Below, piece by piece: positions 1 through 64,000 of a DNA stretch of 64,000 nt. The DNA is from Rhodovulum tesquicola. GTDB lineage: Bacteria > Pseudomonadota > Alphaproteobacteria > Rhodobacterales > Rhodobacteraceae. The notes beneath the pieces were generated by a model. The model was not told where the DNA came from. It searched no databases and was given only the letters and a program-made list of their open reading frames with translations. The position numbers and the translations under genes were made by a program. How positions within the stretch are numbered: the stretch's first letter is position 1; each line of letters begins with the position of its first letter. The DNA is taken from NCBI RefSeq assembly GCF_024128855.1, contig NZ_JAMYDV010000005.1, positions 62,001 through 126,000 of the forward strand, written 5' to 3'.

Positions 1-2642
1 GCCTCTGCCTCGACCTTGGGCAGGGCCTCGGCTTCGGTCTCGGGCTGAATGTCGGATGCGGCCTCTGCTGCCTCTGGCTCCGGCATCGCCGCGGCTTCGG
101 TCTGAACGTCGGACGCAGCCTCCGCCGCCTCGGGCTCCGGCATCGCCGCGGCCCCGGTCTGAACGTCGGACGCGGCCTCTTCCGCCTCTGGCTCGGGCAT
201 CGCCTCGGCCTCGGCATCCTCCGCCATGGGCTCGGCTGCGGGCTCTGGTTTGCTTGCCCGGGACCCTCGCGAGCGTCGGCTGCGGCCTTTCTTGGGCGCT
301 GTCTCGGCCTCACCCGCGTCCTCGGCCGCATCCGCCAGCGGCACAGCCTCCGCCTCGCCTGCGGCGCCTTCCTCGGCCTCGTCCTCGTCGGCCGCCGCCT
401 CTTCCAGCCGCGCCTCCTCGTCGGTCTGCCCCGGCTTCTTGCGGCGACGACGGCGGCGGCGCTTCTTGGGCTTGTCCTCTTCCCCGGCAACCGCCACAGC
501 CGCGGGCGCGGCTTCGGGTTCGGCTGTCTCGATCTCCTCGGCCAGATCGGGCATGTCGGAGGTGTCGACCGAGATCACCGGCGCGCTGACTTCGGGAACC
601 GCCCTTGTGGCCGTCTTGAACCGCTCGATCGAGAAATCGGGCGAGATCAGGAACGGATCGGCCTCGACCCGCACCGACAGGCCATAGCGCGCCTCGATCT
701 GGGCGATATGCTCCCGCTTCTGGTTCATCAGGTAGTTGACGATGCCGATCGGCGCCTTCAGCAGCACCTCGCGCGAGCGGGCGCGCACGCCTTCTTCCTC
801 AAGCTGGCGCAGGATCGCCAGCGCAAGGTTGTCGTCGGACCGGATCAGCCCGGTGCCGTGGCAATGCGGACAGGGCTGGGTCGTCGCCTCGATCATGCCG
901 GGGCGCAGCCGCTGGCGGCTCATCTCCAAGAGGCCGAAGCCCGAGATCCGGCCGATCTGGATGCGGGCGCGGTCGTTCTTCAGCTTGTCCTTCAGGCGCT
1001 TCTCGACGGCGGCGTTGTTCTTGCGCTCTTCCATGTCGATGAAGTCGATGACGATCAGCCCGGCAAGGTCGCGCAACCGCAATTGCCGCGCCACTTCCTC
1101 GGCGGCCTCCAGGTTGGTCTTGAGCGCGGTTTCCTCGATCGAGCCCTCTTTCGTCGCCCGGCCCGAGTTCACGTCGATCGCCACCAGCGCCTCGGTCACC
1201 CCGATCACGATGTAGCCGCCCGATTTCAACTGGACCGTCGGGTTGAACATCGACGACAGGTAGCTTTCCACCTGGAAGCGCGCGAACAGAGGCATCTGCT
1301 CGGTGTAATGCCGGACGTTCTTGGCGTGGGACGGCATGATCATCTTCATGAAGTCCTTGGCCACGCGGTAGCCGCGCTCGCCCTCGACCAGCACCTCGTC
1401 GATCTCGCGCGAGTAAAGATCGCGGATCGACCGCTTGATCAGGTCGCCTTCCTCGTAGATCGGCGCGGGCGCGATGGATTTCAGCGTCAGCTCGCGGATC
1501 TGTTCCCACAGCCGTTGCAGGTATTCGTAGTCGCGCCGGATCTCGGACTTGGTCCGCTGCGACCCCGCCGTGCGGATGATGAGGCCAGCGCCCTCGGGCA
1601 CCTCAAGTTCGGCCGCGATTTCCTTCAGCTTCTTGCGATCCGCGGCATTGGTGATCTTGCGCGAGATGCCGCCACCGCGGGCGGTGTTCGGCATCAGCAC
1701 GCAGTAGCGGCCCGCGAGGCTCAGATAGGTCGTCAGCGCCGCGCCCTTGTTGCCGCGCTCTTCCTTGACCACCTGCACCAGCATGATCTGCCGGACCTTG
1801 ATGACCTCCTGGATCTTGTAGCGCCGCAGTCGCGGCTTGGGCCTGCGGATCTCCTCGGTCACATCCTCCTCGGCGATCGACTCGATCTGGTCATCGCGCT
1901 CGACAACATCGACGCTGTTGTCCTCGCCCTCCTCGGCCACCGGCTCGGGCGACGGGGCGTCGGTGTCGGCCGGGGCCTCGCCCGACTTGCGCGCGGGCTT
2001 GCGCCGACGCCGGCTCGGACGGCGGGGCTTGGCCGCATCGGCGGCATCCTCGACCGGCAGGGCAGCCACGTCTTCCTCGCCCAGATCGACGACATCCATA
2101 CCGGGAATGCTGGCGGGTTCGCGGGTTTCGACCGGATCGTCACTGCGGGCCGAAGCCGCCATCGTGGCGGACGGCGGAGTGTCGTCCCCGGTCTCCGCCT
2201 CGGGCTCGGACGATTCGCCTTCCGGTTGCACCTCTACATCGGCCTCGGAGGCGGACTCGACCTCCATCGCCTCGTCCTTCGGCGAACGGCGCGACCGGCT
2301 GCGCCGCTTGGGGCGGGGCTTGTCGCCCCCCTCGTCCTCGTCCATCGCCTCGGCGAGCGCGCGTTCCTCGGCCAGCAGCGCCTCGCGGTCGGCCACCGGG
2401 ATCTGGTAGTAATCCGGATGGATCTCCGAGAAGGCCAGGAAACCGTGGCGGTTGCCGCCGTAATCCACGAAGGCCGCCTGGAGCGAGGGCTCCACGCGGG
2501 TGACCTTCGCTAGATAGATATTGCCGGCGAGTTGCCGTTTGTTGACGCTTTCGAAGTCGAAATCGTCAACCTTGTATCCGTCCACCACAACCACGCGGGT
2601 TTCCTCCGCATGGGTGGCGTCGATGAGCATTTTCTTTGCCAT
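1..2642 (-). CDS. rne: Ribonuclease E (partial, C-terminus off the left edge)
   Basis: Endoribonuclease that starts mRNA decay and processes rRNA and tRNA precursors; core of the degradosome. It starts MAKKMLIDATHAEETRVVVV, the usual alphaproteobacterial N-terminus, and 880 codons are visible. The S1 domain begins near residue 36 but is split by a charged, low-complexity insertion at about residues 83-268. The catalytic aspartates are D490 (AIDVNSG) and D533 (VIDFID), 43 residues apart as in E. coli D303/D346. The zinc-link motif CPHC is at 591-594. After about residue 680 the protein becomes an Ala/Glu/Arg-rich disordered tail with basic patches and a 19-residue tandem repeat, the region that normally recruits degradosome partners. 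The gene follows dctD in the same direction after about 400 bases. Confidence 0.97.
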   Translation of the reverse strand, partial: MAKKMLIDATHAEETRVVVVDGYKVDDFDFESVNKRQLAGNIYLAKVTRVEPSLQAAFVDYGGNRHGFLAFSEIHPDYYQIPVADREALLAEERALAEAMDEDEGGDKPRPKRRSRSRRSPKDEAMEVESASEADVEVQPEGESSEPEAETGDDTPPSATMAASARSDDPVETREPASIPGMDVVDLGEEDVAALPVEDAADAAKPRRPSRRRRKPARKSGEAPADTDAPSPEPVAEEGEDNSVDVVERDDQIESIAEEDVTEEIRRPKPRLRRYKIQEVIKVRQIMLVQVVKEERGNKGAALTTYLSLAGRYCVLMPNTARGGGISRKITNAADRKKLKEIAAELEVPEGAGLIIRTAGSQRTKSEIRRDYEYLQRLWEQIRELTLKSIAPAPIYEEGDLIKRSIRDLYSREIDEVLVEGERGYRVAKDFMKMIMPSHAKNVRHYTEQMPLFARFQVESYLSSMFNPTVQLKSGGYIVIGVTEALVAIDVNSGRATKEGSIEETALKTNLEAAEEVARQLRLRDLAGLIVIDFIDMEERKNNAAVEKRLKDKLKNDRARIQIGRISGFGLLEMSRQRLRPGMIEATTQPCPHCHGTGLIRSDDNLALAILRQLEEEGVRARSREVLLKAPIGIVNYLMNQKREHIAQIEARYGLSVRVEADPFLISPDFSIERFKTATRAVPEVSAPVISVDTSDMPDLAEEIETAEPEAAPAAVAVAGEEDKPKKRRRRRRRKKPGQTDEEARLEEAAADEDEAEEGAAGEAEAVPLADAAEDAGEAETAPKKGRSRRSRGSRASKPEPAAEPMAEDAEAEAMPEPEAEEAASDVQTGAAAMPEPEAAEAASDVQTEAAAMPEPEAAEAASDIQPETEAEALPKVEAE
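47..217 (-). repeat. 57-bp in-frame tandem repeat in the rne tail
   Basis: Three copies start at 47, 104 and 161, spaced exactly 57 bases; the third decays at its end. Each copy encodes a 19-residue acidic unit of the type MPEPEAAEAASDVQTEAAA in the disordered C-terminal region of RNase E. The period is a multiple of three, so changes in copy number would keep the frame. Confidence 0.85.
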
Positions 2643-3050
2643 GTCAATTCTTTGCACCACGGCGGACCGACTGACCCCGGGGGGGCAGCGCGGCGCGGTG
2701 GGTGTCTTGTTGGGGCGTGGGCGCGCGCAAGCGGACGTCGGGCGGCGCTTGGCCTTCCCGTTCCGTGCCTGCTCTGTCCGGCGCGCTCCATCGCGGTTCG
2801 TCTCCGATGCCGCATGGGGGCGCGGCATCCGTTGGTGGTACCCGGCGGCCGCTGTGGTCCCGGGGATGCGGTGGGTTCTTGTCGAACCCGATCGGTCTGT
2901 TTCGTGCTGCTCCGGGACATGTTGCCGCGGCACGCGCGAACAGCGAAACTCGTTCGTCGCAGGGGCATGTCGCTCAGGACAGTGCACCGCTGGGCGACAT
3001 TAGCGGCACTTGACCGCCAAACACAATGCCTTTTTCCGCCCCATTCCGCC
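2643..3050 (-). promoter_or_regulatory. Long rne leader / intergenic region
   Basis: About 408 bases without a credible gene lie between the dctD stop and the rne start. A 6-bp perfect hairpin (GGGTTC, loop TTGTC, GAACCC) is at 2873-2889. A weak promoter candidate on the minus strand has a -35-like TTGTGT at 3021-3026 and a -10-like TAATGT at 2997-3002, 18 bases apart; if used, it gives an rne leader of about 340 nt. In E. coli a leader of similar size mediates autoregulation by RNase E; whether that holds here is inference. A 152-codon out-of-frame minus ORF crosses the rne start and looks spurious. Confidence 0.4.
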
Positions 3051-4382
3051 TCAGAGATAGTCGGCGCGGCTGAGTCCGTACTTGGCCATCTTCTCGTTCA
3101 GCGTGCGCCGGGGCAGGCAAAGCTCTTCCATGACGCCCGCGATCGAGCCTTTGTGACGGCGCATCGTGTTGTCGATCAGCATCCGTTCGAAGGCCTCGAC
3201 ATATTCCTTCAGCGGCTTGCCTTCGGTCGTCATCACCGGCCGCGTCGCCTCGTTGTCTGCCATCAGCAGGCTGGCGATCGTGCCGGAGCCGCGCCGACTC
3301 TGCAGCACCGCGCGCTCGGAAATGTTGATGAGCTGGCGGATATTTCCGGGCCAGGGGGCCTGCATCAGTTGCGCGGCCTCCTGTGCGCTGACTTCGGGCA
3401 CGTCGCAGCCATATTCCTCGGCGAACTGCTCGGAGAACCGGTTGAACAGCGTCAGGATATCCTCACCCCTGTTGCGCAGCGGCGGCAGCGTGATCTTCAT
3501 CGCCGCAAGCCGGTAGTAAAGGTCGGGACGCAGCACGTCCTCGACGGTCTTGTCCTGCTCCTGCAGGTTCGACACCGCGATGATGCGCGTCTCCGCAGGA
3601 CTGCCCTGATCGTTGATGAAGGTCAGAAGCCGCGCCTGCAAGGCGGGCGACAGCGCCTCGACATCCTCAAGGCACAGCGTGCCGCCGCGGGCCTCCTCGA
3701 CCGCCGGAAGCGCGCCGCCTTCCTCGACCGGGCCGAACAGCCGGGCCGACAATGCGTCGGGATCGCAGGCGGCACAGGCGATCTGCACGAATTTCCTGCC
3801 CGCCCGGGGACCGACCGCATGCAGCGCATGCGCCACCAGGGTCTTGCCGGTGCCGGTCTCGCCGTCGATCAGCACATGACCATCCGCCTGTCCCAGATCC
3901 AGGATATCCTCGCGCAGCCGCTCCATCACCGGGGAGAAGCCCATCAGCTTCTTGACCAGCACCGAGCCGTCGCCCAGTTCGCGACGCAGCGCCCGGTTGT
4001 CCAGAACCAGCCGCCGCGCCTGGCTCGCCCGCTTGGCCAGTTCCGTCATGCGGTCGGGGTTGAACGGCTTCTCCATGAAGTCATAGGCGCCGATCCGCAT
4101 CGCCTCGACCGCCATGGGCACATCGCCATGGCCAGTGATCATGATCACCGGCAGCGTGGAATCGAGGCTCATCAGCTTCTTCAGGAACGAGAGCCCGTCC
4201 ATGCCCGGCATCTTGATGTCGGTGACGACGACGCCCGGGAAATCGGGACCGATCTCCTTCAGCGCGTCCTCGGCGCGGGCGAAGGTGGCGGTCTCGAACC
4301 CGCTCAGCGCCAGCCACTGGCTGATCGACTGTCGCATGTCCTGCTCGTCGTCGACGATGGCGATCTTCATGGCCTGTGGCAT
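3051..4382 (-). CDS. dctD: DctD-like NtrC-family response regulator lacking the GAFTGA loop
   Basis: Response regulator paired with the adjacent kinase, probably controlling C4-dicarboxylate uptake. The receiver domain spans about residues 5-118, with acidic pocket D11/D12, phosphoacceptor D55, T83 and K105. The AAA+ domain spans about 145-370, with an intact Walker A GETGTGKT at 174-181. A Fis-type helix-turn-helix closes the 443-aa protein. The stretch that should hold the sigma-54 contact loop GAFTGA (after LFG, residues 215-217) reads PVEEGGALPA, and Walker B reads GGTLCLED where GGTLFLDE is usual. Normal sigma-54 activation is therefore doubtful. An AAGGA ribosome site precedes ATG 4382; M5 is a weaker alternative. 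The gene starts 9 bases after dctB. Confidence 0.85.
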   Translation of the reverse strand: MPQAMKIAIVDDEQDMRQSISQWLALSGFETATFARAEDALKEIGPDFPGVVVTDIKMPGMDGLSFLKKLMSLDSTLPVIMITGHGDVPMAVEAMRIGAYDFMEKPFNPDRMTELAKRASQARRLVLDNRALRRELGDGSVLVKKLMGFSPVMERLREDILDLGQADGHVLIDGETGTGKTLVAHALHAVGPRAGRKFVQIACAACDPDALSARLFGPVEEGGALPAVEEARGGTLCLEDVEALSPALQARLLTFINDQGSPAETRIIAVSNLQEQDKTVEDVLRPDLYYRLAAMKITLPPLRNRGEDILTLFNRFSEQFAEEYGCDVPEVSAQEAAQLMQAPWPGNIRQLINISERAVLQSRRGSGTIASLLMADNEATRPVMTTEGKPLKEYVEAFERMLIDNTMRRHKGSIAGVMEELCLPRRTLNEKMAKYGLSRADYL

Positions 4383-4391
4383 TCCTGGTCC

Positions 4392-6155
4392 TTATTCCGC
4401 AGCTTCCATGTCCCGGTTCAGTATCGGGAGCTGGACTTCGAATACGGCCCCGCCCTCGCGCCCGTTGCGCGCGGTCAGTCGGCCGCCGAGGTCGTTGACG
4501 ATCCCAGACGAGATCGCAAGGCCCAGCCCGACACCGTCGCCGGGCTGCTTGGTGGTGTAGAAGGGCTCGAACAGCCGGTCCAGATCCTCGATCCCGTGAC
4601 CGTTGTCGCGCACCGTCAGCGTCGCGGTCTCGCCGGCCGACAGGATGACATCGACCTGCGGCTCGGCCGAGTCGCGCGTGGCGTCCAGCGCGTTGCGCAG
4701 CAGGTTGATGATCACCTGCTCCAGCCGAACCCGGTCGGCCATCACCATCACCGGCTCGCGCGGCAGGGTCCGGGTGATCGTGACCTTGCGGCGCTTCAGC
4801 TGGGGCTCCATCATCGACAACGCGCCCGACACGCAGGAGCGCACGTCCAGCGGCTCGAACGCGTCACCACCCTTGCGGGCATAGCTTTTCAGTTGGCGCG
4901 TGATGGCCCCCATCCGTTCGATCAGGTCGTCGATCCGCTGGAAGGAGGACAGCGCCTCGTCCGGCCGCTTGCGCTGCAACAACAGCCGCGCACCGGCCAG
5001 ATAGGTCTTCATCGCGGCCAGCGGCTGGTTCAGTTCGTGGCTGACCGCGGCCGACATCTCGCCCAGCGCCGCCAGTTTCGAGCTTTGCGCCAATGTCTGC
5101 TCGGCGACCTGCAGGTTCTGCTCGGCGCGCTCGCGCTCGGCGATCTCGCGCTGCAACCGCGCATTCAGCTCGCGCAGTTCGGCGGTCTCGCGCTGGAACA
5201 CCCTCGAACGCGACTGTGCCCGGCGCGACATCAGGTAGAAGGTGCCCGCCAGCAGGATGGCAAAGCCCATGATCTCCAGCGCAAGGACCGCGTTGACCTT
5301 CTCGCGCACCGAGACATAGGTGGTAAACGAGACGATCCGCCAGCCGCGGAAGGGAACGCGCGCCTCGTTGCGCATCACCGCCTCGCCCATCAGATAGGCA
5401 TCGGGCGGCAAGGCGCCCCAATCGGCCGTCACCTGCAGCGCGCGCCGGATCGCCGAGGGCGGCGAGCGCACGGCCAGCGCCTCGTCGACCGTGCGCCCGC
5501 GCCAGCGCGGCTCGGTGGACAGGATGATCTGCCCCTCGCTGTCGGTGACGATGATCGCATCCGCGATGCCCGCCCAGCTCTTCTCGAACTTGGCCAGATC
5601 GACGCCCACCACGATGACGCCGGCCCTGCGGCCCTCGGAGGTGATCGCACGGGAATGCGTGAAGGAAAACGCGCCCGCCTCGGTGCGCGAGGTGATGAAC
5701 ACGGTATCGTTGGAACGCTGGGCCTCGACGAAAAAGGGCGCGCCGCGCAGGTCGGTGCCGATCTGCGCACGGTCGGTCGCCGCCACCACCCGGCCGGCAT
5801 TGTCCAGAAGCATCAGCGAGGCCGCGCCGATCTCGTCCACATAGGAGATCAGCCGCTGCGAGCTTTGCGAGAAATCGCCGCTGTCCAGCGCCTGGATCAG
5901 CATCGGATCGCGCGACAGCAACAGCGGCACCACCGAGGCGCGCTGCAACTCGCTGACCACGCTGCCCGAATACAGCGCCAGCCGGACCTGCGCGCGGTTG
6001 CGGGTATTCTCGGTGAACCGCTCGGTCAGCCAGGTATTGGTGACCCAGACCGTCGCCACGGCAACCGCTACCAGCAGGAGCAACGCGAAGCGCTTGCCCC
6101 AGCCGCCCGCCCCTTTCGGGCGGACGATCCTCGACTGGCGAAGGGTACCCAGCAT
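4392..6155 (-). CDS. dctB: DctB-like sensor histidine kinase
   Basis: Inner-membrane sensor kinase of the C4-dicarboxylate type, 587 aa. Membrane segments lie at about 22-40 and 289-309 and enclose a periplasmic double-PDC-like sensor domain. A coiled coil at about 320-357 leads to the DHp domain with phosphoacceptor H373 in VSHELNQP. The ATPase domain shows an N box (INLLRNALDA), DNGHGIE, FEPFYTTK and GLGLAIS. All kinase motifs are intact, unlike the partner regulator. No dctP/Q/M transporter genes are in the window, so the ligand is inferred only from family. It starts 46 bases after purQ, so read-through from the purine genes is possible. Confidence 0.88.
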   Translation of the reverse strand: MLGTLRQSRIVRPKGAGGWGKRFALLLLVAVAVATVWVTNTWLTERFTENTRNRAQVRLALYSGSVVSELQRASVVPLLLSRDPMLIQALDSGDFSQSSQRLISYVDEIGAASLMLLDNAGRVVAATDRAQIGTDLRGAPFFVEAQRSNDTVFITSRTEAGAFSFTHSRAITSEGRRAGVIVVGVDLAKFEKSWAGIADAIIVTDSEGQIILSTEPRWRGRTVDEALAVRSPPSAIRRALQVTADWGALPPDAYLMGEAVMRNEARVPFRGWRIVSFTTYVSVREKVNAVLALEIMGFAILLAGTFYLMSRRAQSRSRVFQRETAELRELNARLQREIAERERAEQNLQVAEQTLAQSSKLAALGEMSAAVSHELNQPLAAMKTYLAGARLLLQRKRPDEALSSFQRIDDLIERMGAITRQLKSYARKGGDAFEPLDVRSCVSGALSMMEPQLKRRKVTITRTLPREPVMVMADRVRLEQVIINLLRNALDATRDSAEPQVDVILSAGETATLTVRDNGHGIEDLDRLFEPFYTTKQPGDGVGLGLAISSGIVNDLGGRLTARNGREGGAVFEVQLPILNRDMEAAE

Positions 6156-6201
6156 GCGGACAGGTTACGCTTCGGCGCGGCCGCGCTCAAGCGCGCCCCG
6201 C

Positions 6202-6870
6202 TCAGGCCAGCGCAAGCGCACCGACAAGCGAGCGGAAAAGCGCCGCCCCGTCCGTGCCGCCATGGGCAGGCTCGGCGGCGCGTTCGGGATGCGGCATCAA
6301 CCCAAGAACCCGACGGTTTTCCGAAAGGATCCCGGCGATCCCGGCGGTCGAGCCGTTCGGATTGTCCTGATAGGTGAACGCGATCCGGTCCTCGTCGCGC
6401 AGCCGCGCCACCAGATCGGCATCGGCGACGTAGTTTCCGTCGTGATGGGCGATGGGAATGGTGATCCCCTGCCCCCTTGCGTAGCAGGCGGTAAAGGCGC
6501 TGTCGGCGGTCTCGACCGTCAGATCGACGGGCTTGCAGATGAATTTCAGCCCCGCATTGCGCATCAGCGCACCGGGCAGGATACCGGTCTCGGTCAGCAC
6601 CTGAAAGCCGTTGCAGATGCCCAGCGCATAGCCGCCGCGATGGGTGTGCTCGATCACCGCGCGGGTGATCGGCGAGCGCGCGGCAATCGCACCGCACCGC
6701 AGGTAATCGCCGAACGAGAACCCGCCGGGGATGCCGACGACATCGACATCCGCAGGCAGCGCATTGTCCTTGTGCCAGACCATCGTGACCTCGGCGCCCG
6801 CATTGCGGAACGCCACGGCCAGATCGCGGTCGCAGTTGGAACCGGGAAAGACGAGAACGGCAGCTTTCAT
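6202..6870 (-). CDS. purQ: Phosphoribosylformylglycinamidine synthase, glutaminase subunit PurQ
   Basis: Supplies ammonia from glutamine to PurL in step four of de novo purine synthesis. The 222-aa class I glutamine amidotransferase starts [18 protein letters not shown]. It shows the nucleophile elbow ALGICNGFQ and a C-terminal MPHPERA with the catalytic His and Glu. A longer in-frame reading upstream runs through purS and is not used. It lies 14 bases after purS. The large subunit purL is at 20043 on the other strand, so the complex is encoded at two nearby loci. Confidence 0.96.
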
Positions 6871-6884
6871 CGCGGTCCCCGTCC

Positions 6885-7124
6885 TCAACCGATCTCGATG
6901 TCGAAACGCTCGATCACCGTGTTCGCGAGCAGTTTCTCGCACATCTCGCGCACCTGCGCCTCGGCGGCGGCGCGGTCGGTCTCGGCCAGGTCCAGGTCGA
7001 TCACCTTGCCCTGGCGCACCTCGCCCACCCCCTGAAAGCCCAGCGTGCCCAGCGCATGCGCCACGGCCTGACCCTGCGGGTCCAGAACGCCATCCTTCAG
7101 CATAACATGCACGCGGGCCTTCAT
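6885..7124 (-). CDS. purS: Phosphoribosylformylglycinamidine synthase subunit PurS
   Basis: Small structural subunit (79 aa) that bridges PurL and PurQ in bacteria with the short PurL. It starts [18 protein letters not shown] and contains GKVIDLDL, both typical of PurS. A GGAAGGA ribosome site precedes the ATG. The 183 bases between purC and purS contain a short GC-rich triplicated CTTGCCCGG string at about 7143-7176 and no gene. Confidence 0.95.
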
Positions 7125-7307
7125 CCTGTCGTCCTTCCTTGACTTGCCCGGACCCTTGCCCGGGGCCTTGCCCGGGTCGCGGGCGGCCCTGCCGCCCCCG
7201 CCCGTCCTCTGGGATCACCTGCGCCTGTGCTTGCCGCGGGCGCCGTCGCGTGTGGGGTCATGTCCGGGGCGGGTTTGTGATGACACAAGCCGGACACGCT
7301 TGCCCTT

Positions 7308-8069
7308 TCAATTGATCAGGGTCGGCTTCGATGCGTGGGTTACGTTCGTGGGCAGCACGCCCAACCGCCGGGCGACCTCGGAATAGGCATCCGTCAGGCT
7401 GCCCAGATCGCGGCGGAACACGTCCTTGTCCAGATGCTGGCCGGTCTTGACATCCCACAGCCGACAGCTGTCGGGGCTGATCTCGTCGGCGACGACGAGG
7501 CGCATGAAGTCGCCGTCCCAGATCCGGCCGATCTCGATCTTGAAATCCACCAGCTTGATGCCGACCGCCATCATCACGCCCGACAGGAAGTCGTTCACTC
7601 GAAGCGACAGCGCCACCATGTCGTCCAGATCCTGCTGGCTGGCCCAGCCGAAGGCGATGATATGCTCCTCGGTCACCATCGGATCGCCCAGCGCATCGTC
7701 CTTGAAGTAGAACTCGACGATCGGGCGCGGCAGCGGGGTGCCCTCCTCGATGCCCAGGCGCTTGGACATCGACCCGGCGGCGGTGTTGCGCACCACGACT
7801 TCCAGCGGGATGATCTCGACCTGGCGGACCAACTGCTCACGCATGTTCAGCCGCTTGATGAAATGGGTCGGCACCCCGATCGCGTTCAGCCCGGTCATGA
7901 AGAATTCGGACAGGCGGTTGTTCAGCACGCCCTTGCCCTCGATCACGTCATGCTTCTCGGCGTTGAAGGCGGTGGCGTCGTCCTTGAAATATTGCACCAG
8001 CGTCCCGGGCTCGGGGCCTTCGTACAGGATCTTCGCCTTGCCCTCGTAGATCTTCTTGCGCCTTGCCAT
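7308..8069 (-). CDS. purC: Phosphoribosylaminoimidazole-succinocarboxamide synthase
   Basis: SAICAR synthetase, joining aspartate to CAIR in purine synthesis. The 253-aa product starts [18 protein letters not shown], with the family motifs RNTAAGS, the [10 protein letters not shown] nucleotide/Mg region and [13 protein letters not shown] much longer in-frame reading upstream (to 8867) is rejected because the family begins at this methionine. First gene of purC-purS-purQ; its promoter should lie in the 288-base divergent region. Confidence 0.96.
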
Positions 8070-8357
8070 GGATACTCCGAATCCGGATGGCGCGGGAGAC
8101 GACCGCCCCGCGCACCTGTGCTGCGCTTTTAGGGCAAGGACGGTCCTGCCGCAAGGCGGCGCAGGCGGGCCCGGTTGCACGATCAGGGGGCGACCGCGGT
8201 GCCACGCCTTGCCCCATACCGGCCAACCCGAGACCAATGTATGCATTGACGCCTGCATTCTCGGCTGCAAAAAATTCCCGCTCGGGTAGAAAGCCGTTCG
8301 CCCTTTGGTTGTAGGGCGTGACTTGCCAAGCCCTGATAAGGGCCGAAAGGAAAGCTG
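8070..8357. promoter_or_regulatory. Divergent promoter region purC / SRPBCC gene
   Basis: No credible gene. A small palindrome CAATG-TATG-CATTG is at 8235-8248, set inside a wider inverted repeat CCGAGA...TCTCGG, and could be an operator or leader hairpin for purC. A hairpin GCCCT-GATA-AGGGC lies just upstream of the SRPBCC gene, whose strong AAAGGA ribosome site follows. No promoter pair is convincing by eye. Confidence 0.4.
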
Positions 8358-8816
8358 ATGGACCGGCCTGTGGTCGATCACGCAGCCCCTGTGCGAACCT
8401 TGGCACAGGAGTTCATACAAGCCGACCGCGAACGGGTCTGGCATACCCTCACCGATTTCGAAAGCTGGCCCGCCTGGAACGCCGCCATCCGCAGGGTGAA
8501 TGTCGGCGGCCCCCTTGCCGATGGCGCGTCCCTGATCTGGACCAATGCGCGCGGGCTGACCCTGTGCGCACGGATCGCCCGGCTGGAACCCTGTGGCAGC
8601 ATCGGCTGGATCGAACGTGCCGGCGAGCTTCAGGCCGGCTATCTGCTCACACTCGCGCCGCGCGACGGGGGAACGCTGGCCACCATCGAGGCCTCCGTGG
8701 CCTCGGGCCTTGCGCGCCTCCTGCCGGGGCTGACCGAACGCGCGCTGAATGCCGGGCTGCGGCGCGGATTGGCGGCCCTGCGCAGCGAGACCGAGCACCG
8801 CTCGGCCCGAGGATGA
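8358..8816 (+). CDS. SRPBCC (START-like) family protein
   Basis: A 152-aa protein of the polyketide cyclase/dehydrase fold, which forms a hydrophobic ligand pocket. The N-terminal part [22 protein letters not shown] is the usual signature of the fold, followed by alternating beta strands and a C-terminal helix ([13 protein letters not shown]). Ligand and reaction cannot be told from sequence. No signal peptide or membrane segment. It is alone on the plus strand, divergent from purC. The start is chosen from the AAAGGA site 7 bases before ATG. Confidence 0.75.
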
Positions 8817-8829
8817 CGACCCGGGGGGC

Positions 8830-8880
8830 GAAGAACCGTGCCCGAAGGGCAGGCTGCCCCTAGGCATCGGGGCGTTCTTC
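8830..8880 (+). other. Predicted three-way-junction RNA fold in an intergenic space
   Basis: A closing stem GAAGAAC (8830-8836) with GTTCTTC (8874-8880) surrounds two hairpins: GCCC-GAA-GGGC (8840-8850) and GCCCC-N8-GGGGC (8856-8873). It starts 14 bases after the SRPBCC stop and ends 46 bases before the ATPase inhibitor gene. No T-tract follows. It may be a terminator-like structure or a leader of the inhibitor gene. Confidence 0.4.
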
Positions 8881-8926
8881 CCTTAAATGGCTCTCGAATG
8901 CGGAATCCCAGGAGGGCCAGACCCCA

Positions 8927-9241
8927 ATGACCACCTTCGAAGATCGCGAGAACGCCTTCGAGAACAAGTTCGCCCATGACTCCGAACTTCAGTTCAGGGC
9001 CGAGGCCCGACGCAACAAGCTTCTGGGCCTCTGGGCGGCAGAGTTGATGGGGATGTCGGAAGATGCCGCGCTCGACTACGCCAGGCAGGTGGTCAAGGCC
9101 GATTTCGAGGAACCCGGCGAAGAAGATGTCTATCGCAAGGTGGCCGGCGATCTCGGCGACCGTGCCGACGAGGCGACGATCCGCGCCAAGATGTCCGAAC
9201 TGATGGCCGTCGCCAAGGACCAGATCATGAACGAAACCTGA
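8927..9241 (+). CDS. ATP synthase inhibitor, zeta subunit (DUF1476)
   Basis: Alphaproteobacterial zeta subunit (104 aa), an inhibitor that binds F1 through its N-terminal helix and blocks ATP hydrolysis, described in Paracoccus. Diagnostic blocks are MTTFEDRENAFENKFAHD (inhibitory region), EARRNKLLGLWAAELMG and DEATIRAKMSELM. An AGGAGGG ribosome site lies 10 bases before ATG. No ATP synthase genes are in the window. Cytoplasmic and all-helical. Confidence 0.93.
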   Translation: MTTFEDRENAFENKFAHDSELQFRAEARRNKLLGLWAAELMGMSEDAALDYARQVVKADFEEPGEEDVYRKVAGDLGDRADEATIRAKMSELMAVAKDQIMNET

Positions 9242-9356
9242 GGCGCCCGCGCCTCGTTGAACGCGCGGCCCCGCCGGGCGCGTGCCCCGTTCCCTCGATC
9301 GCGACCGGCGGCCCCCTCCGGCGGGCAGCAGCACCGTTTCGAAAAGGACGTGACCG

Positions 9357-10367
9357 ATGACCGACGCGCTTTCCCACCTGCTCGCGTCCCGCGACTGGCT
9401 GATGGCCGACGGCGCCACGGGGACCAATCTTTTCAATATCGGGCTGTCCTCGGGCGAGGCACCGGAACTCTGGAATACCGACCGGCCCGACGCGATCCGC
9501 GCGCTATATCGCGGCGCGGTTCAGGCGGGATCGGACATCTTCCTGACCAATTCCTTCGGCGGCAACGCCGCGCGGCTGAAACTGCATGACGCTCATACCC
9601 GGGTGGGCGAGCTGAACCGCGTTGCCGCCGAACTGGGCCGCGAGGTGGCGGATACCGCGGGCCGTCCCGTCGTCGTGGCGGGGTCGATGGGGCCGACCGG
9701 CGAGATCATGGAGCCGATGGGGCCGCTGTCCTTCGCCTCGGCGGTCGAGATCTTCCACGAGCAGGCCGAGGCGCTCAAGGCCGGCGGCGCCGATATCCTC
9801 TGGGTCGAGACGATCAGCGCGGCCGACGAGTACAAGGCCGCGGCCGAGGCCGCCCGGCTGGCCGACATGCCCTGGTGCGGCACGATGAGCTTCGACACCG
9901 CGGGCCGCACCATGATGGGCCTGACCGCGGCCGATCTGGTCGAACTGGTGGAACGGCTTGCCTGGAAACCCGTTGCCTTCGGCGCGAATTGCGGCGTCGG
10001 CGCGTCCGACCTGCTGCGCACGGTGCTGGGCTTTGCCGCGGCCGGATCGGAACGGCCGATCATCGCCAAGGGCAATGCGGGCATCCCGAAATACCACGAT
10101 GGGCATATCCATTACGACGGCACGCCCGAACTGATGGCCGATTACGCGGTGCTTGCGCGCGATTGCGGGGCGCGGATCATCGGTGGCTGCTGCGGCACCA
10201 CGCCCGACCACCTGCGCGCCATGCGCACGGCCCTCGAAACCCGCCCCACCGGCCCGCGCCCCAGCCTCGACGAGATCGCCGCGCGGCTCGGCGGCTTTTC
10301 CTCGGCCTCGGACGGAACCGGCGATTCCGACAGCCCGGACCGTCCCCGGCGGCGCAGGCGGGGCTGA
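9357..10367 (+). CDS. bmt: Betaine--homocysteine S-methyltransferase
   Basis: Zinc-dependent methyltransferase of the homocysteine S-methyltransferase barrel family, moving a methyl group from glycine betaine to homocysteine to give methionine. The 336-aa protein shows ADGATGTNLF and NSFGGNAARL near the N-terminus. The zinc ligands are the Cys in GANCGVG and the pair in GGCCGTTPDH. A basic disordered tail (RPRRRRRG) ends it. Betaine as donor is inferred from similarity to the rhodobacterial Bmt group; a related methyl donor cannot be excluded. Confidence 0.85.
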   Translation: MTDALSHLLASRDWLMADGATGTNLFNIGLSSGEAPELWNTDRPDAIRALYRGAVQAGSDIFLTNSFGGNAARLKLHDAHTRVGELNRVAAELGREVADTAGRPVVVAGSMGPTGEIMEPMGPLSFASAVEIFHEQAEALKAGGADILWVETISAADEYKAAAEAARLADMPWCGTMSFDTAGRTMMGLTAADLVELVERLAWKPVAFGANCGVGASDLLRTVLGFAAAGSERPIIAKGNAGIPKYHDGHIHYDGTPELMADYAVLARDCGARIIGGCCGTTPDHLRAMRTALETRPTGPRPSLDEIAARLGGFSSASDGTGDSDSPDRPRRRRRG

Positions 10368-10394
10368 CGGGAGGCCCGCCGCCCTGCCGCCGCC

Positions 10395-10541
10395 CTAGAA
10401 CAGCGCCACCACCAGGCCGACCCCAATCAGCGCAAGCACCAACGCGCTGCTCGGGGGCTCGGTCCGGTCGTGTTTCCAGAAGGCGGCCATGGCGCCAAGC
10501 GCCCCCAGCACGCAAAGATCGGTGGCGAACGCGAAGCTCAT
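10395..10541 (-). CDS. 48-aa membrane protein coupled to the holin gene
   Basis: Small ORF starting MSFAFATDLCVLGALGAMAAF and ending VLALIGVGLVVALF, with two hydrophobic segments joined by a short polar linker (WKHDRTEPPSS). Its ATG overlaps the TGA of the holin gene (ATGA at 10538-10541), so it is probably translated by coupling. The position makes it the third gene of the lysis cassette; a spanin-like or antiholin-like role is possible but cannot be read from the sequence. I do not recognise the family. Confidence 0.7.
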   Translation of the reverse strand: MSFAFATDLCVLGALGAMAAFWKHDRTEPPSSALVLALIGVGLVVALF

Positions 10542-11146
10542 TCCGTGGACCTCCAGGCGTCGAGCGCAGGGTTCGGCCCCGCCACAGGCCCCGGGGCCGA
10601 CACCGGTGCCGGACGCGGATCGACCGGCGCCGCGGCGGTGGCGGGCGCGGCGGGCTGCCGCGGCGCGGCGGTTACGGATTTTTCAAGCTGGTCCAGAGCG
10701 CGCAGGTTCTCCAGCACCACGGGGCTCCGCGCCATGGTCTCGGCGATCGAGCGCTGGAACTCCTGCCCCTTGGCCTGGTAGCGCGAGCCGAAATAGAAGC
10801 TGATGATCGCTCCCAGAAGCCACCACAGCGGCTCGGGCACCAGCGCGATCCCCTGCATCCGCGACGAGAACCAGATCGGATCGACCATCGCCGAGACCAG
10901 CAGGAACACCGTCCCCAGGGCTAGGAACGGACGCGGCAACCGGTTCATGCCATCCACCAGCCGGTCGAACAGACAGCGCTGGGGATGGGCGAATTCATGG
11001 CCGAACTGCTCCAGCGCGGCACGCTGCAGATCCGCCGCGCGCTGGTCGGCGGCCTCGGCATTCACGCGAAAGACCTCGGCCGTCTCGGTGATGACATTGC
11101 GCCCGACCCCGAACAGCACGTTGGCCAGCCCGAATTTCAGCCCCAT
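10538..11146 (-). CDS. GTA-type 3TM holin
   Basis: Inner-membrane holin of the family named for gene-transfer release, 202 aa. It starts MGLKFGLANVLFGVG, has hydrophobic segments at about residues 74-89 and 104-122, and a long Pro/Ala-rich C-terminal tail. It overlaps the upstream endolysin gene by 10 bases and the downstream 48-aa gene by 4. In Rhodobacter capsulatus a holin and endolysin outside the main GTA cluster release the particles by lysing a few cells; this pair matches that arrangement. The GTA structural genes are not in the window. Confidence 0.85.
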   Translation of the reverse strand: MGLKFGLANVLFGVGRNVITETAEVFRVNAEAADQRAADLQRAALEQFGHEFAHPQRCLFDRLVDGMNRLPRPFLALGTVFLLVSAMVDPIWFSSRMQGIALVPEPLWWLLGAIISFYFGSRYQAKGQEFQRSIAETMARSPVVLENLRALDQLEKSVTAAPRQPAAPATAAAPVDPRPAPVSAPGPVAGPNPALDAWRSTE

Positions 11147-11748
11147 TTCGACGTCCTTTCCCGGTGTTCGGCCTCGCTCAGGTGATAGCGGACCGAGATG
11201 AATTCCTCTGCACGGACGATCCAGCCGCCCTTGCCGCCATCGCGGCGCCGGGCGAACTTGCGGCTGGCGGGCCGATCATCGGCGATGGCGTAGTAGTAAT
11301 TGCGCCGTGCGATGCCATAGGCGTCCACGATATGCTCGGGCGCGGCGGCGGCGGCGGTTTCGGCGGCAAGCGCGGTCTTCGGCCCGATCACGCCATCGAC
11401 GGCGATCCGCTGGCCCATGTCGTTGAACAGCCGTTGCAGGATCTTCACCGCGTTTCCGCCCGCGTTCACATACATGTCGAAGACCGACGCATGCAGCAGC
11501 CCGGGCAGCGTGTGGATGCGCGGGCGACGGAAGTAATGATCGATGAAGATCGTGACCGCATCCTCGCGGGTCAGCGCGCGGACATCCGCCTCGGTCACCC
11601 TGGCGTCGCCGGTCTTGTCGATCCCCAGCGCCTTGAGCGTGCCCAGCGTCACCCCGTATTTCGTGCCCCCCCCGGGATCGTCGGGGTCGTTCACGAAGCC
11701 GCCCTCCCGGGCGACGATCTGTTCCGCAAGCTCTCTGACGGTGCGCAT
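11137..11748 (-). CDS. GTA-type endolysin, GH108 N-acetylmuramidase
   Basis: Peptidoglycan hydrolase, 203 aa. The GH108 motif EGGFVNDPDDPGGGTKYGVT gives catalytic Glu at residue 15. A C-terminal peptidoglycan-binding part (GVIGPKTALAA and beyond) follows. No signal peptide, so export would depend on the holin. ATG 11748 is preceded 5 bases upstream by a GGGGGG ribosome site. A methionine 12 codons earlier (11784) is in frame but lies beside a -10-like TACAAT (11785-11790), so I reject it. First gene of the endolysin-holin-48-aa operon. Confidence 0.87.
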   Translation of the reverse strand: MRTVRELAEQIVAREGGFVNDPDDPGGGTKYGVTLGTLKALGIDKTGDARVTEADVRALTREDAVTIFIDHYFRRPRIHTLPGLLHASVFDMYVNAGGNAVKILQRLFNDMGQRIAVDGVIGPKTALAAETAAAAAPEHIVDAYGIARRNYYYAIADDRPASRKFARRRDGGKGGWIVRAEEFISVRYHLSEAEHRERTSKWG

Positions 11749-11753
11749 GAAGA

Positions 11754-11781
11754 CCCCCCGTTCGTCAATCGAAGCGGGGGG
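11754..11781 (-). promoter_or_regulatory. Hairpin that pairs with the endolysin ribosome-binding site
   Basis: On the minus strand CCCCCCG (11781-11775) pairs with CGGGGGG (11760-11754). After one bulged C, TTCG pairs with CGAA around a 5-base loop ATTGA, giving 11 base pairs. The GGGGGG arm is the Shine-Dalgarno sequence, 5 bases before the endolysin ATG at 11748. The stem would block ribosome entry until it opens. Confidence 0.6.
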
Positions 11782-11852
11782 CATATTGTATCAGTCGCGG
11801 TTAACGCGGCCCGAGACCACCGTGCGCTGGTGCAACGGCCCGGTACGAGGGC

Positions 11853-12314
11853 TCAGGTGCCGCCGGACGCCTCGCCCTCGGCATGGCGGTAGACACCCTG
11901 TTCCTTCAGCGCGTCCACGACCTCGCGCGGCATGTAGCTTTCGTCATGCTTGGCCAGGATCTCATGCGCCACGAACACCCCGTCGATCAGCCGGCCGGTG
12001 CCCACCATGCCCTGGTTCTCGGCGAACAGGTCGGGCAGCACGCCGGTATAGGTGACAGGGACCGCCGCCCCGCCATCGGTCACGGAAAAGCGGATCGTCT
12101 CCCCCTGCCCGCGCTGAAGGCTGCCTTCCTCGACCAGCCCGCCGATGCGGAACACCTCGGTCGGCGCGGGCGGCTCGGCCACGATCTGGCTGGGCGAGCG
12201 GAAGAAATTGATCCCGTCCCGCATGGCATAGCCGATCAGCGCCGTGGAAATACCCAGCGCCACAAAGGCCACCAGGATGATCTGTATCCGTCTTTGCTTC
12301 TTCAGTCCGCGCAT
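11853..12314 (-). CDS. ccmE: Cytochrome c maturation heme chaperone CcmE
   Basis: Periplasmic heme chaperone tethered to the inner membrane, 153 aa. It binds heme covalently and passes it to apocytochrome c. A basic N-terminus (MRGLKKQRR) and one anchor at about residues 11-29 are followed by the OB-fold domain. The heme-binding His is in AKHDESYMP, in the conserved C-terminal block. It lies 12 bases after argC; other ccm genes are not nearby. Confidence 0.95.
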   Translation of the reverse strand: MRGLKKQRRIQIILVAFVALGISTALIGYAMRDGINFFRSPSQIVAEPPAPTEVFRIGGLVEEGSLQRGQGETIRFSVTDGGAAVPVTYTGVLPDLFAENQGMVGTGRLIDGVFVAHEILAKHDESYMPREVVDALKEQGVYRHAEGEASGGT

Positions 12315-12326
12315 CGTCTCACTCCG

Positions 12327-13355
12327 TCAGGGGAAGCACGGCGCCAGCATCAGCCCCGTCTCCTCCGCGATCCCCAGCATCAGGTTCGCGTTCTGCACCG
12401 CCTGCCCCGACGACCCCTTGGTCAGGTTGTCGAGCGCCGCGAACACCACCGCTCTGCCCGGCCGCCGGTCCCCCACCACGCCCAGATGGACGAAGTTCGA
12501 CCCCCGCACATGGCGGGTCGAGGGATGCTCGCCGAAAGGCAGAACCTGGAGGAAGGTCTCACCTTCGTAAGCCCTTGCCAAGGCGGAATGGATGGCCTGC
12601 GGATCACCTTTCAGCCAGCAGGTCGCAAGGATGCCCCGGTTCGCGGGAATCAGGTGCGGCGTGAACTGCACCTCGACCCTGCGCCCGGCCGCCTTGCTGA
12701 ACTCCTGGTCGAACTCGCCCAGATGGCGATGGGTGCCGCCGACCGCATAGGCATGGAACCCCTCGGACAGTTCGGCATGCAGAAGGTTCTCCTTCAGCGC
12801 CCTGCCCGCCCCCGAAACGCCTGCCTTCAGGTCGATCGCGATATCGTCAAGGTCGATCACGCCCGCCCGGATCAGCGGGACCAGCGCATATTGCCCGGCC
12901 GCCGCGTTGCATCCTGTGCCCGCGACCAGCCGGGCGGCGCAAATCTCGTCGCGATAGAACTCGGTCAGCCCATAGACCGCCTCGGCCTGCAATTCGGGCG
13001 CGGCATGGGGCTTGCCATACCATTTCTCGTACGCCGCCGGATCGCGCAGCCGGAAATCCGCCGACAGGTCCACGATCTTCAGGCTACGCGGCAGCGCCCG
13101 GATCACCTCCTGGCTGGTGGCATGGGGCAGCGCGCAAAAGCACAGATCGACCGCGGCGAAGTCGATCTCCTCGATCCGCACAAGATCGGGCAGGTCCAGG
13201 TGACGCAGATGCGGGAACACCGCGGCCATCGGCTGGCCCGCCTTGCGCTCGCCCGACAGCGCCACGATCCGCATGTCGGGATGGGTGGCGATCAGCCGGA
13301 CCAGTTCGGCCCCGGTATAGCCCGAGGCGCCCAGGATGGCGACGGAATGGGTCAT
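12327..13355 (-). CDS. argC: N-acetyl-gamma-glutamyl-phosphate reductase
   Basis: Third enzyme of arginine synthesis, making N-acetylglutamate semialdehyde with NADPH. The 342-aa protein starts [20 protein letters not shown] (Rossmann site GASGYTG). The catalytic Cys is in [14 protein letters not shown], the rhodobacterial form of the usual GCYPT box. [10 protein letters not shown] and the C-terminal [12 protein letters not shown] are also conserved. A longer in-frame start 19 codons upstream is rejected because GGGAG precedes the chosen ATG. Lies between murI and ccmE. Confidence 0.96.
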
Positions 13356-13412
13356 CTTGCGCTCCCCGCTGGTGACGGATGGGGTTCTAGACGCGACGGG
13401 CCACGCCCGCAA

Positions 13413-14225
13413 TCACGCGGCACGGAATTCGATGCGGCGGCGCAGGAATTGCGTGGCCTTGTTCGACACCGCCGCCGGATCGCCCGTGGTCAGGAACATC
13501 GACTCGGTGCCCGGCCCCAGCATCCCGGGATGGCGGCCCAGGTAATCGGCCAGGCTTTCGGCCACCAGATTCGCCTGCGAATAGACCCGCACCTCGGGGC
13601 CCAGCGCGTCCTGAAAGGCGCGCTCCATCAGCGGATAATGCGTGCAGCCCAGGATCGCGGCCTCCGGATGCGGCATCCGCCGTTTCAGCGCCTCGACATG
13701 GGAGCGCACCAGCGCCTCTGCCAGCATCTCGTCGCCCTGCTCGATCGCATCGACCACGCCGCCGCAGGGCTGGGCCTCGACATCGACACCGATGGCACGA
13801 AAGGCCAGTTCCCGCTGGAACGCGCGGCTCGCGACCGTCGCGGGCGTGGCAAACAGCGCCACATGCTTGATCGCCACCTCGCGCGGGGGGGAATTGTCGC
13901 CCCATTGCCGTTCGGTCAGCGCCTCGATCAGCGGGACAAACACACCCAGCACGCGCTTGTCCTTCGGCACCCAGCTTTCCTGCATCCGCCTGAGTGCGGC
14001 GGCCGAGGCCGTGTTGCAGGCCAGGATCACCAGGTCGCAGCCTGCCTCGAACAGCCGGCTCACGCCCGCCGTGGTCAGCCGGTAAACGTCCTCGGCATCG
14101 CGCACCCCGTAGGGCGCATGGGCATTGTCGCCGAAATAGACGAAGGGCACGTCGGGCAGCCGCCGCGCGACGGCATCCAGCACCGTCAACCCCCCAAGAC
14201 CGGAATCGAACACACCCACTGCCAT
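13413..14225 (-). CDS. murI: Glutamate racemase
   Basis: Makes D-glutamate for peptidoglycan, 270 aa. It starts [19 protein letters not shown]. The two catalytic cysteines are in LACNTAS and LGCTHYPLM, with GDNAHAPYG also typical. The start at 14225 follows an AAGAGG site; the upstream in-frame extension (to 14354) lacks family similarity. The 132 bases before it hold GC-rich repeats of GGCGCCCGGG and no gene. Confidence 0.95.
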
Positions 14226-14357
14226 GGCCTGCCTCTTGCGCTGTGCGTGGCGCCCGGGCAGGGCCGCCGGAGGGGCGGCGCCCGGGGCTGTTTTCCCACT
14301 CATAAGTCGAGTTGTGACGGAAATCCATCGCCGCAATGCGCGCGGCTGACCCACCCG

Positions 14358-17300
14358 CTATTCAGCCGCCTGGCACAGCGCCATGCCCCCCGCCCGGAAC
14401 GCGGCCAGCAAGTCCGCGCGCCGTTCCGCCGCCTCGGCCTCGGCCTTCGCCTTGACCGGACCGAAGCCCTTGACCGAAAGCGGCAGTTCCGCCAATGCCA
14501 CCGCGGCCTCAAGACGATCCGGCGTCAGCCCTGCAATCACCTCGGCCATGTCCGCCTCGTAAGTCCGGATCGCCGCCCGCTCGCGCCGCCGCTCGCCCTG
14601 CCAGCCGAACGGGTCCAGCGGCGTGCCCCTAAGCCGCCGCATCCCCGCCAGCAGGCGAAAGACCCGCTCCATCCGCGGGCCATAGCGCCGCTTGGCGGGC
14701 CGCCCGTCCGGCCCCTTGGCGCCAAGGAAGGGCGGCGCCAGCAGATAGCTTATCTCGAAATCGCCCGAAAACTCGGCCCGCGCCCTGGCGGCGGTTTCCA
14801 GATGCAGCCGCGCGACCTCGTATTCGTCCTTGTAGGCAAGCAGCTTGTGATACCCTTTCGCCACCGCCTCCTTCAGGCGCGGATCGGCCACCCGCTCGAC
14901 AAGACGGCGATAGCGGCGCGCCAGTCGGGCCGACTGATAGGCCGCCAGATGCGCCTCGCGCATGGCGATCCTCTCGGCCAGCGTCCGGGGCTGCGCCTCC
15001 GGGGTGGCGATGGCGCGCTCTGCCGCATCGGGGTGCGCCGCCGCCCAGCGCCCGATCTCGAAGGCACGCCGGTTGCCCGCCGCATCGGCACCGTTCAGTT
15101 CGATCGCCCGCAGGATCGCCGCCAGCGACAGGGGCACCAGACCGCGCTGCCAGGCGGCCCCGGTGACGATCATGTTGGCATAGATCGTGTTCCCCATCAG
15201 CCGATGCGCAAGTTCCGTCGAATCAATCAGTTGCAGCAGGTCCTTCAACCGCGCCCGCAAGGCCAGTTCCAGCCGGTCCGAGGGCACGCGGAACCCGGGA
15301 TCGCGGGTAAAGGCGCCGGTCACGATGTCATGGGAATTGACCACCGCGCCCGTGCGCCCCGTGGTCATCAGCCCGATGGTCTTCGCCCCCGCCGTCACCA
15401 CCAGATCGCCGCCGATCACCGCATCGGCCTCGCCCGTGGCCACCCGGATCGCCGAGATATCGCCGGGCCGCTCGGCGATGCGGCAATGGACATGCACAGC
15501 ACCGCCCTTCTGGGCCAGCCCCGCCATCTCCATCATGCCCGCGCCCTTGCCCTCGACATGGGCGGCCATGGCAAGGATCGCGCCGATGGTCACGGCCCCG
15601 GTGCCGCCGACCCCGGTAACGACCATGTTCCACGTCCCCTCGATCGCGGGCAGCACGGGCTCGGGCAGGTCGCCGATCTCGATCTCCCGCGCCTCGCGCC
15701 GCAGCGCCGCGCCCTTCAGCGTGACAAAGCTGGGGCAGAACCCCTTGAGGCAGGAGAAATCCTTGTTGCAGGCCGACTGGTCGATGGCCCGCTTGCGGCC
15801 GAACTCGGTCTCGGCCGGCACGATGGCCACGCAATTCGACTGCACCCCGCAATCGCCGCAGCCCTCGCAGATGTCCGTGTTGATGAACACCCGCGTATCC
15901 GGGTCGGGAAAGGCGCCCTTCTTGCGGCGGCGGCGCTTCTCGGCGGCGCAGGTCTGGATATAGACCAAGGCCGTCACCCCCTCGATCCGGCTCAGCCGCT
16001 CCTGCACCGCCATCAGCTCGGCACGCGGATGCAGCGGCACACCGGGCGGGAAGGCTTTCGGGTCGACCGCCTCCTTCTCGTCATGCACGACCTCGACGCG
16101 GCGCACCCCTGCCGCGATCAGCTCCGCCACGATCTGGCCGGCCGTCAGCCCGCCATCGTTGCCCTGCCCGCCGGTCATGGCGACCGCGTCGTTGTAGAGG
16201 ACCTTGTAGGTGATGTTCACACCCGCCGCGACGGCCGCATGGATCGCCAGCCGCCCCGAATGGTTGTAGGTGCCGTCGCCCAGGTTCTGGAACACATGGC
16301 CGCGGGTCGAGAACGGCGCCTCGCCGATCCAGTTCGCCCCTTCGGCGCCCATATGGGTGTAGCCGGATGTCTCGCGATCCATCCACATCGCCATGATGTG
16401 GCAGCCGATCCCGGCATAGGCGCGCGCGCCCTCGGGCAGCCGGGTCGAGCTGTTATGCGGGCAGCCCGCGCAGAAATAGGGCAGCCGCGCGGCCAGATCC
16501 AGCGCATTGTCCGCCCGCCGCGCCGCGCGGATCCGCTCCAGCGCCGCCACCAGCCCGTCGGACCCGCGCCCCTCCTCGATCAGCACCTCGCCCAGCTTCT
16601 CGGCGATCAGCACCGGGTCCAGCGCAAAGCGGGTCGGGAACAGTTCCTCGTCGCGGTCATTCTTCCAGCCATAGATGCGCCGACCCCGGCGGTTGTGAAA
16701 GATCGCCTCCTTGGCCTGCACCTCGATGAGTTTCCGCTTCTCCTCGACCACCACGATCAGGTCCAGCCCCTCGGCGAACTCGGCGAACCCCTTCATGTCC
16801 AGCGGAAAGGTCTGGCCCACCTTGTAGGTGCTGATCCCCAGCCGCTCGGCCTCACTCTCGTCGATGCCCAGAAGCCCCAGCGCATGCACCAGATCCAGCC
16901 AGTTCTTGCCCGCCGCGACCAGCCCGATCCTGGCCCCCGGCTTGCCCCACACCCGCCGGTCGATCCGGTTGGCATGGGCAAACGCCTCGGCCGCGAAGCG
17001 CTTGTGGTCGATCATGCGCGCTTCCTGCGCGACCCAGTGATCGCCAAGACGGATGTTCAGCCCACCCTCGGGCATCGGGAAATCGGGGGTCACGAAGGCC
17101 ATGCGATCCGGGCGGCCATCTACCACGGAGGTCACCTCGACCGTGTCCTTCATCAGCTTCAGCCCGACCCAGACGCCCGCGAAGCGCGACAGCGCATAGC
17201 CGAAAAGCCCGAAATCGAGGATCTCCTGCACCCCGGCAGGCGACAGCACCGGCATGTAGACATCGACCATCGCCCAGTCCGACTGGTGGCAGGTGGTCGA

Positions 17301-17756
17301 GCTTTCGCCGGTGTGATCGTCCCCCATCGCCATCAGCACCCCGCCATGGGGCGAGGTTCCGGCCATGTTCGCATGCCGCATCACGTCGCCCGAACGGTCC
17401 ACCCCCGGCCCCTTGCCGTACCACAGCCCGAAGACGCCATCGAACCGGCCCTCGCCCCGCAGTTCCGCCTGCTGCGTGCCCCACAGCGCCGTGGCTGCCA
17501 AATCCTCGTTCAGGCCCGGCTGAAAAAGCACATCCGCCGCCTGCAAATCGGCCTTCGCACGTGCCATCGTCATGTCGACGGCACCCAACGGCGAGCCGCG
17601 ATAGCCGGTAACGTAACCGGCGGTGTTCAGCCCCGCCGCCCGGTCGCGCGCCTTCTGCATCAGCATCAGCCGGACCAGCGCCTGGGTGCCGTTCAGCAAC
17701 ACGGGCGATTTCGCCAGATCGTAGCGATCGTGAAGGCTGACATCCTGACGGATCAT
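14358..17756 (-). CDS. Indolepyruvate ferredoxin oxidoreductase, fused single chain
   Basis: Oxidatively decarboxylates indolepyruvate and other aryl pyruvates to aryl-acetyl-CoA, reducing ferredoxin; used in aromatic amino acid breakdown. The 1132-aa chain joins parts that are separate in archaea. The N-terminal pyrimidine-binding part is at about 25-230. The TPP-binding part is at about 430-580 (FCAGCPHNSST, NLGDGTYNHSG). A 4Fe-4S site CEGCGDCGVQSNC is near 635, the gamma domain is at about 715-900 (TGVGGTGAVTIG), and a C-terminal DUF6537 region follows. Divergent from a LysR gene, with a 21-base palindrome on its promoter. Confidence 0.93.
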   Translation of the reverse strand: MIRQDVSLHDRYDLAKSPVLLNGTQALVRLMLMQKARDRAAGLNTAGYVTGYRGSPLGAVDMTMARAKADLQAADVLFQPGLNEDLAATALWGTQQAELRGEGRFDGVFGLWYGKGPGVDRSGDVMRHANMAGTSPHGGVLMAMGDDHTGESSTTCHQSDWAMVDVYMPVLSPAGVQEILDFGLFGYALSRFAGVWVGLKLMKDTVEVTSVVDGRPDRMAFVTPDFPMPEGGLNIRLGDHWVAQEARMIDHKRFAAEAFAHANRIDRRVWGKPGARIGLVAAGKNWLDLVHALGLLGIDESEAERLGISTYKVGQTFPLDMKGFAEFAEGLDLIVVVEEKRKLIEVQAKEAIFHNRRGRRIYGWKNDRDEELFPTRFALDPVLIAEKLGEVLIEEGRGSDGLVAALERIRAARRADNALDLAARLPYFCAGCPHNSSTRLPEGARAYAGIGCHIMAMWMDRETSGYTHMGAEGANWIGEAPFSTRGHVFQNLGDGTYNHSGRLAIHAAVAAGVNITYKVLYNDAVAMTGGQGNDGGLTAGQIVAELIAAGVRRVEVVHDEKEAVDPKAFPPGVPLHPRAELMAVQERLSRIEGVTALVYIQTCAAEKRRRRKKGAFPDPDTRVFINTDICEGCGDCGVQSNCVAIVPAETEFGRKRAIDQSACNKDFSCLKGFCPSFVTLKGAALRREAREIEIGDLPEPVLPAIEGTWNMVVTGVGGTGAVTIGAILAMAAHVEGKGAGMMEMAGLAQKGGAVHVHCRIAERPGDISAIRVATGEADAVIGGDLVVTAGAKTIGLMTTGRTGAVVNSHDIVTGAFTRDPGFRVPSDRLELALRARLKDLLQLIDSTELAHRLMGNTIYANMIVTGAAWQRGLVPLSLAAILRAIELNGADAAGNRRAFEIGRWAAAHPDAAERAIATPEAQPRTLAERIAMREAHLAAYQSARLARRYRRLVERVADPRLKEAVAKGYHKLLAYKDEYEVARLHLETAARARAEFSGDFEISYLLAPPFLGAKGPDGRPAKRRYGPRMERVFRLLAGMRRLRGTPLDPFGWQGERRRERAAIRTYEADMAEVIAGLTPDRLEAAVALAELPLSVKGFGPVKAKAEAEAAERRADLLAAFRAGGMALCQAAE

Positions 17757-17790
17757 GCGTGCCCCTCCCCTGGCGTGCTCCTCGTTATAT

Positions 17791-17811
17791 TAGGTCAAAA
17801 ACCATGACCTA
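17791..17811 (-). promoter_or_regulatory. Perfect 7-7-7 inverted repeat over the ior promoter
   Basis: TAGGTCA at 17791-17797 and TGACCTA at 17805-17811 are exact inverted repeats separated by 7 bases. On the minus strand the repeat lies between and overlaps a -35-like TTGTAG and a -10-like TAATAT spaced 16 bases, ahead of the oxidoreductase gene. This placement suits a repressor site. It lies about 100 bases from the LysR start, so the LysR protein is one candidate to bind it. Confidence 0.55.
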
Positions 17812-17907
17812 CAAAATCAATTCCGCGCCCGATCTTGGTTTGCAATGACCAAGGGCCCACCTGTAGGACTGCGGCGCGGCCGTGCATGCCGGCATTGCAG
17901 GATTTGC

Positions 17908-18816
17908 ATGATGGACTGGGACAAGCTTCGGATCTTCCACGCGGTCGCCGACGCGGGCAGCCTCACCCATGCCGGCGAGACGCTGCACCTGTCGCAATCC
18001 GCCGTCAGCCGCCAGATCCGCGCGCTCGAGGACAGTCTCGGCTCGACCCTGTTCCACCGCCATGCGCGGGGGTTGATCCTGACCGAGCAGGGCGAATTGC
18101 TGTTCGACGCCACCACCGCGATTAGCAAGCGGCTCGAGGCCGCCGTCGCCCGCATCCGCGACAGCGTCGAAGAGGTCTTCGGCGAATTGCGCGTGACCAC
18201 CACCACCGGCTTCGGCTCGCTCTGGCTGGCCAAGCGCCTGCCCATCCTCTACGAGCGCTACCCAGAGTTGCGCATCGACCTGATGCTGTCCGAACAGGTG
18301 CTCGACCTGCCGATGCGCGAGGCCGATGTCGCCATCCGCATGAAGGAGCCCAGCCAGGCCGACCTGATCCGCCTGCGCCTGATGGGCGTGCGGATGCAGC
18401 TTTATGCGGTGCAACCCTATCTCGATGCCCAAGGCACACCCACCAGCCTCGACGATCTCGGCGAGCACCGGCTGATCTGCCAGAACACCACCACAGCCCA
18501 GGTCAGCGCCGGTGCGCGGCTGGTTCAGGAGTTGATGACCCACCGGATCCGTTCCACCCTGACGGTGAACAACTATTTCGGCGTGCTCCAGGCGGTGCTG
18601 AACGGGCTGGGGATCGGGGTTCTGCCCGATTACGTGACCGAGGATCACCCGCAGCTTGTCCGGGTGCTTCCCAATATCGAATCGAACGAGGTTCCGGTCT
18701 TCCTGGCCTATCCCGAGGAATTGCGCGCCTCCCGCAGGATCGCGGCCTTCCGCGAGTTCATCACAGAACAGATCACCGAAAAGCGCCAGCGCGAGAAAGA
18801 CACGTCAGGATTGTGA
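17908..18816 (+). CDS. LysR-family transcriptional regulator
   Basis: DNA-binding regulator of 302 aa. The winged helix-turn-helix is N-terminal (LRIFHAVADAGSLTHAGETL, then LSQSAVSRQIRALE), and the effector-binding domain runs from about residue 90. It starts at ATG 17908 (or the next codon) behind an AGGA site; a longer in-frame reading from 17845 lacks family similarity. Divergent from the indolepyruvate oxidoreductase gene, its most likely target. Confidence 0.88.
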   Translation: MMDWDKLRIFHAVADAGSLTHAGETLHLSQSAVSRQIRALEDSLGSTLFHRHARGLILTEQGELLFDATTAISKRLEAAVARIRDSVEEVFGELRVTTTTGFGSLWLAKRLPILYERYPELRIDLMLSEQVLDLPMREADVAIRMKEPSQADLIRLRLMGVRMQLYAVQPYLDAQGTPTSLDDLGEHRLICQNTTTAQVSAGARLVQELMTHRIRSTLTVNNYFGVLQAVLNGLGIGVLPDYVTEDHPQLVRVLPNIESNEVPVFLAYPEELRASRRIAAFREFITEQITEKRQREKDTSGL

Positions 18817-18821
18817 GATAT

Positions 18822-18839
18822 CTGTCACACGCATGACAG
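18822..18839. promoter_or_regulatory. Inverted repeat CTGTCA-N6-TGACAG
   Basis: A perfect 6-6-6 inverted repeat begins 6 bases after the lysR stop and ends 26 bases before the -35 element of the candidate small RNA. It could be an operator of that promoter or a weak terminator hairpin for lysR. No T-tract follows. Confidence 0.4.
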
Positions 18840-18865
18840 GCATGCGGTCCGGCAACGATTTTCGC

Positions 18866-18893
18866 CTTGAACCTGTGCCTGAGCGTCCATAAT
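18866..18893 (+). promoter_or_regulatory. Candidate heat-shock-sigma-like promoter for a small RNA
   Basis: CTTGAA (18866-18871), then 15 bases, then CCATAAT (18887-18893). This resembles the RpoH-type pattern CTTGAA...CCCATNT more than a housekeeping one. It sits just before the hairpin-terminator pair that ends at 18973. Confidence 0.45.
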
Positions 18894-18897
18894 TGCT

Positions 18898-18973
18898 TTG
18901 ACGAAGGCGGAACTTTGCTTTCGTCTTTACCTCCCTGTTGGACTTGGGCCGAGCTTTCGCTCGGCCTTTTTTT
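18898..18973 (+). ncRNA. Candidate small RNA, about 75 nt
   Basis: Non-coding stretch with a promoter-like element just upstream. A first stem GACGAAGGC / GCTTTCGTC (18900-18925, one G-U pair, 8-base loop) is followed by a single-stranded linker holding CCTCCC (an anti-Shine-Dalgarno motif, about 18930-18935) and then a strong terminator. The layout resembles the RpoH-controlled CCUCC-type small RNAs of Rhodobacter sphaeroides; identity with any named RNA is not shown. No credible ORF fits inside. Confidence 0.5.
18947..18973 (+). terminator. Rho-independent terminator
   Basis: Perfect 8-bp stem GGCCGAGC / GCTCGGCC with loop TTTC, followed by seven T. The clearest intrinsic terminator in the window; it ends the candidate small RNA and any lysR read-through. 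Confidence 0.9.
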
Positions 18974-19115
18974 CTGCCCGGACACGATCTGCCCGCAATC
19001 GGGGCAGTTCCTGCACCGGATTGAACAGTCCTTCGGCAGCACGCGAAGATTCTGGCGCGGGATGGCAGCCCCGCCACCCCGTCAGGACGAAATCGCAACC
19101 CGACGATTCAGGGCG

Positions 19116-19144
19116 TTGGGCAATGCCGGCTCACGCGCTAGTCT
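19116..19144 (+). promoter_or_regulatory. Candidate promoter of the transglycosylase gene
   Basis: TTGGGC (19116-19121) and TAGTCT (19139-19144) are 17 bases apart and end 26 bases before the ATG. The match is partial, but the same GCTAGTCT string occurs upstream of ppkA. Confidence 0.35.
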
Positions 19145-19170
19145 TCCCCCGAACCGACCGGAGGAAATCC

Positions 19171-19968
19171 ATGCGAATCCGTGCCTTCGCCCTTGCCCTT
19201 GCCGCGCTCTGCCTGGCCGAACCGGCGCTTTCCACGCCCTGCGGGGACAGCGCCGCGGGCTTCGACGCCTGGAAACGCGACTTCGCCCGCGAAGCCGCCA
19301 GCGCGGGCGTCGGCCAGCGCGGGCTGGCGGCGCTGGCCGCAACCCAATACGCCCAGGCCACGATCAATGCCGACCGCAACCAGCGCAGCTTCCGCCTCAG
19401 CTATCCCGAGTTCTGCCAGAAGCGCGGCTGCGACGTGATCGCCCAGCAGGGCCGCAGCCGCAAGGCGCAGACCCCCGCCTTCTACGCCTCGCTCGAACGG
19501 GCCTATGGCGTGCCTTCAGGGCTCCTGATCGCGATTCACGGGATGGAGACCGCCTTCGGCCGCTTCATGGGCAATGCCAACGTGCTGAACGCCACCGCGA
19601 CGCTCGCCTATGATTGCCGCAGGCCGGATTTCTTCCGCCCCCACCTGATCGGCGCGCTCAGGATGATCGACCGGGGCATGATGTCGCCCGGCGCCATCGG
19701 CGCGATGCATGGCGAGCTGGGCCATACCCAGTTCCTGCCCGGCAACGCCCTGACTTATGGCCAGGACGGCAATGGCGACGGCCGGACCGACCTGACGGAC
19801 ATGGCCGACGCGCTGGCCTCCACCGCGAATTTCCTTCGGCAAAAGGGCTGGCGCCCCGGCGAGTCCTACCAGCCCGGCAGCCACAATTTCGAGGTGCTCA
19901 AGCAATGGAACGCCGCGGGCGTCTACCAGCGCGCGCTGGCCGAAATCGGGGCGCGGATCGACGGCTGA
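19171..19968 (+). CDS. Lytic murein transglycosylase (MltB / SLT_2 family)
   Basis: Periplasmic enzyme cleaving MurNAc-GlcNAc bonds with 1,6-anhydro product. The 265-aa protein has a signal peptide of about 20 residues (ALALAALCLAEPALS), with no lipobox, so it is soluble rather than a lipoprotein. The catalytic Glu is in IAIHGMETAFGRFMGN, and the substrate-groove motif GELGHTQFLPGNALTYG is present. The family's C-terminal peptidoglycan-binding domain is absent. A GAGGAAAT ribosome site sets the start. Confidence 0.9.
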   Translation: MRIRAFALALAALCLAEPALSTPCGDSAAGFDAWKRDFAREAASAGVGQRGLAALAATQYAQATINADRNQRSFRLSYPEFCQKRGCDVIAQQGRSRKAQTPAFYASLERAYGVPSGLLIAIHGMETAFGRFMGNANVLNATATLAYDCRRPDFFRPHLIGALRMIDRGMMSPGAIGAMHGELGHTQFLPGNALTYGQDGNGDGRTDLTDMADALASTANFLRQKGWRPGESYQPGSHNFEVLKQWNAAGVYQRALAEIGARIDG

Positions 19969-20042
19969 CCCCCCCGCGGCCCCTTTCCCCGCCCCGCGCC
20001 TTGGCTTAAACAGCGCCCAACAGCCGACATGCGGGGGACAAG

Positions 20043-22202
20043 ATGCAGGAACCGGCCATCACCGACGAGCTGATCGCGGCCCATGGGCTCAAGCCCGAGG
20101 AATACGCGGAAATCCTGCGGCTTCTGAACCGCGCGCCCAGCTTCACCGAGCTTGGCATCTTCTCGGCGATGTGGAACGAGCACTGCTCCTACAAGTCGTC
20201 GAAGAAGTGGCTGCGCACCCTGCCGACCGAGGGCCCGCAGGTGATCTGCGGCCCGGGCGAGAATGCGGGCGTGGTCGATATCGGCGACGGTCAGGCCGTG
20301 GTCTTCAAGATGGAAAGCCACAACCACCCCAGCTACATCGAACCCTATCAGGGCGCGGCCACGGGCGTCGGCGGCATCCTGCGCGACGTCTTCACCATGG
20401 GCGCCCGCCCCATCGCGGCGATGAACGCATTGTCCTTCGGGCAGGTGGACCACCCCAGGACCCGGCAGCTTGTGCATGGCGTGGTCGAGGGGATCGGCGG
20501 CTATGGCAACTGCTTCGGCGTGCCGACCGTGGGCGGCGAGGTCCGGTTCCACCCCGCCTATAACGGCAATTGCCTCGTGAACGCCTTCGCCGCAGGCCTC
20601 GCCGATGCCGACAGCATCTTCTATTCGGCCGCCTCGGGCGTCGGCATGCCGGTCGTCTATCTCGGCGCCAAGACGGGGCGCGACGGCGTGGGCGGCGCCA
20701 CCATGGCCAGCGCCGAATTCGACGAGGGGATCGAGGAAAAGCGCCCCACCGTCCAGGTCGGCGACCCCTTCACCGAGAAACGCCTGATGGAGGCCTGCCT
20801 CGAACTGATGGCCTCGGGCGCCGTCATTTCCATCCAGGACATGGGCGCCGCGGGTCTGACCTGTTCGGCGGTCGAGATGGGCGACAAGGGCGGCCTCGGC
20901 ATCCGGCTTGATCTGGACGCCGTGCCCCAGCGCGAAACCGCGATGACCGCCTACGAGATGATGCTCTCCGAAAGCCAGGAACGCATGCTCATGGTCCTGC
21001 GCCCCGAGAAGGAGGCCGAGGCCCGCGCGATCTTCGAGAAATGGGATCTCGACTTCGCCATCGTGGGCGAGACGATCCCCGAAGACCGCTTCCTCATCCT
21101 GCACAAGGGCGCGTGCAAGGCCGACCTGCCGCTGTCGAAACTCGCCTCCTCGGCCCCGGAATACGACCGCCCCTCGGTGGAAACGCCCCCCGCCCCCGAG
21201 ATGGCCGAGGTGCCCGGCATCGACCCGATCGACGCGCTCAAGGCGCTGATCGGCAGCCCCAACTACGCCGCGAAACACTGGGTCTACGAACAATATGACA
21301 GCCAGGTGATGGCCGACACGATCCGCCGCCCCGGCCTTGGCGCAGGCATCGTGCGCGTGCATGGCACCGACAAGGCGCTGGCTTTCACCTCGGACGTCAC
21401 ACCGCGCTATGTCCGCGCCAACCCGGTCGAGGGCGGCAAGCAGGCCGTGGCCGAAGCCTTCCGCAACCTCTGCGCCGTCGGTGCGCGCCCCCTGGCGGCC
21501 ACCGACAACCTGAATTTCGGCAATCCCGAAAAGCCCGAGATCATGGGCCAGTTCGTCGGCGCAATCCTGGGCATCGGTGCCGCCTGCCGCGCGCTCGACC
21601 TGCCGATCGTGTCGGGCAATGTCTCGCTCTACAACGAAACCGATGGCTGCCCGATCCTGCCCACCCCCACCATCGGCGCGGTGGGCCTGATCGACCATGT
21701 CGACCAGGTGATCGCCGGAACCCCGCAGGAAGGCCATCTGGCGCTGCTTCTGGGCGCCACGACCGGCCATCTGGGCCAGTCCGCCCTGCTCTGCGAGGTG
21801 TTCAACCGCGAGGATGGCGACGCCCCCCCCGTGGACCTTGCCGCCGAACGCGCGCATGGCGAGTACATCCGCGCCAACCGTGCCCTGATCACGGCGGCCA
21901 CCGACCTGTCGGATGGCGGCCTTGCGCTTGCCGCCTTCGAGATGGCCGAGGCGGGCGGCGTGGGCGTGCATCTGGATGCCGCCGACACCCCCACCCTTTT
22001 CGGCGAGGATCAGGCCCGCTACCTGATCGCCGCCCCCTTCGACGCCGCCGAGGCGCTGATGGTCGCGGCGGGCAAGGCGGGCGTGCCGCTGGCCACCATC
22101 GGCCGCTTCGGCGGTGACAAGGTCAGCTTCGGCGCCGCCTCCGCACCGCTGGCCGAGCTTGCCGCCCTCTATCGCAGCGCCTTTGCCGAGGCGCTGGGCT
22201 AA
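20043..22202 (+). CDS. purL: Phosphoribosylformylglycinamidine synthase, PurL subunit
   Basis: ATP-dependent synthetase subunit that converts FGAR to FGAM with ammonia from PurQ. At 719 aa it is the short PurL that needs PurS. It starts [21 protein letters not shown]. Substrate and ATP motifs include [42 protein letters not shown] and GNVSLYNET. First gene of purL-bolA-grxD-hypothetical. Cognate purS/purQ lie 13 kb away on the minus strand. Confidence 0.97.
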
Positions 22203-22274
22203 GCCCCAACGCAGCCCTTGCGGCGGTTTGCCGCTGCGCTTAGGTTGACCACGACGAACAGGACGGAGCCCCGA

Positions 22275-22517
22275 ATGGCCATCGCGCCCGAAGAGATCGA
22301 AGCCCTGATCCGTGCGAAATTCCCCCACGCGCAGATCACCATCACCGACATCGCCGGCGACGGAAACCACTACGCCGCCGAGGTGGTCGACGAAAGCTTC
22401 CGCGGCCTGAACCGCGTCCAGCAGCAGCGCGCCGTCTATGCCGCCCTGAAAGAGCAGATGGAGGGCTCGAACGGCGCGCTCCATGCGCTCGCCCTCACCA
22501 CCAAAGCCCCGGAGTGA
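22275..22517 (+). CDS. bolA: BolA-family protein
   Basis: 80-aa BolA-like protein that partners monothiol glutaredoxins in iron-sulfur and iron homeostasis. The family block [17 protein letters not shown] and the [11 protein letters not shown] strand region are present. The next gene, 5 bases downstream, is exactly such a glutaredoxin, which supports the pairing. ATG 22275 follows a GGACGGAG site; the upstream in-frame codons are rejected. Confidence 0.92.
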
Positions 22518-22522
22518 TCCCC

Positions 22523-22885
22523 ATGTCCGACGCAGAAACGCGCATCAAGGAAACCATCGACGCCAATGCCGTCGTTCTTTTCATGAAGGGCACCAAGGAG
22601 ATGCCGCAATGCGGATTCTCCAGCCGCGTGGCGGGCGTGCTGAACTTCATGGGCGTGGAGTTCAGCGACATCAACGTGCTGGCCGACGAGGAAATCCGCC
22701 AGGGCATCAAGGATTTCTCGGACTGGCCGACGATCCCGCAGCTTTACGTCAAGGGCGAGTTCATCGGCGGCTGCGATATCGTCACCGAGATGACCCTGTC
22801 GGGCGAGCTGGACAAGCTCTTCGACGACAAGGGCGTCGCCTATTCCAAGGAAGCCGCCGACAAGATCCGCTCGGCCAACGCCTGA
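22523..22885 (+). CDS. grxD: Monothiol glutaredoxin, Grx4 type
   Basis: 120-aa CGFS-type glutaredoxin that carries [2Fe-2S] clusters, usually with BolA. Motifs: [39 protein letters not shown] 22523 is preceded 8 bases upstream by GGAG; a GTG three codons earlier (22514) is possible but overlaps that site. Confidence 0.95.
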
Positions 22886-22892
22886 GGCGGTC

Positions 22893-23387
22893 ATGCTGCG
22901 GGCGCGGCTCTGGTATGGCCCGGCAGGGCATGGGCTGACGCTCGATCGCGTGGCGCGCTATCTCGGCGGCCCGCTGGCCTGTCGGCTGTCGACCGACAGC
23001 CGCAGCCAGTTCGGCCGGGAGGTCGCGCGCCTCGTGCTGCACGACCCCATCGCCGCGGTGATCGAACAGCACCGCCGTCCCGAGGTCTCGGCCGAGGCGG
23101 CAGAACTGGTCACCCGGCTGCCCGCCACCGCATCGCCCGCACTGGCGCAGAAGCTCGGCGCCTGCACCGCCCGGCTCGACATCCACGACGCTCCCGGCCA
23201 CCGCCTGGCCCCGGCCACCGGCCCCGCGCGCAGCGTGTTCGTGCCGCTCGCCTTCGCGATGGACGGGATCGTCGAAGAGGTCCAAAGCGGGCGCCTGCTG
23301 TTCTTCAGACTGCCCGAGGAGTCGCGCCCGGCCGGATGGGTCGCACGCATGGTTTCCGGACTGATCCGGCCTGTGCTGCGGCGCTGA
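22893..23387 (+). CDS. Hypothetical protein
   Basis: 164-aa protein of unknown function, 7 bases after grxD with a GAGG ribosome site, so in the same operon. Mixed alpha/beta composition, no signal peptide; the end (PAGWVARMVSGLIRPVLRR) is amphipathic and basic and might touch the membrane. I do not recognise the family. Its stop lies 6 bases from the convergent zapA stop. Confidence 0.7.
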   Translation: MLRARLWYGPAGHGLTLDRVARYLGGPLACRLSTDSRSQFGREVARLVLHDPIAAVIEQHRRPEVSAEAAELVTRLPATASPALAQKLGACTARLDIHDAPGHRLAPATGPARSVFVPLAFAMDGIVEEVQSGRLLFFRLPEESRPAGWVARMVSGLIRPVLRR

Positions 23388-23393
23388 CGAGCG

Positions 23394-23792
23394 TCAGACC
23401 CGCATCACCTTCTCCTCGACCGCATCGGCCAGCGATTCCGCCCGCGCGGCCAGTTCGGCCAGCGTGTCGCTCACACTGGGCGGGATCACCGGCACCTCGA
23501 CACGCTCGGGCGCGGGCGGGGGCGCCGCCTCAAGCTCGCCGATCCGCGCCCGTGCCTCGGCCAGCTTGGCCTCGATCCCGCGCAGGCGTTCCTCCAGCCC
23601 CACGGCCTTGTCCGCCAGCATCAGCCCCGCCATCAGCAGCATGCGCGATTCGGGCAGATGCCCCCCCTGCCCCGCCAGCACCGCCGCCTCGGCGTCCAGC
23701 GCCCGCGCGGCCGCCTGCAGGAACGGTTCCTCGCCCGCCTGGCAGGCCACCTCGAATGTCCTTCCGCCGATACTGATCGAAACGTTAGGCAT
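23394..23792 (-). CDS. zapA: Cell division protein ZapA
   Basis: 132-aa FtsZ-ring associated protein that bundles FtsZ filaments. It starts MPNVSISIGGRTFEVAC, the ZapA globular head, then a dimerisation region and a coiled coil with a Pro-rich break (APPPAPERVEVPVIPP). Overlaps the upstream coiled-coil gene by 8 bases, indicating coupled translation. Confidence 0.85.
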   Translation of the reverse strand: MPNVSISIGGRTFEVACQAGEEPFLQAAARALDAEAAVLAGQGGHLPESRMLLMAGLMLADKAVGLEERLRGIEAKLAEARARIGELEAAPPPAPERVEVPVIPPSVSDTLAELAARAESLADAVEEKVMRV

Positions 23793-24273
23793 GGCTCGCG
23801 CCTCCCTCGGCCAGCGGCCGCAGATCGGCGATGATCGCCTCCAGTTCCGCCCGATCGCCCGCGCGCAGCACCTCGAGCGAAGCCAGTTCGGCCGCCATCG
23901 CCGCATCTATCGCAGCCGCATCGCCCAGCCCCTCGGCATTGGCCGCGCGCAGCGCAGCACTGGTCTCGCGCAGCCGCGCATTGACGGCCCGCAGACGCTC
24001 GACCTCGGCCTCCAGCGTCTCGGCACGCTCGGTCATCTCATGCGCCCGGCGATCCAGCCGCGCAACCTGCGTCTCCTGCCGCTCGCGGATCGCCTTCACG
24101 CGCTCGTTCAACTGGGCATTCGCGCTGCGCTCGCTTTCCAGCGCCTCGCGCAACCCCTCGAGCTCGCCGGGCTCCGGCCGGTCGGGGTCGATCCGCTCAA
24201 GCCCGCCAAGACCCAATCCGATCCGTTCCAGCGCCGCAGTGATCCGTCGCTCGAACTCGGTGATATCGCTCAT
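23785..24273 (-). CDS. Coiled-coil protein coupled to ZapA
   Basis: 162-aa protein starting MSDITEFERRITAALERIG and made almost wholly of a long heptad-rich helix (about residues 35-125). No membrane segment. Its stop codon lies inside the zapA start, so the two are co-translated. A role as ZapA or division-ring partner is inferred from this coupling only; I recognise no named domain. Confidence 0.75.
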   Translation of the reverse strand: MSDITEFERRITAALERIGLGLGGLERIDPDRPEPGELEGLREALESERSANAQLNERVKAIRERQETQVARLDRRAHEMTERAETLEAEVERLRAVNARLRETSAALRAANAEGLGDAAAIDAAMAAELASLEVLRAGDRAELEAIIADLRPLAEGGASHA

Positions 24274-24514
24274 CTTTGCCTGTTCCCCGGTCGAGTCTTC
24301 CTTGTCGCCATCCGCCCCCCGCGACCGAATCAGTGCGACGGAAGTTGCCTCAAGTTTAGCTCAAGGCTCGGGCGAATGCGCCCCCTTTCCAGTCAAGGGC
24401 TTACCGCCTATGCTTGATCTGCCGCCCCAACCCCGCCCCAGGCGCGGCAACCCGCCGACAGGACCAAGCGATGCGCCGATCCACCCCCCTCCACAAACAG
24501 CCCGACACCGCCGG

Positions 24515-24658
24515 ATGAGCAACCGGATCGCGATCGCGCTGATGATCCTCGCAGCCCTTGCCTTGGCGGCCGACCACCTGCTGACCGGCTCTGCCGCCAC
24601 CCTGTTCCTGGCCCGGAAATTCGTCGATCTCGTCGATTACATCGCCATCTGGCGCTGA
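24515..24658 (+). CDS. 47-aa single-span membrane protein
   Basis: Starts MSNRIAIALMILAALALAAD and ends VDLVDYIAIWR. One N-terminal membrane helix and a short amphipathic tail. Rhodobacteraceae genomes carry similar peptides of this size, as far as I recall sometimes mislabelled as glyceraldehyde-3-phosphate dehydrogenase, which it plainly is not. No strong ribosome site (CCGG before ATG). The 241 bases between it and the coiled-coil gene hold no other gene. Confidence 0.6.
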   Translation: MSNRIAIALMILAALALAADHLLTGSAATLFLARKFVDLVDYIAIWR

Positions 24659-24697
24659 TCCGGACGGGTGCTTCTTCTTGGCCCAAATACCCGACTC

Positions 24698-24716
24698 GCG
24701 GCCCGGCACGGGCCGC
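24698..24716. terminator. Hairpin between convergent genes
   Basis: Perfect 8-bp stem GCGGCCCG / CGGGCCGC with loop GCA, between the 47-aa gene and coaD, which converge. No T-tract on either strand, so termination is plausible rather than clear. Confidence 0.4.
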
Positions 24717-24763
24717 CAGACTCATGTCTTGCGCCGCAGGCGCTCCGCCGGATCACGACGGGT

Positions 24764-25255
24764 TCAGGCGAAGCGCGCCACCAGCCGCTCGCGCACCGCG
24801 GGCGTGACAAAGGACGACACATCGCCCCCCAGCCGCGCGATTTCCTTGACCAGCCGCGAGGCGATCGCCTGGCGCCGTGCATCCGCCATCAGGAACACCG
24901 TCTCGATCGAGGAATCGAGCGCCCGGTTCATCCCGACCATCTGGAACTCGTATTCGAAATCCGCGACCGCCCGCAGGCCGCGCAGGATCATCGTGGCGCC
25001 CACGTCGCGGGCGCAATCGATCAGCAGGTTCTCGAACGGATGGACAATGATCTCGGTGCCGCTTTGCGCGCTCAGCACCGCGCATTCCGCCTCGATCATC
25101 GCCACGCGATCCTCCAGCGGGAACAACGGGCCCTTGTCGCGATTGATCGCCACACCGATCACCAGCCGATCGACCAGCGCGCAGGCCCGCGTGATGATGT
25201 CGATATGGCCCATCGTCAGCGGATCGAACGTGCCCGGGTAAAGTCCGATGCGCAT
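24764..25255 (-). CDS. coaD: Pantetheine-phosphate adenylyltransferase
   Basis: Penultimate enzyme of coenzyme A synthesis, 163 aa. It starts MRIGLYPGTFDPLTMGHIDI with the nucleotidyl-transferase motif TMGHIDI; RGLRAVADFEYEFQM and the C-terminal SSFVTPAVRERL are conserved. AAGGGGG precedes the ATG. The longer in-frame reading to 25294 is rejected. Confidence 0.96.
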   Translation of the reverse strand: MRIGLYPGTFDPLTMGHIDIITRACALVDRLVIGVAINRDKGPLFPLEDRVAMIEAECAVLSAQSGTEIIVHPFENLLIDCARDVGATMILRGLRAVADFEYEFQMVGMNRALDSSIETVFLMADARRQAIASRLVKEIARLGGDVSSFVTPAVRERLVARFA

Positions 25256-25354
25256 GGGGACCCCCTTCTTCCTGTCTCTCCCCGCACGCAACAATATCTC
25301 CGCGGCTTTTGCAAGTGCAGCATCCGCCGCGCCCCAAGCCCCGCGCCACGCGGT

Positions 25355-25789
25355 TCAGAACCCCATGATCATCCCTTCCAGGGCGTCCTTTTCCATCGAC
25401 AACTCGCTCAGCCGCGCCTTGACCACGTCGCCGATCGAGACCAGCGCCACCAGCCGCCCCTTGTCGATCACCGGCATGTGGCGAAACCGTCCCTCGGTCA
25501 TCCGGCTCAGCACCTCATGCGCGCTGTCGGTCAACGCGCAGGTCTGGACCTCGCGGGTCATGATCCCCTCGACCGGCTGTCCCAGCACGCCGGGACCTTG
25601 ACGGCCGATCTCGCGCACGATGTCGCGCTCGGACAGGATCCCCTCGACCGCGCCGGTCTCGCCGCTGACCACCAGCGAGCCGATCCGCCGTGCAGCCAGT
25701 TCCGCCGCGGCCTGGGCCACCGTGGTGTCCGGCATCACCGTCGCCACACCGGGCACCAGCTTGGACTGAAGGATTTGATGAACCTGCAT
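25355..25789 (-). CDS. CBS-domain pair protein
   Basis: 144-aa protein that is essentially two CBS repeats (a Bateman module, likely binding an adenine nucleotide). It starts MQVHQILQSKLVPGVATV; the repeats are ILSERDIVREIGR and GRLVALVSIGDVVKARL. Stand-alone proteins of this kind usually regulate a partner, which cannot be named here. Located between coaD and a LysR gene, all on minus. Confidence 0.85.
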   Translation of the reverse strand: MQVHQILQSKLVPGVATVMPDTTVAQAAAELAARRIGSLVVSGETGAVEGILSERDIVREIGRQGPGVLGQPVEGIMTREVQTCALTDSAHEVLSRMTEGRFRHMPVIDKGRLVALVSIGDVVKARLSELSMEKDALEGMIMGF

Positions 25790-25856
25790 CACGCCTCTCC
25801 CCGCCACGTCCCCCATCGGGACAGTGAGACAGCGTCGCCCCCGCTGAGACATCCTG

Positions 25857-26750
25857 TCAAGCGGTCCGTGCCTCAAGGCGGGAAACTTCTGCGCGAAGTC
25901 CGTCGAACAGCAGGGCCGCGAACCGGCTCAGGCGCGCCAGCTTGCGGTCGCCGCCATGTCGGATCAGGTAGAAGCTGCGCTTCAGCGACACCAGGTCGGG
26001 CAGCACCCTGACCAGCCCCGGTGCCGCGGGAATCGCGAAATCATGCACGATCCCCAGCCCCGCCCCCGCCCGCAGCCAGTTCAATTGCACCGCGACCGAA
26101 TTCGAGGCCAGCGGCACCCGCTCCACCCCGATCTCGGACAGGTAATCCAGTTCGCTGTCAAAGATCATGTCGGGGATATAGCCCACGATCCGGTGCCCCA
26201 TCAGATCGCCCAAGCCGCGGATCGGCGGATGCCGGGCCAGATAGTCGCGATGGGCGACAAGGTGCAGCCGGTAGTCGGTCACCCGCTGCACCGTAAGTCG
26301 CCCGGTCTCGGGCGGGCTGACCGCGATCGCCATGTCGGCCTCGCGGCGCGACAGGTTGAACACCCGCGGCAGCGCCACGATCTGCACCTCCAGCCCCGGA
26401 TTGGCGTCGCAGATCGCCGCCGTCACCTGCGGCAGCAGGAAATTCGCCACCCCGTCCGGCGCCCCGATCCGGACCGAGCCGGTCAGTTGCCCGCCCTGCC
26501 CGCGCAATTCCTCGGCCCCCTCGGTCAGCGCCTGTTCGGCCTGCATCGCGCGGTCCATCAGCCGCTCGCCCGCCTCGGTCAGCCCGTAGCCGCGCGGCGA
26601 GCGGGCGAACAGCGCCGCCCCCAATGCCTCCTCCAGCCGGGCGATGCGTCGGCCCAGCGTCGCGGGGTCCAGCTTCAGCACCTTGCCCGCCCCGGTCAGG
26701 CTTTCGGCCCGCGCCACCGCCAGAAACAGCCGCATGTCGTCCCAGTTCAT
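25857..26750 (-). CDS. LysR-family regulator, divergent from mmsA
   Basis: 297-aa regulator. It starts MNWDDMRLFLAVARAESLTG with an N-terminal helix-turn-helix (LDPATLGRRIARLEEAL) and a substrate-binding domain of the LysR type. Shares a 106-base promoter region with mmsA. That region contains TTGC-N6-GCAA at 26761-26774, a plausible LysR-type half-site pair. Regulation of mmsA is inferred from this arrangement. Confidence 0.88.
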   Translation of the reverse strand: MNWDDMRLFLAVARAESLTGAGKVLKLDPATLGRRIARLEEALGAALFARSPRGYGLTEAGERLMDRAMQAEQALTEGAEELRGQGGQLTGSVRIGAPDGVANFLLPQVTAAICDANPGLEVQIVALPRVFNLSRREADMAIAVSPPETGRLTVQRVTDYRLHLVAHRDYLARHPPIRGLGDLMGHRIVGYIPDMIFDSELDYLSEIGVERVPLASNSVAVQLNWLRAGAGLGIVHDFAIPAAPGLVRVLPDLVSLKRSFYLIRHGGDRKLARLSRFAALLFDGLRAEVSRLEARTA

Positions 26751-26856
26751 GGCCCTGTCCTTGCATTTTCGCAAAACCCCTTTGGCAAACTGCCGCTTTT
26801 CCGGGGAATTCTGCAAGACTATCCTGCGCGCACACTGGATTCCCGGGAGGATTGCC

Positions 26857-28356
26857 ATGAAGGAACTGACCCATTTCGTGAACGGCCAGCAGGTCAAGGG
26901 GACCTCGGGCCGCTTCGCCGATGTCTACAACCCCGCGCTGGGCGAGGTGCAGGCGCGCGTGCCGCTGGCCAGCAAGGCCGAGATGGATGCCGCCATCGCC
27001 GCCGCCGCCGCCGCCCAGCCCGCCTGGGGCGCGACCAACCCGCAGAAACGCGGCCGGGTGATGATGGAATTCGTCCGCCTCATCCACCGCGACATGGACA
27101 AGCTGGCCGAGGCGCTGTCCTCGGAACATGGCAAGACCATCCCCGACGCCAAGGGCGACGTGCAGCGCGGGCTTGAAGTGATCGAGTTCTGCATCGGCGC
27201 CCCGCAGATGCTGAAGGGCGAGTTCACCGACAGCGCCGGTCCCGGCATCGACATGTATTCGATGCGCCAGCCGCTGGGCGTCGTCGCGGGCATCACGCCC
27301 TTCAACTTCCCCGCCATGATCCCGCTGTGGAAGATGGGCCCCGCACTGGCCTGCGGCAACGCCTTCATCCTCAAGCCCTCCGAACGCGACCCGTCCGTGC
27401 CGCTGATGCTGGCCGAACTGATGCAGGAGGCGGGCCTGCCCGATGGCCTGTTGCAGGTCGTCAACGGCGACAAGGAGGCGGTGGACGCGATCCTCGACAA
27501 CCCGCTGATCCAGGCCATCGGCTTCGTCGGCTCCACCCCCATCGCGGAATACATCTATGGCCGCGGCTGTTCCAACGGCAAGCGGGTGCAGTGCTTCGGC
27601 GGCGCCAAGAACCACATGATCATCATGCCCGATGCCGACATGGACCAGGCCGCGGATGCGCTGGTGGGTGCGGGCTATGGCGCGGCGGGCGAACGCTGCA
27701 TGGCGATCTCGGTCGCGCTGCCGGTGGGCGAGGAAACCGCCGACCGCCTGATCGAGAAACTCGTCCCCCGCATCGAGAAGCTGAAGGTCGGCCCCTATAC
27801 CGCGGGCAATGACGTCGATTACGGCCCCCTCGTGACCGCCGAGGCCAAGGCCCGCGTGCTGGGCCTGATCGAGACGGGCGTGGACCAGGGCGCCGAGATC
27901 GTCGTCGACGGCCGCAACTTCGCCCTGCAAGGCTATGAAAACGGCTATTTCGTCGGCCCCACGCTGTTCGACCGCGTGACCCGCGACATGGAGATCTACA
28001 AGCAGGAGATCTTCGGCCCCGTGCTGTCCACCGTCCGCGCGAAAACCTATGAAGAGGCGCTGGGCTACGCCATGGACCACGAATACGGCAACGGCACCGC
28101 GATCTTCACCCGCGACGGCGACACCGCGCGCGATTTCGCCGCCCGGGTCAATGTGGGCATGGTGGGCATCAACGTGCCGATCCCGGTGCCGCTGGCCTAT
28201 CACACCTTCGGCGGTTGGAAGAAGTCGGGCTTCGGCGACCTGAACCAGCACGGCCCCGACGCCTTCCGCTTCTACACTCGCACGAAAACCGTCACCTCGC
28301 GCTGGCCGAGCGGTCTGAAGGAAGGCGGCGAGTTCCACTTCAAGCAGATGGACTGA
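26857..28356 (+). CDS. mmsA: Methylmalonate-semialdehyde dehydrogenase (CoA-acylating)
   Basis: Converts methylmalonate semialdehyde to propionyl-CoA with NAD+ and CoA, the last step of valine degradation. The 499-aa aldehyde dehydrogenase starts MKELTHFVNGQQVKGTSGRF. The catalytic Cys is in GYGAAGERCMAIS, and ITPFNFPAMIPLW and FVGSTPIAEYIY are typical of MmsA. A GGGAGG site sets the start. It works with the valine operon 2 kb downstream, which supplies its substrate through mmsB. Confidence 0.95.
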   Translation: MKELTHFVNGQQVKGTSGRFADVYNPALGEVQARVPLASKAEMDAAIAAAAAAQPAWGATNPQKRGRVMMEFVRLIHRDMDKLAEALSSEHGKTIPDAKGDVQRGLEVIEFCIGAPQMLKGEFTDSAGPGIDMYSMRQPLGVVAGITPFNFPAMIPLWKMGPALACGNAFILKPSERDPSVPLMLAELMQEAGLPDGLLQVVNGDKEAVDAILDNPLIQAIGFVGSTPIAEYIYGRGCSNGKRVQCFGGAKNHMIIMPDADMDQAADALVGAGYGAAGERCMAISVALPVGEETADRLIEKLVPRIEKLKVGPYTAGNDVDYGPLVTAEAKARVLGLIETGVDQGAEIVVDGRNFALQGYENGYFVGPTLFDRVTRDMEIYKQEIFGPVLSTVRAKTYEEALGYAMDHEYGNGTAIFTRDGDTARDFAARVNVGMVGINVPIPVPLAYHTFGGWKKSGFGDLNQHGPDAFRFYTRTKTVTSRWPSGLKEGGEFHFKQMD

Positions 28357-28362
28357 AACGAG

Positions 28363-28387
28363 AAGGGCGGCCCGAGGGCCGCCCTTT
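28363..28387. terminator. Terminator between convergent mmsA and the VPLPA gene
   Basis: Perfect 10-bp stem AAGGGCGGCC / GGCCGCCCTT with loop CGAG, 7 bases after the mmsA stop. It has short A and T runs on both sides, so it can serve both strands. Confidence 0.75.
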
Positions 28388-28411
28388 CCACGATTGTCGC
28401 GCCGCCGCGCT

Positions 28412-28975
28412 TCAGGCCGCAGTCTTCCTGCGCCGCTTCAGCGCCGCCAGACCGCCAACCCCGGCAAGCAGCAGCCAGCCCGCGGCGGGCAGCGGGATCA
28501 CGTTGGCAGTGCCGTCAAAGAAGCTGACGTGCGAGATGTCCTTGTCGATGTAGTCGGCGAAATCCAGAACGGACCCGAGCGTGTCACCCGGCGTGATCGA
28601 ATAGATCACATATCCCCCGCCGCTCGCGCCCTTACCACCGGCCTTCACGGCAAGATAGGTGGGGTAAAGAACCGGGTCGGCGCCGACGACCTTGGTCGGA
28701 TCGTAGGACCAGTCAAAGGTCTTGCTGGTGCCATAGGTCAGGGTGAACGCCTCGGAGTAATCCCCCGGCGCTCCCCCGTCTTCCCATTTGAGACACAGTT
28801 CGACCTTATCCCCACCATCGTCGCATTTCGCCAGGGCCATCGACCCCAGCAAGGAGTTCGGGAACGGATCATTCTCGCCATCGACCGTGCTGTGATAGAC
28901 CGTCGCCGCCGACGCCCCTCCCGCCATCAGCACGGCTGCAACGGCCGCCGCCGCTGTCGTCTTCAAGATATTCAT
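28412..28975 (-). CDS. VPLPA-CTERM sorted surface/secreted protein
   Basis: 187-aa exported protein. The signal peptide (about 1-23, ending GGASA) leads to a beta-rich region with two close cysteines. The C-terminal 29 residues form a sorting signal: VIPLPAAGW, a hydrophobic stretch LLLAGVGGLAAL and basic KRRRKTAA. This is the rhodobacterial relative of PEP-CTERM, handled by an exosortase that cleaves and sorts the protein. No exosortase gene is in the window. The start is set by GAGGGG before ATG 28975. Confidence 0.82.
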   Translation of the reverse strand: MNILKTTAAAAVAAVLMAGGASAATVYHSTVDGENDPFPNSLLGSMALAKCDDGGDKVELCLKWEDGGAPGDYSEAFTLTYGTSKTFDWSYDPTKVVGADPVLYPTYLAVKAGGKGASGGGYVIYSITPGDTLGSVLDFADYIDKDISHVSFFDGTANVIPLPAAGWLLLAGVGGLAALKRRRKTAA

Positions 28976-29033
28976 GCTATTCCCCTCAAATGCACGCCGC
29001 AACGCCCCTCGCGTGCCACCATTAAACATGGCG

Positions 29034-29061
29034 AAAATACGACGATCTTGGGTTATCTCAA
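29034..29061 (-). promoter_or_regulatory. Candidate promoter of the VPLPA-CTERM gene
   Basis: On the minus strand TTGAGA (29061-29056) and TATTTT (29039-29034) are 16 bases apart, ending 58 bases before the ATG. The rest of the 313-base divergent space (28976-29288) shows no gene; a GCGGGCCCGC palindrome with six T near 29086-29101 is present. Confidence 0.45.
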
Positions 29062-29288
29062 ACAGGCAACCGCGCGGGCCCGCCTTTTTTCAACCCCGAC
29101 TTGTGCTAGACGCCCGGGTGACGCGACGGCAGTTCGCCCGGACACAATAGCCGCCGCGATATTCTCACCCTCCGGTTGTTTCTTGCGAATCGCTCCGGCC
29201 CGAAGCCCCGGGCTACGCGAAACGCTTGCCGCCCCCGTTGTTTCCTGCTGACAATGCGCAGGCATGCGACCGCCGGAGGGCCATCCCG

Positions 29289-30422
29289 ATGACCGCCACA
29301 GCCCCCGACTTCACCATCGGCATCGAAGAGGAATACCTGCTGGTCGATGCCGACACCTGCGCCCTGGTCGAGGCCCCCAAGACGCTGATGGAGGCCTGCA
29401 TGGCCGATCTCGGCGCCCAGGTGACACCCGAGTTCCTGCAATGCCAGATCGAGGTCGGCACCTGCGTCTGTGCGACCCTGCCCGAGGCCCGCGACGACCT
29501 GCGCCGCCTGCGCGCGACGGTCGCCAGGCATGCCGCAGCCCATGGCCTTGCCCCCATCGCCGTCTCCTGCCACCCCGTCGCCGACTGGAAGGACCAGCAC
29601 CACACCGACAAGGACCGCTACAACGATCTGGAACGCGCACTGGCCGGCGTCGCGCGGCGCATGCTGATCTGCGGGATGCATGTCCATGTCGGCATCCCCG
29701 ATCCCGACCAGCGCATCGACCTGATGGCGCAGATGTCCTATTTCCTGCCGCATCTTCTGGCGATGTCGGCCTCCTCGCCCTTCTGGCAGGGGGTGGATAC
29801 GGGGCTGGCCTCCTACCGGCTGACGGTGTTCGACAACCTGCCCCGCACCGGCCTGCCGCCGCGCTTCGAAAGCTGGTCGGATTACGAACGTTCCGTCGGC
29901 GCGCTGGTCGGTATGGGCCTGATCGAGGACGCCACGAAGATCTGGTGGGATCTGCGCCCCTCGGCCCGGTTTCCCACGCTGGAAACCCGCATCTGCGATG
30001 TCTCGCCCCGGCTGGAACATGCACTGTCGATCGCCGCGCTGACGCAATGCATCGCGCGGATGCTCTGGCGGCTGGCCGGGCGGAACCAGCGCTGGCGGGT
30101 CTATGAACGGTTCCTCGTGGGCGAGAACCGCTGGCGCGCGCAGCGCTATGGCGTAAGCGAGGGGCTGATCGATTTCGGCCGCAAGCAGGTCGTGCCCTTC
30201 CCCGAGCTGCTGGACGAACTGATCGCGCTGCTCGAACCCGACGCCGCCGCGCTGGGCTGCTGGGCCGAGGTGCAGGCCGCGCGCGACGTGATCGCCGATG
30301 GCACCTCGGCCGACCGCCAGCGCCGCGTCCATGCCGCGGCCCTCGCCGGGGGCAAGACCGCCGACGCGGCCGTGGCGGACGTGATCCGCGCATTGATCGA
30401 GGAATACAACGCCGATCTGTGA
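29289..30422 (+). CDS. YbdK-family carboxylate-amine ligase (GCS2-like)
   Basis: 377-aa ATP-dependent ligase of the glutamate-cysteine ligase 2 family. It starts [20 protein letters not shown] with the acidic metal-binding strand [19 protein letters not shown] and [10 protein letters not shown] are further family blocks. YbdK has weak glutamate-cysteine ligase activity in vitro; the true substrate here is unknown. GGAGGG precedes the ATG. It stands alone between the VPLPA gene and the valine operon. Confidence 0.85.
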
Positions 30423-30460
30423 CGCCCGGCCCCCTTGCATTCGCGCCGGGCAGCCTGTCA

Positions 30461-30478
30461 AATGAACGAGCGTTCATT
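30461..30478 (+). promoter_or_regulatory. TetR-type palindromic operator of the valine operon
   Basis: AATGAACG (30461-30468) and CGTTCATT (30471-30478) form a perfect palindrome with a 2-base centre. It ends 17 bases before the acyl-CoA dehydrogenase ATG and overlaps a -10-like TCAAAT (30458-30463) that stands 17 bases after TTGCAT (30435-30440). Form and position suit a TetR/AcrR-family repressor. No such gene is in the window. Confidence 0.65.
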
Positions 30479-30495
30479 AATTGGGGGGAGGAGCA

Positions 30496-31641
30496 ATGGA
30501 TTTCGCACTGACCGAGGAACAGGTCGCGATCTTCGACATGGCCCGCGCCTTCGGCGCCGAGGAAATCGCCCCCCATGCCCGCGCATGGGAGGAGGCGGGC
30601 ACGATCCCGAAGGATCTGTGGCCCAAGCTGGGCGCACTGGGCTTCGGCGGGCTTTACGTCTCGGAGGTCTCGGGCGGCGCGGGGCTGACGCGGCTTGACG
30701 CGACGCTGGTCTTCGAGGCGCTGTCGATGGCCTGCCCCTCGGTCGCGGCCTTCCTGTCGATCCACAACATGTGCGCCCGCATGATCGACAGCTTCGGCAG
30801 CGACGAACAAAAGGCCCGCCTCTTGCCCCCGGCACTCGCCATGGACAAGGTGCTGTCCTACTGCCTGACCGAACCCGGATCGGGGTCCGACGCCGCCGCA
30901 CTCAAGACCCGCGCCGAACGCACGAACGAGGGCTACAGCCTGACCGGTACCAAGGCGTTCATCTCGGGCGGCGGCTATTCGGACGCCTATATCGTGATGG
31001 CCCGCACCGGCGCGGATGGCCCCCGGGGCATTTCCGCCTTCCTCGTCGAGGATGGCACGCCGGGCCTGTCCTTTGGCGGGCTCGAGGACAAGATGGGCTG
31101 GCGCTCGCAACCCACGCGGCAGGTGCAGCTTGACGCCTGCGCGATCCCGGCCGCGAACCTTCTGGGCGAGGAGGGCAAGGGCTTCCGCTACGCGATGATG
31201 GGGCTCGATGGCGGGCGGCTGAACATCGCCGCCTGTTCCCTGGGCGCCGCCCAGGCCGCCCTTGACGCCACCCTCGCCTATATGGGCGAGCGCAAGGCGT
31301 TCGGGCAGAGCCTCGACCGCTTCCAGGCGCTGCAATTCCGGCTGGCGGACGCCGAGATCGAGTTGCAGGCCGCGCGCATCTTCCTGCGGCAGGCGGCGTG
31401 GAAGCTGGACACCCAGGCCCCCGATGCCACGAAATTCTGCGCCATGGCCAAGAAATTCGTCACCGAAGCGGGCAGCCGCGTGGCCGACCAATGCCTGCAA
31501 CTGCATGGCGGCTATGGCTATCTGGCCGATTACGGCATCGAGAAGATCGTCCGCGACCTGCGCGTGCACCAGATCCTCGAAGGCACAAACGAGATCATGC
31601 GCCTGATCGTCGCCCGCCAGATGATCGAGGCCCGCGGATGA
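30496..31641 (+). CDS. Acyl-CoA dehydrogenase, probable isobutyryl-CoA dehydrogenase
   Basis: FAD enzyme oxidising isobutyryl-CoA to methacrylyl-CoA in valine breakdown. The 381-aa protein starts MDFALTEEQVAIFDMARAF. FAD and substrate blocks are YCLTEPGSGSDAA, TGTKAFISGGG and LQLHGGYGYLADY. The catalytic Glu is in QILEGTNEIM. Substrate is assigned from the next two genes. GGGGGGAGGAG precedes the ATG. Its stop overlaps the next start (ATGA). Confidence 0.9.
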   Translation: MDFALTEEQVAIFDMARAFGAEEIAPHARAWEEAGTIPKDLWPKLGALGFGGLYVSEVSGGAGLTRLDATLVFEALSMACPSVAAFLSIHNMCARMIDSFGSDEQKARLLPPALAMDKVLSYCLTEPGSGSDAAALKTRAERTNEGYSLTGTKAFISGGGYSDAYIVMARTGADGPRGISAFLVEDGTPGLSFGGLEDKMGWRSQPTRQVQLDACAIPAANLLGEEGKGFRYAMMGLDGGRLNIAACSLGAAQAALDATLAYMGERKAFGQSLDRFQALQFRLADAEIELQAARIFLRQAAWKLDTQAPDATKFCAMAKKFVTEAGSRVADQCLQLHGGYGYLADYGIEKIVRDLRVHQILEGTNEIMRLIVARQMIEARG

Positions 31642-32684
31642 GCGAGATCGCGATCCGGCAGGAGGGCCGCGCGGGCCGCATCACGCTGACCCGCCCCAGG
31701 GCGCTGAACGCGCTGACCTATCCGATGTGCCTTGCGATCGAAAAGGCGCTGGACGACTGGCAGCACGAGGCGGGCATCGCGCTGGTCGTGATCGACGCCG
31801 AGGGCGACAAGGCGTTCTGCGCGGGCGGCGACATCGCGGTGATGTATGAAACCGGCAGGCAGGGCGACTACGCCTATGGCCAGAAATTCTGGCGCGACGA
31901 ATACCGGATGAACGCCAAGGTCTCGGGCTACCCGAAACCCGTGGTCAGCCTGATGCAGGGCTTCACCATGGGCGGCGGCGTCGGCGTGGGCTGCCATGGC
32001 AGCCACCGCATCGTGGGCGAGACCAGCCAGATCGCCATGCCCGAATGCGGCATCGGCCTTGTCCCCGATGTGGGCGGCTCGCTGCTGCTGGCCAGCGCGC
32101 CGGGGCGGCTGGGCGCCTATCTGGGCGCGACGGGCCGCCGGATGGGACCGGCCGACGCGATCCTTGCGGGCTTTGCCGATCATTTCGTGGCCGAGGCCGA
32201 CTGGCCCGACCTGATCGCCGAACTTGTCGCCACCGGCAATCCCGACGCCATCCTTGCCGCCGCGCTGCCCCCGCCGCCGGGCGACCTGCCCGCGCTTCAG
32301 CCGCTGGTGGACCGGCTGTTCGCCGCACCGGATCTGGCCGGGATCGTCGCCGCGCTGCGGGCCGACGGCTCGGACTTTGCCGCCGACACGCTGGCCCGCC
32401 TGAACCGGGGCAGCCCGCTTTCGGTCGCCTGCACCATCGAGATGCAGAACCGCCTTGCAGGCTGCGACGACATCCGCGAGGCGCTGGCGCTGGAATACCG
32501 CTTCACCCATCGCGCGCCGGAACATGCGGATTTCCTCGAAGGCATCCGCGCGGCGATCATCGACAAGGACAGAAACCCGAGCTGGCGCCATGCCGACCTG
32601 AATGCGGTCCCCGCGGCCGATGTGGCGGCGATGCTGGCGCCGCTGGGGCCGGACGAACTGAACCTTGAGGAGGACAGAACATGA
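31638..32684 (+). CDS. 3-hydroxyisobutyryl-CoA hydrolase (enoyl-CoA hydratase fold)
   Basis: 348-aa crotonase-fold enzyme releasing 3-hydroxyisobutyrate from its CoA ester. Oxyanion-hole segments are KAFCAGGDIAVMYE and GFTMGGGVGVG; MPECGIGLVPDVGGS holds the catalytic Glu and Asp of the hydrolase subgroup. It is longer than ordinary enoyl-CoA hydratases (about 260 aa), as hydrolases of this kind are. No separate methacrylyl-CoA hydratase is seen in the operon. ATGA overlaps on both sides. Confidence 0.88.
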   Translation: MSEIAIRQEGRAGRITLTRPRALNALTYPMCLAIEKALDDWQHEAGIALVVIDAEGDKAFCAGGDIAVMYETGRQGDYAYGQKFWRDEYRMNAKVSGYPKPVVSLMQGFTMGGGVGVGCHGSHRIVGETSQIAMPECGIGLVPDVGGSLLLASAPGRLGAYLGATGRRMGPADAILAGFADHFVAEADWPDLIAELVATGNPDAILAAALPPPPGDLPALQPLVDRLFAAPDLAGIVAALRADGSDFAADTLARLNRGSPLSVACTIEMQNRLAGCDDIREALALEYRFTHRAPEHADFLEGIRAAIIDKDRNPSWRHADLNAVPAADVAAMLAPLGPDELNLEEDRT

Positions 32685-33553
32685 AGGTGGGCTTCATCGG
32701 ACTGGGCAACATGGGCGCGCCGATGGCGGCGAACCTTGCCGGGGCGGGCCATCAGGTGACGGGCTTCGACCTTGCCGCCCCCTGCCCCGAAGGCGTCACC
32801 GCGGCCGCCAGCGCCGCCGAGGCCGCGCGCGGGCAGGATGTGGTCATCACCATGTTGCCCAACGGCGCCATCCTGCGCGCCGTGGCCGCCGAGGTGCTGC
32901 CGGTGATGGAGGCAGGCGCGGTGCTGCTGGACTGCTCGACCGTCGATGTCGAAAGCGCCCGCGCCGTCGCCGCCGATGCCGAGGCCGCAGGCAAGATGGC
33001 GGTGGACGCGCCCGTGTCTGGCGGCGTCGGCGGGGCCGCGGCCGGAACCCTGACCTTCATGGCGGGCGGCAGCGAAGCCGCCTTCGACAAGGTCCGCCCG
33101 CTGTTCGACGTGATGGGCCAGAAGGCGGTGCATTGCGGCGCCTCGGGCGCGGGCCAGGCCGCCAAGATCTGCAACAACATGATCCTCGGCGTCACCATGA
33201 TCGCCACCTGCGAGGCGTTTGCGCTGGCCGACAAGCTGGGGCTGGACCGGGGCAAGATGTTCGACGTGGTCTCGACCTCCTCGGGCTATAGCTGGACCAT
33301 GAACGCCTATTGCCCCGCCCCCGGCATCGGCCCGAAAAGCCCCGCCGACAACGACTACAGGCCCGGTTTCGCCGCGGAACTGATGCTCAAGGACCTGCGC
33401 CTTGCCCAGCAGGCCGCCGAGGCCGCCGATGCCGACACGCCGATGGGCCAGCGCGCGGCCGAGCTTTACGCCGCCTTCGTCGAACAGGAGGACGGCAAGG
33501 GCCGCGACTTCTCGGCGATGCTGCCCCGCTTCGAGAAACGCGGCCGGGCATGA
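32681..33553 (+). CDS. mmsB: 3-hydroxyisobutyrate dehydrogenase
   Basis: NAD-dependent oxidation of 3-hydroxyisobutyrate to methylmalonate semialdehyde, the MmsA substrate. 290 aa, starting MKVGFIGLGNMGAPMAANL (Rossmann site). DAPVSGGVGGAAAGTLTFM and GAGQAAKICNNMILG contain the substrate site and catalytic Lys. ATGA overlaps with both neighbours. Confidence 0.95.
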   Translation: MKVGFIGLGNMGAPMAANLAGAGHQVTGFDLAAPCPEGVTAAASAAEAARGQDVVITMLPNGAILRAVAAEVLPVMEAGAVLLDCSTVDVESARAVAADAEAAGKMAVDAPVSGGVGGAAAGTLTFMAGGSEAAFDKVRPLFDVMGQKAVHCGASGAGQAAKICNNMILGVTMIATCEAFALADKLGLDRGKMFDVVSTSSGYSWTMNAYCPAPGIGPKSPADNDYRPGFAAELMLKDLRLAQQAAEAADADTPMGQRAAELYAAFVEQEDGKGRDFSAMLPRFEKRGRA

Positions 33554-34209
33554 GCTGGCTGTCGCGCGCAGAGGGGCTGGAGGGGATCGAGCCGGGCACC
33601 GCCGCCCGGCTTGAAAACCTGCCCGTGCTGCGCCTGCCCAAGGGCAAGGTGCTGTTCTGCCCCGGCGAGGCGGCCAAGGGCTTCACCATCCTCCTGTCCG
33701 GCCGGGTCGATGTCTTCCTGACCGGCCCCACCGGCCGCGAGATCCTGCTTTACGGAATCGAGCCAGGCCAGTCCTGCGTGCAATCCACCCTCGGCCTGCT
33801 GGGCGGCGAGGATTACACCGGCGAGGCGATCACCGTCACCGATTGCGAGGCCGTGCTTCTGCCGCGCGAGATGTTCCTGCGGCTCATGGACGCCTCGCCG
33901 GTCTTCCGCCGTTTCGTCTTCGGCGCCTTCGCGATGCGGCTGCAATCCATCATGGCGCTGCTGGAACGGGTCGCCTTCCAGCGCGTCGAAAGCCGTCTGG
34001 CGGCCGAATTGCTGGCCTCCTCCGAGGACGGCGCCATGCGCGCCACCCATCAGGAGATCGCCACCCGCATCGGCACCGCGCGCGAGGTCGTCTCGCGTCG
34101 GCTCGACGCGCTGGCCAAGGCGGGGCTGGTGCAGGTCGACCGCGGCGTGGTGACGATCCACGACCGCGCGGGACTTGCCCGGCTGGCATCCGCCGACGGC
34201 GCGGCGTGA
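33550..34209 (+). CDS. Crp/Fnr-family transcriptional regulator
   Basis: 219-aa regulator with an N-terminal cyclic-nucleotide-type beta barrel (about 20-115), a dimer helix and a C-terminal winged helix (THQEIATRIGTAREVVSRRLDAL). Cysteines are few and not in the N-terminal cluster pattern of Fnr, so an FeS sensor is unlikely. Its ATG overlaps the mmsB stop, although such a regulator is odd for a valine operon. Two DUF2892 genes follow and may be its targets. Confidence 0.88.
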   Translation: MSWLSRAEGLEGIEPGTAARLENLPVLRLPKGKVLFCPGEAAKGFTILLSGRVDVFLTGPTGREILLYGIEPGQSCVQSTLGLLGGEDYTGEAITVTDCEAVLLPREMFLRLMDASPVFRRFVFGAFAMRLQSIMALLERVAFQRVESRLAAELLASSEDGAMRATHQEIATRIGTAREVVSRRLDALAKAGLVQVDRGVVTIHDRAGLARLASADGAA

Positions 34210-34305
34210 CAAGATCACAGACCCGCCGCCCGGCATGACGCATGGTGGGATCACAACGCCCGGGAAACTCGGGCGGCAACCCTTCCACACCATCGGAGAA
34301 GACCC

Positions 34306-34503
34306 ATGCTCAAGAAGAATGTCGGCGGCATCGACCGCACTGCCCGCATCGCTATCGGCGCGTTCATGCTCCTGGCCTGGGCGTTCCTGACCGACGCCAG
34401 CCCGCTCTGGCTGATCGGCATCGTCCCGCTGGCCACCGGACTGATGTCCTCCTGCCCGCTCTACAACTTCATCGGCGTGAACACCTGCCAGAAAAAGGGC
34501 TGA
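34306..34503 (+). CDS. DUF2892 (YgaP-like) membrane protein
   Basis: 65-aa protein starting MLKKNVGGIDRTARIAIGAF, with two membrane helices and a C-terminal CPLYNFIGVNTCQKK. DUF2892 domains resemble the membrane part of the rhodanese YgaP. The two cysteines in the C-terminal part are conserved in form. A GGAG site precedes the ATG. First of two paralogues. Confidence 0.85.
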   Translation: MLKKNVGGIDRTARIAIGAFMLLAWAFLTDASPLWLIGIVPLATGLMSSCPLYNFIGVNTCQKKG

Positions 34504-34540
34504 TCAGCCCTGCGGCGCGTCGTCTTCCCGCGCGCCCCGT

Positions 34541-34573
34541 CGGCCGGACGGGCTTGAAACGCCCGCCCGGCCG
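34541..34573 (+). other. Strong hairpin between the DUF2892 genes
   Basis: 13-base arms (34541-34553 and 34561-34573) pair at 12 of 13 positions around the loop TTGAAAC. No T-tract follows. It could set different expression of the two genes by attenuation or protection of the upstream mRNA end. Confidence 0.55.
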
Positions 34574-34634
34574 TCCAGATTCCATCTATCGGGACCGCAA
34601 GGATCAAGCGGCCCGCCAACAAGGGAGAAAGCCA

Positions 34635-34841
34635 ATGTTCGAAAAGAATATGGGAACGGTCGACCGGGCCGTCCGGGCCGTCATCGGCGTGCTCTTGCTC
34701 ATCCTCGCCTTCACCACCTTCGGCGGTGTCTGGGCCTGGATCGCCGGACTCATCGGCATCGTCCTGCTGGCCACGGCGGCGATGGGCACCTGCCCGCCCT
34801 ACAGCCTGCTCGGCATCGACACGCGCAAGACCAAGGCCTGA
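34635..34841 (+). CDS. DUF2892 membrane protein, second copy
   Basis: 68-aa paralogue starting MFEKNMGTVDRAVRAVIGVL, with two membrane helices and the end TCPPYSLLGIDTRKTKA. It keeps the CPxY motif but lacks the second C-terminal cysteine of the first copy. A GGGAGAAAG site sets the start. Confidence 0.85.
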   Translation: MFEKNMGTVDRAVRAVIGVLLLILAFTTFGGVWAWIAGLIGIVLLATAAMGTCPPYSLLGIDTRKTKA

Positions 34842-34853
34842 GTCGGCCGAACA

Positions 34854-34879
34854 GCGATCGGGCCAACAGGACCGATCGC
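34854..34879 (+). terminator. Terminator-like hairpin after the DUF2892 pair
   Basis: Perfect 8-bp stem GCGATCGG / CCGATCGC with a 10-base loop, starting 12 bases after the second DUF2892 stop. No T-tract, so intrinsic termination is uncertain. Confidence 0.4.
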
Positions 34880-34979
34880 CGCGCGCGGGGCCTCACCCGA
34901 AGGCGCAGACCGGGGCGGCGCCCGTGCGCTGCCCGCCGGGGTCATGCTGCACTCCGGACCCCGGCCATGGAGGACAGGC

Positions 34980-35309
34980 ATGAGAAAACACGCGGCACTT
35001 GCCGTTCTGGTCGCAACGCTGCTTCCCGCGGACGCCTCTGCGCAACCGCCGCACTGCCCGCCGGGACTGGCCAACAAGACCCCGCCCTGCGTGCCGCCGG
35101 GGTTGGCCAAAAAGCAACAGCGCGACGCGGGCTGGTATTATGGTCCGCCGGTCGGCGGTGGCTATTACATCCTGCGCGAACCGCGCAGCCTGCGCCTTGA
35201 CCCGCGCTGGGACTACTATCTGCGCAATGACGGAATGGTTGTCCGCGTCGATCCACGGACGCGGGCGGTGATCGACATCGTGGATGCCCTCGACCGTCTG
35301 ATCGACTGA
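34980..35309 (+). CDS. Small exported protein
   Basis: 109-aa protein with a signal peptide of about 21 residues (LAVLVATLLPADASA), a Cys/Pro segment with two HCPPGLANK-like repeats (HCPPGLANK, CVPPGLAKK) and a tail YYLRNDGMVVRVDPRTRAVIDIV that resembles RcnB-type periplasmic proteins. As I recall, similar proteins are sometimes labelled excinuclease subunit A by proximity to uvrA, which is wrong. A GGAGGACA ribosome site sets the start. Confidence 0.65.
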   Translation: MRKHAALAVLVATLLPADASAQPPHCPPGLANKTPPCVPPGLAKKQQRDAGWYYGPPVGGGYYILREPRSLRLDPRWDYYLRNDGMVVRVDPRTRAVIDIVDALDRLID

Positions 35310-35313
35310 CCCA

Positions 35314-36207
35314 TCAGGATCCCCGCACATCCTCAAGCTGCTCGGCATGGCGCTCGACCAGGCGGCGGCCCTCCTCGATCGCCTCGGGGGCGCGGTGCAG
35401 GTCCAGCACCGAGACATGCGCAAGGTGGGCGCTCAACAGCACATGCGGCGGTTCGCCCGCCAGACGGCTGCGCCGGATCTGCTCGGTCATCACATCTATG
35501 GCCGTCGAGACCACATCCAGATAGTTGGGCGGCCGCGGCCCCGGTTCGTCCAGCATCAGCCAGGACAATTGCTTTCGCATCGTATCGGGCAGCGCCTCGG
35601 CAATGGCCGACAAGGGTCCACCCTCGGGCGGCGCGGCCTGCCAGAGCTGGCCGAACCGCTTGCCGTTGGGATTGACCGCGATGATGATATCAGCCCCCAG
35701 CGCCCGGGCCGCCGAGACAGGCACAGGGTTGGTCAGCCCGCCATCCAGCAGCCACCGCCCCTCGTGGTGACAGGGGCTGATGACCCCCGGCAGCGCGGCC
35801 GAGGCACGCACCGCCGCCCCCAGATCACCCTTGGTCAGCCAGATCTCGCGCCCCGTCTCCATGTCGGTGGCGATGGCGGCAAAGGGTCGGTCCAGGTCCT
35901 CGATCCGCTCGGGCAGACCCAGATCCTTCAGCACCCGTGCAATCTGGCGCCCTTCGACCAGCCCGCCGCTGACCAGGCTGACATCGAGCAACCCGACCAG
36001 CCGCGCCCGCGTCATGCTGCGCGTCCATTCCTCCAGCGCGTCGAGCCGGCCCGCCGCATAGGCCGCGCCCACCAGCGCCCCCATCGAACAGCCCGCCACG
36101 ACGTCAGGCGACAGCCCAAGCGCATCAAGCCCCCGCAGCACGCCGATATGACACCACCCCCGCGCCCCGCCCGAGCCCAGCGCCACCCCGATCCGCCCCC
36201 GGACCAT
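35314..36207 (-). CDS. Patatin-like phospholipase (RssA-like)
   Basis: 297-aa serine acyl hydrolase. Oxyanion hole GSGGARGWCHIG; nucleophile Ser in GCSMG (GxSxG); catalytic Asp in LLDGGLTNPVP. No signal peptide, so cytoplasmic or membrane-associated. Starts 4 bases after uvrA in the same direction, so co-transcribed; a functional link to repair is not evident. Confidence 0.88.
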   Translation of the reverse strand: MVRGRIGVALGSGGARGWCHIGVLRGLDALGLSPDVVAGCSMGALVGAAYAAGRLDALEEWTRSMTRARLVGLLDVSLVSGGLVEGRQIARVLKDLGLPERIEDLDRPFAAIATDMETGREIWLTKGDLGAAVRASAALPGVISPCHHEGRWLLDGGLTNPVPVSAARALGADIIIAVNPNGKRFGQLWQAAPPEGGPLSAIAEALPDTMRKQLSWLMLDEPGPRPPNYLDVVSTAIDVMTEQIRRSRLAGEPPHVLLSAHLAHVSVLDLHRAPEAIEEGRRLVERHAEQLEDVRGS

Positions 36208-36211
36208 GGCG

Positions 36212-39070
36212 CTATTCCGCCGCCAGGTTGCGGGGTTTCAGCATGTCCTTGAGGTAATGCCCGGTATGGCTGGCCGCCACCTCGGCCACCTCTTCGGGCG
36301 TGCCCTCGGCCACGATCCGCCCACCGCCATCGCCGCCTTCGGGGCCGATATCTATGATCCAGTCGGCGGTCTTGATGACGTCCAGATTGTGCTCGATCAC
36401 CACGACCGAATTGCCCTGCTCGACCAGTTCGTGCAGCACTTCGAGTAGCTTTCTCACATCCTCGAAATGCAGCCCCGTGGTGGGTTCGTCCAGGATGTAA
36501 AGCGTCCGCCCCGTGGCGCGTTTCGACAATTCCTTGGACAGCTTCACCCGCTGCGCCTCGCCGCCCGACAGCGTCGTGGCCTGCTGGCCGACCTGGATAT
36601 AGCCAAGGCCCACGCGCACCAGCGCATCCATCTTCTCGCGGATTGCGGGCACCGCCTTGAAGAACTCCTGCGCATCCTCGACCGTCATCTCAAGAACGTC
36701 CGCTATGTTCTTGCCCTTGAAACGGATTTCCAGCGTTTCCCGGTTGTAGCGATGGCCCTTGCAGGTCTCGCAGGTGACATAGACATCGGGCAGGAAATGC
36801 ATCTCGATCTTGATGACGCCATCGCCCTGGCAGGCTTCGCAGCGCCCGCCCTTGACGTTGAAGCTGAACCGCCCCGGCTTGTAGCCGCGCGCCTGCGCCT
36901 CGGGCAGACCCGCGAACCAGTCGCGGATCGGCGTGAAGGCGCCGGTATAGGTGGCGGGGTTCGACCGCGGCGTGCGCCCGATGGGCCGCTGGTCGATGTC
37001 GATCACCTTGTCCAGATGCTCCAGCCCCTTGATCGTCTCGCAGGGGGCGGGCGTCTGGCGGGCGCCGTTCAGCCGCATGCTGGCGGTCTTGAACAGCGTC
37101 TCGATGGTCAGCGTCGACTTGCCCCCGCCCGAAACGCCGGTGACGCAGACGAACCTGCCCAGCGGGAAATCCACCGTCACGTCCTTGAGGTTGTTGCCGG
37201 TCGCCTTGACCACGGTGATCTTCTTGCCATTGCCCGGCCGCCGCGTCGCAGGCACCGCGATCTCGCGCGCGCCCGACAGGTATTGCCCCGTCACCGAGGC
37301 CGGATCGGCCATGATCTCCGCAGGCGTGCCCCGCGACACGATCATGCCGCCATGCACCCCCGCCCCGGGGCCAAGGTCGAGGACATAATCCGCCTCCCGG
37401 ATCGCCTCCTCGTCATGTTCGACCACCAGCACCGAATTGCCCTGGTCGCGCAGGTTCTTGAGCGTCGTCAGCAACCGCCCGTTGTCGCGCTGGTGCAGCC
37501 CGATCGAGGGTTCGTCCAGCACATAAAGCACCCCCGTCAGCCCGCTGCCGATCTGGCTGGCCAGCCGGATGCGCTGGCTTTCCCCGCCCGACAGCGTGCC
37601 CGCATTGCGCGACAGCGTCAGGTAGTCGAGGCCCACATTGTTCAGGAACCCCAGCCGCTCGCGGATTTCCTTGAGGATGGCGCGGGCGATCTCGTTCTTC
37701 TGGTTGCTCAGGCTGTCGGGCACGCGCTCGACCCAGGCCAGCGCCTCGCGGATCGACATCTGCACCACTTCACCGACATGCAGCCCGCCGATCCGGACCG
37801 CCAGCGCCTCGGGCTTCAGCCGGTGCCCGCCGCAGGCATGGCAGGGGCGATTGTTCTGGTAGCGCTCGAACTCCTCGCGGATCCAGGCGCTGTCGGTCTC
37901 GCGATAGCGCCGCTCCATGTTGGGAATCACGCCCTCGAAGGGCCGCGTCACGTTGTAGATGCGCCCGCCCTCGTCATAGCGGAACGGGATTTCCTCCTCG
38001 CCCGAGCCATGCAGGAACACCGCCTTGACCTCATCGGGCAGGTGCTTCCATGGCGTGTCCTTGTCGAAACCGTAATGGCGCGCGATGGCCTCGATGGTCT
38101 GGCGGAAATAGGGCGACTTGCCCTTGCGCCAGGGCGCAATGGCCCCGTCCCAGACGGTCAGCGCGGCATCGGGCACCACAAGGCGTTCGTCAAAGAACAG
38201 CTCCACCCCCAGCCCGTCGCAATCGGGACAGGCGCCATAGGGGGCGTTGAAGGAAAACAGCCGCGGCTCGATCTCGGGGATGGTGAAGCCGCTGACGGGA
38301 CAGGCGAATTTCTCGGAAAACGTGATCCGCTCGGGCTCGCCCTCGGCTGGCGCGGTTTCCAGCACCGCGATCCCGTCGGCCAGGTCCAGCGCGGTGCGGA
38401 AACTGTCGGCCAGCCGCGTCTCAAGCCCCGGCTTGACCACGATCCGGTCCACCACGACGTCGATATCGTGGCGGAACTTCTTGTCCAGCGTGGGCGCCTC
38501 GTCCAGATCGTGAAAGACGCCATTGACCTTGACGCGCTGGAAGCCCTGCTTGCGCAACTCAAGGAATTCCTTGCGGTATTCGCCCTTGCGGTCGCGCACG
38601 ATGGGGGCCAGCAGATAGGCGCGCGTGCCCTCCTCCATCGCCATCACCCGGTCGACCATGTCCTGCACCTGCTGCGCCTCGATCGGCAGGCCGGTGGCGG
38701 GCGAATAGGGCGTGCCGGCGCGGGCGAACAGCAGCCGCATGTAATCGTAGATCTCGGTGACCGTGCCGACCGTGGATCGCGGGTTCTTCGACGTCGTCTT
38801 CTGCTCGATGGAGATCGCCGGGCTCAACCCGCTGATATGGTCCACATCCGGTTTCTGCATCATGTCCAGGAACTGCCGGGCATAGGCCGACAGGCTTTCG
38901 ACATAGCGCCGCTGGCCTTCCGCATAGATCGTGTCGAAGGCAAGGCTGGACTTGCCCGAGCCCGACAGCCCGGTGATGACCACCAGCGCATCGCGGGGAA
39001 TGTCGACGTCGATATTCCTGAGATTGTGCTCGCGCGCGCCGCGCACCTCGATGCGTTTCAGATCGGCCAT
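36212..39070 (-). CDS. uvrA: Excinuclease ABC subunit A
   Basis: Damage-recognition ATPase of nucleotide excision repair, 952 aa. It starts [20 protein letters not shown]. Walker A sites are GLSGSGKSS and GVSGGGKST, signatures LSGGESQRI and LSGGEAQRV, and zinc-finger motifs CPDCDG and [14 protein letters not shown]. An in-frame upstream extension (to 39694) overlaps the divergent rhodanese and is rejected. A regulatory SOS box was not found by eye. Confidence 0.97.
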
Positions 39071-39177
39071 GACTGCCCCCGGGGATGACGGAACAACACA
39101 TAGGTGATGCGTGCCGGATTCCCAACGGGAAAAAGGGAACACAGGGCGAACATGCGCGCGCGCCCGCCGATTGCCGC

Positions 39178-39205
39178 TTAACAATCCGGCGCGGGTGCCT
39201 ATAGT
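39178..39205 (+). promoter_or_regulatory. Housekeeping-type promoter of the rhodanese gene
   Basis: TTAACA (39178-39183) and TATAGT (39200-39205) are 16 bases apart, each matching the sigma-70 consensus at five of six positions. The ATG follows 33 bases later, behind an AGGAG site. Confidence 0.6.
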
Positions 39206-39238
39206 CCGCCCGACCTCAGCCAACAGGAGTGCGCGCCG

Positions 39239-39613
39239 ATGTTCAAGATGGTGGATCTGATGCTCAGGCTCTATCCCAATGTCGACGAGATTCGCGCCCG
39301 GGACGCCGCGCCGCTGGCCGAGAAGGGCGAGATCATCCTGATCGACGTGCGCGAGCCGCACGAGATCGCCCGCTTCGGCAAGTGCAAGGGCGCAATCGAG
39401 GTGCCGATGCACATGATCCGCCACAAGGCCGACCCGAACGGCCCGCATTTCGACCCCGCGCTCGACCCCGCCAGGACCTTCGCGATCTATTGCGAGACCG
39501 GCGCCCGTTCGCTGGCGGCAGCGCGGGTGATGAAGAAGCTCGGCTATGACAAGGTCTACAACATGGGCAGCTTCCTGGAATGGCTGAACGCCAGGCTGCC
39601 GGTCGAGAAATAG
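39239..39613 (+). CDS. Rhodanese-like sulfurtransferase
   Basis: 124-aa single-domain rhodanese. Active-site Cys in [10 protein letters not shown]; substrate and fold blocks [16 protein letters not shown] and [14 protein letters not shown]. No signal peptide, so cytoplasmic. The sulfur acceptor is unknown. Divergent from uvrA with its own promoter. Confidence 0.9.
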
Positions 39614-39735
39614 CCCGGACCGGGCCGCGGGGGCCGACCGCGCCGCCTTTCTGTCACGACGAAACGAATTGACGGCGCTGGCATGGCGGACCAAGCTGGC
39701 GGCACGTCAACCAGACCATCTCGACAGGGAAGACC

Positions 39736-40806
39736 ATGACAAAACGCCAAGCTGTTGCCGCGTCCAGCCTCGCCATGACCCTCGCGGTCCTTGCCGTCCC
39801 GGCCTCGGCGGACACCCTGCGCCTCCTGACCTGGGGCGGCTACGCCCCGGAGAATGTCGTCGCCATGTTCGAGGCGGAAACCGGCCACAAGGTCGAGGTC
39901 ACGCTGTCGAACAACGAGGAGATGATCGCCAAGCTGCGCGCCACGGCCGGGGGCGGGTTCGACCTCGCCCAGCCCAGCCAGGACCGGATCGCCGGTCCGC
40001 AGGAGGAGTTCGGCATCTACAAGCCGATCGACCTGTCGAAGGTCGACGCCTCGCTGTTCATCCCCTCGATGCTGGAAGCCACCAAGGCCAACACCACCGT
40101 GAACGGCGAGGTCTACGGCCTGCCCCATGTCTGGGGCACCGACGGTCTGGTGCTCGACCGCGCGCAGGCCGGGATGGTGCAGGATTACACCGATCTCTGC
40201 GCGCCCGAGGTGGCGGGCAAGGTCTCCTACCGGCTGAAACGGCCCACGCTGATCGGATTTGCCTTCGCGATGGGCATCGACCCCTTCGCGCTTTACGGTG
40301 ACGAGGCCGCCTATTCCGAGATGCTGGCCACGGTCGAGGCCAAGCTTGTCGAGTGCAAGCCCAACGTCAAGACCTACTGGGGCGGCGGCGACGAGCTGAT
40401 GGGGCTGGTCCGCTCGGGCGAGGTGGTGGCCGCGATGGCCTGGGATACCGGCGGCTGGAAGCTGAACGCCGACAATCCCGACATCACCTTCGTCGCGCCC
40501 GCCTCCGGCGCGCTGGGCTGGGTCGACACCTTCGCGCTGCCCGCCAAGGGCCGGGCCGATGACGCCGCCTATGCCTGGATCAACTTCGTGATGCGCCCCG
40601 AGGTCGCGGCGATGATCACCGAGGCCGCGGGCAACTTCACCGCCTCGCAGGGCGCCGACGCCTTCGCCCCCGACGAACTCAAGGCGCGCTACCAGGAAAG
40701 CTTCCCGCAAGAGGCGATCGACAACATCAACTGGTATCCGCCGGTGCCCGCGGGCCTCGAGGCGCTGGAAGGTGCCGTGCTCGACCGCGTCAAGGCCGCG
40801 AACTGA
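39736..40806 (+). CDS. potD: ABC transporter periplasmic binding protein, polyamine type
   Basis: 356-aa extracytoplasmic binding protein of the PotD/PotF family. Signal peptide about 1-25 (LAVLAVPASA), then LRLLTWGGYAPENVVAMFE, the usual family start. The end INWYPPVPAGLEALE is also typical. First gene of the four-gene transporter. Spermidine/putrescine is the family default; other amines are possible. Confidence 0.85.
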   Translation: MTKRQAVAASSLAMTLAVLAVPASADTLRLLTWGGYAPENVVAMFEAETGHKVEVTLSNNEEMIAKLRATAGGGFDLAQPSQDRIAGPQEEFGIYKPIDLSKVDASLFIPSMLEATKANTTVNGEVYGLPHVWGTDGLVLDRAQAGMVQDYTDLCAPEVAGKVSYRLKRPTLIGFAFAMGIDPFALYGDEAAYSEMLATVEAKLVECKPNVKTYWGGGDELMGLVRSGEVVAAMAWDTGGWKLNADNPDITFVAPASGALGWVDTFALPAKGRADDAAYAWINFVMRPEVAAMITEAAGNFTASQGADAFAPDELKARYQESFPQEAIDNINWYPPVPAGLEALEGAVLDRVKAAN

Positions 40807-40862
40807 ACCGCGCGCGGGGGGCGGGCCATGCGCCTGCCCCCCGCCGCAAGCCCGGACGGCCC

Positions 40863-41960
40863 ATGACCCCCGATCTCGAATGTGTCAGCCTGACGCGGCG
40901 CTTCGGTTCCGCGCTTGCTGTGGACGATGTGTCATTCGCCGTGCCGAACGGCGCGTTCTTCTCGATCCTCGGCCCCTCGGGCTGCGGCAAGACCACGATC
41001 ATGCGGATGATCGCGGGCTTTCTTGACCCCAGTTCGGGCGACATCCTGATCCGCGGCCGCTCGGTGCTGGACACGCCGCCCAACAAGCGGCCGGTGAACA
41101 TGGTGTTCCAGCACCTGGCCCTGTTCCCGATGATGACCATCGCCGAGAATATCGGCTATGGCCTGCGCCGAAAGGGGATGGGCCGGGCCGAGATCGCGCG
41201 CCGCGTGGACGAGGCGCTCGAACGGATCGGCCTGCCCGGCATCGGCGCGCGCAAGGTCGACGAGCTTTCGGGCGGCCAGAAGCAGCGCGTGGCGATTGCC
41301 CGCTGCATGGTGCTGGAACCCGATGTCCTGCTGCTGGACGAACCGCTCGGCGCGCTGGACCTGAAGCTGCGCGAACGCATGAAGGTCGAACTCAAGCAGA
41401 TGCAGTCCGCCTTCGGCACCACCTTCGTCTACATCACCCATGACCAGTCCGAGGCGCTGGTGATGTCCGACCGGATCGCCGTGATGAATCACGGCCGGTT
41501 CGAACAGGTCGGCACCGGGCAGGAACTTTACTACCGCCCCGCCACCGCCTTCGTCGCGGGCTTTGTCGGCGATACCAACCGCTGGACCGGCCGCATCGCC
41601 CGGATCGAGGGCGACGAGATGGAAATCGCCACCGACAGCGGCCTGACGCTGCGCGGCGCACGCCATGGCCGCCCGCTTTCCCCCGGCGACCGGACCCAGA
41701 TCTTCGTCCGTCCCGAGGCGATCCGGCTCGCCCGCTCGGCCGCCGATCTGGCCGGGCTCGACAACCGCCTGTCGGGCCGGGTCGCGGCACTTCTGTTCAA
41801 CGGCGCGGCCAGCCGCGTGATCGTGCAGGCCGGCGCCGAGGAGATCGAGGTGAACCTGCCGCAATCGGGCGAATTCGCCGATCTTTCCCGCGGCGCCGAG
41901 CTTCATGTCGGCTGGGCGGGCGATCAGGGCAATTGCTTCGCCGCCGGGGCCGCGCCATGA
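40863..41960 (+). CDS. potA: Polyamine-type ABC transporter ATPase
   Basis: 365-aa ATPase. Walker A GPSGCGKTT, signature LSGGQKQRVAIAR, Walker B VLLLDEPLGALD, and a C-terminal TOBE domain (about 280-360). 56 bases after potD; overlaps potB by 4 (ATGA). Confidence 0.93.
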   Translation: MTPDLECVSLTRRFGSALAVDDVSFAVPNGAFFSILGPSGCGKTTIMRMIAGFLDPSSGDILIRGRSVLDTPPNKRPVNMVFQHLALFPMMTIAENIGYGLRRKGMGRAEIARRVDEALERIGLPGIGARKVDELSGGQKQRVAIARCMVLEPDVLLLDEPLGALDLKLRERMKVELKQMQSAFGTTFVYITHDQSEALVMSDRIAVMNHGRFEQVGTGQELYYRPATAFVAGFVGDTNRWTGRIARIEGDEMEIATDSGLTLRGARHGRPLSPGDRTQIFVRPEAIRLARSAADLAGLDNRLSGRVAALLFNGAASRVIVQAGAEEIEVNLPQSGEFADLSRGAELHVGWAGDQGNCFAAGAAP

Positions 41961-42814
41961 AGGCCGAGGCGCGGATCGGGCTTATCCTGCTGCTGATGCC
42001 GCTTCTGCTATGGCTGTCGCTGCTGATCCTGATCCCGCATGTCGACATGGCGCTGGTCTCGCTGCGCGAGCGGGTGGGCGTCGGGCAATACCGCTTCGGC
42101 TTCGGCAACTACCTGACCTTCCTGAACGAACCGCTCTACCTGCGGACCTTTGCCCGCACCGCGATCATGTCGCTGATCGCCACGGCGCTGACGCTCGCGA
42201 TCGCCTTCCCGGTCTCCTACTACATCGCCAAGCTCGCCCGCGGGCGCACCCGCTCGGCGCTGTTCCTGCTGTGCCTCGTGCCGTTCTGGGTGTCGGAACT
42301 GGTGCGCACCTTCGGCTGGATGATCCTGTTGCGCGAAACCGGCGTGGTCTCGAGCCTGCTGCAATGGGCTGGGCTGGTCGATCAGCCGGTCGAGATGCTT
42401 TACAATGACGCCGCGATCATGGTGGGGCTGGTCTATACCTCCATGCTGTTCATGGTGGTTCCGCTGGTCACCACGCTGGAAAGCCTGCCCGACGAGGTGA
42501 TCGAGGCAGGCTACGACCTGGGCGGCAATGCCTTCAGCGTGTTGCGCGAGATCGTGATCCCGCATGCCATGCCCGGCATCGTCTCGGGATCCATCGTGGT
42601 CTTCATGCTGTCGCTGGGCAATTACCTGACGCCCACGATGCTGGGCGGCAAGGACAGCCTGTGGTTCACCGAGCTGATCTATTCCCAGTTCATCGTCCGC
42701 TTCAACTGGGAACTGGGCGCGGCCTTCGGCTTCGTGCTGCTGGCACTGTCCTCGGTGATCGTCTGGGCGATGCTGCGGCTGACCGGCCAGACCCTGGCCC
42801 GCACCATGGGCTAG
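41957..42814 (+). CDS. potB: Polyamine-type ABC transporter permease 1
   Basis: 285-aa inner-membrane permease with about six helices. First helix at about residues 5-26. The EAA-type coupling loop is ESLPDEVIEAGYDLGGNAFSV. ATG 41957 overlaps the potA stop; an earlier in-frame codon at 41933 is not favoured. Confidence 0.92.
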   Translation: MKAEARIGLILLLMPLLLWLSLLILIPHVDMALVSLRERVGVGQYRFGFGNYLTFLNEPLYLRTFARTAIMSLIATALTLAIAFPVSYYIAKLARGRTRSALFLLCLVPFWVSELVRTFGWMILLRETGVVSSLLQWAGLVDQPVEMLYNDAAIMVGLVYTSMLFMVVPLVTTLESLPDEVIEAGYDLGGNAFSVLREIVIPHAMPGIVSGSIVVFMLSLGNYLTPTMLGGKDSLWFTELIYSQFIVRFNWELGAAFGFVLLALSSVIVWAMLRLTGQTLARTMG

Positions 42815-42818
42815 CGCG

Positions 42819-43670
42819 ATGATCCCCACGATCCCCCAGCCCGCCCTTCTGAAAGCCCTCTGGACGGCCTATGTGGCGGCGTTCTTCGTCTTTCTGGCAC
42901 TGCCGCTCGCGGTCGTCGCGGTCTTCGCCTTCAATGACAGCCTGTTCCCGTCGCTGCCCTGGCAGGGCTTCACGCTGGACTGGTTCTTCGGCGACACCCG
43001 CCCCCGGATCGGCGTCTTCCACGAACGCCCCATCCTGCGCGCGATCGGCACCTCGGCCCTCGTCGCCGCCTGCGTCTCGGTGCTGTCGGTCGGCGTGGGG
43101 CTGTCGAACGCGTTCCTGTTCAACCGCTACCGCTTTCCGGGCCAGGGGCTGCTCTATGTCCTGATGCTGCTGCCGCTGGTGGTCCCGGGCATCGTGCTGG
43201 GCATCTCGATCCTGGTCTTTTCCAGCCGCATCGCGAACGGGCTGTGGGACATCGCGCAATGGGACATCGACGCGCTGCGCCCGGGCCTCGCACTGGTGAT
43301 CCTCGGACAGTTCTCGTTCATCGCCACCATCGCCACGCTGGTCATCGGGGCGCGCCTGCAGAAATTCGACCATACGCTGGAAGAGGCCGCGCTGAATCTC
43401 GGCGCCTCCCGCCTGACCGCCGTGCGCACCGTCACCCTGCCCTATCTGGCCCCCGCCCTGGTCGGCGCCTTCGTCGTCGCCTTCCTGATGAGCTTCGAGA
43501 ATTTCAACACGACGCTGATGCTGGTCGGTTCGGACGCGCCGCTGACCATCGCGATGTTCGACCGGCTGAAAGAGGGCTCGACACCCCTGCTGAACGCGGT
43601 CTCGCTGCTGCTGATGCTGGGCTCGTCGCTGCTGGCCCTCGTGATGATCGCCTTTCAGCGCCGCGGCTGA
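42819..43670 (+). CDS. potC: Polyamine-type ABC transporter permease 2
   Basis: 283-aa inner-membrane permease, six helices, with EAA loop HTLEEAALNLGASRLTAVRT. 4 bases after potB, with a weak ribosome site that suggests coupling. Last transporter gene; T6SS-related genes follow 71 bases later. Confidence 0.92.
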   Translation: MIPTIPQPALLKALWTAYVAAFFVFLALPLAVVAVFAFNDSLFPSLPWQGFTLDWFFGDTRPRIGVFHERPILRAIGTSALVAACVSVLSVGVGLSNAFLFNRYRFPGQGLLYVLMLLPLVVPGIVLGISILVFSSRIANGLWDIAQWDIDALRPGLALVILGQFSFIATIATLVIGARLQKFDHTLEEAALNLGASRLTAVRTVTLPYLAPALVGAFVVAFLMSFENFNTTLMLVGSDAPLTIAMFDRLKEGSTPLLNAVSLLLMLGSSLLALVMIAFQRRG

Positions 43671-43741
43671 GCCCGCTTGGCGCGGCGGACCTTCTGTGGA
43701 AGAATGACAGCGCAATCCGGGCAACAGGGGCCTTGGACCAG

Positions 43742-44164
43742 ATGACCCGCACCGACCAGATCGACGGCGTGGCGCTCGGCGTCATTCTCGGCTTCGAGGC
43801 GGGCGCGCCGCTGGTCGTCTTCGCGGGCAATGCGCAGGATCACGCGATCCCCGCCCGCTCGCTGACCGCGCTTGGCGCCGAGGATGTCGGCGCCGAGGTG
43901 GCGCTGCTGTTCGAGGAAGGCTGCCGCGACCGCCCGCTGATCGTCGGCAAGCTGGTCGAGCCGCCCCGTCAGGACCGCCCGCCGCTGGTGATCCGCGATG
44001 GCGAGACGGTGCGCGTCACCGCCACGGACCGACTGGAACTGCGCGTGGGCAAGGCATCCATCGTGATGCTGGCGGATGGCCGCATCACCATCCGCGGCAG
44101 CTATCTGACCAGCCACGCCTCGGCGGCGAACCGCATCCGCGGCGGCTCGGTCAACCTGAACTGA
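43742..44164 (+). CDS. DUF6484 protein, T6SS-associated
   Basis: 140-aa protein. The N-terminal half GVALGVILGFEAGAPLVVF...ALLFEEGCRDRPLIVGKL matches the beta-rich DUF6484 form seen beside vgrG and effector genes. The C-terminal half reads like a short gp5/VgrG-type beta repeat (LRVGKASIVMLADGRITIRGS). ATG 43742 is chosen; TTG three codons earlier is possible. Overlaps the next gene as TGATG. Confidence 0.75.
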   Translation: MTRTDQIDGVALGVILGFEAGAPLVVFAGNAQDHAIPARSLTALGAEDVGAEVALLFEEGCRDRPLIVGKLVEPPRQDRPPLVIRDGETVRVTATDRLELRVGKASIVMLADGRITIRGSYLTSHASAANRIRGGSVNLN

Positions 44165-44502
44165 TGCCCGCGACGGTCCTGGACCACATCGTTCGCCAGC
44201 ACGCCGAACAGGCCGCGTTCCTCTGGACAATCTACGACCGGCACATGCTGAACCCCGAGGAAAACGAGGAAATGGACGCCCTGCGCCTGTCCCGCCTGAT
44301 CGAGCGGCTGGAGGCGCATCTGGACGGGCTGCGGGTGGCGGGTGCAGACGGCCTGCGCATCGCCCAGGAGCTTTTTGCCGAATATCCCGAACCGGGCGAG
44401 CTGTTCGTCCTGCGCATGCTGCAACCCGGCGCCGCGGCGCTGCGCATCGCCGATCTCGACCTTGCAAAGGTGCGGGCCTACCTGGCGGCGACGCTGGGCT
44501 GA
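44164..44502 (+). CDS. TIGR02270-like N-terminal fragment, T6SS-associated
   Basis: 112-aa helical protein. ILD-type opening VLDHIVRQHAEQAAFLWTIYD and RLIERLEAHLDGLRVAGADG match the N-terminus of TIGR02270 proteins (about 400 aa, HEAT-repeat, T6SS clusters). The rest of that protein is absent, so this is either a truncated copy or a stand-alone domain. Coupled to the DUF6484 gene; its stop is 3 bases from the convergent immunity candidate. Confidence 0.6.
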   Translation: MPATVLDHIVRQHAEQAAFLWTIYDRHMLNPEENEEMDALRLSRLIERLEAHLDGLRVAGADGLRIAQELFAEYPEPGELFVLRMLQPGAAALRIADLDLAKVRAYLAATLG

Positions 44503-44505
44503 GGA

Positions 44506-45558
44506 TCAGCCCTCGCGCAGGATGGCGCGCGGCACCTCGATCCGTTCCCAGGCCCCGCGCCGCAACCGGAACAGATCGTCCGCGTCAAAGGCCCACAGCG
44601 CGTCGTCCGACTGCTGGATACGCAGGATGTTCCCGAACCCTTCGTCCGGTCCGCGCAGGGGCGCGTCGATCCTCGCGGCGCTACAGGGATGGATCGACGT
44701 CTCGGCCGCGACCAGAAGACCGCCTTCGGCAGCGGCAAGGGACACATAATCCTCGTCGGTATCCGGCCCGTCCAGAAAGTCGACCTCGTCGCCCTCCCGC
44801 AGCACGAGCGCGGTGCCTATCCCTGCCGCGACCAGCACGCCCGCCCCCTGTCCCGGATCGTGCAGATCCGCGATCACCGCATCGGTCGGCAGGTCGATGC
44901 GCGTCCATTGCGCGCCCGCCACACGAAACAGAACCCCGAACTGGTCGCGCTCGTCCTCGAACATCAGGTCCACGAAACTGTCGATATCGCCATCCTCCAG
45001 CGCCGCCTCGGCCGCAGTCGTGTCCCCACCCCAGGGATAGACGAAGCCGCCGACCAGGCTGGTCCCATCCGAAAGCCCCAGCCAGCAGGTGGCGTTCAGG
45101 ATGTCGCCCTCCGCATCAGGCGGCGGGCCGGATTCCGACAGCGCGCGCCAGTCTCCCGGCCCAAGGCGGCGATAGATCTGTCCGTTCTGACCGATCACGG
45201 TGAACTGGTCGCCATGGGCATAGATCCGCTGCACCGCGCCGCGCCCGGCGGCATCGTCGCTGAAGATGCCCGCGCCGGGGATCTTCTCGTCCCGGGTTTC
45301 CTCCTCATCTAGGAAATAGACATCGCCCTCGTCGCTGAGCGCCACATAGACCGGCGCCGCGCCGGAGGCGTAGCGACCCGAGGTGATCCAGACGATGGCG
45401 CGGTCCACGTCGATCCGGCCCCAGGGCTGGGCCAAGCCCTCCTCGCGGATCAGGATCATGCTGTAGGGCTCGTCCGCATCCGGCCGGGACAGCGCGATGC
45501 ACACCGTTCCGGGCAACCCGGCATCCCCGGCAACGATCCTCAACCCCCTGGGAAACAT
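44506..45558 (-). CDS. Putative T6SS immunity protein
   Basis: 350-aa acidic, beta-rich protein with no signal peptide or membrane segment and no domain I recognise. Repeating blocks such as GQNGQIYRRLGPGDWRAL, DDLFRLRRGAWERIEV and DEGDVYFLDEEE suggest a beta-propeller. It starts 1 base after the effector stop behind a GAGGT site, the place where an immunity gene normally sits. A cytoplasmic site would suit a nuclease effector. The upstream in-frame extension (to 45681) overlaps the effector and is rejected. Confidence 0.6.
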   Translation of the reverse strand: MFPRGLRIVAGDAGLPGTVCIALSRPDADEPYSMILIREEGLAQPWGRIDVDRAIVWITSGRYASGAAPVYVALSDEGDVYFLDEEETRDEKIPGAGIFSDDAAGRGAVQRIYAHGDQFTVIGQNGQIYRRLGPGDWRALSESGPPPDAEGDILNATCWLGLSDGTSLVGGFVYPWGGDTTAAEAALEDGDIDSFVDLMFEDERDQFGVLFRVAGAQWTRIDLPTDAVIADLHDPGQGAGVLVAAGIGTALVLREGDEVDFLDGPDTDEDYVSLAAAEGGLLVAAETSIHPCSAARIDAPLRGPDEGFGNILRIQQSDDALWAFDADDLFRLRRGAWERIEVPRAILREG

Positions 45559-45559
45559 T

Positions 45560-46495
45560 TCAGTACCTCCCTCTCCTGATGACGGTCCGCGCCTTGCCGC
45601 TGGGCAGGCTGGTGGTGGTGCGGCCCGGTCTGGACGCGATCTTGGCATCCTTGACCTGCTTGGCTGCCATCGCGACCGCAAGCTTCTTGCAGGCGGGGGA
45701 CAGGTTCGGAACCGAGTTTATCGACTGGGCGCATTTCGCCATGATCTTGGACATCGGCGCGGTGCCCGGCACGCTCTTCTTGCCCCCGGCCACGGCCATC
45801 GGCCTTGCCCCCAGCTTCTTCAGATCGGCATTGAGGCTGGAATGCAGCCCCGAATGCTGCTTGTGGGTCAGGCAGACGCACATGCCCTGGTTCAGCGACG
45901 GGGCGCCGGGCATCCGGCCACCGGTCGAACCGCGCGTGCCGGTGCGATAGCACATGTCCGGAACGATATGGTGCGCGTGACTGCCCTTCTTGCACTTGAC
46001 CTTGTTGAAGGGTCCCATCGGCGGGCATTTCTTTTCGGCCGCGGTCAGCGGGCGGCCCAGATGCAGCTTGGCCACATGCACCCAGGGCGGCGTGTTGGCG
46101 GCGGGCGAGGCGTGGTTGTTGGTGGTCAGGTCCGAGAACCGCACCACCGGCTCGCCCTCGAACTTCACGTTCGGCGACCACGAGTTGAAATAGGACTTGC
46201 CCGTGTTCTTGGAGGTGATGACCCCCTTCTTCGCGGCACAGCCCGCCTCGTCTCCCGAGGTCCTGGACATGTCGGACTTGTTCTTCAGGTTGACCGTCTT
46301 GCCGCCGATGAACACCGTCGAGGTGCCGTTCTCGGTATCGCCCGCCATCGCGAAATTCGGATAGGGCACCGGCACGCCCGGCGGCGTCGCGGGGTTCTCG
46401 GGCGGGGTCATGCAGACATCGGGGAAGGCCGCGATGGTCTGGGCCTGCACCGCCTTGCCCGAGATCTCCAGCCCGTTGGCGTACACGTCCCCCAT
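45560..46495 (-). CDS. T6SS effector: DUF4150 (PAAR-like) with HNH-like nuclease tail
   Basis: 311-aa protein starting MGDVYANGLEISGKAVQ. Residues 1 to about 140 are a DUF4150 PAAR-like domain (FPDVCMTPPENPATPPGVPV, TVFIGGKTVNLKNKSD), which caps the VgrG spike. The C-terminal part holds AHHIVPD (174-180), N202, CVCL (206-209), H211, H214 and GLH at 216-218, a pattern of HNH/HHH-type nucleases. Basic tail RRGRY. Start overlaps the previous stop (TGATG). Toxicity and DNA as target are inference. Confidence 0.75.
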   Translation of the reverse strand: MGDVYANGLEISGKAVQAQTIAAFPDVCMTPPENPATPPGVPVPYPNFAMAGDTENGTSTVFIGGKTVNLKNKSDMSRTSGDEAGCAAKKGVITSKNTGKSYFNSWSPNVKFEGEPVVRFSDLTTNNHASPAANTPPWVHVAKLHLGRPLTAAEKKCPPMGPFNKVKCKKGSHAHHIVPDMCYRTGTRGSTGGRMPGAPSLNQGMCVCLTHKQHSGLHSSLNADLKKLGARPMAVAGGKKSVPGTAPMSKIMAKCAQSINSVPNLSPACKKLAVAMAAKQVKDAKIASRPGRTTTSLPSGKARTVIRRGRY

Positions 46496-47526
46496 CAGCC
46501 CGCCCCCGCCCGGAACACCGCCGCGCCGCAGGCGCCATCGTCGGAACTGGCCTCGATCAGCACCGGATCGCCGCCCGCATAGCCCTTGCGCGCGGCGCAT
46601 AGCGCGATGCCGATCATCAGCGGCACGACCGCCGCGCCCACATTGCCCAGGCTCTCGGCCGGGCTCCACAGGTCCTGGAATTCGGAACGGCCGCGTTCCA
46701 GCCGCAGCGCGGCCAGCGCGGTCTGCCTGAACCAGTATTGCTCGCCGATCAGGTCGGCGATGCGGTAGTCGATCTGCGCCAGGCCGACCCCCGCCGCGCC
46801 CAGCGCCTGGGCATAGGCTTCGGTCATGCCGTCGCCGCGCAGCGGCAGGTCCAGCCCGTCAGCGTCGAGCCCGTTGTAAAGGAACGCCTTTTCCCGCGCG
46901 AGCCCCAGCCCCGCCAGCCGCAGCCCGGCCCCGGTCCGCCCGCACAGCACCGCCGCCGCCGCCTCCCCCGGCAGAAAGCCGTTCGCGTTCTCGGCCGTCA
47001 GCAACCGGCGCTTGCCCTGGTAATGGGCGATGGCCGGCGCGGTCAGGTAGCTGTCCACACCCGCCACCACCACATGATCCGCCGCCCCCTCGGCCAGCAT
47101 CCGCCCCGCCTGGCGCAGCGCGACCAGGCCCGAGGGGCGGCCATGGGCGACGATCTGGGTGCGGGTGCGGGGCGGGATCCCGACGATCCCGCCGATCCGG
47201 GCGGCCAGCCCGGCGGCATCGCGCAGCGGGCGGCCCGGGCGTTCCTCCTCGGGCAGGCACAGGATCAGCGCCGCCTGCCCCGCCGCCCCGGGCACCGCCT
47301 CGAACAGCTCGGCAATGGCGCCCGCGGCCAGATGGGCCAGCCGCTTCTCGCCCAGCCAGTTGCGCGGCAGGGGCACCGGCGCACCGATCAGCCAGTCCCC
47401 ACCCGGCCCCGCGAACCGCGTCTCGCAAAACCCGTCAAGCCGCGCGCGCAGCGCCGCGCAGGACGAGGGCGCATCCAGCCCCACCGCCGTCACCATGCCC
47501 GCCGCAAGGATCGACAGCGCGCTCAT
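46495..47526 (-). CDS. Ketosynthase-like protein without catalytic triad, T6SS-associated
   Basis: 343-aa thiolase-fold protein related to 3-oxoacyl-ACP synthases. The expected active-site Cys motif is replaced by HGRPSG (128-133), the first His motif by IGEQYW (260-265), and the second His by Asn in SLGNVGAA (N295). It is therefore probably not an enzyme. Such proteins recur between DUF2169 and DUF4150 genes, where a chaperone or adaptor role in effector loading is plausible. Overlaps both neighbours by a few bases. Confidence 0.75.
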   Translation of the reverse strand: MSALSILAAGMVTAVGLDAPSSCAALRARLDGFCETRFAGPGGDWLIGAPVPLPRNWLGEKRLAHLAAGAIAELFEAVPGAAGQAALILCLPEEERPGRPLRDAAGLAARIGGIVGIPPRTRTQIVAHGRPSGLVALRQAGRMLAEGAADHVVVAGVDSYLTAPAIAHYQGKRRLLTAENANGFLPGEAAAAVLCGRTGAGLRLAGLGLAREKAFLYNGLDADGLDLPLRGDGMTEAYAQALGAAGVGLAQIDYRIADLIGEQYWFRQTALAALRLERGRSEFQDLWSPAESLGNVGAAVVPLMIGIALCAARKGYAGGDPVLIEASSDDGACGAAVFRAGAG

Positions 47527-48623
47527 GCCTCGTCTTCCTGAGGCTCGGGCACGCCCACGGCCCGGACATAGCGCCGCCCCTCGGCGCGGGCGCGGGCCAT
47601 CGCTTCGGTCGGCGGGCCGATCCAGGCCCCGGAAAATTCGGTGATGATCCGCCGGATCGGCACCGAGACGCGCCAGACCAGCATCAGCACCCGCGCCTCG
47701 CAATCGAACAGCAGCGTGTCGGGCAGAAGCCTGCGCTCCAGAACCGCCGCCTGCCCGCGAAAGATCGTCACCGGCAGCGCGGTCTCGGGCGGCAGGCGGA
47801 ACGCCTCGCGCCCCCGTGGCGTCAGGTGGCCCAGGATCACGGCGGTTCCCGGCCCGGGCGGGTCGATCTGCTGATCCTCCGGGGCGCACTGGAAATAGCG
47901 CTCGTCGAAATCGGCGGGCAGGAAGGGAAACACCTCGTCCTGCCAGCGCTGGTCATAGGTGCCCGCGTATTTCAGCCGCTCGGGCCAGCCCCGCCCGACG
48001 GGCCCCAGCGCCATGGGCCGGTAATTGCCATAGGGCGAGGTCACGGCCACGCCCGGTTCCTGCGTGTTGGGCAGGGGCTGGCCCGACAGGCGCGACTGGT
48101 TTCTCACCTGCCCCCAGCCCAGCCCCACCGGGTTCGGCCGATAGACCGCGGGCGCGGGATCGTCCGGATCGCTCCGGTCCGGCCCGCCAAAGGCGGTCTC
48201 GTAGGAAAACCGCATCTTCGTGAAGGGATGCGGCTCGGTCGCGGTGACCACCGGCCCCACCACGCGCCATTCCCGCGCCCCGATCACATCCAGCGTCTTG
48301 GACCAGTCCCCCACCCGGATGCCGACCCGCACCCCCTGCACCGGCCGCCCCCCGGGGGCATGGGCGGACCCGTTCACGACCACGTCGCAGCGCGCCTTGC
48401 GAAAGGCGAAATCGGTTTCCCAAAGCGGCGCGGAAAACCCCGGCGCGCCGGTAAATTCGTCGGCCATCACCAGCGGGCGCTGATCCTCGGCAATGGGGGG
48501 CACCTCGCCCGTCTCGGGAAAGTCGAACGTGCCCTTGACCACCAGAACCAGATGCTCCCGCCCCGCCTTGTCCATGCCCTGGGTAAAGGCCGGGACGAAA
48601 CGGGTCTGGTTCAGGATCTCCAT
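47523..48623 (-). CDS. DUF2169 protein, T6SS effector adaptor
   Basis: 366-aa DUF2169 protein starting MEILNQTRFVPAFTQGMDKAGREHLVLVVKGTF. Other family blocks are ETAFGGPDR and PNPVGLGW. DUF2169 proteins are adaptors that help load PAAR-type effectors on VgrG. 9 bases after clpV, ATGA overlap with the ketosynthase-like gene. Confidence 0.85.
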   Translation of the reverse strand: MEILNQTRFVPAFTQGMDKAGREHLVLVVKGTFDFPETGEVPPIAEDQRPLVMADEFTGAPGFSAPLWETDFAFRKARCDVVVNGSAHAPGGRPVQGVRVGIRVGDWSKTLDVIGAREWRVVGPVVTATEPHPFTKMRFSYETAFGGPDRSDPDDPAPAVYRPNPVGLGWGQVRNQSRLSGQPLPNTQEPGVAVTSPYGNYRPMALGPVGRGWPERLKYAGTYDQRWQDEVFPFLPADFDERYFQCAPEDQQIDPPGPGTAVILGHLTPRGREAFRLPPETALPVTIFRGQAAVLERRLLPDTLLFDCEARVLMLVWRVSVPIRRIITEFSGAWIGPPTEAMARARAEGRRYVRAVGVPEPQEDEA

Positions 48624-48632
48624 GGCCTTGCC

Positions 48633-51383
48633 TCAATCGAACGCGTAGGCGAACCCCTCCGCGCTGCCGGTCACCGTCACCCGCGCCAGCGTGGAGCCGT
48701 CCAGCGTGCGGTTCAGGATCTGGCGGCTCAGTTCCGGCAACAGCGTGTTGGTCAGGATCGCGTCGATCATCCGCCCGCCCGACTCGATCTCGATGCAGCG
48801 CGCCTTGATCAGGTCCATGGTCCCCTCGCCGATCACCAGGTCCGCGTCATGGCCCTTGCGCAGCCGTTTCGCGATGGATTTCAGCTTGAACCCCGCGATC
48901 AGTTCCAGCGCCGCATCCGACAGCGGGTAATAGGGGATCGTCACCAGCCGCCCCAGCAGCGCGGGCGGAAACACCCGCAGAAGCGGCGCGCGCAGCGCGG
49001 CGGTCAGATCGTCCAGATCGGCATGCACCTTGCCGTCCTCGGTCATCGCCATGATCTCGTCCGTGCCGACATTCGAGGTCAACAGGATCAGCGTGTTCTT
49101 GAAGTCGATCCGGCGCCCCTCGCTGTCATCCATCATTCCCTTGTCGAAGACCTGGAAGAATACCTCGTGGATATCGGCATGGGCCTTTTCCACCTCGTCG
49201 AACAGCACCACCGAATAGGGCCGGCGGCGCACCGCCTCGGTCAGCACGCCGCCCTTGCCATAGCCCACATAGCCCGGCGGCGCGCCCTTCAGCGTCGAGA
49301 CCGTGTGCGCCTCCTGGAACTCGCTCATGTTGAAGGACAGCAGGTTCTGTTCCCCGCCATAAAGCGCATCCGCCAGCGCCAGCGCGGTCTCGGTCTTGCC
49401 CACCCCCGACGGCCCGCACAGCAGGAAGACCCCGATCGGCTTGTCGGTCGCGGCAAGCCCCGCATAGGCGGTCTGGATGCGGTTCGAGATCATCGCCATC
49501 GCGTGATCCTGCCCCACGACCCGCTGGCCCAGGATCTCGGGCAGGTGGATCGCGCGCTCGGTCTGGCTGGCGACCATCCGGCCCGTGGGAATGCCGGTCC
49601 AGTCCTGCACGACGCTGGCCACCGCGTTGCGGTCGACCGACGGCAGGATCAGCGGGCTCTCGCCCTGCTGCTCGGCCAGTTCCGCCATCTTCGCCTTCAG
49701 CGCCGCCAGCCTTTCGGCGCGCTCCGCCTCGGTCATCATGGGCGGCGGCGGCGGGGCGGCCTCGTCCGCCGGCGCGGCCTCTTCCCCGGCTTCGGAGGCG
49801 GCCGCTTCCGGTGCCATGTGGCCCACCGCCCCGGTCTGGTCCAGCGCCGCACCGCCGCCGCGCAGTTCCGCGCGCAGGTCCAGAACCTCGTCCACCAGCG
49901 CCTTTTCCGCCTCCCAGCGCGCATTCGCGGCGGCAAACTCGGCCTCGGCCTCGGCCAGCGCGGCAAGGATGCCCTTCATCCGCTTCTCGGTGTCGATGCC
50001 GATGGCCGCCTCGCGCTCGGCGATGCCCTGCTCGATCCTCAGCGCGGCAAGACGGCGGTCGATATCCTCGACCGCGGCGGGGGTGGCGTGCTGCGAAACG
50101 GCGACGCGCGCGCAGGCGGTATCCAGCAGGCTGATCGCCTTGTCGGGCAATTGCCGGGCGGGAATGTAGCGATGCGACAACTGCACGCTCGCCTCCAGCG
50201 CCTCGTCCAGGATCTCGACCTTGTGATGGCGCTCCAGCACCCCCGCGACGCCCCGGCACATCCGCACCGCCGCCTCTTCCGAGGGTTCGGCCACGTTGAC
50301 CACCTGGAAGCGGCGGGTAAAGGCCGGGTCGGGCTCGATATATTGCTTGTATTCCGACCATGTGGTGGCCGCGACCGTGCGCAACTCGCCCCGCGCCAAG
50401 GGCGGCTTCAGCAGGTTCGCGGCATCCCCCGTCCCGGCCGCCCCCCCCGCCCCGATCAGCGTATGCGCCTCGTCGATGAACAGGATGATCGGCACGTCGG
50501 AACTGTGGACCTCCTCTATCACCGCGCGCAGCCGCTTCTCGAACTCGCCCTTCACCGAGGCGCCCGCCTTCATCAGCCCCACATCCAGCAGGTGCAGTTG
50601 CACGCCCTTCAGGCTGGGCGGCACGTCGCCCCTGGCCAGCCGCTGGGCAAAACCCTCGACCACCGCGGTCTTGCCCACACCCGCCTCGCCGGTCAGGATC
50701 GGGTTGTTCTGGCGCCGCCGCATCAGGATGTCGATGATCTGGCGGATCTCCATGTCGCGGCCCACCACCGGGTCGATCCGGCCCGCCCTGGCCCGTTCCG
50801 TCAGGTTGGTGGAAAACTGCGCCAGCGCCGATTGCCCGCCCGGCGCGGCTTTCTTCGCCGCCGCCTGTTCCGGCCCCGCCCCCATCCCCTCGACCGAGTC
50901 GGGCAGCAGCGCATCCAGTTGCCCGCCCATGTCGCGCGGGTCGATCCGGTCGAATTCCAGGCTGATCTTGTAAAGCAGCGCCTCGATCACCGGCGTGTTC
51001 AGCCCCGCCAGCAGCAGATAGGCCGAGCGCACCGCCTCGTCGCCATATTCCAGCTGGCCCAGGCTCCACGCCTCCTGGATCGCGCGAAAGATATGGTCGG
51101 AAAATTCCTCGACCGCGCCCGCGCCATGCGGCAGCGCGTCCATCGCGCGGGTGATGTCGGCCTCCAGCCGGGCGAAATCGACGCCCGCGGACCGCAACAG
51201 GATCTCGAAATCGGACTTCGGCGACCGCACAAGCTCCGCAACGAAATGCACAAGCTCGACATAAGGATTACCGCGCGCCTTCGCCGCCTGCGCCGCGGCC
51301 GAGAAGGCCTTCAGGCAGACCGGGTTCAGCTTGCCGACAAGTTCCTTTCGCTTGATCGTCTCCTGGCTGCCCCGCTGGGCCAT
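48633..51383 (-). CDS. clpV: T6SS AAA+ unfoldase ClpV (TssH)
   Basis: 916-aa ATPase that takes apart the contracted TssB/TssC sheath. The N-terminal Clp domain (about 10-160) is followed by the first AAA+ domain with Walker A GEAGVGKT (232-239), a middle region widened by an Ala/Pro-rich linker (EEAAPADEAAPPPPP), and the second AAA+ domain with GPSGVGKT near 657. ATG 51383 follows GGAGG; the in-frame reading far upstream is antisense to ppkA and rejected. First gene of the minus-strand effector module. Confidence 0.95.
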   Translation of the reverse strand: MAQRGSQETIKRKELVGKLNPVCLKAFSAAAQAAKARGNPYVELVHFVAELVRSPKSDFEILLRSAGVDFARLEADITRAMDALPHGAGAVEEFSDHIFRAIQEAWSLGQLEYGDEAVRSAYLLLAGLNTPVIEALLYKISLEFDRIDPRDMGGQLDALLPDSVEGMGAGPEQAAAKKAAPGGQSALAQFSTNLTERARAGRIDPVVGRDMEIRQIIDILMRRRQNNPILTGEAGVGKTAVVEGFAQRLARGDVPPSLKGVQLHLLDVGLMKAGASVKGEFEKRLRAVIEEVHSSDVPIILFIDEAHTLIGAGGAAGTGDAANLLKPPLARGELRTVAATTWSEYKQYIEPDPAFTRRFQVVNVAEPSEEAAVRMCRGVAGVLERHHKVEILDEALEASVQLSHRYIPARQLPDKAISLLDTACARVAVSQHATPAAVEDIDRRLAALRIEQGIAEREAAIGIDTEKRMKGILAALAEAEAEFAAANARWEAEKALVDEVLDLRAELRGGGAALDQTGAVGHMAPEAAASEAGEEAAPADEAAPPPPPMMTEAERAERLAALKAKMAELAEQQGESPLILPSVDRNAVASVVQDWTGIPTGRMVASQTERAIHLPEILGQRVVGQDHAMAMISNRIQTAYAGLAATDKPIGVFLLCGPSGVGKTETALALADALYGGEQNLLSFNMSEFQEAHTVSTLKGAPPGYVGYGKGGVLTEAVRRRPYSVVLFDEVEKAHADIHEVFFQVFDKGMMDDSEGRRIDFKNTLILLTSNVGTDEIMAMTEDGKVHADLDDLTAALRAPLLRVFPPALLGRLVTIPYYPLSDAALELIAGFKLKSIAKRLRKGHDADLVIGEGTMDLIKARCIEIESGGRMIDAILTNTLLPELSRQILNRTLDGSTLARVTVTGSAEGFAYAFD

Positions 51384-51527
51384 GGCTGCCTCCCCCTGAC
51401 ATCCTGCCGGTCGGCGCACAGGCGGGCCATATCGGTTCCGGCCGCCCGGCGCGCGTGCTAGTCTACGCCCGAAACCCGCCGCGGCGACAGGATTTTTCGC
51501 CGCGCGCGTGCAGAGCGAGGCCCGCCG

Positions 51528-53615
51528 ATGAAGGACCCTATGCCCTCGGACATCTTCCACCGGGGCCAGGTGCTGAACAACACCTACGACATCGAGGGCG
51601 TGCTGGGTCGCGGCGGCACCGGCGAGGTCTATCTGGCGCGCAACCAGATCTCGGGCCGGCAGGTGGCGATCAAGGCGCTGTCGGCGCGGTTCTCGGGCAA
51701 TGTCGACTATATCGAACTGATGAAGCGCGAGGAGGAGATGCGCAACATCCACCACGACGCGGTGGTGCGCTATACCGAATGCTCGCGCTCCGACCAAGGC
51801 CATGTCTTCCTGGTGATGGACTATATCGACGGCCCGTCGATGAATGACGAGATGCTGGCCCGGCGGCTGGACGAACGCGACCTGATGGTGATTGCCCATC
51901 GCGTCGCCAGCGGTCTGGTCGCGACCCATGCCCGCGGCGTGGTGCATCGCGACCTGTCGCCCGACAACATCATCCTGCGCGGCGGCGACCCGGACAAGGC
52001 CACGATCATAGATTTCGGCATCGCCAAGGACATGGCCGCGGGCGCGCGCACCATCGTCGGCAACCAGTTCGCGGGCAAATACGAATATGCCGCCCCCGAA
52101 CAGGTCGAGGGCCGGGCCGAGCCGCGTTCGGATCTCTACGCGCTCGGCGCCTCGCTTCTGGCCGCGTGGCGGGGCGAGGTGCCCTTCCCCGGCACCACGC
52201 CCGGCGAGATCGTGCGCCGCAAGCAGGCCCCGCTGGATACCGAGGGCGTGCCCGAACCGCTCAAGGGGCTGATCGACACGCTGACCGCCCCCGACCCGGC
52301 CGCCCGGCCCGCCGATGCCGCCGCCGTGGTCGCCCGGATCGAGGCCGCGCTGAAGCCGCATACCCGCCACGCCGAACCCGCGCCCGCGGCGCGGCGCGGC
52401 CGGGCATGGCTTGCCCTGCCCGCTTTGGCGGCCCTTGGCATGCTTGCGGCCTGGGCGTTGGGGCTGTTCGACCCGCTCTTGCGCCAGCCTCTGCCCGTCG
52501 CCTCGCCCTACCGGCTGGTGGCCGTGCATGATCCGGACCTGCCGGGCCGGATCTCGGGCAATGCCCCCGACGCGGCCGCCGTGACCGCCCTTGCCGACGC
52601 CTACGCACAGGCCACGGGGCGGCCGCCTGCCGACACCGCGCTGACGCTCGCCACCGGCCTGCCGCGCCCGGACTGGGCCATGCAGGCGGGCGCGCTGATG
52701 GCCGAGCTTGCCGCGCTGGACCGCTGGGAACTCTCGCTGTCCGGCCTGTCGGCCGAGGTCACGGGGCTGGCCCCCGATGCCCCCGCGCGCGAGGCCCTGC
52801 GCACCCGGCTCGACGCCTGGTCCGCCGACAGCGGCATCGCGCTGCGCACCACCATCGCCGCAGGCCCCGAAAGGCTGGACGCCGCCCGGGTGCAGGCGGT
52901 GCTGGACCGGCTGGCCACCTGCGGCCGGCTCGACCAGCAGACCCCCGACGACGCCACCTATCCGCTTGGCGCCAGCATCGTCATCACCGGCGACATCGCC
53001 ACGCCCGAGGACAAGCCCGCCATCGAGGCCGCCCTTGCCCCCCTGATCGGCGACCGGACCGCGCAGGTCGAGACAAGGACGCTCAACCGCGATCTCTGCG
53101 CGATCCGCGCGGTCCTGCCACCGATGGGCGGCGGGACGCTGTCGATCTGGCTGGGCGATGGCGAAAGCGGCGAGGCGAACCTGACCGGCATCTACCGCGT
53201 CGGCCAGAACCCCGTGGCCGAGGTGCTGGCGCCCGCCAGCCTGACCCAGGGCTCGCTCTGGGTCATGGTCGTGGACAATACCGGCAAGGTCTTTCACGTC
53301 CTGCCCCAGATCAACAGCACCGAACACGCCCTGGACCAGATCGGCCGGGTCGAGGGCGGCCTGCGCCGGATCCGGGTGCTGCACTCGATCGAGGAGTTCC
53401 GCGCCGATCCCGGCCTTCTGGCCTTTCGCATCACCGATGGCGATTTCGGCAAGTCCGAGATCGTCGCGATCCTGTCGCGCAGCCCGCTTTTCGACCTCCG
53501 CCGCCCGCGCGACGAAAGCGTGACCTCGGTCGCCGAGGCGCTGGCCGAAACCCTGCAAGGGCGCGAGGGCGAGGTGCTGGGCGTGGCGTCGCGGATCATT
53601 GACGCTCGTCAATAA
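51528..53615 (+). CDS. ppkA: T6SS serine/threonine kinase, PpkA-like
   Basis: 695-aa membrane kinase. The cytoplasmic kinase domain (about 20-275) has all key residues: glycine loop GRGGTGEV, K49 (VAIK), HRD at 140-142 with N147, DFG at 162-164 and APE at 189-191. One membrane helix at about 293-314 is followed by a large periplasmic domain. In other T6SS, PpkA phosphorylates the FHA protein to trigger assembly; an FHA gene is at 61074. No PppA phosphatase is seen here. Divergent from clpV across 144 bases. Confidence 0.88.
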   Translation: MKDPMPSDIFHRGQVLNNTYDIEGVLGRGGTGEVYLARNQISGRQVAIKALSARFSGNVDYIELMKREEEMRNIHHDAVVRYTECSRSDQGHVFLVMDYIDGPSMNDEMLARRLDERDLMVIAHRVASGLVATHARGVVHRDLSPDNIILRGGDPDKATIIDFGIAKDMAAGARTIVGNQFAGKYEYAAPEQVEGRAEPRSDLYALGASLLAAWRGEVPFPGTTPGEIVRRKQAPLDTEGVPEPLKGLIDTLTAPDPAARPADAAAVVARIEAALKPHTRHAEPAPAARRGRAWLALPALAALGMLAAWALGLFDPLLRQPLPVASPYRLVAVHDPDLPGRISGNAPDAAAVTALADAYAQATGRPPADTALTLATGLPRPDWAMQAGALMAELAALDRWELSLSGLSAEVTGLAPDAPAREALRTRLDAWSADSGIALRTTIAAGPERLDAARVQAVLDRLATCGRLDQQTPDDATYPLGASIVITGDIATPEDKPAIEAALAPLIGDRTAQVETRTLNRDLCAIRAVLPPMGGGTLSIWLGDGESGEANLTGIYRVGQNPVAEVLAPASLTQGSLWVMVVDNTGKVFHVLPQINSTEHALDQIGRVEGGLRRIRVLHSIEEFRADPGLLAFRITDGDFGKSEIVAILSRSPLFDLRRPRDESVTSVAEALAETLQGREGEVLGVASRIIDARQ

Positions 53616-53689
53616 CCGCTCACGATCATTGCCAGAATCGAAACCATCTGAAATGATTCCCCTGTCATTCGAAATGAAGGACGGGGGCG

Positions 53690-54868
53690 TTGGTCAATCT
53701 GGACGTGTTTCTCGCCCCGCTTGACGGGGACAATCCGTCTGGAACCGAGCTGAGGAGCGACCCGCGGTTCCAGGCCATCGAACGGCTGATCGAACCCGCG
53801 TCCCGGGAGGCACGGACCGAGGCGCCCGGCGCGGTTCCGTCCCCCGTTTCTCCCGTGGACTGGTCCGAGGTGCTGAGCGCGGCGGCCGAGCTGGCAGGCG
53901 CGGGGCGCGATCTGCGGCTTCTGGTGATCGTCGCCCGCGCCCTGTCGAACGAAGGCGGCATCGATCCGGCCCGGGGCTATGCCGGCTATGCGGGGCTGGC
54001 GCAGGGGGCCGGGATGATCGCGGCCGGTATCGCGGCCTTCTGGGACAGCATCCACCCCGAACTGCGCCCCGGCCCGACCCCGCGCGAGGCCGGGCTGCGG
54101 CGGATCAACGCCCTGATGCAACTGGAAAATGCCGAGAACGGGCTGCTCGGCGATCTGGAAATGAACGCGGTGATCGACGCCCGCGGCATGGGCCTTGTCA
54201 CCGGCGCCGACCTTGCCGCCGGGCAGCTTTCCGACAATGACGTGCTGCGCGAATCCCCCTCCGGGCTCGGCCAGAAGGAACAGGCGCAGATCCTCGAAAC
54301 CCATGCCGCGCGCCGCGCGCGGGTCGAGGCGGCGACGCGCGCACTGGCGATCGAGAGCCCCGAGATCTTCGCCGCGCTGTCCCACAGCCGCGCCGCCGCG
54401 CGCGCCGCGCTCGATGCGCTGGCCGCCGCGGTGAACGACCGGCTCGGCCTCGGCCCGGGCGAGGCGCTGCGCTTCGCCGCGCTCGACCGCTTTCTCGACC
54501 GGGTGGGCGCCACGCTCGCCGCCGCCGCCGCCCATGCCGAGACCCGGGCCGGGGCCGATCCCGCCCCCGCATCCGACAGCCCGGCGCCCCCCGCCGCCGC
54601 ACCCGATAGCCCCGCCCCCGCACCCGCCGCCCAGCGCGGCAGCATGAACGGCTTCCAGATCAATTCCCGCGAGGATGTCGAACGCGCGCTCGACCTCATC
54701 ATCGCCTTCTACGAACGCACCGAACCCTCCAGCCCCATCCCCCATCTGGCGCGGCGCCTGCGGCGCATGGTGCCGATGGATTTCATGGAGCTGATGGAAG
54801 AGGTCGCCCCCGGCGGGCTCAAGGATTTCCGCGCCATGGCAGGCGTGCCCGAGGGCAGCAGGAAATAG
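53690..54868 (+). CDS. tssA: T6SS protein TssA
   Basis: 392-aa baseplate/sheath-cap protein with the ImpA-type N-terminal domain (VFLAPLDGDNPSGTELRSDPRF ... LRLLVIVARALS, WDSIHPEL). A Pro/Ala linker at about 285-315 precedes a C-terminal block (INSREDVERALDLIIAFYERTEPSSPIPHLARR) typical of TssA. The start appears to be TTG at 53690 behind AAGGAC; nearby ATGs are out of frame. A small inverted repeat TCATT-CGA-AATGA lies about 12 bases upstream. Confidence 0.88.
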   Translation: MVNLDVFLAPLDGDNPSGTELRSDPRFQAIERLIEPASREARTEAPGAVPSPVSPVDWSEVLSAAAELAGAGRDLRLLVIVARALSNEGGIDPARGYAGYAGLAQGAGMIAAGIAAFWDSIHPELRPGPTPREAGLRRINALMQLENAENGLLGDLEMNAVIDARGMGLVTGADLAAGQLSDNDVLRESPSGLGQKEQAQILETHAARRARVEAATRALAIESPEIFAALSHSRAAARAALDALAAAVNDRLGLGPGEALRFAALDRFLDRVGATLAAAAAHAETRAGADPAPASDSPAPPAAAPDSPAPAPAAQRGSMNGFQINSREDVERALDLIIAFYERTEPSSPIPHLARRLRRMVPMDFMELMEEVAPGGLKDFRAMAGVPEGSRK

Positions 54869-54898
54869 ACGAGGACACGGCAGAACAGGGGTCAGGAC

Positions 54899-55432
54899 AT
54901 GGCAGAGAGCAAGCAGAAGGTGATCGAGCGAAACCGCGCCCCAAGGGTGCAGATCGCCTATGAGGTCGAGCATTACGGCAGCCCCACCACCATCGAACTG
55001 CCCTTCGTGATGGGGGTGATGGCCGACCTCGCCGGGGCCTCGGAAACCCCCGAGGCGAAGAAATCGGTGAACGACCGCACCTTCGTCGAAACCGATGCCG
55101 GACGCTTCAACAAGTTCATGGAGGCGCTCGGCCCCCGCGTGAAGGCGCGCGTGCCCAACAAGCTGCCCGCCAAGGAGGGCGCCGAGGCCGACGAGGAAAT
55201 CTTCGTCGACCTGACCTTCACCACCATGGGCGATTTCGCCCCCGACAAGGTGGCCGAACAGATCCCGCCGCTGGCGGAACTTCTCAAGATGCGCAAGCAG
55301 CTCGAGGAATTGCTCAGCTACATGGACGGCAAGATCGACGCCGAAAAGCGCATCGCGCAACTGCTTCAGAACGAGCCCCTGCTCGCGCAGGCCGCCGAAC
55401 AGGCCATGAAGGCCACCAGGGAGGAGGGTTGA
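54899..55432 (+). CDS. tssB: T6SS sheath small subunit TssB
   Basis: 177-aa sheath protein (VipA/ImpB). It starts MAESKQKVIERNRAPRVQIAYEVE; family blocks LPFVMGVMADLAG, FVETDAGRFNKFMEALGPRV and TFTTMGDFAPDKVAEQIPPL. 3 bases before tssC, its obligate partner. Confidence 0.97.
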   Translation: MAESKQKVIERNRAPRVQIAYEVEHYGSPTTIELPFVMGVMADLAGASETPEAKKSVNDRTFVETDAGRFNKFMEALGPRVKARVPNKLPAKEGAEADEEIFVDLTFTTMGDFAPDKVAEQIPPLAELLKMRKQLEELLSYMDGKIDAEKRIAQLLQNEPLLAQAAEQAMKATREEG

Positions 55433-55435
55433 GCC

Positions 55436-56947
55436 ATGGCCGATCCGCAGGAACAGAAGGCCGCAGGCGCCGCCGCCGAGGCCGAGGCGCTCGATCTCGG
55501 CGAATTCTCCGCGCTGCTGGAAAAGGATTTCCGGATCAAGGAAAGCGATGCCGACAAGCTCAAGGCGCTGGTCTCGAACCTTGCCCTTGCCGCGACCGAA
55601 AAGGCCGGCACCGCGACGATCTCGGGCAACGCGGTCAAGTCGATCAAGTCGCTGATCGCGGGCATCGACAGCCTGCTGACCGCCCAGATGAACGAGGTGA
55701 TGCACTGTGCCGAACTGCGCGAGCTCGAAGGCACCTGGCGCGGGCTGCATTACCTGGTGAACAACACCGAGACCGACCAGAAGCTGAAGATCCGCGTCCT
55801 GAACATCAAGAAGGACGAACTGGCCGACGTGCTGGAGGATTACGAGGGCCAGATGTGGGACCAGTCCCCGGTCTTCAAGAAGCTCTACACCGAGGAATAC
55901 TCGATGTTCGGCGGCGAACCCTTCGGCACGATCATCGGCGCCTACGAGTTCTCGCACCGGCCCAAGGACGTGACGCTGTTGCGCAACCTCTCGGGCATCG
56001 CCGCCTCGGCGCATGCGCCCTTCATCGCCGCGGCCGCCCCGCAACTGTTCCGCATGGAAAGCTGGCAGGAACTGCCCAACCCGCAGGATCTCTCGCAGAT
56101 CGTGTCCTCGCCCGATTACGCAAGCTGGCAAAGCCTGCGCGAATCCGAGGATGCCCGCTATATCGGCCTGACCATGCCGCGCGTGCTGGCGCGGCTGCCC
56201 TACGGGGCGGAAACCGTGCCGGTCAAGGGCTTCGCCTTCGAGGAACAGATCGACGGCAAGCATGATCACTACGTCTGGATGAACGCGGCCTTCGCGATGG
56301 GCGTGAACATCAACCGCAGCCACAAGATGTATGGCTGGGGCTCGCAGATCCGCGGCGTGGAATCGGGCGGCACGGTCGTCAACCTGCCGGTCCACACCTT
56401 CCCCACCGATGACGGCTCGGTGGCGATGAAATGCCCCACCGAGATCGCCATCGACGACCGGCGCGAGGCGGAACTGGCCAAGCTGGGGCTGATGCCGATC
56501 CTGCACCGCAAGAACACCGATGTCGCCGCCTTCATCGGCGCGCATACATTGCAGGACGACGAGGCGCGGGCGGGCAGACTGGTCGATCCCGCCGCCCAGG
56601 CCAATGAACGGCTCTCGGCCAACCTGCCCTACCTGCTGCCGGTCTGCCGTTTCGCGCATTACCTCAAGGCCATCGCGCGCGACAAGGTGGGCACGTTCAA
56701 GGAACGCTCGGACATGCAGGTGTGGCTGTCCGAATGGATCAACCGCTACGTCCTGGCCAACCCCGCCATGGCCGACGACGCCGCCAAGGCCAAGCGCCCG
56801 CTCGCCATGGCCGAGGTCCAGGTCGACAGCGTCGAGGGGCGGCCGGGCTATTACAACGCCCGATTCTACCTGCGCCCGCATTACCAGCTCGAAGGCATCA
56901 ACGCGAGCCTGCGCCTTGTCTCCGAACTGCCCTCCGTGAAGTCATGA
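55436..56947 (+). CDS. tssC: T6SS sheath large subunit TssC
   Basis: 503-aa sheath protein (VipB/ImpC). Family blocks AELRELEGTWRGLHYLVNNTE, MFGGEPFGTIIGAYEFSH and the C-terminal RPHYQLEGINASLRLVSELPS. With TssB it forms the contractile tube that ClpV recycles. Confidence 0.97.
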   Translation: MADPQEQKAAGAAAEAEALDLGEFSALLEKDFRIKESDADKLKALVSNLALAATEKAGTATISGNAVKSIKSLIAGIDSLLTAQMNEVMHCAELRELEGTWRGLHYLVNNTETDQKLKIRVLNIKKDELADVLEDYEGQMWDQSPVFKKLYTEEYSMFGGEPFGTIIGAYEFSHRPKDVTLLRNLSGIAASAHAPFIAAAAPQLFRMESWQELPNPQDLSQIVSSPDYASWQSLRESEDARYIGLTMPRVLARLPYGAETVPVKGFAFEEQIDGKHDHYVWMNAAFAMGVNINRSHKMYGWGSQIRGVESGGTVVNLPVHTFPTDDGSVAMKCPTEIAIDDRREAELAKLGLMPILHRKNTDVAAFIGAHTLQDDEARAGRLVDPAAQANERLSANLPYLLPVCRFAHYLKAIARDKVGTFKERSDMQVWLSEWINRYVLANPAMADDAAKAKRPLAMAEVQVDSVEGRPGYYNARFYLRPHYQLEGINASLRLVSELPSVKS

Positions 56948-56981
56948 GTGACCGAAGGACCTTCAACCGGGGAGAGAGACC

Positions 56982-57464
56982 ATGACACTGAACGCCTACA
57001 TGAAAGTGCCCGATATCGACGGCGAATCGAAAAGCGCCGACCACGAGAAGGAGATCGACCTCTACGACCTGCACTGGCTGATGGAGCAGGAATCCCATGC
57101 CCAGGTCGGATCGGGGCGCACCCGCGGCCGGGCGCAGATCAACCCGCTGATGGTCAGGAAGTGGTATGACGCCTCCTCGCCCTATCTTGCGCTGGCCTGC
57201 ATGCAGGGCAAGTCCTTCGCCGAGGTCGTCATCATGGTGCGCAAGGATTCGGGCGATGCGCATCTGGACTATCTCCAGATCACGCTGACCAATACCACCA
57301 TCTCGAAATACGAGATCGTCGGCGAATACGAGAACACCAAGGCGATCAGCGAAATGGTTGGGCTCGCCGCCGAAAAGGTCAAGGTCAAGTATATCATCCA
57401 GGCCGACGACCATTCGGCCGGCGACGAGCACGAGATCGAATACGACATCGCCGCGGGTCGGTGA
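56982..57464 (+). CDS. hcp: T6SS inner tube protein Hcp (TssD)
   Basis: 160-aa Hcp protein that forms hexameric rings of the inner tube. It starts MTLNAYMKVPDIDGESK; YLQITLTNTTISKYEIVGEY and KVKYIIQ are typical. A GGGGAGAGAG ribosome site, the strongest in this cluster with that of tssG, suits a highly made protein. Located between tssC and tssE. Confidence 0.95.
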   Translation: MTLNAYMKVPDIDGESKSADHEKEIDLYDLHWLMEQESHAQVGSGRTRGRAQINPLMVRKWYDASSPYLALACMQGKSFAEVVIMVRKDSGDAHLDYLQITLTNTTISKYEIVGEYENTKAISEMVGLAAEKVKVKYIIQADDHSAGDEHEIEYDIAAGR

Positions 57465-57482
57465 CGCCGCGAAAGGGCACCG

Positions 57483-58196
57483 ATGATGGCTGACCCGGGC
57501 CCCAGCGCCAGAAGCGAACTCGTGCAGCCCTCCCTCTGGGACCGGCTGCGCGACGACCTGCCCGGGCTTGTCGCCGAGACCGACGCGCTGGCCGCCGACC
57601 TGGCCCAGGCGCTGGGGGCGGACCGGGTGCAGGCGCTGGCCTCGGGCGGCCCCCGCGCGATCGAGCGCGAGGCCGGGCTGGACGAGGCCACCCGCAAGCG
57701 GCTGATGCAACTGGCCGACAGCCTCGCCCGGCGCCGGCGGCTGGAAGACCGCGGCATCGTCGTCACGGCGGATGTCCTGCGCGAGGCGGTGCGCCGCGAC
57801 ATCGAGGCGCTGTTCAACATCGAGCGGCTCGAGGCCCGCTTCCTGCTGACCGACCGCGAGCGGGCCGGACAGGACAGCCCCGGCGACCTGCTGGCCGATT
57901 TCCCCGAGGTCCGAAGCTCGGTCGTGAATTTCGGCGTCCCGGCCTTTGCCGGGCACACGGGCAGCGATTTCGACACCGAGACGCTGGCCCGCGAATTGCG
58001 CACGCTCCTGCAGGTGTTCGAACCCCGTCTGCGGCGCGACAGCGTCAAGGTGCAGGTGCGCACCGGCCAGAAGACGGGGCTGCGCGTCGATATCGACGGC
58101 ATGCTGATGCTGGCACCGGTGCCCGAACGGCTGCGGCTCTCCACCACCATCGACCTCGACAACGGGCAGGCCCTGACAACGGTCGAGGTGCTGTGA
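57483..58196 (+). CDS. tssE: T6SS baseplate protein TssE, long form
   Basis: 237-aa gp25-like wedge protein. The usual TssE/GPW core is at about residues 92-237 (LREAVRRDIEALFNIER, DFPEVRSSVVNFGVPAF, LRVDIDGMLML). It follows an SLWDRL opening after which about 70 extra helical residues are inserted; typical TssE proteins are about 140-170 aa. Start 57483 or the next codon. TGATG overlap with tssF. Confidence 0.9.
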   Translation: MMADPGPSARSELVQPSLWDRLRDDLPGLVAETDALAADLAQALGADRVQALASGGPRAIEREAGLDEATRKRLMQLADSLARRRRLEDRGIVVTADVLREAVRRDIEALFNIERLEARFLLTDRERAGQDSPGDLLADFPEVRSSVVNFGVPAFAGHTGSDFDTETLARELRTLLQVFEPRLRRDSVKVQVRTGQKTGLRVDIDGMLMLAPVPERLRLSTTIDLDNGQALTTVEVL

Positions 58197-60067
58197 TGGA
58201 CCGGGCGTTCCTGACCTATTACGAGGAGGAACTGACCCATATCCGCGGGCTGGCGGCCGAATTCGCGGCGCTGCACCCCACCGTCGCGCGCAATCTCGCG
58301 CTCGATTCCGTGCCCTGCCCCGATCCCTATGTCGAACGCCTGCTCGAAGGCGTCGCCTTCCTCGCCGCGCGCACCCGCCTCAAGGTCGATGCAGAGGCCA
58401 GCCGCCATGTCCGCAACCTGCTGGACGCGCTTTACCCCGACCTTGCCGCGCCCGCCCCCGCGATGGGCATGGCCGTCCTGCGCCCCGGCCCGCAGGTGGA
58501 CGGCATGGCGGGCGGCCATGTCGTCCGGCGCGGCACCCGGCTGGTGGCGGGCCTGCGCGAGGGGCTGTCGACGCGCGCGACCTATGCCACCGCGCAGGAC
58601 GTGACGCTCTGGCCGGTGCGGATCGCGGCGGCGGGCTATCTTCAGGACGTGGGCGCGCTTCGCGCCGCGGGGCTGTCGGGCGCACTGGCAGCGGGGGCCG
58701 AGGCCGGGCTTCGGCTGGTGCTGGAACCCTCCGGGCCGACGCCGCTGGCCAGGCTGACGCTCGATCGGCTCGACCTGTTCCTTGGCGGGCGGGGCAATGG
58801 CGGCGCGCTGTTCGACGCGATCTTCGGCTGGGGCCACCGGGTGCTGGCCCGGCCCATGGGCGGCAGTTTCCGCAGGGCCGCCCCGCCCGACCTGGTCGGC
58901 ATCCCCGATGCCGAGGCGCTTCTGCCCCGCGTCCGCCCCGCCTTCGAGGGCTATCGGCTGGTCCGCGAATATTTCCTGCTGCCCGAACGGTTCCATTACG
59001 CCCGCCTCGACGGGCTGAACCCGGTGCTGCGCGACAGTTCCGCGGGCGTCGAGATCGTGATCCTGCTCGACCGCCCCCGCCCCGAGCTTGCCCCCGTCAC
59101 TGCCGAGGATTTCCGCCTGTTCGCGACGCCGCTGGTCAATCTGTTCGAGAAGGAATGCAACATCGTCGAGATCGACCCGCGGCGGGCGGATCATGTCGTC
59201 CATGCCGACCGCACGCGCCCGCGCGATTTCGAGATCTACCGCATCCTGCGCGTCGAGGATGCCGACCGCGAGGGGCAATCGGCACGCATCATGCCGCTTT
59301 ACGCCGTCGAACAGAACCGCGGCGCCACCGGACAGGTCTATGCCGTCGAACGCCGCCGCCGCCGCCCCGGCGAGGATGAGCTTCGCCGCGGCCAGACCCG
59401 CACCAGCTATCCCGGCGACGACCTGTTCCTTGCCCTCTCGCACCCGCCCGGCGCCGATCCCGCGACGCTGGCGCGACGGCTCGACATCCGCGCGCTGGTC
59501 ACCAACCGCGACCTGCCCATCCTCGACGACAGCCCCACCCTGACGCTGGAAACCGGCGATCCGGTGGCGGGTGTCACCCTGATCGGCGCGATCCGCCGCC
59601 CGCGCCCCTCGCTCGCCGCCAGCCTGCCGCAGGGCACCGGCGGCACCGCCGATCTCGACGCCCTGACCTGGCGCTGGATCGCGCAGCTGTCGCTTGACCA
59701 CCTGTCGCTTGCGGGCGAGGGCTCGGACGCCGAACCGCTGCGCGCCATGCTCGACCTTTACGCCGATCGCGGCGACCCGGCCCTTGCCCGGCACGCGCGC
59801 GCGATCCAGCGGGTGTGCTCCGCCCCGGTGATGGCGCGGCTGGCCCTGCCCGGCCCCACCTGTTTCGGCCATGGCACCGAGATCGTCCTGGACACCGACG
59901 AGACCATTCTTTCGGGTGCGTCCACGCTGCTGCTCGGCGCGCTTCTGAACCGGCTCTTTGGCCGCTATGCTGCGATCAATTCCTTCGTGCGCACGCGCAC
60001 GCGGCTCATGCAACGCCAGGAGGAGGTGACATGGCCGATGACGCCCGGCCACCGCGCCCCGATCTGA
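58196..60067 (+). CDS. tssF: T6SS baseplate protein TssF
   Basis: 623-aa baseplate protein (VasA/ImpG). It starts MDRAFLTYYEEELTHIRGLAAEFAALHPTVA; PDPYVERLLEGVAFLAARTRLKVD is a family hallmark. ATG 58196 shares bases with the tssE stop. Ends 37 bases inside tssG. Confidence 0.96.
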   Translation: MDRAFLTYYEEELTHIRGLAAEFAALHPTVARNLALDSVPCPDPYVERLLEGVAFLAARTRLKVDAEASRHVRNLLDALYPDLAAPAPAMGMAVLRPGPQVDGMAGGHVVRRGTRLVAGLREGLSTRATYATAQDVTLWPVRIAAAGYLQDVGALRAAGLSGALAAGAEAGLRLVLEPSGPTPLARLTLDRLDLFLGGRGNGGALFDAIFGWGHRVLARPMGGSFRRAAPPDLVGIPDAEALLPRVRPAFEGYRLVREYFLLPERFHYARLDGLNPVLRDSSAGVEIVILLDRPRPELAPVTAEDFRLFATPLVNLFEKECNIVEIDPRRADHVVHADRTRPRDFEIYRILRVEDADREGQSARIMPLYAVEQNRGATGQVYAVERRRRRPGEDELRRGQTRTSYPGDDLFLALSHPPGADPATLARRLDIRALVTNRDLPILDDSPTLTLETGDPVAGVTLIGAIRRPRPSLAASLPQGTGGTADLDALTWRWIAQLSLDHLSLAGEGSDAEPLRAMLDLYADRGDPALARHARAIQRVCSAPVMARLALPGPTCFGHGTEIVLDTDETILSGASTLLLGALLNRLFGRYAAINSFVRTRTRLMQRQEEVTWPMTPGHRAPI

Positions 60068-61077
60068 GCGGGGCCTTGCCCCCGGGGCTCGACCCGGCCG
60101 AAACCGGGTTCTTCCAGCTGTTGCGCCTGCTCGAAACCGATGCGCAGCGTTTCGGCCGCAGCGGCGGCCCCGAGGCCGAGCCGGTGCGCCTGGGCCAGAA
60201 CCTGCGGCTGGGTTTCGCCACGCGCGATGTCGAGGGCGTCACCCCCGGCAGCCCGCCGCGCGTCGAGGTCAACGTGCTGGGCCTGATCGGTCCCGAAGGC
60301 CCGATGCCCCTGCACCTGACGCGCTGGGTGATGGCGCGGCTTTCGAACCGCTGGTTCGCGGGCGGGCGTGACGGGGCCAGCGCCGACACCGCCTTTCTCG
60401 ATTTCTGCAACATCCTTCAACACCGGATGATCGCGCTTTACTGGCGCGCCTGGGCCGAAACGCGCCCCGAGGTGCAGATCGCCCATGGCACCGGCGGGCG
60501 CACCGCTGCGCTGATGCGGGCGCTGGCCGGGCTTGGCCTGCCGGGGGGCGGCGCGGACGGGCCGGGGGCCGACCGGATGGCGCTGCGCCATGCCACCTCG
60601 CTTTCCGGCCAGGTGCGCGGGGTCGAGCGGTTGACCCGCTTCCTGTCGGACGTGATCGGCGCGCCGGTCGCCCTGCGCGAGTTTGTCGGCGTCTGGACCG
60701 ACATTCCCGCGCCGCTGCAAACCCGGCTTGGCCGCGCCCATGCCGGGCTTGGCACCGGCGCGGTGGCAGGCGCACGGACCTATGCGCGCCATGCGCGGGT
60801 CGAGATCGTGGTCGGCCCCCTGTACCGCCCCCGCTACGAGGCGTTCATGGCCGATGGACCCGCGCGACAGGCGCTGCGCCGCGCGGTCCTGTTCGCGCTG
60901 GGCCATGGCATCGACGCCGATCTGCGGCTGGTGCTGGCCGCCGACGCGGTGCCGCCCGCGCAGCTTGGCGCCGCGCGCCTGGGCCGCACCGCATGGCTTG
61001 GCCCCCGCGCCCGCCGCGATGCCGACGACCTGCGGCTGGCGCGCATCACCGCCCCGAGCCGGAGGGTGGCGGCATGA
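60031..61077 (+). CDS. tssG: T6SS baseplate protein TssG
   Basis: 348-aa baseplate protein (VasB/ImpH). Opening block ETGFFQLLRLLE, then RLGQNLRLGFATRDVEGV, NVLGLIGPEGPMPLHLT and FLDFCNILQHRMIALYWRAW. The ribosome site AGGAGGTGAC directly before ATG 60031 is almost a perfect anti-16S match and fixes the start, giving a 37-base overlap with tssF. Confidence 0.95.
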   Translation: MADDARPPRPDLSGALPPGLDPAETGFFQLLRLLETDAQRFGRSGGPEAEPVRLGQNLRLGFATRDVEGVTPGSPPRVEVNVLGLIGPEGPMPLHLTRWVMARLSNRWFAGGRDGASADTAFLDFCNILQHRMIALYWRAWAETRPEVQIAHGTGGRTAALMRALAGLGLPGGGADGPGADRMALRHATSLSGQVRGVERLTRFLSDVIGAPVALREFVGVWTDIPAPLQTRLGRAHAGLGTGAVAGARTYARHARVEIVVGPLYRPRYEAFMADGPARQALRRAVLFALGHGIDADLRLVLAADAVPPAQLGAARLGRTAWLGPRARRDADDLRLARITAPSRRVAA

Positions 61078-62330
61078 CGCTGACGCTGATCCTCGAACAC
61101 GGCCCCCATCCGCAGGCCGAAACCCGCCGCAGCCTTGAGGACGGCGAGCTGACCATCGGCCGCGATGCCAGCGCCGACTGGCGGATCGACGATCCCGACC
61201 GCTTCGTGTCGCGCCAGCATTGCGCCATCCATGGCGAGGCCGGGCGGTTCATCGTCACCGACACATCCTCGGGCGGGCTGTTCGTCGATGGCGCGGATCG
61301 GCCGCTGGGGCTGGGCAACACCGCCACGCTGGAACACGGGATGCGGCTGCGGCTGGGCGATTACGTCCTGCGCGTCGAACTGGGCGCCGCCGCGCGGCCC
61401 GACCCCGTTCAACCCGCCAAGGCCCGCGACCCCTTCGCCTTCGATTTCGGCGAGGCGCCCCCCTACGAACCACCGCCCGAGCGCCCGGCCAACCTGCCGC
61501 CCAGCTTCCGCGGCGCGATGCGCTCGGGCGATTTCACCGAACCCGAGCCCGCGCAGAAGGCGCCGGGCTTCCAGTTTGACGACCCCTTCACGCTGGACCC
61601 CGCGCCCCCCCGCCGCAGCCCCGCGCCGCCCCCGGCCGCGGGCGGCTATTTCGACGCCCCCGCCGAACCCCAGCGCCCCCCGCCCGAACCGCCCGCCGCG
61701 GAACCGCCCGCCCCCGACTGGCGCCCCGCGACCGCCCCGACACCCCCCGCCCAGGACGCCGCCCTGCGCGCCGCCTTCTACCGCGGTCTCGGCATCGACC
61801 CGCCCCCCGCAGGCGCTGATCCCGAGGCCGAGATGGAGGCGCTTGGCGCGCGCTTCCGGGCGCTGACCGAGGGGCTGATGCAGCTTCTGCGCGCCCGCGC
61901 CCAGGAAAAGCAGAATGTCCGCGTGGCCCAGACCGTGATCGGCGCGGCCGAGGTCAACCCGTTGAAATTCCTGCCCACATCGCGCGAGGCCGTCGAGGCG
62001 CTGGCGATCGGGCGCGGCCCCGGCTACCTGCCCCCCGACGCCGCCATCGCCGCCTCGTTCCGCGACATGGCCGACCACCAGATGCGCACCTGGATCGCCG
62101 TGCAGGCCGCGCTGCGCCAGATGATCGACCGCTTCGACCCCGCCGCCATCGAACGCGATCTCGAAGCCGAGGGCCGGTTGCAGACCTTGCTTGCCGGCGG
62201 GCGGGGCGCCAAGCTCTGGCAGCTTTACGAGGAGCGCTATGCCCAGATCGCCCGGTCGGCCGAGGATCGCTTCCTGGGCGAGATCGGGGCCGAGTTCCGC
62301 ACAGCCTATGAAGACGCAAAGGGGAGGTAG
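61074..62330 (+). CDS. tagH: T6SS FHA-domain protein (TagH/Fha)
   Basis: 418-aa regulator. The FHA domain is at about residues 5-105 (LTIGRDASADWRIDD, VSRQHCAIHGEAGRFIV, GLFVDG), which binds phosphothreonine. A Pro-rich linker (about 130-225) leads to the C-terminal TagH domain (FYRGLGIDPPP ... FLPTSREAVEAL). Probable target of the PpkA kinase at 51528. ATGA overlap with tssG. Confidence 0.92.
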   Translation: MTLTLILEHGPHPQAETRRSLEDGELTIGRDASADWRIDDPDRFVSRQHCAIHGEAGRFIVTDTSSGGLFVDGADRPLGLGNTATLEHGMRLRLGDYVLRVELGAAARPDPVQPAKARDPFAFDFGEAPPYEPPPERPANLPPSFRGAMRSGDFTEPEPAQKAPGFQFDDPFTLDPAPPRRSPAPPPAAGGYFDAPAEPQRPPPEPPAAEPPAPDWRPATAPTPPAQDAALRAAFYRGLGIDPPPAGADPEAEMEALGARFRALTEGLMQLLRARAQEKQNVRVAQTVIGAAEVNPLKFLPTSREAVEALAIGRGPGYLPPDAAIAASFRDMADHQMRTWIAVQAALRQMIDRFDPAAIERDLEAEGRLQTLLAGGRGAKLWQLYEERYAQIARSAEDRFLGEIGAEFRTAYEDAKGR

Positions 62331-62334
62331 GACC

Positions 62335-62790
62335 ATGACACGGATCGACAGACGGATATTGCTGGCAGGGACCGGCGCGGCGCTGCTGCTGGCGGGCTGC
62401 ACCCCCGGGCCGGGGGCATTGACGGTCAGCGCACAGGGCACGGCCGGAATGAACCCCGGACCCGACGGGGCCGACCGGCCGCTCACGCTCAGCATCCTGC
62501 AATTGCGCGGCGCGGCGGCCTTCGACGGGGCGGATTTCTTCGCGCTTCAGACCCCGCAGACCGCCCTCGGCGGCGATCTGGTCAAGGCCGACCAGATCGT
62601 GCTGAGCCCGGGCGCCGCGGCGACGCGGGTGATCGGGCTGGAAACCGGGACGGCCGTGATCGGCGTCGTCGCGGGCTATCGCGACCCGGGCGGCAAGGTC
62701 TTCCGCGCCAAGATGCCCGCCCCCGCCTCGGGCAATATGGGGCTTGTCGTCAGCGTCGGCCCGGGCGGCATCAGCCTGACATCGGTCTGA
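62335..62790 (+). CDS. tssJ: T6SS outer-membrane lipoprotein TssJ
   Basis: 151-aa lipoprotein with the lipobox LLAGC (Cys at residue 22), so anchored by lipid to the outer membrane. The beta-sandwich part includes LTLSILQLRGAAAFDGADFF, typical of TssJ (SciN). It anchors the TssL-TssM membrane complex. A GGGGAGGTAG site precedes ATG 62335. Confidence 0.9.
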   Translation: MTRIDRRILLAGTGAALLLAGCTPGPGALTVSAQGTAGMNPGPDGADRPLTLSILQLRGAAAFDGADFFALQTPQTALGGDLVKADQIVLSPGAAATRVIGLETGTAVIGVVAGYRDPGGKVFRAKMPAPASGNMGLVVSVGPGGISLTSV

Positions 62791-62800
62791 GGGCGGCGGA

Positions 62801-64000
62801 ATGGGAGAGGGCAACAGGGTCGTCTGGTCGGAGGGTCTGTTCCTTCGCACCCAGCATTTCCAGCAACAGGACCGCTGGACCGAGGCACTGGTGCGCGGCG
62901 CGCTGGGCGCGGCACGCCACCAGAGCTGGGGTTTCGGGCGGCTGGTGCTGGACCGCGCCGCGCTGGGGGCAGGCCGCGTCGGGATCGAGACGGCCCAGGG
63001 CATCCTGCCCGACGGCACGCCCTTTTCGCTGCCCGAAACGATGCCCGCGCCCGAACCGGTGGCCATCGCCGCCGACACACCCGCCGGGCTGGTGCGCATC
63101 GCCGTGCCGCTGGAACGCAGCGGCGCGGCCACGATCGAGCCGCATCATGCCGACCCCGCAGGCGCGCGCTATCGCGGCGCGCTGGTCGAGATCCGCGACA
63201 CCGTGCTGAACGGCGCCGAGCCCGAGGAGATCGAGATCGCCCATCTGCAACCCCGCCTCCTGCTGCCCGGTCAGGACGAGACGGGCTTCGCCACCCTGCC
63301 GATCTGCCGGATCGACGGGCTCAAGGCCGATGGCGCCGTCGCGCTGGACGAGGGCCACCTGCCCCCCGCGCTCATCACCGCCGCCGCGCCCTGGTATGCC
63401 CGCTTCGCCCACGAAATCGCGACCGGTCTGGAACGCATCACCGAGGCGCATGGCAAGCTCCTGATGGGCGGCAGCGGGGCCTCGGTCGAGAACCTGCTGA
63501 TCCTCGAACTCGCCAACACCGCGCGGCCCCGGATCGCGCATATGCTGGCCCAGGATCTGTTCCACCCGTCGGAATTCTTCCTCGAACTGGCCGGGCTGGC
63601 CGGGCGGATGGCGACCTTCGGATCGAATTCGCGCAGCCTGTCGGCGCTGCCCGCCTATGACCACATGGACCCCCAGCGCGCCTTCGAGGCGCTGGCCGAC
63701 ACGCTGCGCTCGCTGATCCTGTCGCTGCGCCATGTCGAGATCCGCGCCCGCCCGCTGGAGGTGCGAAAGCATTCGCGCAATGTCTGGACCGTGCGGCTGG
63801 GCAATCCCGAGCTTGTGAACAGCTCGCGCATCGTGGTGCGCGTAGGCTCGGACATGTCCGACGAAAAGCTGCGCCAAATCTTCGTCAACCAGACGACCGT
63901 GGGCGCCGCGGACGAGTTCGACACGCTCTGGAAATCGCGGCTGCCCGGCATCCCGCTGAAACCGCTGCATTCGCAGCCCCGCGAGATCCCCTATGACGGC
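62801..64000 (+). CDS. tssK: T6SS baseplate protein TssK (partial, right edge)
   Basis: The first 400 codons are visible. It starts MGEGNRVVWSEGLFLRTQHFQQQDRW, diagnostic of TssK (ImpJ/VasE); ILELANTARPRIAHMLAQDLFHPSEFF is also conserved. It links the baseplate to the membrane complex. tssL and tssM would be expected just beyond the window. Confidence 0.96.
   Translation, partial: MGEGNRVVWSEGLFLRTQHFQQQDRWTEALVRGALGAARHQSWGFGRLVLDRAALGAGRVGIETAQGILPDGTPFSLPETMPAPEPVAIAADTPAGLVRIAVPLERSGAATIEPHHADPAGARYRGALVEIRDTVLNGAEPEEIEIAHLQPRLLLPGQDETGFATLPICRIDGLKADGAVALDEGHLPPALITAAAPWYARFAHEIATGLERITEAHGKLLMGGSGASVENLLILELANTARPRIAHMLAQDLFHPSEFFLELAGLAGRMATFGSNSRSLSALPAYDHMDPQRAFEALADTLRSLILSLRHVEIRARPLEVRKHSRNVWTVRLGNPELVNSSRIVVRVGSDMSDEKLRQIFVNQTTVGAADEFDTLWKSRLPGIPLKPLHSQPREIPYDG

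Follow-up and report, generated by a model that had tools for sequence, protein, structure and literature searches.

The described small RNAs most comparable to the one analysed here come from two groups of Alphaproteobacteria. SorY of Rhodobacter sphaeroides has been described as a directly transcribed, Hfq-binding small RNA in the RpoE/RpoHI/RpoHII network, with a malate transporter as its target (PMC8307010). Its published 5' end lies at 1,632,642 (PMC6238624), and an effect on the stability of takP mRNA has been reported (PMC6238624, PMC9670543). SorX of the same organism arises through RNase E cleavage of an mRNA 3' UTR (PMC6238624), and CcsR1-4 are four homologous RNAs co-transcribed with ccaF1 in the same sigma-factor network (PMC8307010). 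In rhizobia and their relatives, the corresponding literature deals with AbcR. The gene order in Agrobacterium tumefaciens is given as trxB, vtlR, abcR1, abcR2 (PMC7486931), AbcR1 of Sinorhizobium meliloti is reported to require LsrB and AbcR2 to require RpoH1 (PMC8844928), and motif M1 of AbcR is CUCCCA, located in the first hairpin (PMC5461406). As described for A. tumefaciens and S. meliloti, AbcR1 and AbcR2 occupy the same address downstream of lsrB.

The window, a stretch of 64,000 nucleotides of Rhodovulum tesquicola DNA, harbors a candidate small RNA locus with the following features:

17911-18816, + strand: lysR, orthologue of lsrB/vtlR, likely start MDWDKL (Pfam HTH_1 and LysR_substrate; PDB match)
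18866-18871, + strand: RpoH-like -35 element CTTGAA (conserved in relatives)
18887-18892, + strand: -10 element CCATAA, separated from the -35 element by a 15-nt spacer (conserved in relatives)
18900-18973, + strand: predicted transcript of about 74 nt, putative SorY orthologue (Rfam RF02651 and model R1; 5' end inferred, 18899-18901)
18900-18925, + strand: hairpin 1, 11 bp in the MFE structure (sequence varying between genera, shape kept)
18929-18945, + strand: conserved core ACCTCCCTGTTGGACTT, anti-Shine-Dalgarno seed (identical in 16 Rhodovulum sequences)
18930-18935, + strand: CCTCCC motif within the core
18946-18973, + strand: intrinsic terminator GGGCCGAGC-TTTC-GCTCGGCCT plus T run (terminator scan and fold)
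18946-18967 and 18967-18973, + strand: terminator stem and seven T
19171-19968, + strand: mltB-like lytic transglycosylase (Pfam SLT_2), a neighbour not generally linked to the RNA

Identity of the RNA and its promoter-like elements

The RNA at 18900-18973 is probably an orthologue of SorY and, as such, a trans-acting stress RNA; a probability of about 0.8 is assigned to this reading. The identification is supported by sequence, promoter-like elements and synteny, and with it the proposal of the sequence-only reading that an RpoH-type stress RNA of the kind found in Rhodobacter is encoded here. The SorY model RF02651 matched 18900-18974 with 58.5 bits (E 2.2e-11), below the curated cut-off of 111 bits. 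Among 248 genomes of the family, 233 were matched by this model (E <=0.001) and a single one (G090) exceeded the cut-off, so that the RNA is not filed in RF02651 as curated. G090 can be equated with R. sphaeroides 2.4.1, since its SorY match start (1,632,645) coincides with the published 5' end (1,632,642). Considering the 233 matching genomes and the single one that passes, the threshold of 111 bits looks very narrow. With looser matching, an RNA of the SorY type is found in most sampled genera of the family, hidden by the Rfam cut-off, and the stress RNA of R. sphaeroides is now extended to Rhodovulum. At gathering score, Rfam gave no match in the whole window and none in 20 lsrB loci; among 12 further sources, the SorY and SorX loci of R. 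sphaeroides were the only ones matched.

BLAST detected the RNA in 32 of 61 genomes, namely in all 16 of the genus (77-104 bits), in 16 of 21 others of the family and in none of 24 from other families. A model (R1), built from the 16 Rhodovulum sequences only and therefore including the window RNA as a training member, scored the RNA itself with 96.1 bits and gave two further matches in the 64-kb window (E 0.58 and 0.84). SorY and the window RNA have in common the core UACCUCCCUGUUGGACUUGGGCCGAGC, the terminator, promoter elements of the CTTGAA type and the order lsrB-sRNA-purL. They differ in sequence and length of hairpin 1 and in the mltB gene, which is inserted before purL in the window.

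Two further Rfam families matched the same RNA as well. SorX (RF02784) reached 42.9 bits (E 2.7e-9; cut-off 46.6) and MmgR/suhB (RF00519) 34.4 bits (E 1.4e-5; cut-off 41). Membership in SorX was rejected because of the score and because the upstream gene is lsrB; membership in MmgR/alphar8 was rejected because of the score. SorX shares the core and the terminator design, but its source is the 3' UTR of an OmpR-like gene, from which it is released by processing, whereas the window RNA follows lsrB. The MmgR/alphar8/suhB RNAs and SisA-D of Caulobacter likewise carry CCUCCCU in an unpaired segment ahead of the terminator, but are encoded at loci other than lsrB. LysR is not mentioned in the main text of the paper on SisA-D (PMC12559287).

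The R. tesquicola genome contains one strong match to the RNA and one weak match elsewhere, as opposed to four copies of CcsR. CcsR1-4 also carry an anti-Shine-Dalgarno motif. The sequence-only reading had set them as the comparison; they were rejected, since lysR instead of ccaF1 is found upstream and the RNA is single. The second RNA of the genome (TCTTCCTCCCTGATGGACTGGGCCGCATCC, locus L098, 1501-1579, corresponding to G000:C3:70368-70446) has the core UCUUCCUCCCUGAUGG. By eye it resembles the MmgR family, and it scores below every Rfam cut-off. RNAs of this type were matched by R1 (E <=0.001) in 11 of the 15 other Rhodovulum genomes; the one at locus L100 differs in sequence.

All four elements originally claimed for 18866-18973, i.e. 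an RpoH-like promoter, a first stem-loop, CCTCCC and a terminator with seven T, are present. CTTGAA and CCATAA agree with the RpoH consensus. The promoter search was scored against the window's own hexamers (CTTGAA-N15-CCATAA), and the score of 12/12 for the site itself is thus given by construction. No other site in the 64 kb reached 11/12 or more on either strand, and three reached 10/12. In the family, 56 distinct loci were compared, obtained from the 30 best BLAST places and the 30 best SorY-model places minus four repeats from the same genome (16 from Rhodovulum and 40 others, best-scoring matches only). A score of at least 9/12 was obtained in 16/16 Rhodovulum loci (shuffles 7.8%) and 29/40 other family loci (shuffles 8.8%), and a score of at least 10/12 in 13/16 (shuffles 0.6%) and 15/40 (shuffles 1.1%), respectively. 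In R. sphaeroides, a count by hand places the published SorY 5' end at the ninth base downstream of CCCTAA; the same offset leads to 18901 in the window. In PMC8307010, RpoH-type consensus sequences are referred to as known.

The promoter-like hexamers bear on the question of whether the RNA arises mainly by processing of the lysR 3' UTR, as SorX does from its OmpR-like gene, the hexamers being secondary. Such an origin is unlikely. It would fit the SorX precedent of an RNase E cut from an mRNA 3' UTR (PMC6238624), the short distance between lsrB and RNA in all 53 linked loci (see below) and the terminator scan, which found no such site on the + strand from the lysR stop (18816) up to 18946. 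Against it, in 14 of 16 Rhodovulum loci a near-constant distance of 63-65 nt separates the hexamers from the core (in L011 and L022 the best-scoring site is elsewhere), and SorY of R. sphaeroides is described as having its own promoter and being unprocessed (PMC6238624, PMC8307010). Even with an RNA of its own promoter as the preferred reading, lysR read-through would end at the same terminator, so that a second, 3'-UTR-derived supply is possible.

The predicted 74-nt RNA folds with -33.9 kcal/mol compared to -18.3 (sd 2.9) for shuffled sequences (z -5.45), and none of 200 shuffles was as stable. A hairpin of at least 6 bp is located 5' of the core in 55 of 56 loci. Covariation in hairpin 1 is weak within the genus, one slid control being equally high, and in other families hairpin covariation was not above shuffles. 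The CCTCCC motif, termed exposed in the sequence-only reading, is partly rather than fully so: in the window RNA the unpaired probability is 0.33-0.75 over CCUCCC, approximately 1.0 over UGUU and 0.05-0.06 over the GG following it. A strict test on the MFE structure (at least 5/6 of CCUCCC unpaired) singled out 3 of 56 homologues only. The absence of an ORF holds in that the region has no gene of its own, although mechanical TTG-started frames cross it, one of which is the mltB frame extended upstream.

The terminator at 18946 is the first such site found on the + strand after lysR, whose transcripts it would end, and the locus could be regarded as no more than a lysR terminator of the intrinsic type, preceded by a chance hairpin and without function in trans. 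A loose terminator scan, which yielded as many sites as shuffles (2 compared to 1.9 expected), agrees with this, and the weight of the terminator therefore rests on its conservation. However, the core is identical in all 16 Rhodovulum sequences, CCTCCCTG is invariant across 17 other families (picked by a pattern that contains CCTCCCTG), and the upstream hexamers are conserved. Since a terminator needs neither core nor CCTCCCTG, a terminator-only locus is very unlikely. A lack of conservation beyond the terminator had been named beforehand as evidence against the RNA; core and promoter-like hexamers are conserved and the shape of hairpin 1 is kept, so that this objection does not apply.

Gene neighbourhood and the LsrB-type regulator

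The SorY locus of R. sphaeroides comprises ior (reverse), lysR, SorY and purL. The window shows the same order with mltB in addition. An lsrB-type lysR is located upstream in 53 of the 56 family loci, with 115-285 nt between the end of the match and the core. The three loci without it are L035 and L036, for which only about 660 nt of contig are present upstream, and L056. The mltB gene lies inside the 3-kb locus in 5/16 Rhodovulum and 1/40 other family loci. Of the placement between lysR and a transglycosylase gene, on which the sequence-only reading was headed, the lysR link thus stands, and the transglycosylase is incidental. The same counts argue against the RNA being a cis-acting leader or attenuator of mltB. 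That it ends some 200 nt ahead of mltB, and in the orientation of that gene, would suit such a role, but the gene is rarely in the locus and lsrB nearly always, which makes a leader highly improbable compared to a SorY-type RNA linked to lsrB. A 1974-aa open frame at 11883-17807, antisense to the ior gene, is probably mechanical in this GC-rich DNA.

The closest solved structure to the LysR protein is 9hh1_A (E 2e-70; next 4e-28 in the PDB search), deposited as A. tumefaciens LsrB (PMC11975290). NCBIfam gave the protein no name, the best 25 of 53 matches all being below the cut-off. An LsrB-like match (E <=1e-40) was found in 83 of 142 genomes of the class, mostly one in each. The LsrB cysteines C144, C236, C244 and C273 correspond to V, V, V and A in the window protein, and the thiol switch known from LsrB therefore cannot operate here in its described form. 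None of the 53 family LysR proteins has a cysteine at the C144 or C273 place (one unread at C273). In 28 other families, a cysteine was found at the C144 place in 3 of 27 readable proteins and at the C273 place in 0 of 25. A loss of the redox cysteines peculiar to Rhodobacteraceae was considered and dropped, since other families are without them as well.

Predicted targets and mode of action

On the preferred reading, heat or oxidative stress would cause RpoH to start transcription at about 18900, and the RNA would probably act together with Hfq bound to its U-rich end. The core (CCUCCCUGUUGG) may pair with mRNAs that encode carboxylate uptake proteins (TRAP/TTT binding proteins), at their Shine-Dalgarno sequences. 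Pairing would block translation, and less carbon would flow into the TCA cycle.

As a pairing control, nine DctP genes of R. sphaeroides were included, among which takP was identified by 2hzk (E 1e-198). Among 108 Shine-Dalgarno-like sites in 11 R. sphaeroides loci, takP formed the strongest duplex with the core (-27.0 kcal/mol; mean -18.7), followed by another DctP gene (-26.6 kcal/mol). The perfect complement CAACAGGGAGG occurs 35 times in the 16 Rhodovulum genomes; 16 of these occurrences are the RNA itself, 16 are located at a plausible start and 3 inside ORFs. When the RNA itself was left out, counting by eye gave 19 for the CAA form, 7 and 6 for ACA and AAC of equal composition, and 22 for AAA. 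Since AAACAGGGAGG is as common as CAACAGGGAGG (22 compared to 19), the enrichment may reflect A-rich ribosome-binding sites.

In the R. tesquicola genome, tctC (PF03401) has the only Shine-Dalgarno site with a perfect 11-mer complement, extending to 13 bp when read on. Its duplex has -28.6; the means are -18.2 for 27 GGAGG-ATG sites in the window and -21.5 for 13 tctC homologues (p 0.002, with relatives that are not independent and small duplex samples). Among window bins in which the RNA itself takes no part, values down to -28.0 occur, close to that of tctC. As a target throughout the genus tctC was rejected, its site AACAGGGAGG being kept in 2 of 13 homologues (its own and one other). Among the 10 proteins behind complement sites that were scanned with Pfam, tctC included, are DctP, SoxYZ, sulphur transport and molybdopterin enzymes. 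No single conserved target is found among them. Four Rhodovulum genomes (G000:C13:39957 and 39995; also G004:C17, G006:C2 and G007:C28) share a pair of sequences, CACCAGGGAGG and ACCCAGGGAGG, with a spacing of 37-38 nt.

The lsrB address in other families and the relation to AbcR

The RNA is ordinary as a small RNA; its address is unusually conserved. Apart from the window's own locus, the 30 best-scoring lsrB loci represent the family once and 28 other families once each, and these 29 were fetched. In their 108.8 kb, R1 gave 22 matches (E <=1), every one of them 3' of lsrB and in its orientation; the family locus accounts for one, and 19 of the 28 other-family loci for the remaining 21. A rule combining pattern and terminator detected the module in 17 of the 28. 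From these 17 loci a second model (R2) was built, which is nearly a sequence profile (3 pairs). In the window, R2 (E <=10) matched once, at 18929-18973 (E 0.0013), covering the 3' half only. Applied to 29 sources, it matched all 18 from the family (15 SorY-type loci, SorY and SorX of R. sphaeroides and the second RNA of R. tesquicola). Among the 11 non-family sources, L108, L111, L123, L132 and, weakly, L133 were matched, and no match was obtained in L118, L126, L128, L130, L131 and L135.

By any of the three tests, 23 of the 28 other families examined have the module behind their lsrB orthologue, two of them weakly (L131 by R1 alone, E 0.005; L133 with E 0.14 for R1 and 0.09 for R2). None of the three tests found it in L118, L126, L128, L130 and L135. 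In E-value mode, Rfam agreed, with SorX, SorY or MmgR matches 3' of lsrB in 16 of 17 loci (E <=5, some weak). Of the 17 pattern loci, 14 have CTCCCA in the 45 nt preceding the core, and in 13 it is part of GTCTCCCAGACGT, a short hairpin. Judged by these searches, the pairing of lsrB with a small RNA at this site is putatively conserved in much of the class.

AbcR1/AbcR2 (alphar15, RF02345) have in common with the window RNA the address downstream of LsrB/VtlR and an anti-Shine-Dalgarno motif, and they are reported to target transporters, as proposed here for the SorY-type RNA (PMC8844928, PMC7486931, PMC3712013). In contrast to AbcR, the window RNA lacks the CUCCCA hairpin-loop motif, its hairpin loop being AACU, and trxB, described upstream in A. 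tumefaciens, is not found upstream in the window. A thioredoxin-reductase motif is present upstream of lsrB in 24 of the 28 other-family loci. SorY and AbcR2 thus have the same address and the same class of targets, and probably both respond to RpoH.

The ar15 model RF02345 did not match the region (E <=10) and, with strict filters, gave no match in the R. tesquicola genome and in none of 142 genomes of the class. With laxer filters, 40 genomes chosen from the 83 with LsrB, among which rhizobia are perhaps unsampled, gave none over the cut-off and none at lsrB. The two best ar15 places were rejected as AbcR, as Rfam reports MmgR RNAs there. Two lower-scoring matches of the MmgR clan are omitted by Rfam at these places, which suggests that ar15 and suhB belong to one clan. 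RF02346 was rejected as an AbcR model, since it represents ar35. SorX and the second RNA of R. tesquicola show that the module is not confined to lsrB loci, and the argument for a kinship with AbcR is therefore carried by position.

It is conceivable, though somewhat doubtful, that SorY and AbcR descend from one small RNA downstream of lsrB in early Alphaproteobacteria. The blocking of transporter mRNAs under stress would have been kept and the command changed, to RpoH in Rhodobacteraceae (and for AbcR2) and to redox-sensing LsrB for AbcR1 in rhizobia. The thiol switch would then be a later rhizobial addition and not ancestral, C144 and C273 being missing from LsrB in nearly all families read. 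In the literature searched, judged from the listings, no relevant paper joined SorY with AbcR, LsrB or MmgR; none was found for SorX with AbcR or for the core sequence as letters. One review has SorY in the text and MmgR in a reference only. The locus joins two literatures, that on SorY in phototrophs and that on LsrB/VtlR-AbcR in rhizobia, Agrobacterium and Brucella. If it is ancestral, target rules and regulator swaps could be compared across the whole class at one syntenic site. Extra R1 matches are located downstream of lsrB in L018 (1316-1396) and L110 (2612-3133) and recall the tandem of AbcR1 and AbcR2.
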